Assembly (NCBI GenBank): GCA_026552855.1 | Contig: JAPMTX010000139.1 | Location: 1 to 58,372 of the forward strand | Length of the DNA: 58,372 nucleotides | Reading direction: 5' to 3' | DNA from: Candidatus Methanoperedens sp. | GTDB lineage: Archaea > Halobacteriota > Methanosarcinia > Methanosarcinales > Methanoperedenaceae | Shown here: in pieces, positions 1 through 58,372 of the stretch | Position numbering within the stretch: the first letter of the stretch is position 1 | Layout: each line of letters starts with the position of its first letter | The notes under the pieces: model-generated | Seen by the model: the letters and a program-made list of their open reading frames with translations, nothing else | Databases searched by the model: none | What the model was told of the DNA's origin: nothing | Program-made: the position numbers and the translations under genes

Positions 1-11
1 TATACAATTCA

Positions 12-67
12 AAACGCCTTCATTCATCGATTGGTTATAAATCGCCGATCAATTTTGAGAAGGCGTT
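12..67. repeat. Imperfect inverted repeat at the left edge
   Basis: Nine-base arms (aacgccttc and gaaggcgtt) flank about 38 bases just downstream of the broken ATPase fragment. It could be a transcription terminator or the scar of a small mobile element. No target-site duplication is visible because the window begins here. Confidence 0.3.
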
Positions 68-71
68 AACT

Positions 72-299
72 TTAAATATACAAGCTTAACTGACTGTCTA
101 CTAATTGGGCGCAGTCCAAGTTTCTATGCTCTTTACAGCCTATATAAATTGCATCCAACAGAGTTGATTTTCTTGAATTGTTTATACCTACAAAAATATT
201 CACTAATGATAGGTCATCAACTTTACATTCTTTTATCCCTCTAAAATTAGTTATCTCAGCACTCTTTATTGAAGTGCCAATTTGTTTTTCAACGACCAT
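72..299 (-). pseudogene. N-terminal fragment of an OLD/RecF-like AAA ATPase
   Basis: The 75 codons hold the first strand of an ABC/SMC-type ATPase (a segment ending NFRGI), followed by a P-loop-like stretch reading GINNSRKSTLLDAI. Intact family members have GxNNxGKST, so the glycine before the catalytic lysine is replaced by arginine. Complete OLD/RecF-like ATPases are several hundred residues long; here a stop follows soon after the P-loop and no Walker B or ABC signature exists. I call it a decayed gene fragment. A short independent protein is unlikely because the P-loop itself is damaged. The surrounding DNA is AT-rich compared with the genes to the right. Confidence 0.6.
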
Positions 300-769
300 A
301 ATTTATCACCCTTATATAAACTGGTCACAATAGGTTCATTTAATAAATAAACTTTCCCTATTAAACAATAATAGCTCTATTCAAACTCAAATACACGATA
401 CTGCAATTTTACAATCAGAACTTTGGAGGATTTCAGTGGCGTTTTATAGTAAAACGTTACTGTTTCAGTTCTAAAACCAAGCCTATCTCTATCGAAAACC
501 TGCAAAATCTGATGCAAACAGTTATATTATAATAAAATATCACTGTAAAATTATGTTAGAATCAATATTTACCAAAGCGGGTGTTAGAATCTTTACCCCG
601 TCAGATTATGACGTATTTGTAAAGTTCGTACGAGTTCGTATCAGTTCGTTGTTTGTAACTAAAGAGGTAAATCCCAAAAGTGATAACATATATTTCATCT
701 CTTTCTTAAGTTAACAACATCCCCGAACATAACCACACATTTATTTTAACCGCCGCCTATCTGAGTGCA
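300..769. other. AT-rich intergenic region with no recognisable gene
   Basis: No convincing gene is seen. A 53-codon frame at 553-714 (plus strand, ATG) matches no family I know and lacks a clear ribosome-binding site. The core agttcgt recurs three times near 625-650. A TATA-like stretch (tttatttt, about 740-747) lies about 25 bases before the surE start codon, so surE may be transcribed with a very short or no leader. Confidence 0.4.
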
Positions 770-1555
770 ATGAAAAAGATCCTTGTGACCAACGACGACG
801 GCGTATACTCAGCAGGTCTGCGGGCAGCCTACGAGAGCGTGCGAGACCTGGGCGAGGTCGTGGTAGTCGCGCCTTCCACCCAGAAGAGCGGGGTAGGGCG
901 CGGCATTTCCATATTCGAGCCCCTGCGCATATCCCAGGCGAACATGGACGGCATCAAAGCCTATTCGGTCGGAGGCACGCCCACGGATGCCGTTATCCTG
1001 GGGATTTTCTCGATAATGAAAGAGAAACCCGACCTTGTGCTCTCGGGTTTCAACGTGGGCGAGAATATAAGCACGGATACGGTCACCACGAGCGGGACCA
1101 TCGGCGCTGCTCTTGAGGCTGCAAGCTACGGCATTCCCTCGCTCGCAGCATCCATACAGGTACTGGACGAAGGGGATAAGTTTGACGACCACCGCACGTA
1201 CAGCTACGACTTCGATGCAGGCATCAGGTTCGTGAACCGGATAGCCAGGAACGTTCTCAGGCACGGGCTTCCGGATGGCGTAGACCTGCTGAACATCAAC
1301 ATCCCGAGGCATGCAACCATGGATACCGAGATCGAGATAACAAGGCTTGCGAGAAAGATATTCGTGACCGGCGTGGAGGAGCGCCACGACCCCAGGGGCA
1401 GACCGTACTACTGGATAAACGGGGAACTCATACGGGACGCCGAGGATGGGACTGACGTGAAGGCGATAATGAGAAAAGGGCATATTTCGATAACGCCACT
1501 TTCGCTTGATTCGACTGCAAGGGTTGATTTTAAGGAGATAGAGACGCTGCTGTAA
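770..1555 (+). CDS. surE: 5'/3'-nucleotidase SurE
   Basis: SurE is a metal-dependent nucleoside-monophosphate phosphatase that acts in the cytoplasm. The 261-residue protein has the usual family length and begins with the metal-binding NDDG motif (residues 8-11). It also carries the later SGxNxGEN motif near residue 90 (SGFNVGEN), which supplies the metal-binding Asn. The start ATG is the first codon of the conserved beta strand (KKILVTNDDG), so the start is firm. The gene stands alone on the plus strand with a TATA-like element about 25 bases upstream. Nothing in the sequence suggests damage. Confidence 0.95.
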   Translation: MKKILVTNDDGVYSAGLRAAYESVRDLGEVVVVAPSTQKSGVGRGISIFEPLRISQANMDGIKAYSVGGTPTDAVILGIFSIMKEKPDLVLSGFNVGENISTDTVTTSGTIGAALEAASYGIPSLAASIQVLDEGDKFDDHRTYSYDFDAGIRFVNRIARNVLRHGLPDGVDLLNINIPRHATMDTEIEITRLARKIFVTGVEERHDPRGRPYYWINGELIRDAEDGTDVKAIMRKGHISITPLSLDSTARVDFKEIETLL

Positions 1556-1665
1556 AGGGAAACTTGAAGACACACTTTCCTGGGAAAACAGATATTAAAA
1601 CGTTTAATGCACCATTCCTGAGGAACAATTTAATACCTTCGCGGTGTATAATAGCATGATAAACA

Positions 1666-2127
1666 ATGATTTTAAATTTCCAGCTTATCAATGTGGAATC
1701 CAAAGTATACTCCAGCACCGAAGATATTCGAAAATACAAGAACATCAACATAAACTATGATATAAATCTCAGGAATCCAACAATGGTTACGCAGAGCACT
1801 CCCTTCGGGGAAAAGCCTGTGCTCAGGGTAGAGTACACCTTTGCGATCAACTACTTAAGCCCGAACATAGGTCACATAAGATTTGAGGGTTTATCGGACT
1901 ATTACAGCGAGGATAACCTCAAGGAATTGAAAGATAAATGGGATGCAGGGAATGCGCCTGGCGATGTGCAGAACGAGATAGCCAATACCATGGTGGCGAA
2001 CCTTGCGCCTCTTGCTCTGCTGCTGTCAAAAGCGCTTGGACTCCCACCTTCGATGCCCGTCCCTGTGATCAATTTCCAGCAGCAGGCTCAGAAGAAAAAA
2101 GAAGAGCCGACATATTATCATGGTTAG
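1666..2127 (+). CDS. Conserved hypothetical protein, 153 aa
   Basis: I do not recognise a named family. The protein is soluble, with a beta-rich first half (alternating hydrophobic residues through about residue 90), a helical stretch at residues 95-135 containing an Ala/Leu-rich segment, and a short Gln/Lys-rich tail. It heads a tight run of small genes: the next start codon lies 14 bases after its stop, and the third gene overlaps the second. Co-transcription with a MoaD/ThiS-like protein is therefore likely. No signal peptide or metal motif is seen. Confidence 0.7.
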   Translation: MILNFQLINVESKVYSSTEDIRKYKNININYDINLRNPTMVTQSTPFGEKPVLRVEYTFAINYLSPNIGHIRFEGLSDYYSEDNLKELKDKWDAGNAPGDVQNEIANTMVANLAPLALLLSKALGLPPSMPVPVINFQQQAQKKKEEPTYYHG

Positions 2128-2140
2128 CGAGGTAAAAAAT

Positions 2141-2287
2141 ATGTCCAAACTTAGAAAGCGGAACCTTGAGAGAAAAGGCGAAAAAAAGCAGAAAATTCTG
2201 GAGAACAAACTGATGGAAGAGAATCTTGTGGATTTAACAAAAACGAAAGTGGAGCCAGTGGAACTGCCTGAAGAGGAAGAGGTGTGA
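2141..2287 (+). CDS. Small highly charged protein, 48 aa
   Basis: This short frame encodes a basic N-terminal half (many Lys/Arg in residues 2-25) and an acidic tail (PEEEE). It starts at ATG 2141, preceded by a gaggt ribosome-binding site, and ends in GTGA, whose GTG is the start of the next gene. The tight spacing on both sides argues that it is translated. Function is unknown; the charge split and lack of hydrophobic core suggest a helical or disordered binding protein. Confidence 0.6.
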   Translation: MSKLRKRNLERKGEKKQKILENKLMEENLVDLTKTKVEPVELPEEEEV

Positions 2288-2496
2288 GGGTACGGGTAAA
2301 GATATTATCCGACGGGACCAGAGAGCAGGTAGTGGATGTCCCTGAGGGCTCAACGTACGAAGAACTGCTTGGCTCTCTTCATATCAATCCCGAGGTAGTT
2401 ATCGTGTTCTGCAGCGGCATCCCGGTACCTCTGGATGAGAGGGTCGCGCCCGATGATATTGATATCCTGAGGGTTGTGACCGGAGGAAATAGATAA
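2284..2496 (+). CDS. MoaD/ThiS-family beta-grasp protein
   Basis: The 70-residue protein has the size and strand pattern of the ubiquitin-like MoaD/ThiS/SAMP fold, including the PLDERVAPDDIDILRVV segment typical of the last strands. Family members act as sulfur carriers for molybdopterin or thiamine/tRNA thiolation, or as archaeal protein modifiers; all need a C-terminal Gly-Gly that is adenylated by an E1-like enzyme. Here the Gly-Gly is followed by Asn-Arg, so two residues would have to be removed before activation. It uses a GTG start overlapping the preceding stop by 4 bases (translational coupling). No E1-like gene lies in this window. Confidence 0.8.
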   Translation: MRVRVKILSDGTREQVVDVPEGSTYEELLGSLHINPEVVIVFCSGIPVPLDERVAPDDIDILRVVTGGNR

Positions 2497-2572
2497 CTTT
2501 AAGTGTTAACAGCGACTCAAATATAATGGAGAAATGGAGATATTATCCCAACAGGGTACCATATAGATATAT

Positions 2573-2701
2573 ATGAATAAAAAAATGACCGGAGTACATC
2601 AAAAACGATCTGCACTGATAAATATTGGAAAAAAGAGGGAATCCGAAGAACTTGAATCGTGGGTGATAGAGGAATACTACATACCATATCAGGCTTCGTA
2701 A
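2573..2701 (+). CDS. Small hypothetical protein, 42 aa
   Basis: A short plus-strand frame between the MoaD-like gene and the zinc-finger gene. It is Lys/Glu-rich with an aromatic C-terminus (EEYYIPYQ). No family is recognised. A TATA-like stretch (atatagatatatatg) just before the start could be its promoter, but then the transcript would begin inside the frame. It may equally be chance. Confidence 0.3.
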   Translation: MNKKMTGVHQKRSALINIGKKRESEELESWVIEEYYIPYQAS

Positions 2702-2735
2702 TCTATTACTAATCTAATTACGCGGGAGGGTGTGC

Positions 2736-2891
2736 ATGGAGGTAGTGGGACTTTGCAGTATCTGCGGGCGTCCGGGGAAGTTACATACATGCCGGTTATG
2801 CGGAAGACTGGTATGCTCAAGATGCCTTGCAAGAGAAGGGCTGTGCGTTCAATGCGCACGCGGCAGATATTACTCAGCCTCAATAGAGTAG
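2736..2891 (+). CDS. Small four-knuckle zinc-finger protein, 51 aa
   Basis: The 51-residue product contains four CxxC pairs (CSIC, CRLC, CSRC, CVQC) evenly spaced through nearly the whole protein, enough to bind two zinc ions in a compact cross-brace or HIT/B-box-like finger. A gggagggtgtgc ribosome-binding site precedes ATG 2736. The last 22 bases overlap the 3' end of the convergent DHH gene. Regular cysteine spacing in so short a frame makes chance unlikely. The role may be protein or RNA binding. Confidence 0.75.
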   Translation: MEVVGLCSICGRPGKLHTCRLCGRLVCSRCLAREGLCVQCARGRYYSASIE

Positions 2892-3874
2892 AAATACCTT
2901 GAAGAGATAGAATCGCTGATGGATTTCATGAGGAGCTGCTTTGATTTTTCAGAATTCGTGACTATGCCGAAAACCCCAAGCGGTATGGATGTGCTGGCAT
3001 TGAGCGGACCTCCTGTTACTTCACCCCATTCCCCGAATGCTTTCTTGAGCGTGTTCTTCATATTGAGTTCCCTATTACTGGACTCGGCGTAAATATATAT
3101 CTTCGAGGAATTGATCGCCAGTACGAGGGCGGTAGATATTCCCTCTATATCCAGCATGTACCTGCAAACCTTGGGAATAGTGCCTGAATCTTTAACAAAA
3201 CCCACGCTGGTGAACAGTGACGCCCCTTTTATTATTTTATTGCCGATGGCGCGGGACAGATCTTCAAAGGTATCAAGCCTGGCTGCAGGATGTTCAAGGC
3301 TGTTCAGCAGTTCCATATCCGCGAACTTGTGTATGTACCAGTAGGATTCAAGATCAGCAAGCGTGAGGTTTGTTATAAGTGTCTTGGTCTTATCCCTGAT
3401 CGCAAAGATAAGAAGGGTTGCCAGTCTTTTATCTATCTGCACTCCGAGTTTCTTTAAATAATCTATTAAAATACCCGATGTGGTCTCGGTCGTTCTTATA
3501 TCCTGGTAATCACATTGTATGCCCCCTGTATTCCCCAGGGTATGCCCTATCACTATCACGGGATTGATCTTTTCTCCCGGAAGTTCAGTCGGCAGCAGAT
3601 CTACGAAAGCTATATTATCCTGGGACTGGACAATTGTGGGGACATTTACCGCATCATCGCCGAGCACGTTGATAAGTGTCCTGTTCTGGATTACCCCTGT
3701 ATAGCATATGGTAGCGTCCATGTTGTAATGTTCCACGATACGCTTGAGTGCAAGAGAGCTTGCAAGCGAATCTGAGTCCGGGTTATTTCTAGTGTAGATT
3801 ATAACCCTCTCGCCCGGATGCGATAATATCCTCTTAAAAGACCTCTGTTTCCAGAAATTGAAACTCTTGAACAT
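2870..3874 (-). CDS. DHH-superfamily protein with a degenerate active site
   Basis: The 334-residue protein follows the two-domain DHH/DHHA1 layout of NrnA/RecJ-like phosphoesterases, which hydrolyse short oligonucleotides or pAp with Mn2+. Motif I is present as NPDSDS (residues 31-36), but the preceding His is absent, and the hallmark Asp-His-His is replaced by Gly-His-Thr (110-112). The region around residue 160, which carries an Asp ligand in active enzymes, reads IRDKT. The C-terminal DHHA1-like part ends with a conserved Gly-Gly (VTGGPLNAS). Either catalysis is lost and the protein binds nucleotides or RNA, or it uses other ligands. It lies 84 bases downstream of priL and may share its transcript. 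Confidence 0.8.
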   Translation of the reverse strand: MFKSFNFWKQRSFKRILSHPGERVIIYTRNNPDSDSLASSLALKRIVEHYNMDATICYTGVIQNRTLINVLGDDAVNVPTIVQSQDNIAFVDLLPTELPGEKINPVIVIGHTLGNTGGIQCDYQDIRTTETTSGILIDYLKKLGVQIDKRLATLLIFAIRDKTKTLITNLTLADLESYWYIHKFADMELLNSLEHPAARLDTFEDLSRAIGNKIIKGASLFTSVGFVKDSGTIPKVCRYMLDIEGISTALVLAINSSKIYIYAESSNRELNMKNTLKKAFGEWGEVTGGPLNASTSIPLGVFGIVTNSEKSKQLLMKSISDSISSRYFYSIEAE

Positions 3875-3958
3875 TTTGCACTAATATTGGTATTCTTCTG
3901 GATATATGTTTTGCAGTATATTCATGCTTACCAGCAATCCCTGTCCTTAGCTCGTGCC

Positions 3959-5005
3959 TTAACTCTTCTCTGCTCCATCCGGGCTGCCGGTGGTTTTCCC
4001 TTTCTTCAATATCCACGCCTTTTTTCTGTAATATCCCAGAGGATGGGATACCCTCTCGCATAACCGCTCCTTCCCGAAGCAGTTCCCGTACGTTATCATG
4101 GTGGCGCAGGAGGGCGATTTATAGACCGTGCCTGTCGAGCCGCGGATATGCATTACCTGGTACCTCGTGCGCTCCTCGTCAAAATCAGGCGAGACCCGGA
4201 ACAGCCCGATTATCCCTTCCGCGTCCATCCCGATGTTCAGCAGGAAAGAGGTGAGGGCAAAGCGCAACGAGTGCGCCAGGTTCACGCCAGTCTGCGCGTT
4301 CGTGAGCGCGTGCGCCATGCAGGGGGGGAAACAATCGGGCATTATCTCCTTGAATTCCCCGATGCTGAACTCGGATTTGCGCGCGCTTAGACTGCTGCGT
4401 ATCTCCTCGGTGAAGGTGCCCAGAGCCTCGCATATTTCCTCAGGCACCTCGACAGGAAGACCTGATTCGATCCTTTTCTTTATTGCCTCTTCAAGTATGC
4501 GTGAGAATTTTTCCTTTGACAGGTATACCCATCCGCTGATGATCTTGCTGTTTATGAGTTTCCACTCAATATCGTGCAGGGCGCTTGCATACCGGATGTA
4601 GTCGGTAAAATGTACTATATACGACCTCTCGCTCATCTCAATAGCCATGCCTAAATCCCCGGCAATCTCTTTCACATGGCTGTCAGGCAGTTTTTTCGCC
4701 ATGCCATATGCAGCCTCTGCCTCGGAAAAGGCGTACTTGCGTATGAGATAGCCGTCGTTGATGCACGAGACAAGTATCCGGGCGACGGGGTAGGATAATA
4801 GCTCTTTCTCTGCGCTTATCCTGTCCGTAAGCTCAGGTTTGAGAATACCTTCCCCTATAGCCTGAAGGACGCGCTCTTTCCCGCGCTCTCTTACTTTCTC
4901 GAAGACTTTATCATAAAAAAGTTCATCAAGTTTAAAATCCAGCGAATCAACGTATTTAAGGGCGCCGTGTACAAATGGAAAATGGGCAAAACCGAAGACA
5001 TCCAT
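3959..5005 (-). CDS. priL: DNA primase large subunit PriL
   Basis: PriL partners the catalytic PriS subunit to make RNA/DNA primers at archaeal replication forks. The 348-residue protein has the all-helical N-terminal domain and a C-terminal 4Fe-4S domain with the expected four cysteines: Cys229 (FPPC), Cys300 (KSPSC), Cys309 (YGNC) and Cys316 (ERLC). The RFALTSFLLNIG stretch is typical of archaeal PriL. It starts 4 bases after the pcn stop, so clamp and primase are co-transcribed. Length and motifs are complete. Confidence 0.95.
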   Translation of the reverse strand: MDVFGFAHFPFVHGALKYVDSLDFKLDELFYDKVFEKVRERGKERVLQAIGEGILKPELTDRISAEKELLSYPVARILVSCINDGYLIRKYAFSEAEAAYGMAKKLPDSHVKEIAGDLGMAIEMSERSYIVHFTDYIRYASALHDIEWKLINSKIISGWVYLSKEKFSRILEEAIKKRIESGLPVEVPEEICEALGTFTEEIRSSLSARKSEFSIGEFKEIMPDCFPPCMAHALTNAQTGVNLAHSLRFALTSFLLNIGMDAEGIIGLFRVSPDFDEERTRYQVMHIRGSTGTVYKSPSCATMITYGNCFGKERLCERVSHPLGYYRKKAWILKKGKTTGSPDGAEKS

Positions 5006-5009
5006 ATGT

Positions 5010-5747
5010 TTATTCGGATTCTACCCTGGGAGCCAGCATATAGCTGACATCGCCGTGACCCTGCGCTATCTTGAACCTTACCTTCAGGGGATAGTCCTTT
5101 CCAAGGTCAATAGAGACCTCCTCGGCTTTTCCTGCTATCTTGCTTATATCCGTGAGGTAATCGAGCGAGAATAGCGACTTGGCTTCCCCTGCCTGGAGTT
5201 CTATCAACTGGTCTTTGGTCATCTCCAGCCGCACATTGTCAGTATCTCCCTCTGCCTCCATGAAGAAGATATTCTCCTTTACTCCCATGGACATATAATC
5301 GCTTACTTTTTCCGCGGCTCTTACCGCGCGTTTTAAGTCTTCCCCCCGGATGGCGATGTGTGCTGGCAGGTCAAGAGCAGGGACTTTTGGCTCTTTCCTT
5401 ATAGAGGATGGGTCAAGCAATGACATGGTATACGAGAGTCCGCGCATACGGATAATGAGCTTATGGGCAGTCTCGTCAAGAGCAAGCTCTATGCTGTCGT
5501 TCTTATCAGCCATCTCCATTATGCCGTTCAATTTTGTAAGGTCGATACCGAGCTCTCCCTCTGTCGCCTCGAACGAGTCGAAAGCATCCTTTGAAAGATC
5601 AAGACTCACCATTGCGACATTGGCAGGATCGACAGCTCTGACAGATACCCCGTCTGCGGTAAGTTTGAGTTTAGCTTCATCTACGAGCGTAGATATTGAT
5701 TCGATTGCGTCCTTTAGTTTTTCTGCGCCAATTACTGCCTTAAACAT
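5010..5747 (-). CDS. pcn: DNA polymerase sliding clamp (PCNA)
   Basis: PCNA forms a trimeric ring that tethers DNA polymerases and ligase to DNA. The 245-residue length, the opening FKAVIGAEKLKDAI and the SVRAVDPANVAMV segment near residue 40 are family hallmarks, as is the C-terminal YMLAPRVE. A GGAGG ribosome-binding site lies 5 bases before the ATG. First gene of a pcn-priL transcript on the minus strand, divergent from the hypothetical gene at 5847. A TATA-like AT-rich stretch at about 5765-5785 probably holds its promoter. Confidence 0.97.
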   Translation of the reverse strand: MFKAVIGAEKLKDAIESISTLVDEAKLKLTADGVSVRAVDPANVAMVSLDLSKDAFDSFEATEGELGIDLTKLNGIMEMADKNDSIELALDETAHKLIIRMRGLSYTMSLLDPSSIRKEPKVPALDLPAHIAIRGEDLKRAVRAAEKVSDYMSMGVKENIFFMEAEGDTDNVRLEMTKDQLIELQAGEAKSLFSLDYLTDISKIAGKAEEVSIDLGKDYPLKVRFKIAQGHGDVSYMLAPRVESE

Positions 5748-5846
5748 TTTAAGCCTCCACTATATATTATAATCAATGATATTAATAAGTTATTCTATTC
5801 CGCTGCCGATACTTTCATATCTAACTTGCGCTTTTATTGGAGGGAA

Positions 5847-6335
5847 ATGACAGGACGTCCTATTGATATCGCACTCACGAAGGCTGAAGCAGGCGAGAAT
5901 ATGGAGTCAATCTACGAAAATATCTGTACACTGGCAACCGAGCCCGATCTCTGTTTTAACTACGCCACGACGGACAACCTGAACAACTGGGGATTCGCCG
6001 AAGGGTGCTTTAGCTGCCTTTTGCTGGATAGAAAAGACGTTATAATACAGGTCATTACAACGTACCAGCACAGGGACGGTGCGAAAAGCGCCTACAGGGC
6101 TGATGTGGATTATCTGAAAAAGAACGATTATGGAGCGCCGGTAAAAACAAAAACGCTTGGTGAAGCTTCAATACTGTTCGAGAAAAAACAGAGCGATGGG
6201 ATTACCTATAACCTTTTGTTCTTGAAGGATACTGTCTTTACATCGATCAGCGCTAAATACAAAAAAGATAAAGCGGATAACGTAAAGCATATTATCGGGC
6301 TGGCTGAGAAAATCGAGGGAAAGATACAGAAATAG
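5847..6335 (+). CDS. Hypothetical protein, 162 aa
   Basis: No family is recognised. I choose ATG 5847 because a ggaggg ribosome-binding site sits directly upstream; an in-frame TTG 21 bases earlier would lie before that site. The protein is soluble and alpha/beta, with a Cys pair (GCFSC) near residue 50, several aromatic residues and a Lys-rich helical C-terminus. It is divergent from pcn and convergent with a small minus-strand gene 23 bases beyond its stop. Confidence 0.7.
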   Translation: MTGRPIDIALTKAEAGENMESIYENICTLATEPDLCFNYATTDNLNNWGFAEGCFSCLLLDRKDVIIQVITTYQHRDGAKSAYRADVDYLKKNDYGAPVKTKTLGEASILFEKKQSDGITYNLLFLKDTVFTSISAKYKKDKADNVKHIIGLAEKIEGKIQK

Positions 6336-6358
6336 TGGTTTTACGATCAAAAACCATA

Positions 6359-6580
6359 TTATGAGTCTATCTCGGCATCCTGACCGATTATAGTGCGTTC
6401 AGCCGTGGCATCCACAACGCTCTCCCTTTGGATTTTGTTCTTTGCATCGTTGAACTTCTGCTGCCATATGCTTATCTGCTCTATTGCAAGTTTTGCCCCC
6501 AGATGAGGGGAAAGTCTCTGGAATTCTTTATCCACATCGTTCAACAGCGTTTTGATTTTCTCTTCATACTTCTCTCCCAT
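6359..6580 (-). CDS. Small helical hypothetical protein, 73 aa
   Basis: The product is almost entirely predicted helix (charged and hydrophobic residues with heptad-like spacing through residues 1-55) with no Cys, signal peptide or membrane segment. A GGAGG-like site precedes the ATG. It stands alone on the minus strand, so co-regulation is unclear. Function unknown. Confidence 0.6.
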   Translation of the reverse strand: MGEKYEEKIKTLLNDVDKEFQRLSPHLGAKLAIEQISIWQQKFNDAKNKIQRESVVDATAERTIIGQDAEIDS

Positions 6581-6700
6581 ATATTTGCCTCCTGTACGAC
6601 CTAAGATCTTAAACTTCTGGAAGTTACGCCCGTCTTCTCTATACTTTTCGGATATATTAAGAAGGGCACAACCTAATTCCCACTCCGTTAAGTCCTCATC

Positions 6701-6906
6701 ATGAACAAAAGTTCTATTGTTATACGCCTATTTAAAACCTTCGGAAATTATGAAAAGTTCATTAAATCCTCATCCGGGGAACCATTGCCAGTTGCTATCT
6801 CAAAGCAGCTTGTTGAGATGCACGGAGGAAGGATAACGGCTGAGAGCAGGTACGGGGTAGGGGGGGCACGTTCACTTTTATGCTGCCGGTTAAGGGGAAG
6901 AGATGA
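6701..6906 (+). pseudogene. Histidine-kinase C-terminal remnant with a poly-G frameshift
   Basis: The stretch encodes the G2-box end of a HATPase_c domain: a run ending ISKQLVEMHGGRITAESRYG, where intact kinases have G-x-G-L-G-L before the ISK. Here that box reads GEPLPVAIS. At a run of seven G (about 6860-6866) the frame breaks: the other frame continues GTFTFMLPVKGKR and stops at 6904-6906, exactly the expected end of such a kinase. The sensor, HisKA and most of the ATPase domain are missing upstream. This is a decayed tail, not a gene. Confidence 0.75.
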
Positions 6907-6946
6907 GAAGAGCTAAAGTTGCCCGCATAACTTTACATAATTAATC

Positions 6947-6976
6947 GAACCGCAAATAAACGCAGATGAACGAAGA
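6947..6976. repeat. 30-base dispersed repeat, copy 1
   Basis: This stretch matches 30839-30868 at about 25 of 30 positions. It is built from 10-base units of the form cgcagatgaa. Such units occur as short interspersed repeats between genes. Here it sits directly after the stop of the Snf7-like gene. Confidence 0.5.
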
Positions 6977-6980
6977 TTTA

Positions 6981-7538
6981 TTATTGCTTCATCTCTGCCT
7001 TTATCTGCTCTCCAAGCCTCTGTTTCTGTGTCCCATCCACGCTGATCTCCGCCATCAATTCGCTGCGCAGTGAATCCTGCACTTCCGTGAGTTCCTGGTT
7101 CCCGGACATGGCTGCGTCCATTGCTGCTGTCATAGTTGTTGTAGCGACGCCGACCCTCTCCATGCTTGTCCTGATGTTGGTGATTGCACTCTCAAGCTGT
7201 TTGGTATCAATACCCAGTTGTTTCTGGTACTTGCCCATATCCGCGCCTATCTCCACGACTTCTTTCAGTCCCTGCTGCATCTCGATAACATCGCCCATGC
7301 TCTGCGCCATCTCGACCATGCTGCTGATTGTGTTGACCTGCCCATCCAGCATCCCATACCTGCGTGAGTTTACCCTGAACTCGCGGTCGTTGCCCTCACT
7401 GAGAGCCTGCTTTGCCTCGTCCCTTGATTTCTGCCGCTTTCGCTTGAGCTCGTTTTCCCGCGCGCTCAGGCGCTGCTCATATACAGATAATTTTGTTTTC
7501 AGTTCTTCGGGTGATATTTTCTTGCTAAAGATTCCCAT
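6981..7538 (-). CDS. Snf7/ESCRT-III-like coiled-coil protein
   Basis: The 185-residue protein has ESCRT-III layout: a basic first helix (residues 10-40), a long helical hairpin with the Snf7-like signature A-x-x-A-L-x-x-G-N (42-50) followed by RVNSRRYGMLDGQVN, and a less basic C-terminal part. ESCRT-III subunits polymerise on membranes and are disassembled by Vps4 ATPases through C-terminal MIM motifs; the tail here (D-G-T-Q-K-Q-R-L-G-E near residue 170) partly fits the MIM1 pattern. It follows a ribbon-helix-helix gene with a one-base TAATG overlap and has its own ggagg site. A MIT-containing Vps4-like ATPase lies 12 kb away in the same island. The alternative is a PspA/Vipp1-type protein of the same superfamily. 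Confidence 0.65.
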   Translation of the reverse strand: MGIFSKKISPEELKTKLSVYEQRLSARENELKRKRQKSRDEAKQALSEGNDREFRVNSRRYGMLDGQVNTISSMVEMAQSMGDVIEMQQGLKEVVEIGADMGKYQKQLGIDTKQLESAITNIRTSMERVGVATTTMTAAMDAAMSGNQELTEVQDSLRSELMAEISVDGTQKQRLGEQIKAEMKQ

Positions 7539-7705
7539 TATATTTCATCCTCCATTTTTTTCTGTTTGGCATATCTTATACAGATTTTAACAGCTTCTGA
7601 GGTGTTTATCGCTATACCTCTGTCCACTAATTTTTCCAAGTATATTTTCAGGTCTTCTGATATTTTTGCACTAATTGGATAGGATCTAATTACTATAGCA
7701 ACCAC
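7538..7705 (-). CDS. Ribbon-helix-helix regulator (CopG/Arc-like)
   Basis: The product has a ribbon strand (PISAKISEDLKIYLEK) followed by two helices ending in NTSEAVKICIRYAK, the ribbon-helix-helix pattern of small DNA-binding repressors. I favour GTG 7705: the shared TATA box at 7739-7748 would place the transcript start near 7717, downstream of the alternative TTG at 7729. Its TAA overlaps the ATG of the Snf7-like gene by one base, so both are translated from one message. It probably autoregulates this message and perhaps the divergent SPFH gene. Confidence 0.7.
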   Translation of the reverse strand: MVAIVIRSYPISAKISEDLKIYLEKLVDRGIAINTSEAVKICIRYAKQKKMEDEI

Positions 7706-7796
7706 CTCATAGTATGCTAAGGTATACAATAGAAAACCATATATATAAGGATTACCGTTTAGATTTTAAGAGTTATTATTGAAAAAGGTGGTTTCA
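7706..7796. promoter_or_regulatory. Divergent promoter between the RHH and SPFH genes
   Basis: A near-symmetric box (atatatataa, 7739-7748) fits an archaeal TATA element for both directions: about 26 bases to a plausible start site on each side. The unit GTATGCTAAG followed by GTATACAATA (about 7712-7731) forms a 10-base direct repeat between the box and the regulator start, a plausible operator for the ribbon-helix-helix protein. The ribosome-binding site aaggtggt precedes ATG 7797. Confidence 0.45.
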
Positions 7797-9215
7797 ATGC
7801 TATTCAACTGGAAGAAAAAAGACCAGGAGAAATTAAACGAAAATAGTGCTGGAATGCGTTATATAAAGCCTGATGATCCAAAGACTATCGAAAAAGACGC
7901 TGTGATCAAAAAAGGTATATTCAGTGCATCACACAAGTGGGCCCGCCAGAGTCAAAGCATCGCAAGAACTTTGCCAAAGAGTGAAATGAGTGGCTGGTTA
8001 AGTAAAAATGTTGTGGTGGCACCTAACGAAATTGCCGCTATAGTGCAGGATGGACAAGTCGTTGAGGTCGTAGAGAGCGGGAAAGTCAGGGTCGGGGGAC
8101 TGCTCAAAACTGATAGCTATTTCAAGGATGTTGAGGTTGTCATGATGGACACCTCGCCCAAGGATGCAAGCTGGCAGGTGGAAGAACTGTGGACTAATGA
8201 CCAGCATGAGGTAGCTGCGAAAGGTCTTTTGAGGTACAGGATAGCAGACCCGAAAAAGTTTTTCTCTATGGTATATGCCTACAGCAGGCTTGACGAGAAG
8301 GGCGAGAGGTTCCTGAGCCTTGAAGATATTAATGAGAAGATAAAGAGCGAGGCACTTACACGGGTATTGCAGCCTGAAACAAGCAGCGTAGAGATAGAGG
8401 AGATATACGGGAACCGCGAGTTGCAGCTTAAGATCGAGAACGAGCTTGAACTTCAGTTAAAGCAAACGCTTGAGATGTGGGGACTTGAACTTCTGAAATT
8501 CACCTCTGAATGGGATCTTGGCAATTATACCGAGCTTGCCAGGGCAAGGAGGGGATTTGAGAAAGAGGAGGAATTAAAAGAACTTGACACTCTTTCAAAA
8601 GAAGGAGATTACGAGCGCACTGGAAGAGGTGAGGTAGCAAAAGTGCGCGCCTGGCATGCGCCGATTTCTGTTGAAAAGGACTTCGAGAGGGAACAGCGTC
8701 TGAAGGATGAAAAGGCGCTGCTGGAAAAAGAGCGCTTGGAGGGTGAGTCTGACTTTGAGGATGCAAAGCGCGGCATTGAGACCTACAAGCTCTGGAAGCA
8801 GGCGAAGGTAGAATCAAAGAAGGCAGAAGTTGGAATTGACCAGGAGGTTGCAGATAAAGAGCATGCGCGCGAGCTTGAGCGCCTGCGCCTGATTACAGAA
8901 AAAGGCGGCGCGGATACTGCGCGCGTGATAGCGGAGGGCAGGGAGTACAGCAGGCTCAGCCCGGCGCAGATAGAGGCGATAGCGAAAGCGCGGGAGAGCG
9001 AGGCGCGCTCGAAGGAGGATAAGCTTGCTTTCATGAAGGAGATCGAGGACAGGGAGAGGAACGATGCTTATCGGAGGCAGGAGCTTGATGCCAAGCTTAT
9101 GGATGCAGCGAAGCCTGTTGCTTCGGGCGCGAGCGTGAGGAAGTGCACGCACTGCGGGGCGACTGTGCCGATGCAGGCGAGTTTTTGCGGGGAGTGTGGG
9201 AGCAAGTTTGGGTAG
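7797..9215 (+). CDS. SPFH/band-7 protein with C-terminal zinc ribbon
   Basis: SPFH proteins build membrane-associated scaffolds. This 472-residue protein begins at ATG 7797 (aaggtggt site upstream). It has a band-7-like region from about residue 70 (VVVAPNEIAAIVQDG) to 270, then a long charged coiled coil (270-440; DFEREQRLKDEK, EHARELERLR), then a zinc ribbon with Cys450, 453, 464 and 467. There is no clear membrane helix, so membrane attachment would be peripheral. The same domain order is found in the 'virion core protein'-type SPFH family (Band_7_1), inferred from memory of the family. Gene is divergent from the Snf7-like operon, and its zinc ribbon resembles those of 9265-11154 and 18355-19116. 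Confidence 0.85.
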   Translation: MLFNWKKKDQEKLNENSAGMRYIKPDDPKTIEKDAVIKKGIFSASHKWARQSQSIARTLPKSEMSGWLSKNVVVAPNEIAAIVQDGQVVEVVESGKVRVGGLLKTDSYFKDVEVVMMDTSPKDASWQVEELWTNDQHEVAAKGLLRYRIADPKKFFSMVYAYSRLDEKGERFLSLEDINEKIKSEALTRVLQPETSSVEIEEIYGNRELQLKIENELELQLKQTLEMWGLELLKFTSEWDLGNYTELARARRGFEKEEELKELDTLSKEGDYERTGRGEVAKVRAWHAPISVEKDFEREQRLKDEKALLEKERLEGESDFEDAKRGIETYKLWKQAKVESKKAEVGIDQEVADKEHARELERLRLITEKGGADTARVIAEGREYSRLSPAQIEAIAKARESEARSKEDKLAFMKEIEDRERNDAYRRQELDAKLMDAAKPVASGASVRKCTHCGATVPMQASFCGECGSKFG

Positions 9216-9264
9216 AGGTAGGTTATTGTGAAGGATGAATATCTTTTGCAGATGGAGATAAAAA

Positions 9265-11154
9265 ATGAGATGGGTGCAATTAGTTATATTTATTGTTTTT
9301 CTTAGCGGTATAGTGGAGAGTGTTTCTGCTGCCCCTACCGCTACCTTAACTTCGAGTTCTGCAGTTAATCTAAAAACAGGAGAAAGTACAACTGCTACTT
9401 TTAGTGTATTCAATGACAACAGTTTTTGTAGCGTAACTGCATACTACTCAATAGACTCGGTTTCTTACAATAATGTAATTGGAAGAATCGGGGCGAAAGA
9501 GTCAAAATCGATAAGTATAAAAGTCTCAGCTCCGCCAATAGGAAGTGGTTCCGGAAGTGTTCAAAGTCAAATATATGTAAGAATTGTTACCGACTCTAGT
9601 TTTTGGTGCGGTGGAGAAAAATATAATCGACAACTTGTGTTGAATATTAATTACGATGATTCTGAATTTCAAAATGCAAAATCCAATGCGGAGAGGGCAA
9701 TTAGTTCTGCTAACAGCGCAATTAATTCAGCATCCTCAAGTATCGCAACTGCACAAAATACTTTAACAGTTGCTAAAAATAATGGAGTGGATTTAAGTAA
9801 TGCTGAAGTACTATTAACTAGTGCACAAACAGTCTATCAAAATGCTCAATCTAAATTAGGCAGTGCACAAAATAGTTTTAATCAAAATGCGAAGCAGAGC
9901 TTTGATTTAGCAACTCAATATGCAAATGAAGCTACAAACTATGCGAATTCGGCTAAAGCTGATGCAGATAATGCTTATGTTATTGCTACACAGGCAATAG
10001 AGAAATATAAGAAAGAGTTACCAAATGTAAAATCTAACGCTGAGAGTGCAGTTTTCCCTTCTAGCAGCATAATTAATACTGCCCCTTCCAGTATCGCAAC
10101 TGCATTATTGTCAGTAGTTTCAGGTATTTTATTGCTAACGGGAGTTATTCTCTTACGGAGGAGGAAAAAATCCCAACATGAAGTTGTTTTACCATCAAAC
10201 GAGTTGAAAAATGTGCCTATGACATCACAGGTGAGTGAACAACCTAAAGAATCTCCTAACAAAAAATCAGAGGGAAATGTTGAGATTGGAGTAAAATCTG
10301 CTTATGAGTACAAGGGAGCTAAAATATATTACAAAATTAAGGTTGAGAACAGTACCTTGGAAGCAATAGGCGATATCAAAGTCCATCTCTTTGTTCCAGA
10401 TGTTTTTCTTCTTAAGGAAAAAGAGAAATCTCTCTCAATGCTGGAACCAAAAGAAAGTAAAACCGTTACCTTTGAAATCCGCCCCACTGGTGAGTGTGGA
10501 GACTGCAACGTGTCGGGCAAAGTAGAATATTACGATTACAGTACAAAAGGACGCAAGATGCTGGATATAGAGACAAAATCCCTCAGCGTAATCTGTCCAG
10601 TCCTGAAAAGAAAAGAAATAGATATAAAACAGTGGGAGCAAGTTACGGATGACCTGATAAAAGCTGAAGAGAACATAAAGGAGCTTTCCGTCCCCGCTGA
10701 GAACCTGTTCAACATCACATCCAGAGTAATTAAAGATAGCGGCATGTTCATGCTTAAGCCGGAGATTACCTCTACTCCTCAACTTTTTAATGGAATTGCC
10801 ATGTTCTATGCCGAAGGTGTAACAGGCATGCGGTATGCCGCATACATAGAGGTAGTTGGTGGGTCTCGCAAGTCGCGCCTGATATTGAAAGTATGGGCAG
10901 AGAAAGAGGAGGCATTAACTGGTTTTTATCATAGAATCCTGGATGAGATTGAGAAAAGGATAGATGTCAAGATATTCATCGATGATGCTGTTGTGCAGCA
11001 GCATATCCACATCGGAGATAGAATAGGCACTCAGGTAAAAGATTCCTTTGTTCAACGCTCGAACATAGGTGAAGGTGCAAGGAAGTGCCCGAACTGCGGC
11101 AGGGAGGTAGAGACAAATGAGAAGTTCTGTCTTGAGTGCGGGGCGAGGTTGTGA
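9265..11154 (+). CDS. Membrane protein: ectodomain stalk + cytosolic shared module + zinc ribbon
   Basis: The 629-residue protein has a signal peptide (1-23), an extracytosolic beta-sandwich-like domain (24-130) with Cys pairs, a Ser/Ala/Asn-rich helical stalk (132-260), and one membrane helix (278-298) followed by RRRKK, which places the rest inside. The cytosolic part (310-601) is a beta-sandwich (IKVENSTLEAIGDI), a V-I-C-P linker and an alpha/beta segment, ending in DDAVVQQ (573-579) and DSFVQRSNIG (593-602). A zinc ribbon follows with Cys608, 611, 622 and 625. The module and tail recur in the proteins at 13422 and 20926. The ectodomain half is much more AT-rich than the cytosolic half. 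Function is unknown; a signal-relaying receptor or scaffold is inferred. Confidence 0.8.
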   Translation: MRWVQLVIFIVFLSGIVESVSAAPTATLTSSSAVNLKTGESTTATFSVFNDNSFCSVTAYYSIDSVSYNNVIGRIGAKESKSISIKVSAPPIGSGSGSVQSQIYVRIVTDSSFWCGGEKYNRQLVLNINYDDSEFQNAKSNAERAISSANSAINSASSSIATAQNTLTVAKNNGVDLSNAEVLLTSAQTVYQNAQSKLGSAQNSFNQNAKQSFDLATQYANEATNYANSAKADADNAYVIATQAIEKYKKELPNVKSNAESAVFPSSSIINTAPSSIATALLSVVSGILLLTGVILLRRRKKSQHEVVLPSNELKNVPMTSQVSEQPKESPNKKSEGNVEIGVKSAYEYKGAKIYYKIKVENSTLEAIGDIKVHLFVPDVFLLKEKEKSLSMLEPKESKTVTFEIRPTGECGDCNVSGKVEYYDYSTKGRKMLDIETKSLSVICPVLKRKEIDIKQWEQVTDDLIKAEENIKELSVPAENLFNITSRVIKDSGMFMLKPEITSTPQLFNGIAMFYAEGVTGMRYAAYIEVVGGSRKSRLILKVWAEKEEALTGFYHRILDEIEKRIDVKIFIDDAVVQQHIHIGDRIGTQVKDSFVQRSNIGEGARKCPNCGREVETNEKFCLECGARL

Positions 11155-11199
11155 GAGGATTTAAGTCATGGAGCCAAAGCTGGATATTAGAGGTGCGAC

Positions 11200-11607
11200 A
11201 TGGAATTGAATGAAGAACGAAAAAATCGATATCTTTCGAAGAGCGGATACATAATAGAAAAGATGGACACGCTACCAGATAATATCGATGATCTGGATGA
11301 GCTTGGAGTAGATGGAGTGCTGTACAGGGTACAGACCAGTATCGATGCAGCTATAGATATGGCTGCTATGCTGGTGAGGGATATTGGAATCGAAGTGGGT
11401 GATGATTATGAGAATATTGACATTCTTAAAGAAAAAGGGGTTATCGATGCAGAACTTGGAGGGGAGCTTAAACGACTTAATGGTATGAGAAATGCCATTG
11501 TCCACAAATACGGAATTGTTGATACTGAACTAATACTGCAGAATCTTGAAAATGTTAAAGAACAACTCCATAGATTTGTTATTATTATTGAAGGTGAACT
11601 CTCATGA
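11200..11607 (+). CDS. hepT: HepT-like toxin (DUF86)
   Basis: HepT is the HEPN-family toxin of the HepT/MntA toxin-antitoxin system, an RNA-targeting or AMPylation-controlled partner. The 135-residue helical protein ends its second long helix with the HEPN motif R-x4-H-x-Y (Arg97, His102, Tyr104; RNAIVHKY). Its stop overlaps the start of the nucleotidyltransferase gene (ATGA), the usual gene order for this pair. Catalytic residues are intact, so it is probably functional. Confidence 0.9.
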   Translation: MELNEERKNRYLSKSGYIIEKMDTLPDNIDDLDELGVDGVLYRVQTSIDAAIDMAAMLVRDIGIEVGDDYENIDILKEKGVIDAELGGELKRLNGMRNAIVHKYGIVDTELILQNLENVKEQLHRFVIIIEGELS

Positions 11608-12023
11608 AGACTCTTCAGGATATCAAAACTGACCTGTATTTTGTTAAGGACTATGAAGTTGTTGTTTTTGGTTCATACGCCAGCAAAAAAGCAGATAAAC
11701 GTTCAGATATCGATGTTGCAGTGATTACCAGACAAAAGAACAGGAACAAATGTATCGAGATATGGTGGGAACTCATGGGGAAAGCGCCTGAGGTCTATGA
11801 TATCAAAATATTCGAGCTTCTGCCTCTCCCCATAAAAGCCTCTGTTATCTGGAGGTATGAGGTAGTTTTTGGTGACAGACTCGATATTTCAGAATATTTT
11901 TACAATTACAGAAAACTATGGAATGATACGAAACACCGGCTCGAAGAGAATCGATTCAGGAGCATAAACGAAAAAATCGTGGTGCTTAAAAGAAGGCGTC
12001 TATCAACGAGGATGCAAAAATGA
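11604..12023 (+). CDS. mntA: MntA-like nucleotidyltransferase antitoxin
   Basis: The 139-residue protein has the minimal nucleotidyltransferase signature GS-x10-DxD (Gly23-Ser24 and Asp35/Asp37; FGSYASKKADKRSDID). MntA antitoxins AMPylate the Tyr of the HepT motif and so block the toxin. Overlaps hepT by 4 bases. The C-terminal third (residues 90-139) is basic and longer than in the smallest family members. Confidence 0.9.
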   Translation: MKTLQDIKTDLYFVKDYEVVVFGSYASKKADKRSDIDVAVITRQKNRNKCIEIWWELMGKAPEVYDIKIFELLPLPIKASVIWRYEVVFGDRLDISEYFYNYRKLWNDTKHRLEENRFRSINEKIVVLKRRRLSTRMQK

Positions 12024-12065
12024 CATGAAAGAGAACTTGTGGATAAAATGTGCAGGTAGGCAATC

Positions 12066-13373
12066 ATGAATAAAAAAAATCCATTTAAATCTTTTCTCTC
12101 TAATACCAGCGGAGCAGTAAACATCCCCTCCGTGGCAAAAGAGGGCATTGTTTCGCTTTTGATCAGCATCGTGGCGAACGAGGCGACCTCGACAGTATCA
12201 GGTTTTTCCTACGATAACCTGCTTCGTCTGCTCATCATGTTTTTAGTAGTCCTGGCTATAATCCATTTCTCACTTAAGATAACGGAGCAGCTCCGAAGGA
12301 AAAAAGCAAATCTTGAGGACCTGCAGGCAGCAAACACCAGGGAGGCATTAAAGAACCTTAACGGCGCCCGGACAATTCTGGATAGACTTGTCCAGAACTC
12401 AGGCGAAGTAACAGAACTTCGCGGCTTAAGAAATAAGCTCACAACTATAATCTCTGAAATCCAGAACCCAAATATTTCGAAGTTCAGCAAAAAGTCAGCG
12501 ACTGTAGACGAGTTCGATGAAGCCGAGAAACTGCTGGCGGAGAGTTCAAAGAATCTCGCTCTGGAGCTTGAGAAGCAATCGAAGGAAGGCGCGGATGTAA
12601 AGGCTGTAGCCCTCCTTGTGGATGCGGTTGGGGATGCACTCCGGAACAGGATACCGCTTTCAAACGAATTGAAAGATCACTACGTTGAAAGTTTAAAAAA
12701 GGAGATTCAGGAAAAAAAGAAGATACCAAAAGAAACGTCATCAGAACTTAATCTCTATCTGAACACCCTCCAGATAAAGTATGCCTCTTACCATCCTGAA
12801 GTGCTGCATACAGGGGATTATGCGGCGAACATGAAGTGGGATTACAATGCTGATGATAAAAATATCACAGCCAGGCTCTCAGATGGTTTAATCGGCTCTC
12901 CACTGCTGCTGCTGGAGACGAGATGGCAGGATAACGGCGCGATAATAGAGGATGTGCAGAAAGAGGCTGAGTCTGTGAAAAAAAACCAGTATAAGTGTCT
13001 CTGCCTTATTAATTCTGCATGGGATAAGGAAAGCAAGGATTTTGTATCCCGGTTTAATCATCCGAAACTCTCTCTGTATCTATATGAGTTGAATGGAGGA
13101 CTGTTTTTTAATAGAGAGACTCCTGCTGCAAAGCATTATGAGTTCTGGTTCAACACAGAGCAAAAGCGGGAGACATTGAAGGAAAGGGCGCTGAGGTTTA
13201 TTGAGGCGCATGAATACTTTACGGCGCAGGAAATGGCGGGCGCGCTGGGGATGAAAGTGGAGGGCGCGGAGGCGTTGCTGGAGGGGTTTGAGAAAACTGG
13301 TGTAGTCACGAATGTGAGCTTCAAATCGGATAAAATCAGGAAATATACGAAGGCAAAGGCTAAAGAAGATTAA
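12066..13373 (+). CDS. Membrane-anchored coiled-coil protein with C-terminal winged helix
   Basis: No named family is recognised. The 435-residue protein has a hydrophobic segment at about residues 50-72 (RLLIMFLVVLAIIHFSLKI), a helical coiled-coil stretch (75-230) and an alpha/beta region (250-360) with WDYNADDKN and WFNTEQ landmarks. The C-terminal 60 residues (375-430) look like a winged helix: AHEYFTAQEMAGALGM and EALLEGFEKTGVV. The DNA-binding-like end would lie in the cytosol beneath the membrane. It sits between the HepT/MntA pair and the TPR membrane protein, all on one strand with short gaps. A membrane-tethered regulator is one reading; a scaffold is another. Confidence 0.7.
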   Translation: MNKKNPFKSFLSNTSGAVNIPSVAKEGIVSLLISIVANEATSTVSGFSYDNLLRLLIMFLVVLAIIHFSLKITEQLRRKKANLEDLQAANTREALKNLNGARTILDRLVQNSGEVTELRGLRNKLTTIISEIQNPNISKFSKKSATVDEFDEAEKLLAESSKNLALELEKQSKEGADVKAVALLVDAVGDALRNRIPLSNELKDHYVESLKKEIQEKKKIPKETSSELNLYLNTLQIKYASYHPEVLHTGDYAANMKWDYNADDKNITARLSDGLIGSPLLLLETRWQDNGAIIEDVQKEAESVKKNQYKCLCLINSAWDKESKDFVSRFNHPKLSLYLYELNGGLFFNRETPAAKHYEFWFNTEQKRETLKERALRFIEAHEYFTAQEMAGALGMKVEGAEALLEGFEKTGVVTNVSFKSDKIRKYTKAKAKED

Positions 13374-13421
13374 GAGGTGTAATCTGCCCGAAGATTAACA
13401 TCAAAAAATGGAAGGATAGAA

Positions 13422-15575
13422 ATGCTGAGAAGAGATGGTGTTAGAACTGCCCAATTTGCTGTAATTGCTATTGCTATAATTGCGATCTCGTCCTCGCCCA
13501 TAGCCGCCAGCACATCCGCGCAATTTATTGATATCGGAAATGCATTTATGGATACTGGAAGATATCAGGAAGCGCTTAACGCATTCGATAAGGCAATAGA
13601 AATCGACCCTGATAATTCAAATGCCTGGGAAAATAAAGGAATTGCACTTAACAATTTAGGGAGAAATCAAGAGGCGTTTGAGGCACTTGTTAAAGCTTTA
13701 GAACTCAATCCTGATAATTTAAATGCGTTGGTCCATAAAGGATATACGCTTGATGCTTTAGGTAGGCGCCAGGAAGCTATTGCTGTTGCGTATGAGGTTA
13801 TTAATAAAAGTGATAGGTTAATAGCAACCGATCCTAACGATACCGACGCTTGGCTCCACAAAGGAAGTTTCTTGTCCTTTTTAGGAAAAAACGATGAAGC
13901 TATTACAGCATTAAACAAAGCAATATCAATTAATCCAAACAATCCACATACTTGGTTTACAAAAGGAAATGTTCTTTTGAATTCAGGGAAATATCAAGAA
14001 GCTCTGAATGCAATCGATGAAGCAATAAAAGTTAATCCAAATCTGTCGCATTTTTGGCGAAGCAAAGGGGATGCATTGAAAGCTTTAGGAAAGTACCAAG
14101 AAGCTAATGAGGCATATAATAAAGCATATGAACTTACAACAACTGCATCAGCACCATCTAATAGTGCCTCTCGAGCAAACGATTTGTTTTCAGAAGGATT
14201 GAAGTATTTTTCTGTTATGGGGTTAACATCTTTAATCATAATAGGTATCATATTACTTTTTGAAAAAAGAGGGAAAAATGAGCCAAAGTTCAGAGATGAT
14301 TTGAAAACTAAGCATTGGTTTGGATATTATTCAGTACTAATTTGTCATTTTATTATAGGCGCCATTTTAGCACTTATTTCACTGGAAATCGCCTTCAAAG
14401 AACTTCCTTTCAGTTTTGATACCCAGAAATTTTTCTTTGCTATCCCATTTTTCTATCTCTCATTATCCTCTTTCATTTTAATAGTTGGATTATTAGCATC
14501 AAAGCCGATTATAAAATTAAATACAGTACACTTTCTTGTTTCTCTAATTATAGGAATGCTCCTTATCATTGCACTTGGTGATCCGAAAACACCAGTCTTT
14601 TTACCATTTTTACCTTTAATATCAGCAGGATTATCTTTCTGGTACGGCAGAATTGCTATTCTCAGACCAGAATCTATTCAGAAATCGTTATCTGTAGAAA
14701 AAGATACTGAAAAATCTATTCCTGTACCTTATATCAACCGTGGATATGCAGTTCTGCCTAATAATGATATCAAGTTTGGTATAAGAGTGACGAATGACAC
14801 AGGTTACACCGTTACAGATGTCGATACTATTCTCGATTGCACCGAAGAACTCTTCAACCTTAAAGAATCTAAAATCCAGCGTATTGGCACCATCCCGCCA
14901 AACGGTGCAAGAACAGCAACCTACATTCTTAAACCCCTCGGCTGCATCCACAACGAGCAGATAAACGCCCTCATCACCTACAAAGACCACACAGGCAAAA
15001 AGCAAACCCTTCACATGCGCCCCAAAGAAATACACTGCGTATGCCCGTTTGTGAAAGAAAAGCCCATGAGCGAGGGAGAATACAGCCGCCTGGCTGCGAA
15101 TAGCGAATTCATTCAGGAGGGCATATCTTTTGAGGGCATCAGCATCGAGGATTTGGGTAAATTCATGGGCGAGACCTGCAAGCACATGCTGTATAAAGTT
15201 AAAGAATACGATCTGGAAGGGAAGAAAGTCATTTATCTATCTGGCGAGGCGCTCGGGGAGAGGACATATTATCTCTTGACCGCTGTTATTCAGGATTACA
15301 AGAGGCTTACTCAGGTCATCCTGCGGGCGCATTCAGATAAGAAATACGGGTTGAATGGGTTCATGAATGAGATGGCAGACAGTATACGGCATCTTGTGGG
15401 TTCGGTGCAATCTGCCAAGGAGATCGGGATTATAGAGAACACCCAGGTGATCAATATCATTGATTCTGTTGTGCAGCGGACGAGTTTCAATATGGGTGAA
15501 GGTGGAAATGCCCATGTGAGTATAAGAGACAGCCTGATCCAGCATACAGATTTCAAAAAGAAGAAGGAGGAATAG
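13422..15575 (+). CDS. TPR membrane protein with shared cytosolic module and Q-R tail
   Basis: The 717-residue protein starts with a hydrophobic signal or anchor (about 11-30), then about six TPR units (34-235; repeats such as GNAFMDTGRYQEALNAFDKA) that would lie outside the membrane. Five membrane helices follow (about 262-417). The cytosolic part (440-717) is homologous to those of 9265 and 20926: a beta-sandwich (IRVTNDTGYTVTD), the V-C-P linker and two tail motifs, DSVVQRTSF (681-689) and DSLIQHTDF (703-711). The first two-thirds is AT-rich; the module is clearly GC-richer, suggesting it was joined or converted later. TPRs usually bind proteins; a substrate is not known. Confidence 0.8.
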   Translation: MLRRDGVRTAQFAVIAIAIIAISSSPIAASTSAQFIDIGNAFMDTGRYQEALNAFDKAIEIDPDNSNAWENKGIALNNLGRNQEAFEALVKALELNPDNLNALVHKGYTLDALGRRQEAIAVAYEVINKSDRLIATDPNDTDAWLHKGSFLSFLGKNDEAITALNKAISINPNNPHTWFTKGNVLLNSGKYQEALNAIDEAIKVNPNLSHFWRSKGDALKALGKYQEANEAYNKAYELTTTASAPSNSASRANDLFSEGLKYFSVMGLTSLIIIGIILLFEKRGKNEPKFRDDLKTKHWFGYYSVLICHFIIGAILALISLEIAFKELPFSFDTQKFFFAIPFFYLSLSSFILIVGLLASKPIIKLNTVHFLVSLIIGMLLIIALGDPKTPVFLPFLPLISAGLSFWYGRIAILRPESIQKSLSVEKDTEKSIPVPYINRGYAVLPNNDIKFGIRVTNDTGYTVTDVDTILDCTEELFNLKESKIQRIGTIPPNGARTATYILKPLGCIHNEQINALITYKDHTGKKQTLHMRPKEIHCVCPFVKEKPMSEGEYSRLAANSEFIQEGISFEGISIEDLGKFMGETCKHMLYKVKEYDLEGKKVIYLSGEALGERTYYLLTAVIQDYKRLTQVILRAHSDKKYGLNGFMNEMADSIRHLVGSVQSAKEIGIIENTQVINIIDSVVQRTSFNMGEGGNAHVSIRDSLIQHTDFKKKKEE

Positions 15576-15590
15576 TAAAAGGTGGTTGAG

Positions 15591-15761
15591 ATGCTGAACA
15601 TAGATGAACTCAGAAGAAAAGTGAGAGAAACAACGGAAAAAGAGCTGATCAGGGAAGCGATAAGAGCAAGGGGTTTTTCAGGTGTGGATACTCTCCGCCA
15701 GGGTATGAACCTGATCGATTTTGCCCTCCGGGCAAAAAAGGTGCTGTATGAGAACAATTGA
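15591..15761 (+). CDS. Small partner of the nucleotidyltransferase, 56 aa
   Basis: A 56-codon gene with an aaggtggttgag ribosome-binding site starts at ATG 15591 and overlaps the following nucleotidyltransferase gene by 14 bases. The product is one long charged helix (residues 4-27) plus a shorter one (36-52). The pair resembles toxin-antitoxin-like two-gene modules in archaea in which a short helical protein precedes an AbiEii-type nucleotidyltransferase. The functional assignment is inference from the arrangement. Confidence 0.7.
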   Translation: MLNIDELRRKVRETTEKELIREAIRARGFSGVDTLRQGMNLIDFALRAKKVLYENN

Positions 15762-16308
15762 GGCAATTTTAAAGCTGGTATGCAGTTTCTTGAATGAGAA
15801 CAACGTAAATTACGTGATTGTCGGGGGGTTTGCGGTCTTATTCTACGGCAATCCGAGGACAACGATGGACATCGATTTTGTCATTCAGCTTGCTGATGAA
15901 GATATACCGATGCTGATTAAATTTTTGCAGGAAAACGGTTTCTATGCGGATGAATACGATATGCGTACAGCGCTCAAAGAGAAATCCCACTGCACTGTTG
16001 AAGATAAGGAAACAATGTTCAGGCTGGATATCAAGGGAGTTTACGGTGAGATGGATGAAAGGGTGCTCAGGAATAAGAGGAGAATCGAACTCTACGATAC
16101 GGCAGTCTATATAGCCTTGGCAGAGGACACGATTGCAAACAAGCTGCTTTTCGGAAGGGAACGGGATGTTGAGGACGCTCTTGGAATATATGTAAGGCAG
16201 CATGATGCTTTGAATATGGAATATCTGGAGAGCATCTGCAAAAAAATTGGGGTGTATGACGCCCTTGGGGATTTGAGGAAAAGGTATGAGAAATATGAAA
16301 GAAGATGA
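15748..16308 (+). CDS. AbiEii/DUF6036-type nucleotidyltransferase
   Basis: The 186-residue protein (ATG 15748) carries the nucleotidyltransferase motif G-G-F-A-V-L-x-Y-G (from Gly26) followed by R-T-T-x-D-I-D (Asp41 and Asp43). This is the pattern of AbiEii/DUF6036-type enzymes, which transfer nucleotides to RNA or protein. An in-frame TTG 27 bases earlier lies inside the preceding gene and lacks support. It overlaps the small helical partner gene and also overlaps the start of the damaged SWIM gene. Toxin-like or regulatory role is inferred. Confidence 0.8.
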   Translation: MRTIEAILKLVCSFLNENNVNYVIVGGFAVLFYGNPRTTMDIDFVIQLADEDIPMLIKFLQENGFYADEYDMRTALKEKSHCTVEDKETMFRLDIKGVYGEMDERVLRNKRRIELYDTAVYIALAEDTIANKLLFGRERDVEDALGIYVRQHDALNMEYLESICKKIGVYDALGDLRKRYEKYERR

Positions 16309-17793
16309 GATAAAACGGGTTTATAGCGAAGCCACTTTTGAGCGGGGTCTGAAGTATTTCTGGACAACCTTGGCAGCAAGTGTTCATGCCCCTATGGAAC
16401 GAACTGCAAACATGGCGCTGCAATGCTGCTCCAATACTTTAATGGAGACTACATGGATGGGGATGAGGTCATGAAAAGGGTGGAAGACATGAGCAGTGAA
16501 GAATTAAAGGAAGTTATAGAGCGGCTGATAAGCATGAATCCGGCAAATCTTTTGTATTTAACTGTTCCAGCAGGTGAGAAAAAGGCAAGCGAGAAACTGC
16601 TTGCGGCGCTGGACAAAGAAATAAAATCGAGGCTGAAGCGCATAGAATATACATACGCAGATGCTGGGTTCGTGGATGATTTCGCGAAGTTCATAAAAGT
16701 CAACGAAGATGCACTCACTAAGGAGCAGATCTTTTATATTCTGGAATTTCTGGTTAAGAATTGCGAGGAATACGGGTATTTTTACGATGATTACTCAGAC
16801 AGCTATTTTGGAGATGTGATTTTTGAGAACTTATGCGATGCGTTCGTGAAGAAGGACTTAGAGGAGAAGGATTTTGAGAAGTTGAAAAAGCTGAGGAGTG
16901 AGGATAATTATGAAATGCTCGGTCCATTTTTCAATAGAATAACTGCTGTGGAAAGTGCCGCAAAATTAGCGGATTTTGAGGAATATATCCATGAATTTTT
17001 GGATGAGCGTTCTTACGTGGAGTTCCTGATAAACTGCGGGCTGATAGATAAAGCGAGGAGGTTGATTGAAGCCAGTGAATCTTTAGATGAAGGAAGCAGG
17101 TTCAGGTTATATTTGCGGATTGATAAGGGTGATGCGATAGAGTTTGCCCTGGGGAAAGGACTCTATTCGAGTTTGATGCAGTACTATCATGAAATAGGAG
17201 CGCATGATGAAGCGGTGGGTTTATTTAAGGAAGTGGTAAGCGATGAAGAAAAGAGAGTGCAGTTAAAACATGACCTGTATCTTTACAGGGATATTTTTGA
17301 TTCTATAAATAAGACTGAAAAGAAGGAGGGACTGGGAGAGGTTTTGCGTTCTCTTTTTGAGATTTGCTATTCGTTGAAGTATTACGGGCTGTGCGTGGAT
17401 GTGGGGGTGAAGCTGAGCGATAAAGAGCTTATGAGGAAGTTGATAAGTCAAAAGAGAGGTTATGACTTCGGTGTGGATGCAAAGATAAAATTACTGGATT
17501 ATTTGAAGGAAGATTATAAGGAAGAGGTGGAGAAAGAGCTAAAGGAGCTTGCTGAATCCCTGATAGAGGAAAAGAAGAATTACGCTTATGGGAAAGCCGC
17601 AGAATGCGTATTCCTGCTGAAGAAAATGATGGGCAAAGAAGAGTGGGAGAAGTATGTGAAAGGACTTTATAGTATGCATTCGAGGAAAATGAATCTGTGG
17701 TTGGAGTTTACACGGAGAGGAGTAAGTTTGAAAAAGAAGACGGGAATGGTGACAATAGAGGATAGAGGTTATGATATTGCTAAAAGCAGGTGA
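16295..17793 (+). pseudogene. SWIM zinc-finger protein with internal deletion and frameshift
   Basis: The first 22 or so codons encode the usual SWIM-protein opening (RVYSEATFERGLKYF). Then the frame shifts: from 16342 another frame is open and reads LDNLGSKCSCPYG, then C-K-H-G, the SWIM zinc ligands CxC...CxH at 16381-16416. That frame continues without interruption into the long helical-repeat region (intact from ATG 16423 to the stop at 17793, 456 codons). Between KYF and LDN, intact family members have roughly 30-50 more residues, so a deletion that changed frame has removed them. The SWIM finger thus lies in a frame with no start codon. The helical domain could still be made from ATG 16423. 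Overlaps the next gene by GTGA. Confidence 0.7.
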
Positions 17794-17798
17794 TAAAT

Positions 17799-18338
17799 AT
17801 GCGAGAGTATGACGAGACAGATAGGATCTTGGAAGCTATGGGGATTCCGTCTCCCAGCAGGATGATGAACTATATCACGGATTCATGGCGCAAGGAGCAG
17901 GAGAGCAAACCCATCAACCTGAACACTACAATCTCGGCAGGGCTTAATAAATACCGAATGCACTGGATCGATGGAGTGGCAAAAGCCCTTGGTATATCCA
18001 CTAAAGAGAGGAAAAAGGAGAAAATAGAAAAGATAATCAGCAAACTCACCACGCAGTTGGATGATGTTATCGAAAAGCTCCCGCCTGAATCCCGCGAGGC
18101 GCTAAAGATGGTAATTAAGGCTGGCGGCTGGGTGCGTTATAACCAGCTTTCTAAGAAATTCGGCGGCGAGGAGGAGGATAGCTATTTCTGGGAAAGTGAG
18201 CCTCCGGCTTCTACTATTGGAAGTCTCAGGCTGCATGCGCTGCTTTTTGTGGGGAAGGCTGGGATTGGCGGCAGGATGTATAAGGTGGCGGTGGTGCCGA
18301 AGGATATCAGGGAACAGCTTGAGGAGATGTTGAGATGA
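17799..18338 (+). CDS. Hypothetical protein downstream of the SWIM gene
   Basis: I choose ATG 17799; GTG 17790 is an in-frame alternative that overlaps the preceding stop. The 179-residue protein has a charged helical middle (STKERKKEKIEKIISK, about 70-95) and a C-terminal alpha/beta region (about 105-179). The stretch AGGWVRYNQLSKKFGGEEED looks like a winged-helix-like fold. It follows the SWIM gene directly and is probably its co-transcribed partner. Function unknown. Confidence 0.7.
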   Translation: MREYDETDRILEAMGIPSPSRMMNYITDSWRKEQESKPINLNTTISAGLNKYRMHWIDGVAKALGISTKERKKEKIEKIISKLTTQLDDVIEKLPPESREALKMVIKAGGWVRYNQLSKKFGGEEEDSYFWESEPPASTIGSLRLHALLFVGKAGIGGRMYKVAVVPKDIREQLEEMLR

Positions 18339-18354
18339 TGAACAGGTGGTAAAA

Positions 18355-19116
18355 ATGGCAAAATTTTGCCCGAACTGCGGGAACCAGATGAGCGATAACG
18401 CGAAGTTCTGTGTGGAATGCGGCTCAAAGCTTGGAGATTATCCGAGCGGCGGCGCTGGAATAAAAGATAACATCATACAGCGGTCGCAGGTAGGGGCGGC
18501 GAGCGTGGGAAGTGTAGAGATCTCTCCGGTTATTTCTCAACATATAGAATTTAAAGGCGGAATAGTCCCACAGCCACAGGAAATAGATAACACCTATTCT
18601 GAAATTTTAAAATATTTCTATTCTGACCCTTTATTGCAATTCTCTCAGTTACAGAAAACAATTATCCGAATGGAGCCGCGCATCTGGGATGGTGAGAAAT
18701 ATATTTCGATATTTAAAGGCAGCATAATAATACTAGTGGGGGCTTGGGAAGGAGCGGAACTTTTCGATAGAATAGTTGCATACAAAATTTTAAACGAATT
18801 GGATAAAAGAGGAGTTGAAAGCATAGTTATAGCAGATAGATACTGGCAGGAAGTTAAGGAGAGATACTACGATTCTCCATACATCGCAGTTGGCGGTCCT
18901 ATATCCAACTCGGTTTCAAACGAAATCGCTGAGAAGCTTGGATTAAATAAAGATACAGTAAACGTAGGATTCAAAGAGCTTGGCAGAAAATTTGTTGGTT
19001 ATGCATGGGGCGTCGATGTAAGAAGTACACTTAATGCAGGTAAAATATTCATTGAGTCCTACTTAGATAATTTTGCGACAAAGATAAAAGAGGGGAAGTT
19101 TGCTGAAAAGAGGTAG
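18355..19116 (+). CDS. Soluble zinc-ribbon protein with QRS tail motif
   Basis: The 253-residue protein (ATG 18355, ggtggt site) starts with a zinc ribbon (Cys5, 8, 19, 22). Next come the motif DNIIQRSQVG (38-47) and a weaker copy SPVISQHIEF (57-66), the same kind of tail found in the three membrane proteins of the island. The rest (75-253) is alpha/beta with an ILVGAWEGAELFDR stretch, and AVGGPISNSVSNEIAEKLG resembling the Gly-Gly-Pro-x-x-Asn loop of some archaeal S-layer-associated proteins. DNA after about 18540 is markedly more AT-rich than the first 190 bases. No membrane helix. It may be a soluble adaptor that recognises the membrane partners; this is inference. Confidence 0.75.
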   Translation: MAKFCPNCGNQMSDNAKFCVECGSKLGDYPSGGAGIKDNIIQRSQVGAASVGSVEISPVISQHIEFKGGIVPQPQEIDNTYSEILKYFYSDPLLQFSQLQKTIIRMEPRIWDGEKYISIFKGSIIILVGAWEGAELFDRIVAYKILNELDKRGVESIVIADRYWQEVKERYYDSPYIAVGGPISNSVSNEIAEKLGLNKDTVNVGFKELGRKFVGYAWGVDVRSTLNAGKIFIESYLDNFATKIKEGKFAEKR

Positions 19117-19122
19117 ATTCAA

Positions 19123-19212
19123 ATGCTAAATTTCTGCCAGAGCTGCGAGTACAATATGAGAGATAGTAGCGAAGCACTGCATGAAATACTGAAATCAGCA
19201 AAAGAGGAATAA
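19123..19212 (+). CDS. Tiny half zinc-ribbon frame, 29 aa
   Basis: The frame opens FCQSCEYNM, a single zinc knuckle like the first half of the ribbon in the preceding gene, then a charged helix. It starts 6 bases after one gene and ends 4 bases before the AAA-DAC gene. It may be a decayed duplicate of a zinc-ribbon gene, or a translated spacer. Confidence 0.3.
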   Translation: MLNFCQSCEYNMRDSSEALHEILKSAKEE

Positions 19213-19216
19213 TCTC

Positions 19217-20899
19217 ATGTCCTTCTCCACCACCCTCTCCGCCGAAGCCCGGGGTCTAACAAAAGCCGCCAAACAGGCAGAAGAAGCAGGCAACATCGAG
19301 CAGGCGCGCGCCCTGTACCTTCAAGCTGCTGGAAAATTCAATGAAGCAAGCGCGCTCACTTCAGATAAGGTTGAGAAAAATACGCAGGCTGGATTAGCGA
19401 AGCACTTCTATGAATATGCTCTCTCTCTCGGCAATCAGCCCAGCGCCATCGGCGGCGCGCCTGCGGGAAAAGAAGAGAAAAAGCTGACAAAAGAAGATTT
19501 GATTGTTCATGAGAAGCCGAACATTAGGTTCAGCGACATTGGCGGGCTTGACAGCGTAAAAGAAGAGCTTAAGAAAGCCATCATTTACCCTTTCACCCAT
19601 AAGAGGCTCTACGAGTATTACAACCAGAAACCCGGCGGCGGCGTTCTCCTCTACGGTCCTCCGGGCTGCGGCAAGACAATGATAGCCAAGGCTGCTGCCT
19701 GCGAATGCGGCGCGGATTTCATCAATGTGGAGACAAGCACTATAATGAGCAAATGGGTGGGAGAATCGGAGAAGGCAATCAAGAACATCTTCGAGGTGGC
19801 AAGAGGCTGCGAGCGTGCCATAATCTTTTTTGATGAGTTCGATGCCGTGGGTGGGCGGCGCAGCGAGATCGAGGACTACGCAAAACGTATCGTGAATGAG
19901 CTTTTGCAGCAGATGGACGGGATGACAAAGAACGATAATATACTGGTGCTGGCTGCCACAAATGAGCCGTGGGCTATAGACCCGGCATTAAGAAGACCGG
20001 GACGCCTGAAAAAACTGGTATTTATCCCGCCGCCTGACCTTGATGCACGCAGATCTATATTCGAGATATACCTTCGAAAACTTCCGCTTGAGGTTGATGT
20101 CGATTCTAAATACCTAGCTCAGGTAACGCAGGGTTTCTCAGGCGCTGATATTGCGGCAGTTTGCGGCGATGCTTCAGAAATACCTCTTCAGGAGGCACTG
20201 GCAGGGAAGCCGCAGCGTAAGATAAGGAAACTTGACTTTGAGAAAGCAATGGAGGGCAGGCGCTCGTCCATAGTTCCCTGGATCAGAATGGCTATCGAGC
20301 AGGTGAAAAAGAGCAGGGAAGAAGACCTGTTCAGCGAGCTGGTAAAACTTGGAGAGAGTTATGCTGCGGGTTCTGTAAAATCTCAGGTTCAGCAACCTGT
20401 GAAATCAGAGGCGCTGCAAATAAAACCAGAGATGATCTCAAGAATAATCTCTGGTACCAGGGTTGGTGATGGAGTATTGAAATCAGTATTAAATATCGCC
20501 GTTGAAATCTCAAATGAAGGAAGAGAGGGGAAGCCCGTTGGAACAGCTTTCTTAATTGGTGATAGTAAAGCGGTGCTTGCGAAATCCAAACAGCTTGTGC
20601 TGAATCCATTCGAGGGGCATGCGTATGAAAAAAGACTTGTTACAAACCCAGAAATATGGGAGAATATCAAGGAGTTCGCTCAACTGGATGGTGCTTTCGT
20701 TATCTCGGATGATGGCTTAATCGAATGTGCTGGAAGGTATCTAACTGCAGATGCGGATATAAATTTGCCCGAAGGATTTGGGACAAGACATTCCTCGGTT
20801 GCTGCTATTACAGTGGTGACAAATGCGATAGGTATCGTGGTATCTCAAAGCGGAGGGATTAGGATAATTAAAAAAGGAAAGATAGATGCTAAGATATAA
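19217..20899 (+). CDS. MIT + Vps4-type AAA ATPase fused to a diadenylate cyclase domain
   Basis: The 560-residue protein has three parts. Residues 8-70 fit a MIT helical bundle (AEEAGNIEQARALYLQAAGK), the ESCRT-III-binding module of Vps4. Residues 100-345 are a classical AAA domain with Walker A GPPGCGKT (147-154), the Vps4/katanin pore loop SKWVGESE (178-185), Walker B FFDEFDA (204-210), sensor AATN (246-249) and arginine finger RRPGR (259-263). Residues 405-560 match the archaeal DAC domain that makes c-di-AMP: EGREGKPVG, DGA (491-493) and GTRH (522-525), then VVSQSGGIRI. The residue after RH is Ser, where many DAC enzymes have Arg. It would couple ESCRT-like disassembly to c-di-AMP; activity is not proven. 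Confidence 0.85.
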   Translation: MSFSTTLSAEARGLTKAAKQAEEAGNIEQARALYLQAAGKFNEASALTSDKVEKNTQAGLAKHFYEYALSLGNQPSAIGGAPAGKEEKKLTKEDLIVHEKPNIRFSDIGGLDSVKEELKKAIIYPFTHKRLYEYYNQKPGGGVLLYGPPGCGKTMIAKAAACECGADFINVETSTIMSKWVGESEKAIKNIFEVARGCERAIIFFDEFDAVGGRRSEIEDYAKRIVNELLQQMDGMTKNDNILVLAATNEPWAIDPALRRPGRLKKLVFIPPPDLDARRSIFEIYLRKLPLEVDVDSKYLAQVTQGFSGADIAAVCGDASEIPLQEALAGKPQRKIRKLDFEKAMEGRRSSIVPWIRMAIEQVKKSREEDLFSELVKLGESYAAGSVKSQVQQPVKSEALQIKPEMISRIISGTRVGDGVLKSVLNIAVEISNEGREGKPVGTAFLIGDSKAVLAKSKQLVLNPFEGHAYEKRLVTNPEIWENIKEFAQLDGAFVISDDGLIECAGRYLTADADINLPEGFGTRHSSVAAITVVTNAIGIVVSQSGGIRIIKKGKIDAKI

Positions 20900-20925
20900 G
20901 GTTGCATTAATTAAGAAGTGAATAA

Positions 20926-23508
20926 ATGGATAGCAGGGATACATTACATGAAACTCAAAATAAACCAGATGTACTTCGTGAGTTCGAGTTTTACGGCGGA
21001 TGCATCCGTGTAAAGATATCCGTAAAAAATACCTCCGATTTAGCCATTCTTGATACTGCGCTTGAGCTTGAGGCTGATGAGCAGATTCTTCATTTTGACC
21101 GCTGCGAGCCTGAGTATCCTGAGAAAAAAGGGAGAATTCTCCTCGGCAACATCAATCCGAATACCGATAGAACAGTGGCTTTTTACCTCGACCCTCTGAT
21201 ATGCGCGAAGGAAGGGACGGATATCAACTGCCGCGTTAGCTTCAAGGACGCTTTCGGAAGACCCGACTCTGTGCAGATGGAGACCCTGAAAATAAAAGTG
21301 GTCTGCCCGATATTCCGCACCGAACAGGATATCAATGTAGGCAGGCTGAAGGAACTCATATCAGAGCTTCAGTTCCAAGACAGCAAGGTCTATACACTTC
21401 CTAAAAGGGGGGAAATTTCAGAGCTTTTGAGGACATGCAGGGATGTTGTTCTGCTGCACGATGTTCGCCATATAAAAACATTCAAGACCACAGATGAAAA
21501 GACCTACGAAGCCTGGTATTACGGAAAGACGAAGGTAACGAAGAAAGACCTTGTGATAAAATGCGCTATCTGCAAGGATACTGAGAGCATTGAGGTTTTT
21601 GCTTCTGGAAACGACCCTGGCGACATCACAGGTCTTCTTGCTGAGATAGGGCGCAATCTTACAAGGGAATTCGAGAGGCTGGGGAAAGTTCAGTCTGTTT
21701 TTAATATACATATCAAGAATTCCATTATACAGAGGAGCAATCTGTTGAGTTTCTGCGACATAGATGGTAGCTGCGGCGGGAATGTGGTTATTGACGATAG
21801 CGTGGTGCAGCGTTCGAATATTGCTTCGTGGAATGAAGTGCAGAAAAAGGAATTGGAGGAGGAAAGAGCAAGACACCCAGATGATATATCACAGATTCAA
21901 TATTGGATAACCACATCGAATTGGTATGATCAGCACATACCATCCCGTCCTTGCTCCGGGGCTTTTGACCGTCAGGAGAAACAGATATGGTGGTATTATA
22001 AAAACAGGGATAACGTCAGACCAGGTGATAAGGCTGTAGTATACCAACCCGGAGGTGATGTAGAGGCTGGTAAAGAAAAAATACGAATCGATGAGAGAGT
22101 AAAAGGGTCGTTCATCGGAAATTTTACTGTTGATAAAATAATAGAAAAGAGGGATTTCACAGTTCCAGATATCTGCTGGACAGAACCGTACGACGGCTGG
22201 CTTAAAACCGTTGAAAAAGGATTTCTCTGGCCGAAAAATAAAATCATTAAAAGAAAAAATATAAATGATGATTTATTATTAAAAATAACAAAAAGTCCTA
22301 ATATCGGGTTGGTGTTTAAGGGAAAAACTTGGATTAAAATTACTAAGGAGTATTATGATGTGGTACTCGAAGCTTATAATAAGCCATACAAGGAAGATAG
22401 AGAATCAGGGGTAATAGAGAGAGAGGATGAGCAGGAAAAGCCTTATGGGCGATGGGATGAGGAAGAGAGACAAAGGTTAAGTGAAGAGTATCACCGCCGC
22501 GCCATTGAGGAAGAAGAGGGCAGACAGCAAGAAGAGCAGGAGCGCACAACACGGGAAAGAGAAGAATTAAGGGCACATAAAGAAGGAACATCGTGGAAAG
22601 GCTTCTTTGCCGTGGCGCTGCTGTTGGGTGTGCTGGTGCTGGGATACTTGGCGCTTGCGCCGGGTGCAACTGAAGCGCCTGGAACCACGAAATCCACACC
22701 AACACCTGATGCTACTACAAGTGTAACCCAGATTCCCAAGGTTACTCAAACAGTTTCTCCAGCACTCGAATCTACGCCAGTCTCAGACCAGAAGACCTTC
22801 ATCAGCACAATCGGCATGGAGTTCGTGCTTATTCCTGCGGGCGAGTTTGACATGGGTTCGCCGACAAGTGAAAAAGGCAGTTTACCTGAAGAAAGACCCG
22901 TCCATCGGGTAAAGATTTCAAAGCCTTTCTACATGGGTAAAAATAAAGTCACCCAGAAACAGTGGAGTGATATCATGGGAAACAACCCCTCATTTTTAAA
23001 AGGTGATGACCTGCCCGTGGACCAGGTATCATGGTACGATATTCAGGATTTCATCAAGCAACTTAATGAGAAAGAAGGTACGAACAAATACCGGCTGCCC
23101 TCAGAGGCGGAATGGGAATACTCCATACGGGCTGGAACTAATACAACGTATTTCTTCGGGGATAATATATCAGAACTCGGTGATTATGCATGGTATGATG
23201 GGACGCATCCTGTTGGTCAAAAGAAACCCAATCCATGGGGACTGTACGACATGCACGGCAATGGCTTTGAATGGATTCAGGATATATATCACGGATTCTA
23301 CGGTTATAACGGTGCACCCACAGATGGTAGTGCCTGGGAAGGCGTAACTTCAGAAGGAGGGGTAGGTTCTAAGAGAGTCCTCCGAGGTAGCCGTGGCTGC
23401 CTTCTCTATAACAATATAGACGGTCACTGCCGTTCAGCATCTCGCGACTCTGAGTCTCAGGGCATCCGGAACGGTGGGATAGGCTTTCGTCTCGTGAGGG
23501 ATTTGTAG
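20926..23508 (+). CDS. Shared module + EVE-like domain + membrane helix + FGE-sulfatase domain
   Basis: The 860-residue protein begins with the cytosolic module also found at 9265 and 13422 (residues 18-300: beta-sandwich ISVKNTSDLAI, V-V-C-P linker, tails NSIIQRSN (265-272) and DSVVQRSNI (291-299)). Residues 324-478 look like an EVE/PUA-type domain (QYWITTSNWYD, VRPGDKAVVYQ), a fold that reads modified bases. A charged helix, one membrane helix (558-577), a Thr/Pro linker and an FGE-sulfatase domain (625-860) follow: IPAGEFDMGS, YRLPSEAEWEY, GNGFEW, GIGFRLVR. The FGE domain would be outside. Its two Cys near the end (GSRGC, GHC) do not have the spacing of catalytic FGE, so enzyme activity is doubtful. 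Last gene of the island. Confidence 0.8.
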   Translation: MDSRDTLHETQNKPDVLREFEFYGGCIRVKISVKNTSDLAILDTALELEADEQILHFDRCEPEYPEKKGRILLGNINPNTDRTVAFYLDPLICAKEGTDINCRVSFKDAFGRPDSVQMETLKIKVVCPIFRTEQDINVGRLKELISELQFQDSKVYTLPKRGEISELLRTCRDVVLLHDVRHIKTFKTTDEKTYEAWYYGKTKVTKKDLVIKCAICKDTESIEVFASGNDPGDITGLLAEIGRNLTREFERLGKVQSVFNIHIKNSIIQRSNLLSFCDIDGSCGGNVVIDDSVVQRSNIASWNEVQKKELEEERARHPDDISQIQYWITTSNWYDQHIPSRPCSGAFDRQEKQIWWYYKNRDNVRPGDKAVVYQPGGDVEAGKEKIRIDERVKGSFIGNFTVDKIIEKRDFTVPDICWTEPYDGWLKTVEKGFLWPKNKIIKRKNINDDLLLKITKSPNIGLVFKGKTWIKITKEYYDVVLEAYNKPYKEDRESGVIEREDEQEKPYGRWDEEERQRLSEEYHRRAIEEEEGRQQEEQERTTREREELRAHKEGTSWKGFFAVALLLGVLVLGYLALAPGATEAPGTTKSTPTPDATTSVTQIPKVTQTVSPALESTPVSDQKTFISTIGMEFVLIPAGEFDMGSPTSEKGSLPEERPVHRVKISKPFYMGKNKVTQKQWSDIMGNNPSFLKGDDLPVDQVSWYDIQDFIKQLNEKEGTNKYRLPSEAEWEYSIRAGTNTTYFFGDNISELGDYAWYDGTHPVGQKKPNPWGLYDMHGNGFEWIQDIYHGFYGYNGAPTDGSAWEGVTSEGGVGSKRVLRGSRGCLLYNNIDGHCRSASRDSESQGIRNGGIGFRLVRDL

Positions 23509-23528
23509 CTACTTTCCACCTTACCCTC

Positions 23529-24026
23529 TCACATCCTCCACCTTTCATCCACAGGAAAACGCTCGTTGATCCACATAAGCACCCTATTCTTATAGATGAT
23601 ACTGTACTCCCTCGAAAGCACAGGTATATCCCCGAAGAACTCCGAACGGGTGGTTTCAACCTTCAGGATATCCCGCCTCGTCTCAAGCTTGTGCTCCCTG
23701 AGAATCCTGCCTATCGGGATATCGGCGCGCATGATGTCGCTCATTACCGCAGGCGGCATCCTTTTGAGAGGAGCCAGGGACTTTGCAAGCACATACACCG
23801 TATCATCCGCATTCAGAGTCACAAGCCTGCTATTAACCTCATCCCCCGCCTCTATTTCCAGAAGCTTTGCCGTATCAGGTGCGGCTTTTATGATGCTCTG
23901 CTCCAGCGTTACGACCTTTACAGTCTTTCCTGTCAGCAGTTCAAGCAGCAGCGTGACCGAGCCGTCCGTACCCGCGCAGACGCGCAGGCAGACAGGAATA
24001 TCAGGTCTTTTGAGCGCATCCCACAA
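23529..24026 (-). CDS. Chorismate lyase (DUF98 family)
   Basis: DUF98 proteins convert chorismate to 4-hydroxybenzoate and pyruvate; in methanogens 4-hydroxybenzoate feeds methanopterin synthesis. The 165-residue protein has the family landmarks: IEAGDEVNSRLVTLN, a following AKSLAPLKRMP, and IGRILREHKLETRR with the conserved Glu-Thr-Arg-Arg. It uses TTG as start, 2 bases after the stop of the DUF5611 gene, so translation is coupled. Convergent with the island. Confidence 0.85.
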   Translation of the reverse strand: MWDALKRPDIPVCLRVCAGTDGSVTLLLELLTGKTVKVVTLEQSIIKAAPDTAKLLEIEAGDEVNSRLVTLNADDTVYVLAKSLAPLKRMPPAVMSDIMRADIPIGRILREHKLETRRDILKVETTRSEFFGDIPVLSREYSIIYKNRVLMWINERFPVDERWRM

Positions 24027-24028
24027 AT

Positions 24029-24340
24029 TCAGGCTCCCTGCACTTCTTTTTTGGCTTTCGCAAGGCGCTCCTTGGCAGTGTAGCCGGTCGCCTCCTCAAG
24101 AAAGACCCTGTAGCGCTTGTTGGTATCAAGAATGATCTCGTCGCTTATGCCCTTGCCGGATTCAGTATCGACTGCCATCTTCTTTTTATCGATCCAGACG
24201 GTCAACCTGGAAAAAGCGCCGTAGCCAAGTGTGAGTTTACCGTTCTCTTCCTTCACCTCTGCAGGAAAATTCCTCTTCAGTACCTCGCCTATCCGTGCAA
24301 TATCCTGGGTGAACCCTCGTTTAATAGAATACTCCTGAAT
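24029..24340 (-). CDS. DUF5611 protein with an apparent ATT start codon
   Basis: The frame is open upstream of GTG 24256 and encodes the expected family opening QEYSIKRGFTQDIARIGE. The family usually starts Met-Gln-Glu-Tyr; here that codon is ATT (24340-24338), with an aggtgat ribosome-binding site about 4 bases before it, and an in-frame stop lies six codons further upstream. No ATG, GTG or TTG fits. The product is 103 residues, ending EEATGYTAKERLAKAKKE as in other members. Function of the family is unknown. The ATT could also be a sequencing error. It precedes the chorismate lyase gene by two bases, so the two are one operon. Confidence 0.75.
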   Translation of the reverse strand: MQEYSIKRGFTQDIARIGEVLKRNFPAEVKEENGKLTLGYGAFSRLTVWIDKKKMAVDTESGKGISDEIILDTNKRYRVFLEEATGYTAKERLAKAKKEVQGA

Positions 24341-24453
24341 AGTATCACCTGCATCCTAAAGGTCTGCATAAGATTAAAAGATTACCCAAGGAGATCAGGA
24401 ATAATTATCTTAATATATCCTTGTTAGATAGTATATAACTGAAAGTTAAGTTA

Positions 24454-24675
24454 TTGCTCATATTATTTACGTTTTTTTTGTCTCTTGCCCTTTACAATCA
24501 GTTAGCCCCTAATTTTAAGAATTATACTGGTTGTAAGGCATTCCGGCACACATTATATCATGAGATCGGGCATGTGGAGTATTCTTATTATTTTGGCGCT
24601 GGCGGCAATGACTCGGAGAGAGAAGGATATGCAAACGAGTATGCTGATCGCTTCGCAAGAAATGAATGCAATTAA
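24454..24675 (+). CDS. Small HEIGH-motif metalloprotease-like protein
   Basis: The 73-residue frame (TTG start) has a hydrophobic N-terminal segment (1-15), then H-E-I-G-H (zinc HExxH motif) inside TLYHEIGHVEYSYYFG. A second acidic stretch SEREGYANEYADRFAR follows 12 residues later and could supply the third ligand (Glu), as in M78/ImmA-type zincins. Intact peptidases are larger, so this may be a minimal member or a remnant. The TTG start and lack of a clear ribosome site lower the confidence. Confidence 0.5.
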   Translation: MLILFTFFLSLALYNQLAPNFKNYTGCKAFRHTLYHEIGHVEYSYYFGAGGNDSEREGYANEYADRFARNECN

Positions 24676-24717
24676 GTTATTGGAAATAGAAGATTAAAAC
24701 ATCATTTAGAGCTTTAT

Positions 24718-25689
24718 TCAAACAAAATCCGCATCGTTACAGGTTTTTACAGCCACTATCTTCCCGTCGTATCCGTTGATCTCCACAGCCTCGCTTTTAC
24801 CCCGTATTTCCCATACCGGGATGTGGATGAGTTCCATCTCTATGCCTATATCCTGGGGCTCAGGTGAGAACACCTTGTTCTCGAACACTATCGTATCCCC
24901 TATCATCTCATTGATCCTTACCTGCTTCGTATGCTCTCTCACAATAGCCTCGACTGCCCTGCTTAAGGCATCCTTTTTCTCGACCTTCGGCTGCTTTATC
25001 TCGTAATTCTGGGTAGGTACCAGGGTATTATCCTGGATATCCTGGTATTTATTAAAAGAATTCTCCCCCGTCAGCGCATTGATATAACCCTCGCCATCGC
25101 CTGTCAGGTCTATCATTCTTGATTTGAACTTTTTCTGGGCTTTGAAAGAATACCTGTAGTACCAGATGGGAATGAATTTTAATTGCTGATATTTCGCCTT
25201 ACCTGCTTTTGCCTCGCCAATGGATAAGGCATCAGGTTTCCCGATGTTCACGGCGACCGAGCGCAGGAATATCCTGATGGTCTTGTCATATTCCTTCTTC
25301 GGTATTTCCCTGTGAACCGAAGGCTGCGCACCAGCCTCTCTCTTCACCTGCCTTCCTTCCGGGCGCTCCTCAAGCGCGCCTGCGAGAACAGCCCTGCCAA
25401 CCCTGGATTCAAGTTCGTTTTTATCCCAGAGTACCAGCCCTTCATCAAGGGCAAAAGAGCGGACCTTCTCGTCAAACGATTCCGAGATCTGTATAGCCTT
25501 GCCTCCGTACCTCTGCACACTGTCCGAGAAATGCCTGATGCTGTTGATGTTGGTCGATGGCTCAAATTTGATGAACAGGTGCTCTGAATCCTTCTCTGCA
25601 AGCAGGTCTGATATGTCCGGGGAACTCGTGCTGTAGCCGTAAAACGTGAAAATCTTTCTAAGGATATCAATCACTGCCTGCTTGTTCAT
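24718..25689 (-). CDS. Archaeal restriction-endonuclease-like protein
   Basis: The 323-residue protein (ATG 25689; a GTG 18 bases upstream is possible) begins with a Mrr/nuclease-like alpha/beta region (residues 1-105, IFTFYGYSTSSPDISDLLAE and a central HLFIKFEP strand). A charged linker and a long second domain follow (130-323) with WYYRYSFKAQKKFKS and IHIPVWEIRGK. The pattern matches archaeal proteins annotated as type IV restriction-like or Mrr-fold; clear catalytic D-(E/Q)xK residues were not identified. Function unknown. Divergent from the NrpR-domain gene, with 84 bases between them for promoters. Confidence 0.55.
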   Translation of the reverse strand: MNKQAVIDILRKIFTFYGYSTSSPDISDLLAEKDSEHLFIKFEPSTNINSIRHFSDSVQRYGGKAIQISESFDEKVRSFALDEGLVLWDKNELESRVGRAVLAGALEERPEGRQVKREAGAQPSVHREIPKKEYDKTIRIFLRSVAVNIGKPDALSIGEAKAGKAKYQQLKFIPIWYYRYSFKAQKKFKSRMIDLTGDGEGYINALTGENSFNKYQDIQDNTLVPTQNYEIKQPKVEKKDALSRAVEAIVREHTKQVRINEMIGDTIVFENKVFSPEPQDIGIEMELIHIPVWEIRGKSEAVEINGYDGKIVAVKTCNDADFV

Positions 25690-25773
25690 AGGTACTACAC
25701 TTCTCACCTGATTAAAATACTTTATCTTTCTGCGGCAACTATTTATTATGCATAGTAATTATAAAGAACCAGG

Positions 25774-26520
25774 ATGACCGAAACAATGTTCGTTATCTCA
25801 AGGATCGAAAGCATGATGTACGAGGTTACCTTTGACCCGGTCCAGCGCAAGGGGAAAATAGTAGCTAACATATCGATCATAGACGAGGCTGACCTGAAGA
25901 GCGTTCTCGGCATCATCAGGCAGGCAGTGCACAGCGGTCTGTCCGTAAGCCCCTATATCAGGATATTCCGGTCCGGGGAAAAGATAGGGGGCGTAAAGAT
26001 AGAGAAAGGTAAAACAGGCATAGCAACTGCATGCAGCATCACGATAGACGGCGTGCTGCTAAAATCCGGCATACCGGTGAAGCCCAAATTCGGGGGCGTG
26101 GTTGAGATCCACGACGGTTCACCGCTGCGGTTCACGGACATACTCACGTACGACAGCACCACGATTGACCCTCTTGAAGTACTGATGTCCCAGGAGCTAA
26201 CGTCGGTGACTGAGATGGTTAACACAGGCTCAGGAAAGATACTGGCGAACCTGCGGGAAGCTCCAATGGCAGCGCGCGATAAGATAGAGCAGATACTTGA
26301 TTCCCTTGTGGGGGCAGGATTCTCTTGTATCCTTGAGGTCGGGGAACCAAACACCGATATACTGGGCGTCCAGGTGGGCAGGGACAAGCTCGGAATAGCG
26401 GTTATCGGCGGTACTAACCCCATGGCTCTCGTGCAGGAGAACGGCATCGATATAAACACGCAGGAGATGTCGATACTTCTCGATATTGAGGAGATGTCGC
26501 ATATCGATGAGGTAAAATAG
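25774..26520 (+). CDS. NrpR-type regulatory domain (DUF128), without HTH
   Basis: The 248-residue protein is a single NrpR/DUF128 domain: [15 protein letters not shown] and [20 protein letters not shown] near residues 65-90, then the C-terminal [17 protein letters not shown]. In methanogens NrpR represses nitrogen-assimilation genes and senses 2-oxoglutarate; its winged helix precedes this domain. No winged helix or extra upstream frame is seen here, so the protein may sense without binding DNA, or pair with a DNA-binding partner elsewhere (NrpRI/NrpRII pairs are known). Start ATG is preceded by an accagg sequence. Confidence 0.8.
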
Positions 26521-26522
26521 GA

Positions 26523-26540
26523 TGCAAGGTTATATACGAT
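26523..26540 (+). promoter_or_regulatory. TATA-like element
   Basis: The motif ttatatacga directly follows the NrpR-domain gene, about 80 bases before the GTG start of the next gene. It fits an archaeal TATA box. Confidence 0.3.
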
Positions 26541-26620
26541 AAAAATCATAATCTTTCTCTTATGGAGTGCGCACCTTATAGAGAGGCGAACTTCTCAATA
26601 GGTGCAGGCGGGAATATCAA

Positions 26621-27016
26621 GTGGCAGGCAGGGAAATCTTTACTTCAAAGGAAGCGACAGAAATACTGGCTTCAAAGGATGAGGATATGAGGCGCAGGCT
26701 ATTGAGCGAGCGGCTGGAGCGCATCATTGGGATGCCCGAAGATGAGAGAATAGCTGCTTTAGAGGATATGCTCAATGATGAGTCAGATCTCACGGATGAA
26801 GACAGGGTTAAGGTCGTTAAGACAAGGATGGATATTCTTATAGATATGCCTGAAGAGAAGAGGGATATCCTGATAAGTGCCTTAAAGAAAGTGATGTCGG
26901 CATGGACTTTTGATAGAAAACTGATGGAGGAACAGGCGCTTGAGGCAGCTGTAAAGGGTTATACCCCTTTGAAGAAATTATCGATGTATGCCATGCTCAG
27001 GAGCATGTTAGCCTGA
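26621..27016 (+). CDS. Hypothetical helical protein, 131 aa
   Basis: Acidic, almost wholly helical protein with a GTG start and no recognised family. Two similar helix pairs appear (RLERIIGMPEDERIAALED near residue 31 and TRMDILIDMPEEKRDILIS near residue 68), suggesting an internal duplication of about 37 residues. A TATA-like element lies upstream. The convergent pepF stop is 25 bases away. No catalytic motif is seen. Confidence 0.65.
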   Translation: MAGREIFTSKEATEILASKDEDMRRRLLSERLERIIGMPEDERIAALEDMLNDESDLTDEDRVKVVKTRMDILIDMPEEKRDILISALKKVMSAWTFDRKLMEEQALEAAVKGYTPLKKLSMYAMLRSMLA

Positions 27017-27041
27017 CATGCCGGCGGGCCCATCCGCCAAC

Positions 27042-28847
27042 TTAGACCAGCTCCTCAGCCTGTTTCAGCATCCCATCCATTAGCCCCAGTCCCTCAAGCC
27101 AGAAATCAGGGTCGTCGAGCTTTATTCCGAATTCTTCAAGCAGTTTTGCGGGCTGCTCCTTTCCGCCTGAGGAAAGCAATCTCAAGTATTTCGGGACGAA
27201 CCTCTCACCTTCCTCAGTGTACATCCTGTAAAGGGACAGCACAAGCAGCTCGCCAAAAGCGTAAGCATATACATATCCGGGAGCCTCAAGAAAATGGGGA
27301 ATATAGCTCCACCATGTCCTGTAATTGTCCGTAAGCGTGACCGAGCCCCCGAACATCTCTTTCTGTGTGCCGATCCAGAGTTCTCCGAACCGCTCTTTTG
27401 ATAGCTCACCCCTGCCGCGCCTCTCCCTGTGGATGGCATCCTCGAACCTGTTCATGGCGATCTGCCTGAACACAGTGGCGAACATTTCCTCAAGTTTAAC
27501 GCACAGCAGGCTTAATCTCTCCTCTTTTGTCTTTGCCCCGCCCAGCAGCGAATTGAACACCAGCATCTCCCCGAACACAGAGGCTGTCTCCGCAGTGACA
27601 AGCGGCGTCCTGCTGTTGAAATAGCCCTGCTCTTTCTCAGCAAGGTACTGGTGTATGCCGTGACCCAGTTCATGCGCTACGGTCATCACGTCGCGGTTTT
27701 TCCCTGTGTAATTTACCATCACGTAGGGATGCACATCAGGCGTGCTTGGGTCGCTGAAAGCCCCACCCCTTTTGCCCGGCATGACAGGAGCATGTATCCA
27801 TCTCCCATCGAAGAACAGACGGGCGATTTCCATCATCTGCGGTGAGAAATCATTGTAAGCCCGCAGTACTATGCCCTTGCATTCGTCCCACGGGACTGCT
27901 TTCTCTGAAGAGAACGGGAGCGGAGCGTACCTGTCATAATCGAACAGCTCGTCCAGTCCCAGTAATGATTTTTTTAGCCTGTAATATCTCTTGGGGATAT
28001 CGTACCTGCTCCTGACCGCACCTACCAGAGCCTCCACGGTTTTCTCCTCTATTTCGTTGTCAAGGTTCATGGAGCTTATCCAGTCCGGGTATTTCCGCAG
28101 GCGGTCTATTATCATCTTATCTGCAAGTACGGTGTTGAAGGTGTGAGACAGGATATGAAGCTCTCTGGATAATCCCCGGGTGAACTCTTCAGAGGCTTTT
28201 TTCCGCACCTCCCGGTCGGGATTGTATAGCTCGGACAGCACTTCCTCCTCAGTCCTTCCCGCTTCCCCGAACTTCATCTGAGAGAGCAGTTTCTCAAAGA
28301 GCTTTTCCCAGCTTGTGACCCCGACCGGGGATACCTCAGCCAGGAGCTTTTCCTCTACCTCGGACAGCAGGTGAGGGCTGTATTTCCTGAGCTTTTCCAG
28401 GTAATGCCTGTATCTGCTCAGTTCCGTGCTCACAAGAAGCGACTGCGCGGTATTATCTTCAAGAGATGCCCATTCCAGTTCAAAGAAGAGAAGGTCTCTC
28501 TGGAACTGGCTTGCTGTCTCATGGAACATCTGAAGGAACGCCCCGGCTTCGGCGTTATCCGACTGCGTGGCGAAATTAAGGTATGCGAATGAGCCGATGC
28601 GTGAGATTTTCCGGGAGATGGATTCAAGTTCGATGATTGAGGTGAGTAGTTCGGGTGGGGATATGTCTTTTATCCTGCCTCTGTATTGCGAAGAAAAGTC
28701 AGAGGTTCTTTTCTTGATGTCCTCGGTGTCTTTTTTGATGTTCTCATCGTTTATGTCCTTGTAAAGAGGAGTCAGGTCCCAGGTTACATGCTCACTTCCC
28801 AGGTTATCGTTCATATCAGATGAGTTGTAGGTAATGGTTATTAACAT
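27042..28847 (-). CDS. pepF: Oligoendopeptidase F (M3 family)
   Basis: PepF is a cytosolic zinc peptidase that cleaves short peptides. The 601-residue protein has typical length, with the zinc motif H-E-L-G-H (in AHELGHGIHQYLAE, residues about 389-402). The C-terminal YVYAYAFGELLVLSL helix and AKLLEEFGIKL are characteristic of the family. Met12 (28814) is an alternative start. Stands alone between small genes. All catalytic parts are present. Confidence 0.93.
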   Translation of the reverse strand: MLITITYNSSDMNDNLGSEHVTWDLTPLYKDINDENIKKDTEDIKKRTSDFSSQYRGRIKDISPPELLTSIIELESISRKISRIGSFAYLNFATQSDNAEAGAFLQMFHETASQFQRDLLFFELEWASLEDNTAQSLLVSTELSRYRHYLEKLRKYSPHLLSEVEEKLLAEVSPVGVTSWEKLFEKLLSQMKFGEAGRTEEEVLSELYNPDREVRKKASEEFTRGLSRELHILSHTFNTVLADKMIIDRLRKYPDWISSMNLDNEIEEKTVEALVGAVRSRYDIPKRYYRLKKSLLGLDELFDYDRYAPLPFSSEKAVPWDECKGIVLRAYNDFSPQMMEIARLFFDGRWIHAPVMPGKRGGAFSDPSTPDVHPYVMVNYTGKNRDVMTVAHELGHGIHQYLAEKEQGYFNSRTPLVTAETASVFGEMLVFNSLLGGAKTKEERLSLLCVKLEEMFATVFRQIAMNRFEDAIHRERRGRGELSKERFGELWIGTQKEMFGGSVTLTDNYRTWWSYIPHFLEAPGYVYAYAFGELLVLSLYRMYTEEGERFVPKYLRLLSSGGKEQPAKLLEEFGIKLDDPDFWLEGLGLMDGMLKQAEELV

Positions 28848-28882
28848 TATCTAATATAAAGAATATATAGCTAAAAGAAACT

Positions 28883-29056
28883 ATGCAAAAACCTAATGAA
28901 GAACAGCCTGAAAATCGTAACGAAGAAATAACAAAAGATTCACTCTTCGATATAGTGGGCTCTTTCAGGACAAAAGAAGGCAACTGGAGTGAAAGGGATG
29001 ACTGGAGAGAACAGATGCGGATTTTTCTCTCCAGCTTTGCTTTATTTCATGCTTAA
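28883..29056 (+). CDS. Small hypothetical protein, 57 aa
   Basis: A short plus-strand frame, Glu/Asn-rich at its start and ending DWREQMRIFLSSFALFHA. Its last 15 bases overlap the 3' end of the convergent PAS gene. No family is recognised and no strong ribosome-binding site is visible. It may be the truncated start of a lost gene. Confidence 0.35.
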   Translation: MQKPNEEQPENRNEEITKDSLFDIVGSFRTKEGNWSERDDWREQMRIFLSSFALFHA

Positions 29057-30613
29057 AACATCATGTATGGTTCCAAGCAACTTCTCAGCAGTGTAAGGCT
29101 TTGGCAAAAAAGCGTTTGTGTGATCTGCTATATTTTTGAGTTTATCCTTCTCTGCTAATCCGCTGGCTGCGATAATTTTAATTTCGGGGGAAAATTCGTA
29201 GAGAGATTTTCCAATAGCATCTTTTGCCGAAATCCCTGTAGAAGTTTCAGACGCTTTATTCCAGTAGGTATATTTCAAATCTTTATCCATCGCAAAGAAG
29301 ATTTCTCCAATGCTTTCAGTAAGCTCCCTGTAGCTTGCTTCGGCTTCTTTCAGTTCTGCTGTCCGTTCCTGAACCCGTATTTCTAACTCATCGTACACTT
29401 TACGCAGCGCCTCTTCTATCTGCTTGCGCTCGGTGATGTCTTCTCCTGAACTCAGCGTTCCGATAATCTTGCCCTTTTCACCCCAGATGATCGAATTGTG
29501 CCAGGCGATGATTCTCTCTTCTCCCCGGCTCATTAAGATTGGATTCTCGAAGTATTCAACAGGCTCAAGATCTCCAGATATCAGTTTTTTAAAAGCAGCT
29601 TTCATCTCGTCCTGTATTCTTTCCGGAAGAAAAGTCTCGAACCAGTCCTTACCAACAATTTCTTCTTTTATGCAGGCTAAAATCTCACATGCCTTTTCAT
29701 TAGTGAGTGTTACTCTTCCCTCAGTATCCAGAGCAAGGATTATAACTCCGGCAATGTCCAGTAGCTTTTTGGCTTTGTCCCTTTCCTGGATCAGCATCAG
29801 CTCAAGTTCGGCATCTCTAACCGGGGCGGCGCTGACCTGGCGATACCGCAATTCCCCGCTTGCAGGAGTTCGGACGATTTCCTCATGTTTCGTCACGACT
29901 TCTCCTTGTAGAGCGTGCAGTGTCGGAGCCTCATCGACAGGGCGGGGGCTGCCATCAGGACGATACACTTCCAGGCTCCTGGCGAGCTTTTCCACCCCTA
30001 TCCTTTCAGCGGAGTCCAGGCCGAACTCCCGGAGAGCCGCCGAATTTGCCAGAATGAATCTCTTCTGTGTATCAGCAAACCATACCTCGTCGTTAATGCT
30101 GTTGATCCGTGCTGATAATCTGTCTTTCTCCTGTTGAACAGCGATCAGCAGTCTCCGGGTTTCCTCCTCCGCCCGCTTGTGACCGGTAATATCGATTATA
30201 ACTGTTCTGCATTGACTGGATTTACCCTCGCTGTCCTGCACTAACAGGCTCTCCAGTTGAGCATCGAATTGAATCCCACCCTTACCCACAAGTTTGATTT
30301 CGCAGGTTTGCTGTGTTCTGGTTCTAAAAACCTGCTGCAGGTGCGAATAAAAAACATCCCTGCTATCAGGGACAATACAAAAAGAAAATGGTTTTTTGAT
30401 CAAAAAGCCTCTTTCCACACCTAATTTAGTAGCACCAGTGAGGTTTACCTCCAGAATAATCCCGTTTTTATCAAAAGTAAAATAACTAATCGGGGCAAGA
30501 TCATACAGATCAGCATACTTACTGCGCGACTCTTCAAGTACTTGCAGTGGCTGATCTTGCAATGCTCCCTCAGCCTGCTTGCGCAGGTTTTCTGATGTCA
30601 TTCTGTCCACCAT
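29042..30613 (-). CDS. Multi-PAS protein that has lost its kinase core
   Basis: The 523-residue protein has about four PAS domains: PAS1 about 32-150 (LAPISYFTFDKNGIILEVN), PAS2 from 165, PAS3 about 285-395 (GRVTLTNEKACEIL), then a coiled coil and a partial PAS4 about 430-476. At residue 477 it switches straight to the last 47 residues of a response-regulator receiver domain (EIKIIAASGLAEKD, then LPKPYTAEKLL with the conserved Lys-Pro). The end of PAS4, a histidine kinase core and the first half of the receiver are missing without a frame change. This points to a deletion inside a hybrid sensor kinase. It may survive as a sensor-only protein or be decaying. Confidence 0.8.
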   Translation of the reverse strand: MVDRMTSENLRKQAEGALQDQPLQVLEESRSKYADLYDLAPISYFTFDKNGIILEVNLTGATKLGVERGFLIKKPFSFCIVPDSRDVFYSHLQQVFRTRTQQTCEIKLVGKGGIQFDAQLESLLVQDSEGKSSQCRTVIIDITGHKRAEEETRRLLIAVQQEKDRLSARINSINDEVWFADTQKRFILANSAALREFGLDSAERIGVEKLARSLEVYRPDGSPRPVDEAPTLHALQGEVVTKHEEIVRTPASGELRYRQVSAAPVRDAELELMLIQERDKAKKLLDIAGVIILALDTEGRVTLTNEKACEILACIKEEIVGKDWFETFLPERIQDEMKAAFKKLISGDLEPVEYFENPILMSRGEERIIAWHNSIIWGEKGKIIGTLSSGEDITERKQIEEALRKVYDELEIRVQERTAELKEAEASYRELTESIGEIFFAMDKDLKYTYWNKASETSTGISAKDAIGKSLYEFSPEIKIIAASGLAEKDKLKNIADHTNAFLPKPYTAEKLLGTIHDVLSMK

Positions 30614-30914
30614 GTAGTTACAATTTTGCCTGGCTTATTCACATCTCGATGTGGTTCAGGTATCTCCCGTTCCGGCTGTATATTCGGACATAGATGTCTG
30701 TCTATACATCCTTTACCTGAATCTGATTTTATTAAGCTTCAATAATAAAGAGAGAAATTGGATTGCTTAATCTCTATTCTTACTTATCTTGAGATACGTA
30801 AATGAAATTATTAAATAATCGTATGCCCACGAGAAACAAAACCGCAGATGAACGCGGATAAACGCAGATACACCAATTCAAATTACGAATGTTTAAAAAT
30901 CTGGCTATATCTCT
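30614..30914. other. Intergenic region with a dispersed repeat
   Basis: No gene or RNA is recognised. The region holds the upstream side of the PAS gene, a short self-complementary stretch (acatagatgtctgt) near 30689-30702, and the 30-base repeat at 30839-30868. Confidence 0.4.
30839..30868. repeat. 30-base dispersed repeat, copy 2
   Basis: Copy of the unit at 6947-6976, made of 10-base blocks of the type cgcagatgaa / cgcggataaa / cgcagatac. Confidence 0.5.
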
Positions 30915-31544
30915 TCACCTGTACACGTACTCCCTTTTCGCGCGCATCAAATCCCCTATCTTCGTCGATGTCAGCAGTTCAAAGACAATCAGCGCCAGGA
31001 ACAGTATAAAAAGATAAGCAGCCGCAGCCGACGCACCTTTGTCGAGCGCAATCACTGCAACGATCAGCGGCGCAGCCACCGTGATGACAACCCCTGACGC
31101 ATGCATGAGCGCCCTTGCTTTAGCAGAAGCTTTCAGGTAGGAGAAATAATCTATCTTCAATGTCGGCTCAAACCGCGCCGGACCATCAAGATAATAATGC
31201 GTGAATCTGATGCCGAACATGGAGCCTGTGAGATAATGCGAGAGAGGATGCAGCGTCGTCAGAAGCACAAGAGCGCTGATGTAGAGCATCCAGTCAGAAT
31301 TTACCTGGAAAGCCAGGATGACGGCGGCTGCAGTTACAGCAAGCTCAAGCAGGTTTCCCAGGGGAACGCTGAGCGTGAAAGGGGCATTCTCCATGAACCG
31401 TTTCTGGCTTATATCTGCAATCAGCTTCAATATCTCATCGTCTTTTATCTTATCTCTTTTCACCTGGTCGATGATAGCCCGGAAAGCCTTTCCATCAAAA
31501 CTCTTTTCAAGCTGCCTGAGGCGCTCTTTTAATTCCTCTTGCAT
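30915..31544 (-). CDS. Four-helix membrane protein downstream of birA
   Basis: The 209-residue protein has a charged N-terminal half-domain (1-55) and about four membrane helices (63-85, 87-105, 145-165, 170-190). HPLSHYLTG near residue 99 and TIGLMH-type positions (KARALMHASG, about 143) sit where site-2-protease-like proteins have their HExxH and NPDG regions, but the zinc motif is not complete. I call it a conserved archaeal membrane protein of unknown function. It follows birA by 46 bases on the same strand. Confidence 0.65.
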   Translation of the reverse strand: MQEELKERLRQLEKSFDGKAFRAIIDQVKRDKIKDDEILKLIADISQKRFMENAPFTLSVPLGNLLELAVTAAAVILAFQVNSDWMLYISALVLLTTLHPLSHYLTGSMFGIRFTHYYLDGPARFEPTLKIDYFSYLKASAKARALMHASGVVITVAAPLIVAVIALDKGASAAAAYLFILFLALIVFELLTSTKIGDLMRAKREYVYR

Positions 31545-31590
31545 ATTATCGCCTATTATCCTGTTATTGCATCATCGTCTCAAAGTTATC

Positions 31591-32589
31591 TCATAGCCGT
31601 CTTAAGTGCTCGCAGTTCCCTGCTACAATCTTCTCAAGCTTTCCCTCGCCCGTCTCCAGTATCAGCGCGCCCTCGCTGTCCACTCCTATCGCTTCGCCGT
31701 ATATCGTCCTTGTCTGCGTCGTGATCTTTACCCATTCACCTATGGTCGCGGATATGTTCCTCCATTGCTCAAGTATCGATGAGAAACCGTCCTCCTGGAA
31801 TTCCAGGTAAAGAGCCTCGAATTCAGCAAGCAACCTCTGGACGAACCCGACGCGGTCTATCTCGCCGCCAAGCTCTTTTTTCAGCGATGTTGAGGTATCC
31901 CTTATCTCTTCCGGGAACGATTCGGTATCAACATTTGCATCTATACCGATGCCCACAACGCAGTACTCTATCTGGTCAATCTCTGCCTCTATCTCGGTAA
32001 GGATCCCGCACACCTTCTTCCCGTTTATTAAAACATCGTTTGGCCATTTTATCTTCGCCGGAAGCCCGTAGCTTCGCATCGTCTTTGCGACCGAGATGCC
32101 TGCAAGGAATGTTATCCTGGATGCGTACAGGGGCTGTATCTTCGGTTTTATGATTATGGAGAGCCATATCCCGCCTTCAGGCGAGATCCATTTCCTGCCC
32201 AGCCGTCCGCGCCCGCCTGTCTGGGATTCAGCTATTACTACCGTCCCTTCCTCAACCGAGCCAGCTATCTCGCGGGCTATTATATTTGTACTCTCTGTTT
32301 CCCTGTAGTACCGGATATCCCTTCCTATCACGCTTGTTTTGAGCCCGGATTTGATCTCAGCCGGAGCCAGCCTGTCAGGCGAGCTGACAAGCGAATATCC
32401 CAGGTTCGTTGATGATTCTATCATATATCCCTCAGTCCTCAGTGCCTGGATGTGTTTCCATATCGTTGCCCTTGAAACTGCAAGTTCGTGGGCAAGCTCT
32501 TCGCCTGAGACGTGCTCACCTCTCCTTGCAAGCAGCTTTTCAAGTATATTATCTTTTATTTTATCTCTTATATTCATTTCGCTCCCCAT
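31591..32589 (-). CDS. birA: Biotin-[carboxylase] ligase with N-terminal HTH
   Basis: BirA attaches biotin to the carrier lysine of carboxylases. The 332-residue protein has a winged helix (residues 10-65, VSGEELAHELAVSRATIWKH) and the ligase domain with G-R-G-R-L-G-R-K-W (about 126-134) and KWPNDVLINGKKVCGIL (about 181-197). The HTH suggests it also represses biotin genes, as in other two-domain BirA proteins. It overlaps the end of pycA, which it presumably biotinylates via pycB; Met5 (32577) with a ggggag site is a likely start. Confidence 0.95.
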   Translation of the reverse strand: MGSEMNIRDKIKDNILEKLLARRGEHVSGEELAHELAVSRATIWKHIQALRTEGYMIESSTNLGYSLVSSPDRLAPAEIKSGLKTSVIGRDIRYYRETESTNIIAREIAGSVEEGTVVIAESQTGGRGRLGRKWISPEGGIWLSIIIKPKIQPLYASRITFLAGISVAKTMRSYGLPAKIKWPNDVLINGKKVCGILTEIEAEIDQIEYCVVGIGIDANVDTESFPEEIRDTSTSLKKELGGEIDRVGFVQRLLAEFEALYLEFQEDGFSSILEQWRNISATIGEWVKITTQTRTIYGEAIGVDSEGALILETGEGKLEKIVAGNCEHLRRL

Positions 32590-34057
32590 CTTTCCCGCTC
32601 TGTATATACGCCCCTACAGCTGCTGTAATCGCTGCCACCTTCTTATCTTCCATGCTCAGGGCTGAAGCAAGCGTGGCTCCTTTCTCCTTTTCAGCCTCCA
32701 CGATCTTCTCAACTTCAGCGATGATGTTGTGATCTTCTATGAAATGTGTGGTCAGCTCCCCGCGCCTGAAATATTCGTTGTTCATGACTGCTTTGTGGAA
32801 TGAGATGTTGGTGGTAACCCCGACGATGATATACTCGTACAGCGCCCGCTGCATGCGGGCAATGGCTTCGTTCCTGTCCCTTCCCCAGACCGTGAGCTTT
32901 GATATGAGCGAGTCGTAGAACGGCGTTATGGTGTATCCCGTATGAACGCCGCTGTCTACCCTCACACCCGGACCTCCTGAGGAGCGGTATCTTCGAAGTT
33001 TCCCGGGCGACGGCGTAAAGTTGTTAAGCGGGTCCTCGGCGTTCAGGCGGCATTCAATAGCCCATCCTGTCTGCCTGATATCTTCCTGCCTGTAGCTCAG
33101 CTCCTCGCCAGCCGCTATCCTGAGCTGCTCTTTCGCAAGGTCCACGCCTGTGACTATTTCCGTTATCGGATGCTCTACCTGGAGCCGGGTGTTCATCTCA
33201 AGGAAATAATAATCTCCCTTTGAATAAAGGAACTCGATTGTACCTGCGTTCGTATAATTTATTGCGGCAGCAGCCTTCACAGCATCAGCGCCCATCTTCT
33301 CCCTCAACTGCGGTGTCATGACAGGGGACGGGGATTCCTCTATCAGCTTCTGGTGCCGCCGCTGTATGGAGCATTCACGCTCGCCCACGTGGATCACGTT
33401 GCCGGAAGTATCAGCCAGTATCTGGAACTCTATATGGCGCGGCTCTTCAAGGTATTTCTCTATGAACACAGTCGCGTCGCCGAACGAGGATTTTGCCACC
33501 CTCTGCGTGGATTCGATGGTCTGGACAAGTTCTTCGGTCTTCCTGACGACCTTCATCCCGATACCGCCTCCGCCAGCCGCTGCTTTTATGATAACCGGAT
33601 AGCTGATGCTTTCTGCGGTTTCCACGGCTGCGTCAAAGTCACTTATGCCTCCGTCGCTTCCGGGAACGACAGGGATTCCCGCCGCAGACATCGCCTTTTT
33701 TGCAGTTATCTTATTGCCCATGCTCTCGATAGCCCTGCTCGTGGGACCTATGAACACAATCCCCTCTTTCTCGCATCTGGCTGCGAAATCCTCGTTCTCG
33801 GAAAGAAAACCGTAGCCAGGATGGATGCCTTCTGCGCCCGATTTATGAGCAACATCAAGTATATTGTCCATGTTCAGGTAACTCTGGCTTGCTGGCGCGG
33901 GACCGATGGGGTACGCCTCGTCCGCGTATTTTGCGAAAAGCGCGTTCTTATCGACTTCGCTGTACACCGCGACCGTCTTTATGTTAAGCTCTCTGCATGC
34001 GCGCATAACGCGTATCGCGATTTCACCGCGGTTTGCGATCAATACTTTTTTGAACAT
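32561..34057 (-). CDS. pycA: Pyruvate carboxylase subunit A (biotin carboxylase)
   Basis: PycA carboxylates biotin with ATP and bicarbonate; with PycB it makes oxaloacetate from pyruvate, a key anaplerotic step in methanogens and relatives. The 498-residue protein has the family start KVLIANRGEIAIRVMRA, the ATP-grasp glycine-rich loop AAAGGGGIGMK (about 159-169) and the FLEMNTRLQVEHP motif (about 288-300). It starts 3 bases after pycB and overlaps birA, so the three form one operon. Confidence 0.95.
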   Translation of the reverse strand: MFKKVLIANRGEIAIRVMRACRELNIKTVAVYSEVDKNALFAKYADEAYPIGPAPASQSYLNMDNILDVAHKSGAEGIHPGYGFLSENEDFAARCEKEGIVFIGPTSRAIESMGNKITAKKAMSAAGIPVVPGSDGGISDFDAAVETAESISYPVIIKAAAGGGGIGMKVVRKTEELVQTIESTQRVAKSSFGDATVFIEKYLEEPRHIEFQILADTSGNVIHVGERECSIQRRHQKLIEESPSPVMTPQLREKMGADAVKAAAAINYTNAGTIEFLYSKGDYYFLEMNTRLQVEHPITEIVTGVDLAKEQLRIAAGEELSYRQEDIRQTGWAIECRLNAEDPLNNFTPSPGKLRRYRSSGGPGVRVDSGVHTGYTITPFYDSLISKLTVWGRDRNEAIARMQRALYEYIIVGVTTNISFHKAVMNNEYFRRGELTTHFIEDHNIIAEVEKIVEAEKEKGATLASALSMEDKKVAAITAAVGAYIQSGKDGERNEYKR

Positions 34058-34060
34058 GTT

Positions 34061-35770
34061 TTACCCGATTATCAGCAATGCATCCCCTGCGCTCACAGTA
34101 CTGCCTTCCTTAACGAGTATCTCCTTCACAGTGCCTGCGTGGGGAGCATGGATGTTGTTCTCCATCTTCATCGCTTCAAGTACCATCACAACATCGCCTT
34201 TCGCAACAGAGTCGCCTTTCTTGACCTTCACCTTCAAGACCATGCCCTGCATGCTCGCAGTTATGGAGCCGTCAACAGCTTTCGGACGCTCGTTCATCTC
34301 CTTGACAGCCATACCTCCGCCTGCGGACAGGATCTTCACCTCGAACACGTCGCCGTCAACCTCGACCTTGAACTCGGTGGGCAGGGCAGCGGATTTATTA
34401 TTGTTCTGCTTCGGAGGCTCAAGCGCCTCTTCCTTAGCCTCGCCGCGCAGGAATTTGGGGGCTATCGCGGGATAAAGGGCATAAGTGAGAATATCCTCAG
34501 GCTTTTTGACGATGCCGAGAGCATATGCCTCTTTTGTGGCCTTATCAAGCTCAGGAGGTAGAAGGTCGGCAGGGCGACATGTGATGGGCTGCTCGCTGCC
34601 CAGTATCTTCGTAATGATCTCCTTGCTTATCGGCGCAGGCGTGCGCCCGTACAGGCCCTTGACATAATCCTTTACTTCTTTTGGCACTACCTTGTAGCGC
34701 TCGCCCATCAGCACGTTCAGCACAGCCTGGGTGCCAACTATCTGGCTTGTGGGCGTGACGAGCGGAGGATAGCCCAGCTCCTCTCTAACCCTGGGCATCT
34801 CTGCAAGCACATCGTTGTACTTATCAAGGGCATTCTGCTCTTTTAGCTGCGAGACGAGGTTTGAGAGCATTCCGCCGGGTATCTGGTACTTGAGCACGTT
34901 CGTATCTATCCTCTCAGAGATGGGGTCGAGAATGCCGCGATATTTTTCTTTCAGGTCTTCGAAGTACTTCTTTATCTCAGTGAGCAGGAAAAGGTCAAGA
35001 CCTGTATCGTAGGGCGTTCCTTTGAGCGCAGCCACGGTCGTCTCGGTCGGGGGCTGCGACGTGCCCCAGGCAAATGGCGAGAAAGCAGTGTCCAGTATAT
35101 CCACTCCAGCCTCGCATGCATAGAGGTAGCTCATCGGAGCCATCCCGCTCGTGCAGTGGCTGTGCAGGTCGACCGGGATGCTGATCTCTTTTTTCAGGGC
35201 TTTTACAAGGTCGTGGGCGTTCTTCGGGGAGATAAGACCTGCCATGTCTTTTATGCAGAGGGAATCGCATCCCATCCCTTCAAGCTGCTTTGCCATCTTG
35301 ACATACAGTGGAATCGGGTGGACAGGGCTTATGGTGTAACATACCGTGCCCTGCACATGTGCCCCGACGCGCTTTGCGGTCTTAATTGAGACCTCCATGT
35401 TCCTTATGTCGTTCACGGCATCGAATATCCTGAAAATATCAATACCGGTTTCAGCCGCGTGCTCGACGAACTTTACGACGACATCGTCCGAGTAGTGCCT
35501 GTATCCTACAAGGTTCTGTCCACGCAGCAGCATCTGGAGCGGCGTCTTCCTGATGGCCTTTTTAAGCGATCGCAGCCGCTCCCAGGGGTCTTCGTTCAGG
35601 TAGCGGATAGATGAATCAAAAGTTGCCCCTCCCCACACTTCGAGTGAGAAGAACCCTACCTCGTCCATTCTCTCGGCGATGGGAAGCATGTCCCTTGTCC
35701 GCATCCGTGTGGCAATGAGGGACTGGTGGGCGTCGCGCAGTGTTGTATCTGTGAGTTTTACTTGAGCCAT
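34061..35770 (-). CDS. pycB: Pyruvate carboxylase subunit B (transcarboxylase + biotin carrier)
   Basis: The 569-residue protein combines an HMGL-like carboxyltransferase (opens KLTDTTLRDAHQSLIATRM; metal site LHSHCTSGMAP near residue 200), a conserved helical middle, and a C-terminal biotinyl domain with EAMKMEN, carrier Lys535. The domain order equals archaeal PycB/oxaloacetate decarboxylase alpha; the neighbouring pycA decides for PycB. First gene of pycB-pycA-birA. Confidence 0.95.
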   Translation of the reverse strand: MAQVKLTDTTLRDAHQSLIATRMRTRDMLPIAERMDEVGFFSLEVWGGATFDSSIRYLNEDPWERLRSLKKAIRKTPLQMLLRGQNLVGYRHYSDDVVVKFVEHAAETGIDIFRIFDAVNDIRNMEVSIKTAKRVGAHVQGTVCYTISPVHPIPLYVKMAKQLEGMGCDSLCIKDMAGLISPKNAHDLVKALKKEISIPVDLHSHCTSGMAPMSYLYACEAGVDILDTAFSPFAWGTSQPPTETTVAALKGTPYDTGLDLFLLTEIKKYFEDLKEKYRGILDPISERIDTNVLKYQIPGGMLSNLVSQLKEQNALDKYNDVLAEMPRVREELGYPPLVTPTSQIVGTQAVLNVLMGERYKVVPKEVKDYVKGLYGRTPAPISKEIITKILGSEQPITCRPADLLPPELDKATKEAYALGIVKKPEDILTYALYPAIAPKFLRGEAKEEALEPPKQNNNKSAALPTEFKVEVDGDVFEVKILSAGGGMAVKEMNERPKAVDGSITASMQGMVLKVKVKKGDSVAKGDVVMVLEAMKMENNIHAPHAGTVKEILVKEGSTVSAGDALLIIG

Positions 35771-35852
35771 GGTTTATGCGCCATATTTGGCTCCATTGTT
35801 ATTTAATTTATGGTATTTTGTACTCAGGTTAAATGGTCACGCAAATGGTCAT

Positions 35853-35864
35853 ACCTTATATACC
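35853..35864 (+). promoter_or_regulatory. TATA box of dapL
   Basis: The motif accttatatacc lies about 27-30 bases before the dapL ATG (35889), the right distance for a leaderless or nearly leaderless archaeal transcript. There is no Shine-Dalgarno sequence before the ATG. Confidence 0.5.
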
Positions 35865-35888
35865 ATAAGCAACATTTCAGGCGCTACT

Positions 35889-37040
35889 ATGTACGCTGAC
35901 AGGATAAATTCGTTACCCCCATACCTGTTCGCAGCGATAGATAAAGCGAAGCAGGAGGTCATCAAGAAGGGCATTGACGTCATCAACCTGAGCATCGGCG
36001 ACCCAGACATGCCCACTCCGCCCCATATCGTGGAAGCGATGAAAAGATCGGTCTGCAACCCCCAGAGGCACCGCTACCCGTCCTACGAGGGGATGCTGTC
36101 ATTCAGGACAGCAGCAGCAGACTGGATCAAAAAGACTATGAACGTTGACCTTAACCCTGAGGATGAGGTTCTCACCCTGATAGGCTCAAAAGAGGGCATA
36201 GCCCACATCCCTCTTGCATTCTTGAACCCCGGCGATATCTCTCTCGTACCCGACCCTGCGTACCCCGTGTACAACATCGGGACAATCCTTGCGGATGGTA
36301 AACCCTACAAGATGCCGCTGCTTGCGGAAAACGATTTCCTTCCAGATCTTGACGCGATACCAGCCAGCATAGCGAAAAAAGCAAAACTCATGTTCATCAA
36401 TTACCCCAACAACCCCACGTCTGCCACAGCCTCTCTGAAGTTCTTCGGAGAAGTGGTTGATTTCGCAGCAGAGAACGATATCCTTGTCGTCCACGATAAC
36501 GCTTATTCGGAAATGACCTACGACGGCTACAAAGCGCCCAGTTTCCTGAGCGTGAGCGGGGCAAAAGACATTAGCATTGAAATGCATTCCCTGTCAAAAA
36601 CGTATAACATGACAGGATGGCGTATCGGCTTTGCGATCGGGAACAGAGATATCATCGCAGGTCTTGGGAAGGTGAAGACCAATGTGGATTCAGGCGCATT
36701 CGAATGCGTTCAGGAAGCAGGCATTGCTGCTCTCACCGGCACCCAGGATTGCGTCCGCGGGATGAACGAAATATATAAGGAGAGGCGCGACGCCCTCATC
36801 GCAGGGCTAAAGGAATTAGGTCTTGAAGTGAAACCGCCAAAAGCAACGTTCTATGTATGGGTGCGAGTTGCCGGCAGTTCGTTTGATTTCACAAAGGTGC
36901 TGCTTGAAAAAGCCGGGATCGTAGCGACGCCGGGCGTAGGATTTGGCGAATACGGCGAGGGATACATCAGGTTTGCCCTGACCCAGTCCGTGGAAAGGAT
37001 CAATGAGGCGGTTGAAAGGATGCATAAACTTGATATCTAA
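35889..37040 (+). CDS. dapL: LL-diaminopimelate aminotransferase-like enzyme
   Basis: PLP enzyme of fold type I. The 383-residue protein starts at ATG 35889 (YADRINSLPPYLF); the longer in-frame start lacks support, and the TATA box sits just inside it. Landmarks are INLSIGDPDMPTP (substrate Gly/Asp), YPSYEG, NYPNNPTSA, and the PLP lysine Lys237 in SLSKTYNMTGWRIG. This set matches DapL-type enzymes that make LL-diaminopimelate for lysine; other class I aminotransferases share the motifs, so substrate is probable rather than certain. Divergent from pycB. Confidence 0.8.
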   Translation: MYADRINSLPPYLFAAIDKAKQEVIKKGIDVINLSIGDPDMPTPPHIVEAMKRSVCNPQRHRYPSYEGMLSFRTAAADWIKKTMNVDLNPEDEVLTLIGSKEGIAHIPLAFLNPGDISLVPDPAYPVYNIGTILADGKPYKMPLLAENDFLPDLDAIPASIAKKAKLMFINYPNNPTSATASLKFFGEVVDFAAENDILVVHDNAYSEMTYDGYKAPSFLSVSGAKDISIEMHSLSKTYNMTGWRIGFAIGNRDIIAGLGKVKTNVDSGAFECVQEAGIAALTGTQDCVRGMNEIYKERRDALIAGLKELGLEVKPPKATFYVWVRVAGSSFDFTKVLLEKAGIVATPGVGFGEYGEGYIRFALTQSVERINEAVERMHKLDI

Positions 37041-37121
37041 ATCCTCACGAAAATTCATCTTAAATTAATTACAATGTAGAAAAGCCTATTTATGATAAGG
37101 TTAAAATTGTACGGGAATATG

Positions 37122-37132
37122 CGTTTAAATAG
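37122..37132 (+). promoter_or_regulatory. TATA-like element before the prenyl synthase
   Basis: The motif gcgtttaaata lies about 40 bases before the ATG at 37169, with a gggag ribosome-binding site between. This fits an archaeal promoter with a short leader. Confidence 0.4.
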
Positions 37133-37168
37133 AAACTCTTTTGTGTATCTCGGTCATGGGAGTAAGTA

Positions 37169-38083
37169 ATGGAAATAGAACAGCTTTTAGAAGAGCGCGC
37201 CGGTCTGGTAGATATGGAGCTGCCAGCCCTGCTCCAGGATATCAAGCCTCCTGAGCTTGGAGCCGCTGTCGCCTATGCTGTAGCGTCGAAAGGAAAGCGC
37301 ATACGCCCGGCACTTGTTACTCTTGCATGCGAAGCTGTTGGCGGGACTGCCAGGGATGCAAGCTTTGCAGCAGCCTCAATCGAGTTGATCCACTCCTCAT
37401 CCCTGGTGCTGGATGACGTAATAGACAAATCAGAGAAAAGACGCGGCAGGGATACTATACACAAAGTATGGGGCACAGACATGGCTCTTCTCACAGTCCA
37501 GATCCTCGCTGCGCTCTCGCTCAAGATAGCGGCGCGCGACCCGAGGCTCATACATGCCATAGCTGATTCGCTGTTCTATATGGGAGAAGGGGAAGCCATG
37601 GAACTTGTAGATTTTGCCAAGGATAAACGGAGCTATATCGAGCTTGCGTTCCGAAAAACCGGCTCGCTTTTCGGCTCTGCCTCACAGGTAGGCGCCATAG
37701 TGGGCGGAGGAAATAAGCAGCAGGTAAAAGATATGACAGGGTTTGGTAAGCATATAGGCATAGCCTTCCAGATACGTGATGATATCCTGGACTGCATTTC
37801 CAGTGAGGAAGACCTGGGTAAGCCTGTTAAAAAAGACTTATTTATGGGCAGACCGTCCATTGTCATCCTGGATGCCCTGAACTCGGGCATCTCTCTTGAG
37901 CGGATGATGAAATGCAACAACGGAGAACTGATGCACCTTGTTGAGGATTCTATAGATTATGCAGAGGAAACTGCAAAGGAAGAAATGGAACTTGCAAAGA
38001 GCCATATCGAAACGCTCGATGAAAACCATGCAAAAAGAAAGCTTATAGAGCTTGGCGAGTATATCATCAACCGCAGCAAGTAA
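37169..38083 (+). CDS. Polyprenyl (geranylgeranyl-type) diphosphate synthase
   Basis: The 304-residue protein has the first aspartate-rich motif DDVID (residues 82-86) followed by KSEKRRG, and the second motif RDDILD (203-208). These enzymes condense isopentenyl diphosphate units to make the isoprenoid chains of archaeal lipids; GGPP is the usual archaeal product (IdsA), but chain length cannot be read reliably here. It is shorter than bacterial octaprenyl synthases by little, so a longer-chain enzyme for quinones is possible. Followed 26-36 bases later by the radical SAM gene. Confidence 0.85.
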   Translation: MEIEQLLEERAGLVDMELPALLQDIKPPELGAAVAYAVASKGKRIRPALVTLACEAVGGTARDASFAAASIELIHSSSLVLDDVIDKSEKRRGRDTIHKVWGTDMALLTVQILAALSLKIAARDPRLIHAIADSLFYMGEGEAMELVDFAKDKRSYIELAFRKTGSLFGSASQVGAIVGGGNKQQVKDMTGFGKHIGIAFQIRDDILDCISSEEDLGKPVKKDLFMGRPSIVILDALNSGISLERMMKCNNGELMHLVEDSIDYAEETAKEEMELAKSHIETLDENHAKRKLIELGEYIINRSK

Positions 38084-38118
38084 GATGTCTAATTTGCGGA
38101 AACACGGAATTGACAACG

Positions 38119-39144
38119 ATGGAAAAAGATAAGAGCGGCTCGTTTTTTAATTATCTCCCCGACGGGTGCGGTTTATGCTACAAAGGTGCAAAAATGGTCC
38201 TTTTTGTTACAGGGTTGTGCGGGAAGAACTGCTTCTATTGCCCTGTTTCAAATAACAGGCGGGAAAAGGATGTTATCTTTGTGAACGAGAGGCAGGTCAG
38301 GAGGGATGAGGACATTATTGAAGAAGCCGTCTCTATGGACGCACTGGGGACAGGCATAACCGGAGGTGAGCCACTGCTTCGGCTTGAGCGCGTAGTTCAT
38401 TATATAAAGCTCCTGAAGGGCAGGTTCGGCGTCTCCCACCATATACATCTCTACACAGCCCTTGCACCGAATAGAGGCGCCCTCCTGTCTTTAAGAGATG
38501 CAGGTCTGGATGAGATCAGGTTCCACCCGCCCCCCCACCTGTGGACTAACATAGAAAGGACGTACTACAAAGATTCCATCACTGCAGCACATGAGCTTGG
38601 CATCTGTACGGGGATCGAGATTCCCTCTATACAGGCAGATTTTAGCGGGATATTATCTTTGCTGGATGAGGTCGACGGCTTCCTTAACCTGAACGAGCTT
38701 GAGTTCTCAGAGACGAACGCAGGGGAGCTCAAGAAACGCGGGTATGTACCTGTGGACGACATCTCTTCAGGGGCAAAGGGAAGTAAGGAGGCAGCAGAAT
38801 CACTGAAAGGAAGAAAGCTCCGTTTTTGCTCATCGGCGTTCAAGGACGCGGTGCAGCTCAGGGAGAGGTTCAAGCGCATTGCAAGGAAAAACGCGCGGGA
38901 TTTTGACGAGATAACGGATGACGGGACGCTAGTCTACGGGATCATCGAGGGAAACGGGCTTAAACTCCTGAAAGAAGCCGGGGTTACAGGGGACATGTAC
39001 TCTGTCCATAACGGCTCTATCGAGACCGCATGGTGGATAACCGACGACCTTGCAGAGGAATTGAAAAAATCGGGATGCAGGGTCTCTGTCATTGAGCGCT
39101 ATCCCATGAAGGACGGGATGCTTGTAGAAAAGACGCCTCTTTAG
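38119..39144 (+). CDS. Radical SAM protein
   Basis: The 341-residue protein (ATG 38119; TTG 38110 possible) contains C-G-K-N-C-F-Y-C, the radical SAM 4Fe-4S cluster motif with CxxxCxxC spacing, followed by the GITGGEPLL glycine-rich SAM-binding motif. An earlier CGLC pair (GCGLCYKG) may be structural. The chemistry is unknown; archaeal homologues are usually annotated only as radical SAM protein. Probably in one transcript with the prenyl synthase. Confidence 0.85.
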   Translation: MEKDKSGSFFNYLPDGCGLCYKGAKMVLFVTGLCGKNCFYCPVSNNRREKDVIFVNERQVRRDEDIIEEAVSMDALGTGITGGEPLLRLERVVHYIKLLKGRFGVSHHIHLYTALAPNRGALLSLRDAGLDEIRFHPPPHLWTNIERTYYKDSITAAHELGICTGIEIPSIQADFSGILSLLDEVDGFLNLNELEFSETNAGELKKRGYVPVDDISSGAKGSKEAAESLKGRKLRFCSSAFKDAVQLRERFKRIARKNARDFDEITDDGTLVYGIIEGNGLKLLKEAGVTGDMYSVHNGSIETAWWITDDLAEELKKSGCRVSVIERYPMKDGMLVEKTPL

Positions 39145-39190
39145 ATATGCAAAGGTATAAACTCTTAAAATTTAATATGGAAAAAAAAAG

Positions 39191-39505
39191 GTGGTCTTAC
39201 TGAGCACTGAAGGGAACGAGAAAATAAAGGCACGCCTGACAAAGTATTTGACACGTGATGAGACGGGCATACGGAAGTCTGTCTTGAAATTATTCCTCAG
39301 CAGCAAACCGTACACCACCCAGGAGATTTTTGAATCCTTAGTCAAAGAGGGCTTTGATGTCAATTACAGGGGAGTATCAGCCATGGTGGGTCTTATGAAT
39401 ACAAGGCTCGGCATCCTGAGAATAGATGTGAAAGGCGACCATAATGTCTATTCTCTTAAGTACGAGTACAAGAACGCTGTGAAGTTGGTAATGGATAATT
39501 ATTGA
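39191..39505 (+). CDS. DUF2551 protein
   Basis: The 104-residue protein (GTG start after an A-rich stretch) begins with a helix, then RKSVLKLFLSSKPYTTQEIFESL, NYRGVSAMVGLMNTRLGIL and VYSLKYEYKNAVK. These are the landmarks of the archaeal DUF2551 family, which looks like a winged helix (first helix-turn-helix around residues 40-75). A transcriptional role is plausible. The preceding 8 A bases and ggtgg could serve as ribosome-binding site, leaving the exact start uncertain. Confidence 0.75.
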   Translation: MVLLSTEGNEKIKARLTKYLTRDETGIRKSVLKLFLSSKPYTTQEIFESLVKEGFDVNYRGVSAMVGLMNTRLGILRIDVKGDHNVYSLKYEYKNAVKLVMDNY

Positions 39506-39529
39506 AGTTCAGGTAATGTCCTGTAAATG

Positions 39530-39599
39530 AGCCACGGAGGCGCAGAGACACAGAGAGCTTTTTGAAATATTTCTCTGTGCCTCTGCGTCTCTGTGGCTA
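39530..39599. repeat. Imperfect 28-base inverted repeat between convergent genes
   Basis: Arms 39530-39557 and 39572-39599 match at about 24 of 28 positions (left begins agccacggagg, right ends ctctgtggct), with a 14-base loop. It lies between the convergent DUF2551 and hdrA genes, so it may terminate both. Sequences of this type recur in many genomes as dispersed palindromes. Confidence 0.6.
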
Positions 39600-39637
39600 T
39601 CGTTTTTATGCCCTGAATTTCATGATACTACCTAAAT

Positions 39638-41959
39638 TCACTCTTCGGCAGCCTCAGCGCTCTCCCCTTTCTCCTTCCTACTCTTCCTCTCAGCCTTGGC
39701 TCCAGCCTGTGCCGCGAACACGTTCAGGAGGTCTGTGAGTTTCTCGTACTGTGCGGTCTCGATGTGCGAATACCGCAGCGGCTTCTTGTGCTTCCTTGTA
39801 TCTTTTTTAAGCCTCTTGTACAGTTCATCCGAGCGCGAGGTGAGCTTCTCATCTGTCGTGCCCTCGATGAGCATTACGCCCGCGGCTCCGTATTCAAAGG
39901 CTGCGTTGACGACATCGGCATCCAGTATATGTATCGAGGGAACGCTTACGAACCTGACAAGAGAGGAATACTGTTTCCTGTTCACACCCGCGATATCAGC
40001 AGCAGCGTAGGCGTAAGGATCTATGAACACGATAACGCCCGGCGCCTCGCTCAGTATCGCCCGAAGCTGCGCCTTCAACTGGTTGCGCGTGAAGTTCCGT
40101 ATCTCAATGCCTTTTACCGGGCATGAGGGCACGCATATGCCGCATCCCGTGCATGCCAGCGGCGAGAGCGCAGCCTTTCCGTTCTCAAGTGAGAGCGCGC
40201 TGTACGGGCATGCTTTCACACAGTCACCGCACCCGTTGCACTCAAGTATCATTGGCTTCTCAGGCGGGATGAGTATAATGCCTTTGCCCAGGAACTGGGA
40301 GACCTTATGCGCCGCGCTTATGCCTTCTGTCACCGAATCATGTATGTCCTTGGGTCCGAGCGCGCACCCTGCTGCGAATGCCGACTGGTTCAGTGTATTT
40401 ACAGGGTCAAGCTTGACGTGCTTCTCTTCTACGAAGCCGTCGTCCCCCAGGGGTACACCGAGTTTGTCTGCAAGCTCTTTTGTGCCTGCGGAAGGTACAA
40501 GAGCCGGGCACAGCACTACCATGTCGAATACTTCGCGCCCTTTCATGCCGAGGTTGGTATCCTCGTACTGTACCATGAGCGTGCCGTCGGGTTTCGGGAT
40601 TATTTCAGCTACTTTGCCGCGCACGTAATTAACGCCCTTTTCCTGCGTGTGGTGGTAGAACTCCTCAAACCGCCTTCCTGCTGAGCGCATGTCAATGTAG
40701 AATATCCATGCTTCGGCGTCGCCTTTCATTTTCTTTACAAGCTGAGCCTGCTTCTGCGAGTAGATGCAGCATACCTTGGAGCAGTATTTCTTACCTCTCC
40801 CGGTGAAATCCCTGCTTCCTGCGCAGAGCACGAATGCCACTCTGCCGGGGAACGAGCCATCAGCCTTCTGAAGCCTCATTCCTGTTCTGCTTTTTGCAGA
40901 GAGCATCTCCTCAAACTCAATAGCTGTCAGGAGGTTGGGAGCAGGGTAGTTGTACTCTTCTATCACAGAGAGGTCAAGGGGTTCAAAACCCGTGGCTATA
41001 GTCACGGCTCCTGCCGAGATCGTGCTTGTTTCCTCTTTCGCCTCAAGGTTTATGGCGTCGCGCGGACAGACTTTTACGCATGCACCACACTGTTTGCATT
41101 TTGACATGTCTATCATGTACGCCTGCGGGACAGCCTGGGCAAATGGCAGGAATATCGCGCCTTTCGGACATTTCCTTGCGCATGCGCCGCAGGATATGCA
41201 TTTGTCTACATCCACATAGCGCGGGCTGTGTTTCAGGGTTATGGTGTAATCGCCCGGGCTTCCTTTTACATCAGCCACTTCTGTCATCGTATGCATGGTG
41301 ATATTGGGATGGTTGTGCACTGCCACCATCTTTGGCGTGAGTATGCACTGGGAGCAGTCCAGCGTTGGGAAGGTCTTGGATAAGCCTATCATATGCCCGC
41401 CAAGGAAGGGTGCTTTCTCTATCAGTATTACCTCGTGATCATCCGCAAGCTCAAGGGCTGTAGTTATCCCGGCAATGCCGCCGCCCACTACCAGCGTCCT
41501 GTCGACGAGTTTTTTCTCAAGCGGTACAAGCGGTTCTATCGAGCCTATGCGGGCTACTGCGCCTTTTATCAGTCCTTTGACCTTTGAGTCTATACCTGCT
41601 TTGTCGTGCACCCAACTGGCTTGTTCGCGTATGTTCGTGATCTCAAGCAGGTTGGGATTCAGCCCCGCTTTTTTCGCCATGCCCCTGAAAGTTTCAAGGT
41701 GAAGCTTGGGCGAGCATGAGCCGATCACTACGCGGTCGATTCTTCCTTTCTCGATATCGCTCTTTATCTTCTCCTGTCCCTGGCTGCTGCACAGGTAGTC
41801 CTGGATATTGACGATCAGGTTCTTGTCCGCTTTCAGAGAATCGGCGACAGCCTGGAGATCGACTACATCTCCAATGTTCCCGCCGCACCTGCACAGGTAC
41901 ACGCCGATCTTCTTCTGCTCGGGAGGTGTTTCGTTTTCAGGCATCTCGTTCTCTGTCAT
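39638..41959 (-). CDS. hdrA: Heterodisulfide reductase subunit A with degenerate MvhD-like tail
   Basis: HdrA is the FAD-bearing electron-bifurcating subunit of the HdrABC complex. The 773-residue protein has the N-terminal CRCGG (23-27), the FAD motif GGGIAG (159-164), the FPTLDCSQC stretch (197-205) and four ferredoxin-type clusters. Two are at Cys254/257/260/264 and Cys288/291/294/298; two more follow near residues 585-625. The C-terminal part (about 639-740) aligns with MvhD, which joins Hdr to hydrogenase, but none of its cysteines remains. The fusion resembles the HdrA2 type of Methanosarcina (family knowledge). Last gene of hdrC-hdrB-hdrA. Confidence 0.93.
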   Translation of the reverse strand: MTENEMPENETPPEQKKIGVYLCRCGGNIGDVVDLQAVADSLKADKNLIVNIQDYLCSSQGQEKIKSDIEKGRIDRVVIGSCSPKLHLETFRGMAKKAGLNPNLLEITNIREQASWVHDKAGIDSKVKGLIKGAVARIGSIEPLVPLEKKLVDRTLVVGGGIAGITTALELADDHEVILIEKAPFLGGHMIGLSKTFPTLDCSQCILTPKMVAVHNHPNITMHTMTEVADVKGSPGDYTITLKHSPRYVDVDKCISCGACARKCPKGAIFLPFAQAVPQAYMIDMSKCKQCGACVKVCPRDAINLEAKEETSTISAGAVTIATGFEPLDLSVIEEYNYPAPNLLTAIEFEEMLSAKSRTGMRLQKADGSFPGRVAFVLCAGSRDFTGRGKKYCSKVCCIYSQKQAQLVKKMKGDAEAWIFYIDMRSAGRRFEEFYHHTQEKGVNYVRGKVAEIIPKPDGTLMVQYEDTNLGMKGREVFDMVVLCPALVPSAGTKELADKLGVPLGDDGFVEEKHVKLDPVNTLNQSAFAAGCALGPKDIHDSVTEGISAAHKVSQFLGKGIILIPPEKPMILECNGCGDCVKACPYSALSLENGKAALSPLACTGCGICVPSCPVKGIEIRNFTRNQLKAQLRAILSEAPGVIVFIDPYAYAAADIAGVNRKQYSSLVRFVSVPSIHILDADVVNAAFEYGAAGVMLIEGTTDEKLTSRSDELYKRLKKDTRKHKKPLRYSHIETAQYEKLTDLLNVFAAQAGAKAERKSRKEKGESAEAAEE

Positions 41960-41961
41960 CG

Positions 41962-42804
41962 CTACCTCCCTATTTTAGCGACCAACCCGTCGGTCGGAAC
42001 AAGGTGTTTTTTCATTCCGAGCTCTTCCGGTGGTAAGCCCATCGCAAGACCGATAAGCTGCGTGAAATAAATGATTGGCATATCGAATTTTATATTATAT
42101 TTGGATTCCACCGCTTTCTGCTTGGCGTCCAGTTGCAGGTGGCACATCGGGCAGGTCACGACCATGCAGTCTGCGCCCGACTCCTTTGCCATGGCGAGCA
42201 GGTCTTTTGCAAGTTCAAGCGCCAGGTCCTCGTTGGTAAGGAGTATCGGGCCACCGCAGCATTTTGTCTTGTAGTAGTATTTTACAGGCTCGGCTCCCAG
42301 GGCCAGGATAAGGTTATCCAGCGATTTTGGGTTCTCTGGACTGTCGAACTTGTTCTCAGGTCTTGTGAGAAGGCAGCCGTAGTAGGGCACAGCCTTTATT
42401 TTCAGCGGCACTTTGACCTGGTCAGCCAGTTTAGTAAGTCCGTGGTCTTTTACTATGACCTCAAGCAGGTGTTTTGGTTTTGTGTTCCCGTCGTATTTGT
42501 TCGTGAGTTTTTCGTTTATCATGTTCTTTAAAGCTGTATCCTCAAGCGCGGTATTGGCGCGCATCAGGTTGGAGTAACAGAGGTTGCACGGGGTTGCAAG
42601 GTCAAGTCCTTTTGCCGATGCAAGCGTCCTTGCCGAAAGAGCGACTTTTACGTCTTTTTCCGGCACATGGAGAGCCCCGCAGCAGTTCCAGTTCTTTATC
42701 TCCTCAAGCTCAATGCCCAGGCGGCGGAACACCGCTTCTACCGATGCACGGTAATCTACCGCAGTTCCGTGCTGCGCGCATCCGGGGTAGTATGAGTACT
42801 TCAT
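41962..42804 (-). CDS. hdrB: Heterodisulfide reductase subunit B
   Basis: HdrB carries the catalytic noncubane 4Fe-4S clusters that reduce CoM-S-S-CoB or a related disulfide. The 280-residue protein has two CCG domains: the first with WNCCGALHV (about 40-47) and CNLC (97-100), the second with TKCCGGPIL (about 182-190) and VTCPMC (about 218-223). All expected cysteines are present. It overlaps hdrC by 4 bases and is 2 bases before hdrA. Confidence 0.95.
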   Translation of the reverse strand: MKYSYYPGCAQHGTAVDYRASVEAVFRRLGIELEEIKNWNCCGALHVPEKDVKVALSARTLASAKGLDLATPCNLCYSNLMRANTALEDTALKNMINEKLTNKYDGNTKPKHLLEVIVKDHGLTKLADQVKVPLKIKAVPYYGCLLTRPENKFDSPENPKSLDNLILALGAEPVKYYYKTKCCGGPILLTNEDLALELAKDLLAMAKESGADCMVVTCPMCHLQLDAKQKAVESKYNIKFDMPIIYFTQLIGLAMGLPPEELGMKKHLVPTDGLVAKIGR

Positions 42805-43394
42805 TTTTGAGCCTCTTTTCCTTTTGCATCCGGTTTCTTCTCTTCCGCCCTGAAGATAGCCTCAAGTTCGCGCGCATCTTCCATCCTGTCCGCGCGCAAA
42901 GGCAGCTTCCCTTTTGCCATAAGGGAGAGCCCGAAAGGAGCCTGCTTGATCATAGAAGGCTCAGACAGGCTGTACTTTGAGATCAAAAGGAACTCCGATG
43001 CTCTCCCCGTTTTCTTTATCACGTCTGAGAAAATGCCGTCGAATTTTGCGTTCTTATTTTTTATGCCCTCGGCTATGGCTATCGGCTTCAAAACTTCCAT
43101 TAGCTCGGTCGGGCGTATGCCTCTGGGGCAGCGCACCGAGCATGAGAAGCATGTGGTGCATATCCAGATTGTGTTGCTGTTCAGGACCTCTTTTTTGAGA
43201 CCCATTTGTACCATGCGCACAAGCTGCCGCGGGGTGTAGTCCATCTCGTGGCTTACAGGGCATGAGCCCGCGCATATCCCGCACTGCATGCACGTGGGTA
43301 TTTTCTCTCCGACCGGCGTTTTTAGAACGAGGTCCCTGAAAGCGGCATCTCTGGATTCAGGTAGTATTGTTTCTTTCATTTTTTCTTTTTTCAT
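42801..43394 (-). CDS. hdrC: Heterodisulfide reductase subunit C
   Basis: HdrC relays electrons from HdrA to HdrB with two 4Fe-4S clusters. Motifs CMQCGICAGSCP and CTTCFSCSVRCP are intact in this 197-residue protein. The C-terminus (about 150-197) is charged and variable. First gene of the hdrCBA operon, with a short AT-rich upstream region. Confidence 0.95.
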   Translation of the reverse strand: MKKEKMKETILPESRDAAFRDLVLKTPVGEKIPTCMQCGICAGSCPVSHEMDYTPRQLVRMVQMGLKKEVLNSNTIWICTTCFSCSVRCPRGIRPTELMEVLKPIAIAEGIKNKNAKFDGIFSDVIKKTGRASEFLLISKYSLSEPSMIKQAPFGLSLMAKGKLPLRADRMEDARELEAIFRAEEKKPDAKGKEAQK

Positions 43395-43503
43395 TGGCTA
43401 AAGGAAGGCGTATGAACATCTTATAATATATAAACTTTACAATGCTCTATACCTTTGGTTGTTTTCTCCCCCGTATTTTTGATTAAAGACATTTTAGTAT
43501 CGC

Positions 43504-43773
43504 CTATCTCTTGATTATAAAAAAATTTTCATTGTATTGCGGAATAAACTCAGGGTGTTCCTTCTGTACTGCATCTATTGATTGTAACAATATATCCTCT
43601 TTAGTTGCGTCCATTTGTGCCTTTTTACCCAGGCTGTTCATCCTTAGGGGTTGATAGTATAATCTTAACATATTTTGCAGATAGCTCCCTCTGGGAATGT
43701 GCTCCATCTCTTTTTTAACCTGCTCTCGCATCTCTTTAAGTTTATTTTGAGCCTCAGTTAGTTTATTACCCAT
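43504..43773 (-). CDS. Hypothetical helical protein, 89 aa
   Basis: Charged and helical in its first half (residues 5-30), with SYLQNMLRLYYQPLRMN in the middle and a hydrophobic end (FFIIKR). No family is recognised. It lies alone between the hdr operon and the lipoprotein remnant. Confidence 0.55.
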   Translation of the reverse strand: MGNKLTEAQNKLKEMREQVKKEMEHIPRGSYLQNMLRLYYQPLRMNSLGKKAQMDATKEDILLQSIDAVQKEHPEFIPQYNENFFIIKR

Positions 43774-43819
43774 TCAATGTATCTATGTATGTACCCGGAG
43801 TATATAAACACTGCGGTCA

Positions 43820-44188
43820 TCATTTTGATAGCTCTTTCGGTCCCGCCACCCTCTTGTAATCGCTGTGGTACTCGTATAACCTGCCGTTTGCCTCAAGTAT
43901 GATAACGAACCCTGGGGTTATGACCTGTGCATACGATTTCCCTTTCTCTGGAAAACCAAGGCTTGTATCAGGCCAGTCTTTTCTCTCCTGTTTGACAAGG
44001 CGTATCTGTTCCACGGTAATGTTCAGCCTGCCTGCAAGGTCGTTCTTTGCCATATCCACCACAGGAGGGTACTCGGGTGTTACTGACCTGTTATCAATTG
44101 TACCGTTATTAACTGCACCGTCAGGTTTTGTTCCAATACAACCCGGGACAAAAGAGAGTATTAAAACTATCAGTATTATTCATTTCAT
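43820..44188 (-). pseudogene. Lipoprotein gene with TGA at codon 3
   Basis: Starting at ATG 44188 the frame reads Met-Lys-stop, then immediately continues IILIVLILSFVPGC and on to the stop at 43820. After the interruption it has a lipoprotein signal with lipobox Val-Pro-Gly-Cys and a mature part (AVNNGTIDN, then about 80 residues with GFVIILEANGRLYEYHSD). A TGG-to-TGA or TTA-to-TGA change would restore a 122-residue lipoprotein. An internal GTG at 44062 could still give an 80-residue fragment without signal. No selenocysteine or readthrough signal is evident. The C-terminal beta-rich part is unnamed. Confidence 0.65.
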
Positions 44189-44406
44189 ATATCTTTATTA
44201 TACTCTAGTTGTATTAATAGTACAGGATAGAGGAGCCAAAAAAAGATCTATTTATGGATAGGATAGGAAACAGTCCCGGCTCCTCAATTTATAGTTTATA
44301 CGTCCATACCTAAATGATTTTTCCCGTATTATTCCCAAATTTTCCCTGAATATAGCTCTTTATGCAGTCATTTTTAAGCAGATAGAGAGCATAGGTAGCC
44401 AGAGAT

Positions 44407-44940
44407 ATGATCCGCACGTTCATTGCTGTAGAATTTCCAGATAGATTCATTCCAGAGATAGAGAGGATCAGCTCCGCGCTGAAAACACAGGGCATTAAGC
44501 TTGTAGAGCCTGCTCAGGTGCATATAACCATGAAGTTCCTCGGAGACATACCAGAGGATAAAGTAGAATCCGTTATTTCGGCTCTATCTCAGGTTAACTC
44601 CAGACCGTTTGAGGCAAGGATTAAAGGGATAGGCGTATTCCCGAAGCCGGCATATATTAAGGTCATATGGCTCGGGGCTGAGGGAGATTTTGATACTCTG
44701 CATAAGGAGATAGAGCGTGTCCTCTCTCCCTTTAAGTTCGAAAAAGACACAAAGTTCGTTCCGCACGCTACCCTGGCGCGCGTAAAACATACGGGGGAAA
44801 AAGCCGCTCTTCTTGAGAAGATTAAAAAACTGGAAAATATCGACCTGGGCAGCATGAACGTGAACGCCATAAGCCTTAAAAAGAGCACCCTTACGCCCGA
44901 AGGTCCAATATACGAGACGTTGAAAGAAATAAAGCTCTGA
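44407..44940 (+). CDS. thpR: RNA 2',3'-cyclic phosphodiesterase
   Basis: The 177-residue protein belongs to the 2H phosphoesterases. Both catalytic H-x-T motifs are present: His39-Ile-Thr41 (HITMKFLGD) and His120-Ala-Thr122 (PHATLARV). ThpR (formerly LigT) opens 2',3'-cyclic phosphates at RNA ends. The start is at the conserved RTFIAVEFP. Followed by a bidirectional terminator shared with the convergent PEF-CTERM gene. Confidence 0.93.
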   Translation: MIRTFIAVEFPDRFIPEIERISSALKTQGIKLVEPAQVHITMKFLGDIPEDKVESVISALSQVNSRPFEARIKGIGVFPKPAYIKVIWLGAEGDFDTLHKEIERVLSPFKFEKDTKFVPHATLARVKHTGEKAALLEKIKKLENIDLGSMNVNAISLKKSTLTPEGPIYETLKEIKL

Positions 44941-44976
44941 TTGCCCCGTACTGTATTATCCGGCGGCATTGAAATT

Positions 44977-45008
44977 AAAAAGGGATAATTTTCAGTTTAT
45001 CCCTTTTT
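44977..45008. terminator. Bidirectional hairpin terminator
   Basis: Perfect 12-base arms (aaaaagggataa and ttatcccttttt) with an 8-base loop, giving A-tract and T-tract on both sides. It lies between convergent thpR and the first PEF-CTERM cytochrome gene, so it can end both transcripts. Confidence 0.75.
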
Positions 45009-45024
45009 CTGCTGGAATTTCTAT

Positions 45025-45513
45025 CTACTTTCTCCTATAGAGCAGCAGTATGACCAGACCCATTACAGCCGCTATTGGAAGAACAACTGTAGGGAATTCC
45101 GGAACTGGTACTGGTGTCGGTGTACGGGTTACCCTTGGAGTTCTCTCTGGTGTTTCTGTTTCTCTTGGGGTCCTCGTTGGTGTTGCAGTCGCAGTACGTG
45201 TTGCAGTCACGGTCGCCGTTGCAGTTGCGGTAGCTGTTGCTGTTACTGTTGGTGTAGGCGTTGCGAAGGGGCTACCTATAGCTGTCAGTGCAGCTGTAGG
45301 ATTAGATTGATGGTTGGGTTGAGCTGCAAACAAATTCCCATAGGCTGTCCTTGTTCCTCCGCCGGCAGGATCAACATGGCATGTGCCACAATTAAAACCG
45401 CTGCCATACAATGCCTGGCCGGGGGCCACATATTGTGGTAATGCCGAAGCCCCCGGTACCCCTACCAGAGCCACTACTGATAATAGCAGCACAAAAGTTA
45501 TTGTTCTTTTCAT
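45025..45513 (-). CDS. Secreted monoheme c-type protein with PEF-CTERM tail
   Basis: The 162-residue protein has a signal peptide (1-25), a short domain with one heme c motif CGTCH (about residues 42-46), a Thr/Pro/Ala-rich linker of about 55 residues, and a C-terminal PEFPTVVLP-helix-RRK. PEF followed by a membrane helix and basic end is the PEF-CTERM sorting signal that an archaeosortase cleaves to attach the protein to the cell surface. It would place a single-heme protein on the outside of the envelope. The upstream region shares an element with the homologue at 45853. GGAGGT ribosome site precedes the ATG. Confidence 0.85.
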   Translation of the reverse strand: MKRTITFVLLLSVVALVGVPGASALPQYVAPGQALYGSGFNCGTCHVDPAGGGTRTAYGNLFAAQPNHQSNPTAALTAIGSPFATPTPTVTATATATATATVTATRTATATPTRTPRETETPERTPRVTRTPTPVPVPEFPTVVLPIAAVMGLVILLLYRRK

Positions 45514-45652
45514 TTATTCTAACCTCCACTTAGTTGTTAGACCGTTACATTGCGTACTGGAGAAAGGTTAGGGCAGTGGTTTAGGATGGGATTCGATGGC
45601 TAACTTTAGCCCACACTCTAAATGCCCACTATCCACCGTTTCTGTTTGCCAG

Positions 45653-45710
45653 TACGGAATAAAACGCCCCATAAATCCAATGGAATTTAAGGCTAATAAG
45701 CCTTACGGTC
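45653..45710 (-). promoter_or_regulatory. Conserved leader element, copy 1
   Basis: On the minus strand it reads gaccgtaaggcttattag, then about 16 bases, then ttatggggcgtttt. The same two boxes with the same spacing occur upstream of the sister PEF-CTERM gene (46755-46812). The first box can fold as aaggct-tatt-agcctt. A cis-acting RNA or regulator site is likely; it lies about 140 bases before the start codon. Confidence 0.5.
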
Positions 45711-45807
45711 GCTTATTTTGCCCATCAGATAACTTTGTCAAATAATGGTCGAGCGGCTGTAATCAAGAACAGTGCTTATAAATCTTCCATTCAAAATAAA
45801 AACAAAA

Positions 45808-45832
45808 AGGGATAATCTCCTTGTTTATCCCT
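45808..45832 (-). terminator. Hairpin terminator of the second PEF-CTERM gene
   Basis: Eight-base arms agggataa and ttatccct around a 9-base loop, with the T-run on the minus strand. It lies 21 bases beyond the stop of the gene at 45853 and closely resembles the hairpin at 44977-45008. Confidence 0.6.
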
Positions 45833-45852
45833 CAGATATGTATCTTATCTAT

Positions 45853-46560
45853 CTATACTTTTCTTCTGTAGAGTAGCAACAGCATCAGACCCATAACGGC
45901 TGCAACTGGAAGTATAACTGTTGGGAACTCCGGAACGGCTGTTGGTGGCGTACCCGTTACTGTTGGTGTCACCACGGCTGTTCCTGTTACGGTCACTGTA
46001 GGCGTTACGGCTCCAGTCACGGTTGCCGTCACTGTCGGTGTTACGGTAGCAGTCACATTTGCAGTAGCAGTCACTGTCGGTGTAACATTTGCAGTAGCGG
46101 TCACTGTTGGTGTTACATTTGCAGTAGCAGTCACTGTTGGAGTAACTGTTGCCGTTGCAGTCGCTGTTGGCGATACTGTAGCTGTTGCTGTCGGTGTTAC
46201 ATTTGCAGGATGATCGCTTGCATTTCCCGGGAAAGTCAAATTATGAATTTCGTCGAGATTAATGAATCCATCGTTATCCGAATCTATCGGCTCTATATTT
46301 GTCAGGGCAGCATTTATTGCTGTAACGTTCACTACGTTTGTTGCCCCGCCAAGTTGAGCTTGCATATCAAGTCCGTATGGATTCCTACTGAAAGTCGATG
46401 TATCATTATGGCAGGTTATGCATGTATCGATCCTTGTGCCCGTAGTGTTGTACTTTGTATCGAAAGCGTTAAGGTATTGCGATCTCGCCAAAGCCCCCGG
46501 AACCCCTACCATAGCCACCAGTGTTAGTAGAGCTAACACAAATACTATTTTTCTCTTCAA
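45853..46560 (-). CDS. Secreted monoheme/EF-hand-like PEF-CTERM protein
   Basis: The 235-residue homologue of the protein at 45025 has a signal peptide (1-25), one heme c motif CITCH (about 47-51) and a calcium-loop-like DSDNDGFINLDEI (dockerin/EF-hand type, about 93-105). A repeat-rich linker follows, made of VTPTVTATAN-type units (about 120-200), then PEFPTVILP-helix-RRKV. Start is TTG with a ggggtga site. Linker repeats are near-identical at DNA level, so copy number may vary between strains. It and its sister flank the multiheme gene and probably act with it at the cell surface; this is inference. Confidence 0.85.
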   Translation of the reverse strand: MKRKIVFVLALLTLVAMVGVPGALARSQYLNAFDTKYNTTGTRIDTCITCHNDTSTFSRNPYGLDMQAQLGGATNVVNVTAINAALTNIEPIDSDNDGFINLDEIHNLTFPGNASDHPANVTPTATATVSPTATATATVTPTVTATANVTPTVTATANVTPTVTATANVTATVTPTVTATVTGAVTPTVTVTGTAVVTPTVTGTPPTAVPEFPTVILPVAAVMGLMLLLLYRRKV

Positions 46561-46949
46561 TTATTTCACCCCCTTTATCCCTTCTTGAGATCGTTAATTA
46601 CGTGTCACTGAAAGTGTACTGTGGATTACTATTTTAGATAGGATATGCAGGATTAGTAACATCGCCGTCATCTGAAACACTAACCCGATATACCAGTTCT
46701 ACAGGAATGGCGTCATCACTGCATCCTTAAAGTACGAACCCCAGTAACTATTTACACGAATTCAAACGTCCCCATAATGATGTTATTTTTTGTACTAATA
46801 AGCCTTGCGGTCAACTCATTTTAATTATTGATGTATAATGCAAATTAAATTACACTGACCGCTTCTACTACCAGCCCTCCATGGCTTCCATAGATAGCGG
46901 TTAATACCTCAGTTGGTTATCCTGAAGTTATGCCGGTCGCGGCATGCAC
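46561..46949. other. Leader region of the second PEF-CTERM gene and end of the multiheme gene
   Basis: No gene is recognised. It contains the second copy of the leader element (46755-46812) and AT-rich spacer. Confidence 0.5.
46755..46812 (-). promoter_or_regulatory. Conserved leader element, copy 2
   Basis: Minus strand: gaccgcaaggcttattag, about 15 bases, then ttatggggacgtttgaatt. It matches copy 1 (45653-45710) in both boxes and total length, with one base inserted in the second box. It lies about 195 bases before the TTG start of the gene at 45853. Confidence 0.5.
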
Positions 46950-49900
46950 TTATCTCTTTTTATTTTTGAGAATGATTATTGATATGAATAAAAACATAAC
47001 CAGTGAAGTAAAAAGGGATTCCCGGGATTTCAGCCCTCTTCCCGCGACTGCTAAGATATTCTCTTCCTTTACATCAAAGGTTCTGGATGCTTCAGGGCTC
47101 CATTTATTATTACGCTCCATAGCCCTGACATAAACCGTATGTTTCCCAGGCAAAAGCCCGGATGTATTGAACGTAGCTGTGAGTTCCTCTGTCTGCTCGT
47201 CAAAAGAACCATCCTGTGCAGCCATGGGAGATGTATTCCCAGGGGAATCAATATAGTACTCACCAGCCCGGATCTTCATCTCGTATCCCGCAGTAGCTGT
47301 GGCGTTGATGCTGATTGTCTCGCCTCTGGTAACCTCTTCTCTGGATAATAATACGGATTTTACGGTCGGTACCACATCAAACCGCATTATCCTGTGGGTA
47401 TCCGCAACATGGCATGCCCTGCAGTTCTCCTGTCTGCTGTGATTCTCATCCCCTATATAAGTTGCATTGAAGAAAGGCATCTGCTGCTCTACGTGGCATG
47501 ATTTGCATTCCCTGGGATTTTTATAGTTCGCAGGATGCACGGCAGGTTGCTTCCCCTCTCCGTGGCATGCCCAGCAGGCTTTGTTAGTCGGGGCAACGCT
47601 GCCTGTCGCCTCTGTATTAATGCCCGTATGCGCCCCAAGGTTGCCTACGCCGTGGCAGGTGATGCAGTCCGGTCCTCCATCCCTGCCCTCATGCAGAAGC
47701 GGTGCGTGCAGATTGGTCGGGATCCTTCCGGTCAGGAGCGTGTTATTTTCCCCGAGCCAGCTTGTATTATACCCTGAAATAGTAGTATTATTTTTTATCT
47801 CTCTTATTTCGGGGGACAATGCCAGTATATCCTCAAGAACAGCGATAGCAGGCTCTGTCCGTAAGACCTCGGATACTTTTGCCCTGAATATCGTGATGTT
47901 CCTGGACCCGTACGCAAAGTTTACTTTCTGTTCGTATTCAAGTACATTCCCCTGTTCCACGACATCTGTAAACGTCTCACCGCCAGCCTCAAGCAAAAAC
48001 CTTGCTGATGTGCTCTTATCGGCTACATCTGCGAGAGTAAGACTGTAATTCTCAGCAATATCCCATCTCTCTCCTTTCTTCAGGGTCATCCTCTTACTTC
48101 TCTCTATATCGCTGTGCGCATCAGCAGATGTCCTGTTAGCCAGGATATTCAGAGCAGCCTCCTGGTCAAATTCCCCCCTGTCTGAGGAATTAAACAGCAC
48201 CTCGGTATAGAATAAATTATCATCCCTGCGGTCTACTACTGTATACTTGTGTTTTTTAGCATCCCCGTTGAAGTGGCAAAGGTAGCAGGAGGTAGTTTTG
48301 TTCTCGCTGTGCACCCTTTTTACCCTGTATCCTTCAAACTGCATAAAGCTCCCGTTACCTGAAACGAACATCCCTGTAATATTTAGTACAATTACAGGAA
48401 TTCTGGAAGTTGCATTGTCTATCATACGGGGCTCTTCATAGGTATACTCCCCGCTATTGATAAGTCCCTTATCGACAAGGGTATTCATTTTATAAAGCTC
48501 GATTTCTGCGCTGCCCCGCAGGGTTGATATTCCCGTGACCTTCAGCCAGTACCCGTTGCCGAGCTCCACAGGTTCACCTTCACGTGCTGTGAATTTATTT
48601 TTAAGTTTATCCATCTCGGTAAGGGATGTCCTGTTTTTATTTATCTCGGTAGCATTGCCCCACTTTATTGCGTTATCCCTGTCGAGATGGCAGTAGATGC
48701 AGTTCATGGAATCCACCAGGTTACCTTTGGTAGCATAGTGGGAAACAGACGCATTCTGGTTTCCATCCTCAGCACTTTTGCTGTTGGAATGGCATATTTC
48801 GCATGAAACACTGGTAGAGATATTGGAATTCGTGGAATTCCCAGGGTTGCTGTTGAGAGCTGCGTCCTTGAAATGGGAGTAGACCATAGGTGCCGTGAAG
48901 GACTGGGTGAGGGAGTGGCAGTCGTTATTATCGCACCTGCGCGGTGTCCTGTACCTTGCCGGATGCCCTGAGGGCTCGGTCCCCTCCCCGTGGCACGCCC
49001 AGCAGGCTTTATCCACGATCTCCGAGAGCGATGTGTTGTTCATTGCAAAGCTGTTGAGATTCCTGTGCACGCCCTCTTTGAACGCTGAAAAATTTATTCT
49101 CTTAGGAGCTGTTCCGTTCTTATCATCATGGCATATTGCGCAATCAGGACCCCCGGCTGCCACGCCCACGGCGACATTGTGCATGAACCCTGTTATGCCG
49201 GTGCCTGCTGCCAGGCTTCCATGGCAGCCTTTGCATGTGGAGTCGTCCTTGGTTATGTTACTGTGATTAAAATAAGCAGAAGCGCCCTGGTTGGCGCCGT
49301 AAGTAGCATTTCCTGTAATCTCGGGAGGAATTGACAGGTTGTCACCCGTGAATGTGTCTATCATATCATTATAGGTATTCGCGCCGCTGGCATAGCCCTG
49401 ATAATGGCATGAGGCGCACCATGAAGTACCATCAAGGGTCGAGTTCACGATATTATTGCCCTTCCAGAGCGAGGGTCTGCCAAGAGCGGCGGTCTTATGC
49501 AGGGTATCACCGTGGCAGTATTTGCATGATGAAGTCTGGGCGCTCCCTTCTGTTCCGTTGATCCAGTAACCGGTTGTCGCGTTCCACTTCATCCCTGCAA
49601 GAGGGTCGTTGCTGTGGTTCAGAGGTTTTGAAACCTGCGGAGCACTTCCTGCATGAGCGCCCGCCTTCGGCTGCGAAAGTAGTGTTTCCAGGAAAGAAGA
49701 GTTCTGGTGGCAGTTGGTGCAGTTGCCCCTGTCTGCATTCCCGACGCCCTGTATGTATGTGGCATTCTGCGCAAATACCTTTATCGCGTGGGCATCCTGG
49801 GAATGGCAGACCGTGCAGCTCACACTGTCGTTATGCCTCTTATTCGCACTGTGGCACGCAGTGCACTGCTGGTACTCTGTGAATTTATTTGAAGCGCCTG

Positions 49901-50921
49901 ATGCATTGTACGGCTTTGATACATTATGCATGCCTTTATGGCACAGGATGCAGGGTATGTTCCTGCCCGGATCATGCGCAGTTATGTTCGCATCCGTCAG
50001 AGGCTGGTAGGAGAAGCCGCTTGAAGCGGTCTGGGAAAAGGTCATTGCAGTTAGGTTGTTGTTCTTTACGGGATGGCAGTCGTAGCACTGTAGTATCGGC
50101 ATCGTGCCGCTGTTGAATGTTGAGTGGCAGCCTGTACATACCACTTTGCCGCTGTGGGCCCCAGCCGGGTACTGGGGCTCTGTCTGTACCCTGCTGCTGT
50201 GATTTCGGTAGGTGCCGTCATAGCCGCGGTGGCAGGTGAGGCACTCCCCGTTCCCTATGGGGATCATGGCTCCATGGTTGCTGCCTGAGTGGAAGTTATC
50301 CCATGCATGGAGATAAGGAGAATTCTGGATGCTCCCTGCTGCAAACGTACTGGCGGTCTTGGAGCCGAATCCCCCCTGCCAGTACTGCGACGCATGGCAA
50401 CTGCTGCCGCTTGAGCCGCAGCCCCATTCATCGTAGATGAAATCATAACTTCCGTTCAAAGCGGTGCCGTCCACGGCTGCGCTGGCGTTTACTGTGTATA
50501 TCCCCTCGCTCCCGCTGCCGCTGGACTGCAGCCACCTGTCCATATCCTGCTCGAAAGCCGCAATGCCGAAATCGTTGGTAAGATTTGTTTTTACAAGGGC
50601 AACAGTACCGTTGGGGGAGAGAATATTGCTTGTTACAGTAACGTTACCTGCTGCCCTGCCTGAGGAGTTCATCAGAAGCACATACCAGCGTACAGTTGTG
50701 CTCTCCCCCGACCACTGGTTGCCCTTATTTGCTATCCCGGCAGCGCCTCCGTCCCAGCCGCTCGGGTCATCCAGTATTACAAGCCTGTTGGTGGTGAGAA
50801 TAATCTGGGGATTCCCGGCGGATGATACTGAGAACTGGGAGGCTGCCGCTAACACTGACAGCATGATGAATGCAAGTATTACTCCTGTAATGGCTCTTCC
50901 AAACCTGTCCTGTAGGATCAT
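46950..50921 (-). CDS. Large multiheme c-type cytochrome (19 canonical hemes)
   Basis: The 1323-residue protein has a signal or anchor (10-30), a beta-sandwich-like domain (35-165) and two heme blocks, then an Ig-like domain near the end (FDVVPTVKSVLLS) and a C-terminal membrane helix with basic tail. I count 19 CxxCH motifs: twelve in the first block, two more after CX4CH (CDNNDCH), one CYLCH after a heme-free beta-rich insert, and four in a last block. One CX4CH and one CX6CH (CGSSGSSCH) could bind two further hemes. Many N-x-S/T sites suggest N-glycosylation. It is the sort of protein used by ANME archaea to pass electrons through the envelope to an outside acceptor; that role is inferred from class and context. 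Confidence 0.93.
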   Translation of the reverse strand: MILQDRFGRAITGVILAFIMLSVLAAASQFSVSSAGNPQIILTTNRLVILDDPSGWDGGAAGIANKGNQWSGESTTVRWYVLLMNSSGRAAGNVTVTSNILSPNGTVALVKTNLTNDFGIAAFEQDMDRWLQSSGSGSEGIYTVNASAAVDGTALNGSYDFIYDEWGCGSSGSSCHASQYWQGGFGSKTASTFAAGSIQNSPYLHAWDNFHSGSNHGAMIPIGNGECLTCHRGYDGTYRNHSSRVQTEPQYPAGAHSGKVVCTGCHSTFNSGTMPILQCYDCHPVKNNNLTAMTFSQTASSGFSYQPLTDANITAHDPGRNIPCILCHKGMHNVSKPYNASGASNKFTEYQQCTACHSANKRHNDSVSCTVCHSQDAHAIKVFAQNATYIQGVGNADRGNCTNCHQNSSFLETLLSQPKAGAHAGSAPQVSKPLNHSNDPLAGMKWNATTGYWINGTEGSAQTSSCKYCHGDTLHKTAALGRPSLWKGNNIVNSTLDGTSWCASCHYQGYASGANTYNDMIDTFTGDNLSIPPEITGNATYGANQGASAYFNHSNITKDDSTCKGCHGSLAAGTGITGFMHNVAVGVAAGGPDCAICHDDKNGTAPKRINFSAFKEGVHRNLNSFAMNNTSLSEIVDKACWACHGEGTEPSGHPARYRTPRRCDNNDCHSLTQSFTAPMVYSHFKDAALNSNPGNSTNSNISTSVSCEICHSNSKSAEDGNQNASVSHYATKGNLVDSMNCIYCHLDRDNAIKWGNATEINKNRTSLTEMDKLKNKFTAREGEPVELGNGYWLKVTGISTLRGSAEIELYKMNTLVDKGLINSGEYTYEEPRMIDNATSRIPVIVLNITGMFVSGNGSFMQFEGYRVKRVHSENKTTSCYLCHFNGDAKKHKYTVVDRRDDNLFYTEVLFNSSDRGEFDQEAALNILANRTSADAHSDIERSKRMTLKKGERWDIAENYSLTLADVADKSTSARFLLEAGGETFTDVVEQGNVLEYEQKVNFAYGSRNITIFRAKVSEVLRTEPAIAVLEDILALSPEIREIKNNTTISGYNTSWLGENNTLLTGRIPTNLHAPLLHEGRDGGPDCITCHGVGNLGAHTGINTEATGSVAPTNKACWACHGEGKQPAVHPANYKNPRECKSCHVEQQMPFFNATYIGDENHSRQENCRACHVADTHRIMRFDVVPTVKSVLLSREEVTRGETISINATATAGYEMKIRAGEYYIDSPGNTSPMAAQDGSFDEQTEELTATFNTSGLLPGKHTVYVRAMERNNKWSPEASRTFDVKEENILAVAGRGLKSRESLFTSLVMFLFISIIILKNKKR

Positions 50922-51222
50922 CTTAACCTTTTACTAAGGATTAGAGTGGCAATAAAGGGTATAATCTGCAATCAATCGTGAGAATCATGAATGAGAACGC
51001 AAATAAACCCCGGCGCCCCGCATAAAAGACCTTATAACCCCCGCAAACTCTTCATAATATCCACTCACTTTATCCTTTTTTCTCTACACTACATCTCCTC
51101 ACATAATTATAGGAAAAGTAAGTTATAAGACTATTTATCCACGGTTATCGCACACTTATTAACCTATGGATCCAGCAGTACAGATGATATAATTACGCCG
51201 GAAAAAAAATCAGAGCGATAAA
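50922..51222. other. Promoter region of the multiheme gene
   Basis: No gene seen. AT-rich stretches near 51100-51160 may hold the promoter of the multiheme gene, or mark the end of the thermosome transcript. Its 3' side follows the thermosome stop. Confidence 0.4.
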
Positions 51223-52839
51223 TTAATCCATGTCGCTCAGGTCAGGCTTCTTCTTGGGGTGCTCATCTTTTGCCGAAGCCATTACATCGTCGATGCGCAG
51301 TATCATGGATGCAGCCTCAGTAGCCGAAGTTATCGCCTGCGTTTTCACGCGGAGCGGCTCTATAACACCGTTCTCCAGCATATCCACGGGCTTGCCCTCG
51401 TATACATCAAGTCCTGCGTTATTGTTCCCCTGCTCGTGCTGGTTCCGAAGCTCGCCAAGCATGTCGATGGCATCAAGCCCTGCATTCTCAGCAAGCGTCT
51501 TGGGGATGATCTCAAGCGCATCCGCGAACTTACTGACCGCAAGCTGCTCCCGTCCCTCAAGCGTGGATGCGTACTCGCGCAGGCGCAGCGCGAGCTCGGT
51601 CTCAGGTGCGCCTCCGCCCGCAACTATTTTTCCGTCCTCGATTGTCACACCGACAACGCGCAGGGCATCATGCATGGCTCTGTTAAGGCTCGTCACGACA
51701 TGCTCCGTTCCTCCGCGCAGCAGTATGGAATATGTATCCGGGTTACTGCATTCGGTAATGAATATCATCTCTCCGTTGCCGACCATTCTCTCTTCGACCA
51801 GCCCGGCATGTCCCAGGGTATCAGGTGCTATCTCATTTAGGCTTGCGATGATCTTTCCGCCTGTAGCCCTTGACAGTTTCTCAAGGTCGTTCTTCTTGAC
51901 CCTGTGCGCCACAAAGATGCCAGCCTTGGCAAGGAAGTAGCGCGCCATGTCATCGACGCCTTTCTGGCAGAATACGACATTAGCCCCGCTTTTTATAACC
52001 TTGTTAGCAGCTTCGCGCACCTGCCTTTCCTCCTGCTCAAGGAACATTCTGGTCTGTCCCAGCCCTTCTATGGCTATTTCGGATTTCGTCTCAGCCTTCC
52101 TGACCTCGATGGGCGTGGCAAGGATAGCTATCTTCGCGTTCTCTATCCGCATGGGCATGCTCTGGTGTGTCTTTGTCTTGTCCAGGATTATACCTGCAAT
52201 GATCTCGCTGTCCTCGACGCTTCCCTCCACCCGCCTCTCGATTGAGATATCCTTGATGTTAACTTTATTTTTCCCGTTATCTTTTTTAACTATGGATTTC
52301 ACCGCTGTTACCACAAGGTCTGAAAGCTTCTCTTTTGAGAACTCAACGCCTTTTCCCGTAAGCGCGGTCTGGGCTATCTTCCGCAGGTGCTCGTCGCTTG
52401 AGTCTATCGCGATCTCATCCAGTATCTCTTTTGATTTATGCGCCGCAAGCGTGTACCCGCTCACTATCGTTGTCGGGTGTATACCCTGCTCCATCAGCGT
52501 CTCGGCACCCTTCAGAAGCTCTCCTGTCAGAACGGCTGCCGTGGTTGTCCCGTCCCCGACCTCGTCGTCCTGCGTCTTTGCGACCTCAGCCACTAATTTC
52601 GCGGCGGGATGTTTGATATTCATCTCGTCAAGTATGGTCGCGCCGTCGTTGGTGATTATTATCAGCCCTGCCGGGTCTGTGAGCATCTTGTCCATGCCCT
52701 TGGGACCGAGCGTGGTGCGTACCGCTTCAGCCACAGCCCGCGCTGCCATTATGTTGCTCCGTTTTGCCTCTTCTCCGTGCGTTCTTTCCGTTCCTTTCTT
52801 TAGAATGATGATCGGCTGTCCGCCCATTTGACCTGCCAT
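51223..52839 (-). CDS. Thermosome (group II chaperonin) subunit
   Basis: The 538-residue protein is a full-length CCT/thermosome subunit: TTLGPKGMDKML (40-51), NDGATIL (about 65-71), and the nucleotide motif GDGTTT (about 95-100). It folds proteins inside an ATP-driven two-ring cage with a built-in lid. The C-terminus is charged (KKKPDLSDMD) rather than Gly-Met-rich, as in several archaeal subunits. A GGAGGT ribosome site lies 8 bases before the ATG. No second subunit gene is in this window. Confidence 0.95.
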   Translation of the reverse strand: MAGQMGGQPIIILKKGTERTHGEEAKRSNIMAARAVAEAVRTTLGPKGMDKMLTDPAGLIIITNDGATILDEMNIKHPAAKLVAEVAKTQDDEVGDGTTTAAVLTGELLKGAETLMEQGIHPTTIVSGYTLAAHKSKEILDEIAIDSSDEHLRKIAQTALTGKGVEFSKEKLSDLVVTAVKSIVKKDNGKNKVNIKDISIERRVEGSVEDSEIIAGIILDKTKTHQSMPMRIENAKIAILATPIEVRKAETKSEIAIEGLGQTRMFLEQEERQVREAANKVIKSGANVVFCQKGVDDMARYFLAKAGIFVAHRVKKNDLEKLSRATGGKIIASLNEIAPDTLGHAGLVEERMVGNGEMIFITECSNPDTYSILLRGGTEHVVTSLNRAMHDALRVVGVTIEDGKIVAGGGAPETELALRLREYASTLEGREQLAVSKFADALEIIPKTLAENAGLDAIDMLGELRNQHEQGNNNAGLDVYEGKPVDMLENGVIEPLRVKTQAITSATEAASMILRIDDVMASAKDEHPKKKPDLSDMD

Positions 52840-52994
52840 GAATTTTACCTCCTGTTATGAATGAGATTATTTATTTCGCTTTTTCCTGCTATAAGGTCAA
52901 AGCTTACCTGAATTTTTGTTGTTTCATGTTTGTGGTTCGATAAAAAGATTTCGGCTGGTTAAAGAGGTAATGCCTGAAAAAAGAAGAGACGTTT

Positions 52995-53423
52995 TTATTC
53001 CAGCTCAAACCTCATCGTGCATTCCCCGACAACACCGGTCTTATCAATGCCTTTGGTCACCACGTTCCTTCCGATCTTCCTGACCGCCGCATATTTAGCC
53101 GCCTGCGCTATGGGGCACGCCGTCGCCATGCCTTCCTGCCTCAGTATCTCGTTCCCGTGGCAGATGGCGCATCCCTTGATGTCGAGAGTATAGTTCTTGT
53201 CGTCGCAGCTTACCTTCACGGATTTTGCGAACTCAAGCTTGTTCTGCAGGTAATCCCCGAAGCTCTCTGCGAACTCGGCGTTGCTGCTGAACGTCCCTAC
53301 GTTATCAGCCCACTTATCAGCCATTATCGAGCCGACCTTTGCATTCACTTTCTTGGCATCCTCACCCAGCGCTTTTATCACGGTGCTGTGGTACTGTTTA
53401 AAGAAATTCAGGCTTGTTGTCAT
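52995..53423 (-). CDS. Small Cys-rich V4R-like protein
   Basis: The 142-residue protein starts at ATG 53423 (gaggagctg site); a TTG 27 bases upstream precedes that site and is less likely. Helical N-terminal part (residues 1-75), then C-x10-14 pattern with GCAICHG, ACPIAQ and a C-terminal GECTMRFELE. The end resembles the Cys-x-Phe/Met strand of V4R (4-vinyl reductase/hydrocarbon-binding) domains. The CAICH motif looks like a heme site, but there is no signal peptide, so a cytosolic metal- or ligand-binding role is more likely. The family call is weak. Confidence 0.5.
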   Translation of the reverse strand: MTTSLNFFKQYHSTVIKALGEDAKKVNAKVGSIMADKWADNVGTFSSNAEFAESFGDYLQNKLEFAKSVKVSCDDKNYTLDIKGCAICHGNEILRQEGMATACPIAQAAKYAAVRKIGRNVVTKGIDKTGVVGECTMRFELE

Positions 53424-53557
53424 ACAGCTCCTCTTTAATAGTTTTGACAAAACTATACATAACCGTAAACGGATATAAAGATTTTGGTTTAAACCGGCGT
53501 CATGGTCTTATAATGGTCTATATCAGCGCTCCGATGTATATCCCCTGTTTTTAGAGC

Positions 53558-53704
53558 TTAAAACCCACTCTTTGAATAGAATCTCATTCCGAAGTGTTCG
53601 CACTGCCCGCTTTCACAGTCATCGTCGTGGCGTCTCTCGCAGTGCGATAGTGTCAGAAGTCTTATTGCCATATCGTGTTTCTCGCAATAAGGTGATACTA
53701 TCAT
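53558..53704 (-). CDS. Small Cys/His-rich protein, 48 aa
   Basis: The frame has a perfect aggaggt ribosome-binding site 5 bases before the ATG. The 48 residues contain Cys7-x2-His10, His21-Cys22, His26, Cys30, Cys35 and His37, enough to bind a zinc ion. No family is recognised. The strong ribosome site and the ligand spacing make it a likely gene. Confidence 0.7.
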   Translation of the reverse strand: MIVSPYCEKHDMAIRLLTLSHCERRHDDDCESGQCEHFGMRFYSKSGF

Positions 53705-53839
53705 CTAATACCTCCTGTATTAACGATTTTTAGATTAATCGTTAACAAAAAGTCTATGCACCCGCTAGTATATAATATTAACTCATATTTATATAATCGT
53801 GAGTATCATCATAACCATAGGCATGCCTGGGAAGAACGC

Positions 53840-54358
53840 TTACCAGTTCACTCCGAACCTTTCACGAAAAACAAGGTGCGAGAGGGCTTTTCTCTCCGAG
53901 ACCCTGTCCTTCCTGACCGGATGACCTGAAGCGACAACTGCCATTAATTCATAAGATTCGGGAGCATCGAGGACTTTATTTACCTTCTCCTTGTTCTTCA
54001 GGATCTCACCGAGCCACACTCCGCCAAGCCCCAGCGAATGGAGTGCAAGGAGCATGTTCTGGATGCATGCGCCCACGGACTGGACATCCTTCGTATAATG
54101 GTACATATGGTCCTTATCAAGAAAGACAACTATCAGCACCGGGGCGTTCTTGATGGTCGGACCGTATTCCGTGAGCTTTGAGAGAGCAAGCCTTGTGTCA
54201 GGGTTCCGCACAACTATGAACCTCCATGCCTGGTTATTCAGACCCGAAGGAGCCCATCTCCCAGCCTCTAAAACCTGTTCGATCATTTCGTCGCTTACGT
54301 TCTCGTCAGTAAATCCCCTGACGCTCCTTCGTGTTTTAATGGCTTCTATCGTATCCAT
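53840..54358 (-). CDS. Nitroreductase-family protein
   Basis: FMN-dependent oxidoreductase fold. The 172-residue protein has the FMN-phosphate motif RRSVRGF (11-17), APSGLNNQAW (about 36-45), a central SVGACIQNMLLALHSLGLGGVWLG (positions about 92-115) and the conserved C-terminal HPVRKDR. Substrate is unknown. It is 4 bases after the zinc protein at 54363 in the same strand and probably co-transcribed. Confidence 0.9.
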   Translation of the reverse strand: MDTIEAIKTRRSVRGFTDENVSDEMIEQVLEAGRWAPSGLNNQAWRFIVVRNPDTRLALSKLTEYGPTIKNAPVLIVVFLDKDHMYHYTKDVQSVGACIQNMLLALHSLGLGGVWLGEILKNKEKVNKVLDAPESYELMAVVASGHPVRKDRVSERKALSHLVFRERFGVNW

Positions 54359-54362
54359 AATA

Positions 54363-54701
54363 TCATCCGTACATTTGGGGGTCGGGCGGATGCCTTTGTA
54401 AAAGCGGCATAAGTTCCTCCAGGGACAGGGGGAACACGGCGACCACCTCTTTCCCGCATCCTGGGCATTTTTTCGACAGCCGAAGAGGAGTTATGGAAAT
54501 GGTCTCGTCATAAATAGCCTCGGATATGAAAGGACTGATCGCGGTCGTGGGCTCTCCGATGTTGAACTCCCCGCTGGTCAGGAAATCATAATATGTAATG
54601 CACTGCGAACGACCGCACTTGCATTTAAGTTCGATCTTATTCTTTAAGAACCTGTTGTCCTTGTTCTTCAGTGATAAAGAAATGACCGTGTCTTTCATCA
54701 A
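54363..54701 (-). CDS. Zinc-binding hypothetical protein, 112 aa
   Basis: Two Cys clusters, CKCGRSQC (27-34) and CPGCG (about 79-83), are spaced for one zinc site within a beta-rich protein. No family is recognised. Its stop lies 4 bases before the nitroreductase ATG, giving a two-gene operon. Confidence 0.65.
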   Translation of the reverse strand: MMKDTVISLSLKNKDNRFLKNKIELKCKCGRSQCITYYDFLTSGEFNIGEPTTAISPFISEAIYDETISITPLRLSKKCPGCGKEVVAVFPLSLEELMPLLQRHPPDPQMYG

Positions 54702-54781
54702 TACAATATTGGGTCTTTTTGTACTAAATCCCTTCGGAATAGCATAATAGCTTTTTACAGGTACCGGTTATAGAGATTATT

Positions 54782-55534
54782 ATGGTTCTATCTAATCTAT
54801 GGTCAAAGAAGCCGAGGTATATTTTAAAGCATGATAGAAACCAGATTATTGATCTTATAAGAGGAGTTGATATTGTACTAATGGTTTTATTTAACTATTC
54901 TGTTACTTTAAGATATTTCAGGTTAATCAACGTATCATCTGATTTTCTTTACTGGTCTGTTTTCCCCGCATTCGTAGCTTCGATTTTTATTTTCTTATCA
55001 GGTACTGCCGCTCGTATCAGCTTCAAAAAAAATAAGGCAAACTTTAGCAGAAGGTATTTTTTAAGAGGGGCAGAGCTTGTGATTTTTGCAGCATTTATAA
55101 CCCTGTTTACTTATATATTCACACCAGAAAAAACAATATTTTTCGGCATACTACATTTTTTTGCGGTCAGTTCCTTCCTTATACCATTTTTCATTAAATA
55201 TAATAAGCTGAACCTGATTGCCGGTTTATCGATCACTATATTTGGCTTATATTTGCAGCAAAAGGAATTCAACTTCTCTTATCTATTCTGGTTAGGTTTC
55301 ATGCCAGAAAATTTTTCTACATTCGATTATTTCCCTATACTGCCGTGGCTGGGAGTGCTTTTGCTTGGCATATACCTTGGAGAGTATATTAATGACAGGA
55401 CGGCTGATATGAAAATTAAAAACAAATTAGCAGGTATATTTGTATTTTTTGGTAAAAACTCTTTAACTATTTATTTAATTCACCAGCCGATACTTATCTT
55501 TCTTTTAATCATCTCAGGATTCAAACTATTTTAG
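54782..55534 (+). CDS. DUF1624 (heparan-alpha-glucosaminide acetyltransferase-like) membrane protein
   Basis: The 250-residue protein has the family opening IDLIRGVDIVLMVLFNYS and about seven membrane helices (32-50, 63-78, 95-110, 119-135, 140-155, 180-198, 225-245). The last helix carries KNSLTIYLIHQPIL with the conserved His. DUF1624 members resemble acyltransferases that move acetyl groups across membranes. Alone on the plus strand, AT-rich. A substrate is not indicated. Confidence 0.8.
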   Translation: MVLSNLWSKKPRYILKHDRNQIIDLIRGVDIVLMVLFNYSVTLRYFRLINVSSDFLYWSVFPAFVASIFIFLSGTAARISFKKNKANFSRRYFLRGAELVIFAAFITLFTYIFTPEKTIFFGILHFFAVSSFLIPFFIKYNKLNLIAGLSITIFGLYLQQKEFNFSYLFWLGFMPENFSTFDYFPILPWLGVLLLGIYLGEYINDRTADMKIKNKLAGIFVFFGKNSLTIYLIHQPILIFLLIISGFKLF

Positions 55535-55563
55535 TTAACTTTAGAGTCTCGCTAACTATTCTC

Positions 55564-55845
55564 TCATGCCGCTTTTCCCTTCTCCTCAAGCCAATCCCCT
55601 ATGAAAGTGCCGATTATGAAGAGTATTGCAAGGATCATTACCTCAACAAATACGACCATCCCCACAACGCTGCTGACCAGCAGGAATTTTATATTCACCA
55701 GCAGTCCCAGTCCTGCCAGGATGAGACCAAGTATTACGCCTATCAATACTCCTTTTTTGAACAGTGCTGTACGGTCTTCCTTGCCGGGTTTTAAATAGCC
55801 ATAGACTGCTCCTGCCGCAATTGTTATAACCTCTAATAAGACCAT
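55564..55845 (-). CDS. Small three-helix membrane protein, 93 aa
   Basis: Three hydrophobic segments (1-18, 32-50, 58-82) with a charged loop (KPGKEDRTALFKKG) between the first two. A GGAGG-like site precedes the start. No family is recognised; resembles small archaeal envelope proteins of unknown function. Confidence 0.65.
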   Translation of the reverse strand: MVLLEVITIAAGAVYGYLKPGKEDRTALFKKGVLIGVILGLILAGLGLLVNIKFLLVSSVVGMVVFVEVMILAILFIIGTFIGDWLEEKGKAA

Positions 55846-55967
55846 GATTCCTCCTATCTGCTGATTACGTGCACTACCTGTTATTTAAATTTTTCTAAAA
55901 GTTCCCGGTCTCAAAATACCCGTACAGTTCCAGCACTCTCCTCCTTACCATCCCGTCCAGCCGGGGG

Positions 55968-56225
55968 TTATCCTATCATCAGCATTGCTATCCTTACGAT
56001 CACCAGTACCCATCCTACAGCCACGATGATCCATATCGCTTTCTTTGCCACTTCAGCTATCGCAAGGAAGATGGTCAGTATCACAAGCAATCCGATGGCA
56101 TCTACTATCGACTGGGGGATTGCGACCCCTGCAATAGACTGGATCAATCCGACAATCTTTTCGCCGAGCCAGTGCCCTATTGTATATATAAACGTCAGAA
56201 CTTCGTTCAGTATATCTTCTGCCAT
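55968..56225 (-). CDS. Small membrane protein, 85 aa
   Basis: Two long hydrophobic helices (about 41-60 and 64-83) preceded by an amphipathic N-terminal part. Starts with ATG after gaactatg. Function unknown. It follows the other small membrane gene on the same strand after 122 bases without other genes. Confidence 0.65.
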   Translation of the reverse strand: MAEDILNEVLTFIYTIGHWLGEKIVGLIQSIAGVAIPQSIVDAIGLLVILTIFLAIAEVAKKAIWIIVAVGWVLVIVRIAMLMIG

Positions 56226-56514
56226 AGTTCACCTTCAATCCATGTGCCTGATTATCAGTAGATGAGCCAGGTATTATATATGTTTCTGAAACGAAAACGA
56301 TTTAAAGAATGAACGACCTACTATTGCAGAGATAGGAAGTCAGTACCAGGGGGAGAAACGGTAATAGTACAACAATATTCAGGAATATGATACTGGTTGG
56401 GTGTAAAGTAATAGGCAAAGGAGTGGGGGTCAGTGCATCAAAAAAGTACCTACCACCTTACACCAGCCATGACCTCTTAAATATAGTACTTAAAGTTAAC
56501 GAAATTATCCTGGG

Positions 56515-56775
56515 TTATAAAGGTCTTGCAGGTCTCTCGAATATTACGCGGTTATCAAATTCTATCCTGGTTATCCTGTGATAGGGAATATACACCTCGT
56601 GCGGATGTCCCTCAAGTATCAAAAAAGCCCTGTCTATAGCCCTGATCGCGCTCCCTTCCACCGCCTTTATGTTGCCGGGCGCTCCCCTGTGGATATAATA
56701 CACCCTGCACCTGCCAAGGTCGAACCTCCACTTGATCTCATTGAGCAGGAGCCTGGGATATTTAGATTTAAACAT
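56515..56775 (-). CDS. DUF504 protein (UPF0248)
   Basis: The 86-residue protein has the landmarks of the archaeal DUF504 family: LNEIKWRFDLGRCRVYYIHRG in the first half and IPYHRITRIEFDNRVIFER near the end. The family is conserved in archaea and often found with RNA-end repair genes; its function is unresolved. Divergent from the HdrE-like gene, with 89 bases for promoters. Confidence 0.85.
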   Translation of the reverse strand: MFKSKYPRLLLNEIKWRFDLGRCRVYYIHRGAPGNIKAVEGSAIRAIDRAFLILEGHPHEVYIPYHRITRIEFDNRVIFERPARPL

Positions 56776-56864
56776 AGAATTGCCAGAGCCTAATAACGAA
56801 AGCTTAATATAAAAGTGATTCTTATGAGCGACACAGCCATCATTAGGCAGAATAGGAGGACAAA

Positions 56865-57674
56865 ATGACGGAAGAGCTTACAATATTCGGTAAAACAGTA
56901 TTCGACACACTGTTTATAGACTGGAAAATAATGGTCCCTGTAGCGATTTTCTCGGTAATCATGTTTTTTGTGGGTTTATACCTGCAACTGGATAAATGGG
57001 GACGAGGAATCCCCGAAGGCGCTACAAAACCTCTGGGTGCATGGGGTACCCTGAAGCTGATAATCCACAGAATATTCGAGAGAGGCATTGGTCCAGCCAT
57101 CGAGATCATCATCCTGGACGGTCTGTTCCAGCGCAGGACATGGCGCAGGAGAAAGACCGAATGGCTGATGCACATTCTTATTTTCTGGGGATATTTCGGC
57201 TTATTCATATTGACCGTGACCGCGGCTGCGGCAGAGTTCTATGGACCGTTCATAAAGAACACGGATTATGCTTTCTTCGCCAATGTCTGGAAAGACCTTG
57301 AGCTTCCGAACAATATCTTTGCCTATATGCTCACAGCAGGAATAATAATCGCTGTAATAAGAAGGATTGCCTTCGCTGATGTTCCTCCCGCAAGATTCAC
57401 AAGCGTTGACTGGATCGCTATCATAGGACTGGGCATAGTTGTGGTCTCAGGCTTCTACGCTCAGGATGTCAGAGCAGGTCTTGGAATACAGGAGCGAATG
57501 CCTAACGGGGAATACGCAGATGCTTTCTTCAACAATGCAGTTGATGTTTTCCATGAGGTGTTCACATTGCTGTTCTGCGTCGCGTACCTGCCTTTCAGCA
57601 AACTCTTCCACATGCTTGTATCCCCGCTGATAATAATGATAAATAAAGGCGGCTATGTTGCGGTAAACCCATAG
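56865..57674 (+). CDS. HdrE/NarI-like cytochrome b-type membrane subunit
   Basis: The 269-residue protein has about five membrane helices (23-43, 103-125, 155-172, 186-206, 235-255) and several His that could bind heme b, as in NarI, DsrM and HdrE. Landmarks are RKTEWLMHILIFWGYFGL and EVFTLLFCVAYLPFSKLFHM near the C-terminus. These subunits take electrons from a membrane carrier and pass them to the Fe-S partner encoded next. A TAGGAGG site precedes the ATG. Confidence 0.8.
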   Translation: MTEELTIFGKTVFDTLFIDWKIMVPVAIFSVIMFFVGLYLQLDKWGRGIPEGATKPLGAWGTLKLIIHRIFERGIGPAIEIIILDGLFQRRTWRRRKTEWLMHILIFWGYFGLFILTVTAAAAEFYGPFIKNTDYAFFANVWKDLELPNNIFAYMLTAGIIIAVIRRIAFADVPPARFTSVDWIAIIGLGIVVVSGFYAQDVRAGLGIQERMPNGEYADAFFNNAVDVFHEVFTLLFCVAYLPFSKLFHMLVSPLIIMINKGGYVAVNP

Positions 57675-57733
57675 GAGAGATTAAATAGTTCGTCACTTAT
57701 AGAACAATATATTATCCAAACAGGAGAGATAAA

Positions 57734-58372
57734 ATGGCAAAAAATAAACCTGCGATTTCGCTTGAGAATCTCACGCCCACGCAATTGATGGAGTACGACG
57801 CATGTACGCGCTGCGGAGAGTGCGTCAAATACTGCCCGACGTACAATGCAAGGAACAAGGACCAGGCTATCGAGCCGAGGGACAAGATCCTGAGATGGAG
57901 GGAATTCGTAAACAAGAGCTACGGCTGGAAAGCAAAGCTCTTTGGACCTGCTGCGATCCCGCCGGAGGAGATAAAGAAATTCACTGACGATCTTTATAAC
58001 TGCACCACATGCGGCATGTGCGGCACAGTATGTTGTGCAGGCATAGATACAATAGAGCTCTGGGAGGCGACGCGCGCCAACCTTGTCAAGCACGGAACAG
58101 GTCCGTACGGCAAGCAGAGCCTGTTCCCCAAGCTCATAGGAGAGGGACACAACCCTTACCTTAAGCAGCAGAAGGACCGCCTTGCATGGATGACGCCGGA
58201 TATCAAGATTGCTGATAAGTCTGATATCGCTTATTTCATCGGCTGCACTGCAGGGTATAACCAGCAGGTGCTCGGAGTCAGCACAGCAAGGATCCTGAAC
58301 AAGCTCAATGTCCCGTTCATGGTGCTTGGAGAGGATGAATGGTGCTGCGCCTCAGCGCTCATAAGAACAGGA
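57734..58372 (+). CDS. HdrD/DsrK-like Fe-S subunit (partial)
   Basis: Only the first 213 codons lie in the window. They contain two 4Fe-4S motifs ([12 protein letters not shown], about 27-38, and [12 protein letters not shown], about 94-105), a linker, then YFIGCTAGY and [10 protein letters not shown], the beginning of a CCG domain with the CC pair of a catalytic noncubane cluster. This order matches HdrD and DsrK, which reduce a disulfide using electrons from the b-type subunit upstream. It starts 59 bases after that gene, with a caggagag site. Complete HdrD has a second CCG domain, so the gene continues beyond the edge. Confidence 0.88.

Follow-up and report, generated by a model that had tools for sequence, protein, structure and literature searches.

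The locus raises the question of whether one archaeal protein joins an AAA disassembly ATPase to a diadenylate cyclase (DAC) and, if so, what the two activities would have to do with each other. We examined a stretch of 58,372 nucleotides (hereafter the window), which is contig C15 of a 3.4-Mb genome of the methane-oxidising archaeon Candidatus Methanoperedens, together with related loci in other archaeal genomes.

Domain layout of the fusion gene

One gene in the window encodes an N-terminal MIT-like bundle followed by a complete classical AAA ATPase, which a linker connects to a DAC domain. Its frame opens with an ATG at 19217, preceded by a purine-rich gagga, and runs to a stop codon ending at 20899, with zero internal stops:

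19217..20899, + strand: MIT-like-AAA-DAC fusion gene, 560 aa (ORF, Pfam, NCBIfam, AlphaFold2 model)
19223..19426, + strand: MIT-like three-helix bundle, aa 3-70 (weak Pfam MIT match, modelled helices, L079 alignment)
19493..20356, + strand: classical AAA ATPase with lid, about aa 93-380 (Pfam, motifs, tree, identities)
20357..20440, + strand: linker, about aa 381-408 (mostly low model confidence)
20441..20896, + strand: DAC domain, about aa 409-560 (Pfam, NCBIfam, PDB sequence search)

This layout bears out the preliminary description, which had claimed a 560-residue protein of MIT-like, classical AAA, and DAC parts. Pfam AAA matches residues 143-271 (E-value 2.6e-40), AAA_lid_3 matches residues 294-328 (2e-9), and DAC (PF02457) matches residues 434-555 (3.6e-16, 59.3 bits against a cut-off of 27). 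Among NCBIfam models, DacZ aligns over residues 395-556 (4e-35) and CDC48 over residues 96-342 (1.7e-79), both below their curated cut-offs (for DacZ, the equivalog cut-off), and CdvC aligns over residues 1-354 (7.8e-68) with a score of 229 against a cut-off of 650. The pore loop and cyclase motifs named in that description are all located in the sequence. The classical AAA features (Walker A, Walker B, and AAA lid) are present, with intact Walker A at 147-154, SKWVGESE at 178-185, Walker B at 202-209, and RRPGR at 259-263 in the Arg-finger region; the DAC half has GREGKPVG at 435-442, DGA at 491-493, GTRHSS at 522-527, and VVSQSGG at 541-547.

The N-terminal assignment draws on several comparisons. 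Pfam MIT matches residues 11-52 of the whole protein at 0.0032 and 18 bits, and residues 1-75 scanned alone at 2.3e-4 and 21.7 bits, both below the 30-bit cut-off; the N-terminus of a homologue (L094) reaches 1.6e-6 and 28.6 bits, also below it. A stand-alone MIT-DAC protein (L079) has an MIT part that aligns to residues 3-89 with 41% identity over 87 residues (E 1.6e-9, in a small database). The AlphaFold2 model (mean pLDDT 73.5, pTM 0.46) places helices at residues 3-23, 27-47, and 51-70, in blocks with pLDDT 86-97, followed by an AAA core and, at the C-terminus, an alpha/beta region; pLDDT falls below 50 in parts of the AAA lid (300-356) and of the linker (382-400).

An ESCRT-type gene neighborhood

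The fusion gene lies among genes whose relatives recur in ESCRT-type loci:

6981..7538, − strand: ESCRT-III-like (Snf7-like) gene, 185 aa (ESCRT-III-like predicted fold)
7779..9215, + strand: SPFH/Band-7 protein with C-terminal zinc ribbon (Band_7 6.4e-10, over cut-off)
9265..11154, + strand: zinc-ribbon protein with weak Ig-like matches, 629 aa (Pfam, related loci)
12066..13373, + strand: 435-aa protein (homologues in related ESCRT-type loci)
13422..15575, + strand: TPR protein (relatives of its C-terminal part in several related loci)
20926..23508, + strand: 860-aa protein with C-terminal FGE-sulfatase domain, 1.9e-40 (Pfam, related loci)

The Snf7-like gene is ∼12 kb upstream of the fusion gene, on the opposite strand. 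Its family, used as a profile against PDB sequences, retrieved no ESCRT-III chain up to E 5. Relatives of the SPFH protein, whose zinc ribbon scores just below its cut-off (6.9e-5, 22.9 bits versus 25), occur near the Snf7-like gene in other families. The Ig-like Pfam matches of the 629-aa protein are weak (Transglut_C 1.3e-4, below cut-off). Four loci (L096, L097, L195, and L196) have a homologue of the 435-aa protein adjoining or close to a stand-alone AAA gene; a fifth (L191) has one close to the Snf7-like gene.

The Snf7-like gene was found in 17 of 99 genomes, including 1 of the 31 of the genus. We followed its context in 11 loci outside the present genome, a count that leaves out five further Snf7-positive genomes. 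In 8 of the 11 (L094-L097 and L193-L196), there is a stand-alone AAA gene in the same orientation no more than ∼5.2 kb away, which in L096, L097, L195, and L196 is the very next gene, and in all eight the SPFH gene or its start is on the other side of the Snf7-like gene. For the remaining three, the contigs of L191 and L186 end before the expected place of the AAA gene, and L192 holds only a Snf7 fragment.

Other features of this gene row deserve mention. At 11200-12023 there is a pair encoding HEPN (HepT-like, 8.3e-21) and MNT nucleotidyltransferase proteins, probably a toxin-antitoxin module. The products of 9265-11154, 13422-15575, 18346-19116, and 20926-23508 have in common a short recurring sequence, D(S/N)xVQRS or something close to it, sometimes before a zinc ribbon. 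A DHH/DHHA1-like protein with weak matches (2.7e-4 and 0.016) is encoded at 2870-3874 on the − strand, adjoining genes for the primase large subunit and PCNA; as its best named matches are inorganic pyrophosphatases and its neighbors are these replication genes, we dropped it as a candidate for the matching phosphodiesterase.

An AAA protein with a cyclase might instead serve as an infection alarm in a defence or conflict system. PADLOC models do match the fusion (IetA 2.8e-39, TRIP13 1.6e-15, and a diadenylate cyclase model 6e-11), the HEPN/MNT pair is nearby, and PADLOC has MNT-type matches to 11604-12020 and one weak match to 12066-13370. Yet AAA-type PADLOC matches are expected of any classical AAA domain, 7 of the 10 locus proteins scanned have no PADLOC match at E ≤ 0.001, and the neighborhood is instead one common to ESCRT-type loci, which makes a defence role very unlikely.

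Placement of the AAA half

Because stand-alone homologues match across the whole span, residues 1-378 of the fusion correspond to an entire stand-alone Vps4-like protein. Over residues 3-379, identity to stand-alone AAA proteins is 73% in G054 and G042, 60% in G053, and 53% in G037; the relatives at 73% are Vps4-like proteins of 380-385 aa from another family of the same order, and the 380-aa protein of G054 stops where the linker to the DAC domain starts in the fusion. In a tree of 30 AAA sequences, the fusion groups with four stand-alone proteins from one family (support 100/98).

The preliminary description had called this AAA domain Vps4-type, an assignment that we base on gene context. 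In the available text of Makarova et al. 2024 (PMC10936438), an ATPase is assigned to the Vps4 family by either an MIT domain or ESCRT genes nearby; we count the fusion as Vps4 on the second of these alternatives, because its neighborhood has ESCRT genes (the Snf7-like gene ∼12 kb away, with the SPFH gene beside it). By sequence comparison, the fusion AAA is no nearer to Vps4 than to Cdc48. Structure comparison with the full model gave 42-45% identity to Vps4 entries and 36-45% to p97/Cdc48 entries, the matches of a fold search with that model being filled by AAA structures, and in the midpoint-rooted AAA tree, which carries a long-branch warning, the fusion falls on the Cdc48 side. Vps4_C (PF09336) is absent from the 25 of 31 Pfam families listed for the fusion.

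The diadenylate cyclase half

A PDB sequence search with the DAC part returned 14 distinct sequences at E ≤ 0.01 (best 4.2e-6), all of them named diadenylate cyclase, CdaA, or DAC-domain protein; in the alignment, DGA falls on DGA and GTRHSS on GTRHRA. The fusion thus has RHS rather than the full RHR motif of bacterial CdaA, and the preliminary description had taken this Ser to leave catalytic activity open. We collected 88 archaeal rows with a motif pattern that requires the His and leaves the next letter free; among the 84 readable rows (4 were unreadable), with 12 DacZ rows from other families and 8 from the genus among them, none has Arg after RH, the letters being S in 35, N in 14, A in 14, V in 11, F in 4, T in 4, and G in 2. 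Since Arg is missing from all 84, RHS does not set the fusion apart from its archaeal relatives, and the Ser alone casts no doubt on activity.

The present genome has five DAC matches: the fusion; C204, a DacZ of the PK_C type (DacZ_A 2.4e-19); C140, an MIT-DAC protein; C207, with a hydrophobic C-terminal part as judged by eye; and C22, a short frame resembling the HEAT-DAC kind. It is conceivable that the DAC domain of the fusion is a receptor and not a cyclase, binding c-di-AMP or ATP and tuning the AAA motor so that the messenger controls ESCRT disassembly. The four other DAC matches could then supply the c-di-AMP, and two positions vary in these families, namely the letter after RH and the third letter of DGA (A, V, or I). 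Set against this, the GREGK, TRH, and VSQSGG stretches are retained in both fusion types (the second, type B, is described below), and the window protein keeps DGA exactly, whereas type B has DGV, like most MIT-DAC proteins and all 12 DacZ rows of other families. We regard a receptor as unlikely, though credible, and favor a cyclase.

MIT-DAC proteins are widespread in the genus: this class of DAC ORF is present in 30 of 31 genomes, and in most genus loci compared its DAC half is 57-64% identical to that of the fusion. We scanned 26 of these proteins, namely the 25 full-length genus members and L221 from G516, with five of the 30 (L070, L076, L080, L082, and L088) omitted for short or cut N-termini. 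DAC matched in all 26 and MIT at E ≤ 0.01 in 25 (best 3.7e-7); the exception is probably L221, which scanned alone gives no MIT match. At the stand-alone MIT-DAC loci read in the genus, no homologue of the window's ESCRT-type genes is nearby, except an FGE-domain gene in L064.

DAC trees, built on subsets of 73 and 49 rows, place the fusion DAC with those of type B fusions, MIT-DAC and HEAT-DAC proteins, and Methanomicrobiales, apart from the PK_C-type DacZ (100/100). Monophyly of the DAC domains of the two fusion types was neither supported nor rejected by the AU test (p 0.378), such that a single fusion with later replacement of the AAA domain is possible beside two separate fusions.

Other architectures appeared in the course of this survey. 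In Methanomicrobiales (L116, L117, L224, L230, L235, L239, and others), DAC follows receiver-like and PAS-like domains, which we named by eye; two-component-controlled c-di-AMP synthesis thus seems common in Methanoregula and Methanolinea. Four Methanoperedenaceae loci (L042, L041, L040, and L050) have HEAT-like repeats before a C-terminal DAC, with HEAT_2 at 7.1e-4 in L042, below cut-off.

Repeated occurrence of DAC with ESCRT-type genes

A second fusion, type B (597-599 aa), occurs in 3 of the 31 genus genomes (G006, G010, and G024). Among 80 named loci, the pattern used for reading gave a DAC ORF in 65 and missed 15; 2 of the 65 (L105 and L108) carry AAA, and their contigs equal those of G010 and G024 in length. 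Its AAA domain is only 32-35% identical to that of the window and forms a separate clade (100/100 in the 30-row tree). The type B protein L036 has Vps4_C (1.5e-6), and its N-terminus alone gives a katanin-type MIT match of 0.0023, below cut-off. Directly downstream of the type B fusion, G024 and G010 have a gene whose product matches the N-terminal part of the 860-aa protein (20926-23508) at 86% and 82% identity, respectively; G006 has two successive relatives of the TPR gene (13422-15575) there. Directly 5′ of the fusion, in the ESCRT-III position, G006 and G024 have a coiled-coil gene of 203-208 aa; the G010 contig ends where that gene would be.

Related arrangements exist in which DAC is a separate gene or lacking. 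In G516, from another class, two coiled-coil genes, an AAA gene (390 aa), and a DAC gene (266 aa) follow one another on one strand, with DAC 29 bp after AAA. The G516 AAA has Vps4_C over cut-off (2.1e-4); Pfam MIT matches neither its AAA nor its DAC protein, whose MIT-like starts were read by eye. The genus MIT-DAC protein L079 aligns with the G516 DAC protein from residue 2 of the latter, at 46%, and among 59 other genomes searched around G516 no match to that protein starts before residue 77. In G052, a 65% homologue of the type B coiled-coil gene precedes a stand-alone type B AAA; G315, G093, and G314 each have a type B AAA that lacks DAC, with two coiled-coil genes (187-206 aa) nearby. DAC is therefore recurrently associated with ESCRT-type genes, fused and unfused.

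The seven coiled-coil proteins scanned have no Pfam Snf7 match, and profile-profile comparison found no relation between the type B coiled-coil set and the window's Snf7-like family (probability 12.8%). As neither profile matches, the ESCRT-III identity of the type B coiled-coil proteins rests on position and shape. Against PDB, the type B set had four matches up to E 1, with CdvB among them at E 0.5; the type B coiled-coil gene has no homologue in the other 57 of the 60 genomes searched. Unnamed coiled-coil families of this kind (∼187-208 aa), in the ESCRT-III position by Vps4-like genes, are found at L197:223-849, L198:19009-19620, L213:9165-9788, L218, L219, and L220.

The window-type fusion (type A) was seen in this genome only, and that assembly has an estimated contamination of 6.49%, so one may ask whether an assembly or frame artefact has joined two separate genes, the possibility that the preliminary description had itself raised. 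However, the frame is single and open, and the point of joining is internal to a 58-kb contig; three other assemblies carry a second MIT-like-AAA-DAC fusion, and in two of them the N-terminal part of the downstream gene is 82-86% conserved. This recurrence, as a second fusion type and as an unfused operon, disfavors both chance and assembly error, and we consider an artefact extremely improbable. In a sample of 392 phylum genomes, for which three candidates were scored per genome, no further full-length fusion was found at E ≤ 1e-100 among the matches listed, which include three genus genomes; viral contigs gave two weak matches, in the AAA region. A 588-aa frame of G001 was judged not to be an AAA fusion. 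On another contig of the present genome (C11; L212:103-1755, − strand), a 550-aa frame has a type B-like AAA (61%) whose N-terminus is shortened; HEAT-like repeats, seen by eye, follow where its relatives have DAC.

Recurrence also bears on whether the linkage is incidental, DAC being a mobile output domain that has landed on AAA proteins without mechanistic coupling. The domain has many partners in these archaea (PK_C-like, HEAT, receiver-like and PAS, and membrane parts). But DAC is joined to two distinct AAA lineages, almost every genus genome has an MIT-DAC protein, and in a different class a separate DAC gene belongs to a Vps4 operon; incidental linkage thus appears quite unlikely, and we prefer a functional one.

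Proposed mechanism and significance

Vps4-like motors dismantle the ESCRT filaments that cut membranes, and their rings form on ESCRT-III; in bacteria, the stress messenger c-di-AMP affects the transport of ions and osmolytes. In the available text of Braun et al. 2019 (PMC6741144), DAC catalysis requires two DAC molecules, and the Haloferax volcanii DacZ is active with manganese only. As DAC needs two molecules and Vps4 rings assemble on ESCRT-III, assembly-gated synthesis would be the simplest mechanism. The fusion would then serve an archaeal ESCRT system that has SPFH and zinc-ribbon partners as its Vps4-type ATPase, bearing DAC as C-terminal output. Its MIT-like bundle would dock it onto the ESCRT-III-like polymer of the locus, where ATP binding would build the AAA ring; the ring would pair the tethered DAC domains, the pairing that catalysis requires, and c-di-AMP would thereby be produced during ESCRT-III remodelling. 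The messenger may in turn tell its usual targets, the transport of ions and osmolytes, that membranes are being remodelled or are damaged. This osmotic output is our guess from the action of c-di-AMP on bacterial osmolyte transport and from the osmoprotectant-binding protein, ProX, of Meth_adaptin loci as described in PMC10936438. The computation establishes which domains are present, that key residues are intact, that the gene is linked to an ESCRT-III-like gene, and that DAC recurs with ESCRT; cyclase activity, docking, gating by ring assembly, and osmotic output are what we infer, and we put the probability of the whole model, in which c-di-AMP is made where and when a Vps4 ring assembles on an ESCRT-III polymer, at roughly 55%.

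When two domains occur both fused and as operon partners, a shared function is the classical interpretation; DAC accompanies Vps4-like ATPases from two separate lineages, either as part of the protein or encoded next to it, and is also found on MIT domains alone. The functional link between ESCRT ATPase and c-di-AMP that the preliminary description proposed is thus supported by gene context, if only as a candidate link. More tentatively, at slightly less than even odds, there may be a signalling branch of ESCRT in which Vps4-type ATPases, through fusion, MIT tethering, or operon partnership, drive local c-di-AMP synthesis dependent on polymer state, and which arose more than once, on two AAA lineages. 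If so, membrane remodelling would be the source of a second messenger, in a previously undescribed branch of archaeal ESCRT, and, as far as our searches show, this would be the first tie of ESCRT membrane remodelling to a cyclic dinucleotide. The unfused operon and the MIT-DAC proteins suggest a tie broader than a single gene. A cyclase in a Vps4-type ATPase also offers one testable protein for two questions, namely how c-di-AMP is controlled in archaea and what ESCRT does outside cell division.

Comparison with known systems

The preliminary description knew of no protein joining an AAA disassembly factor to a c-di-AMP synthase, and among the listed titles and abstract openings examined in the open full-text literature we likewise found no account of Vps4 or ESCRT joined to diadenylate cyclase or c-di-AMP; as far as searched, the MIT-AAA-DAC fusion is undescribed. 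Four known systems come close. The CdvC/Vps4 proteins of crenarchaea are represented by the NCBIfam CdvC model, which covers the MIT-like and AAA parts with a score far under cut-off, and to our knowledge CdvC has no DAC domain. The MIT-DAC proteins of Methanoperedens have an MIT N-terminus, comparable to the MIT-like one of the fusion, and a DAC half about 60% identical, without the AAA domain. DacZ and DacY-CdaZ, as presented in the available text of Braun et al. 2019 (PMC6741144), have the archaeal-type DAC domain in common with the fusion, but behind an N-terminal PK_C-like domain, in place of which the fusion has its MIT-like bundle and AAA domain; lacking the PK_C-like/DacZ_A domain, the fusion is not classed as DacZ.

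In gene content, the window resembles the Meth_adaptin and Main archaeal Vps4/ESCRT loci of the survey PMC10936438, the main text of which has zero occurrences of "cyclase", "c-di-AMP", or "DAC". As described there, both kinds of locus have an MIT-AAA ATPase and an ESCRT-III-like gene, to which the MIT-like-AAA part of the fusion and the Snf7-like gene correspond; Meth_adaptin loci additionally have an SPFH protein with zinc ribbon, as the window does, and proteins with Ig-like and zinc-ribbon domains (adaptin-appendage-like denoting Ig plus a TBP fold), for which the 629-aa protein is a candidate counterpart. Unlike the ATPases of the Meth_adaptin and Main loci in that description, the ATPase of the window ends in a DAC domain.
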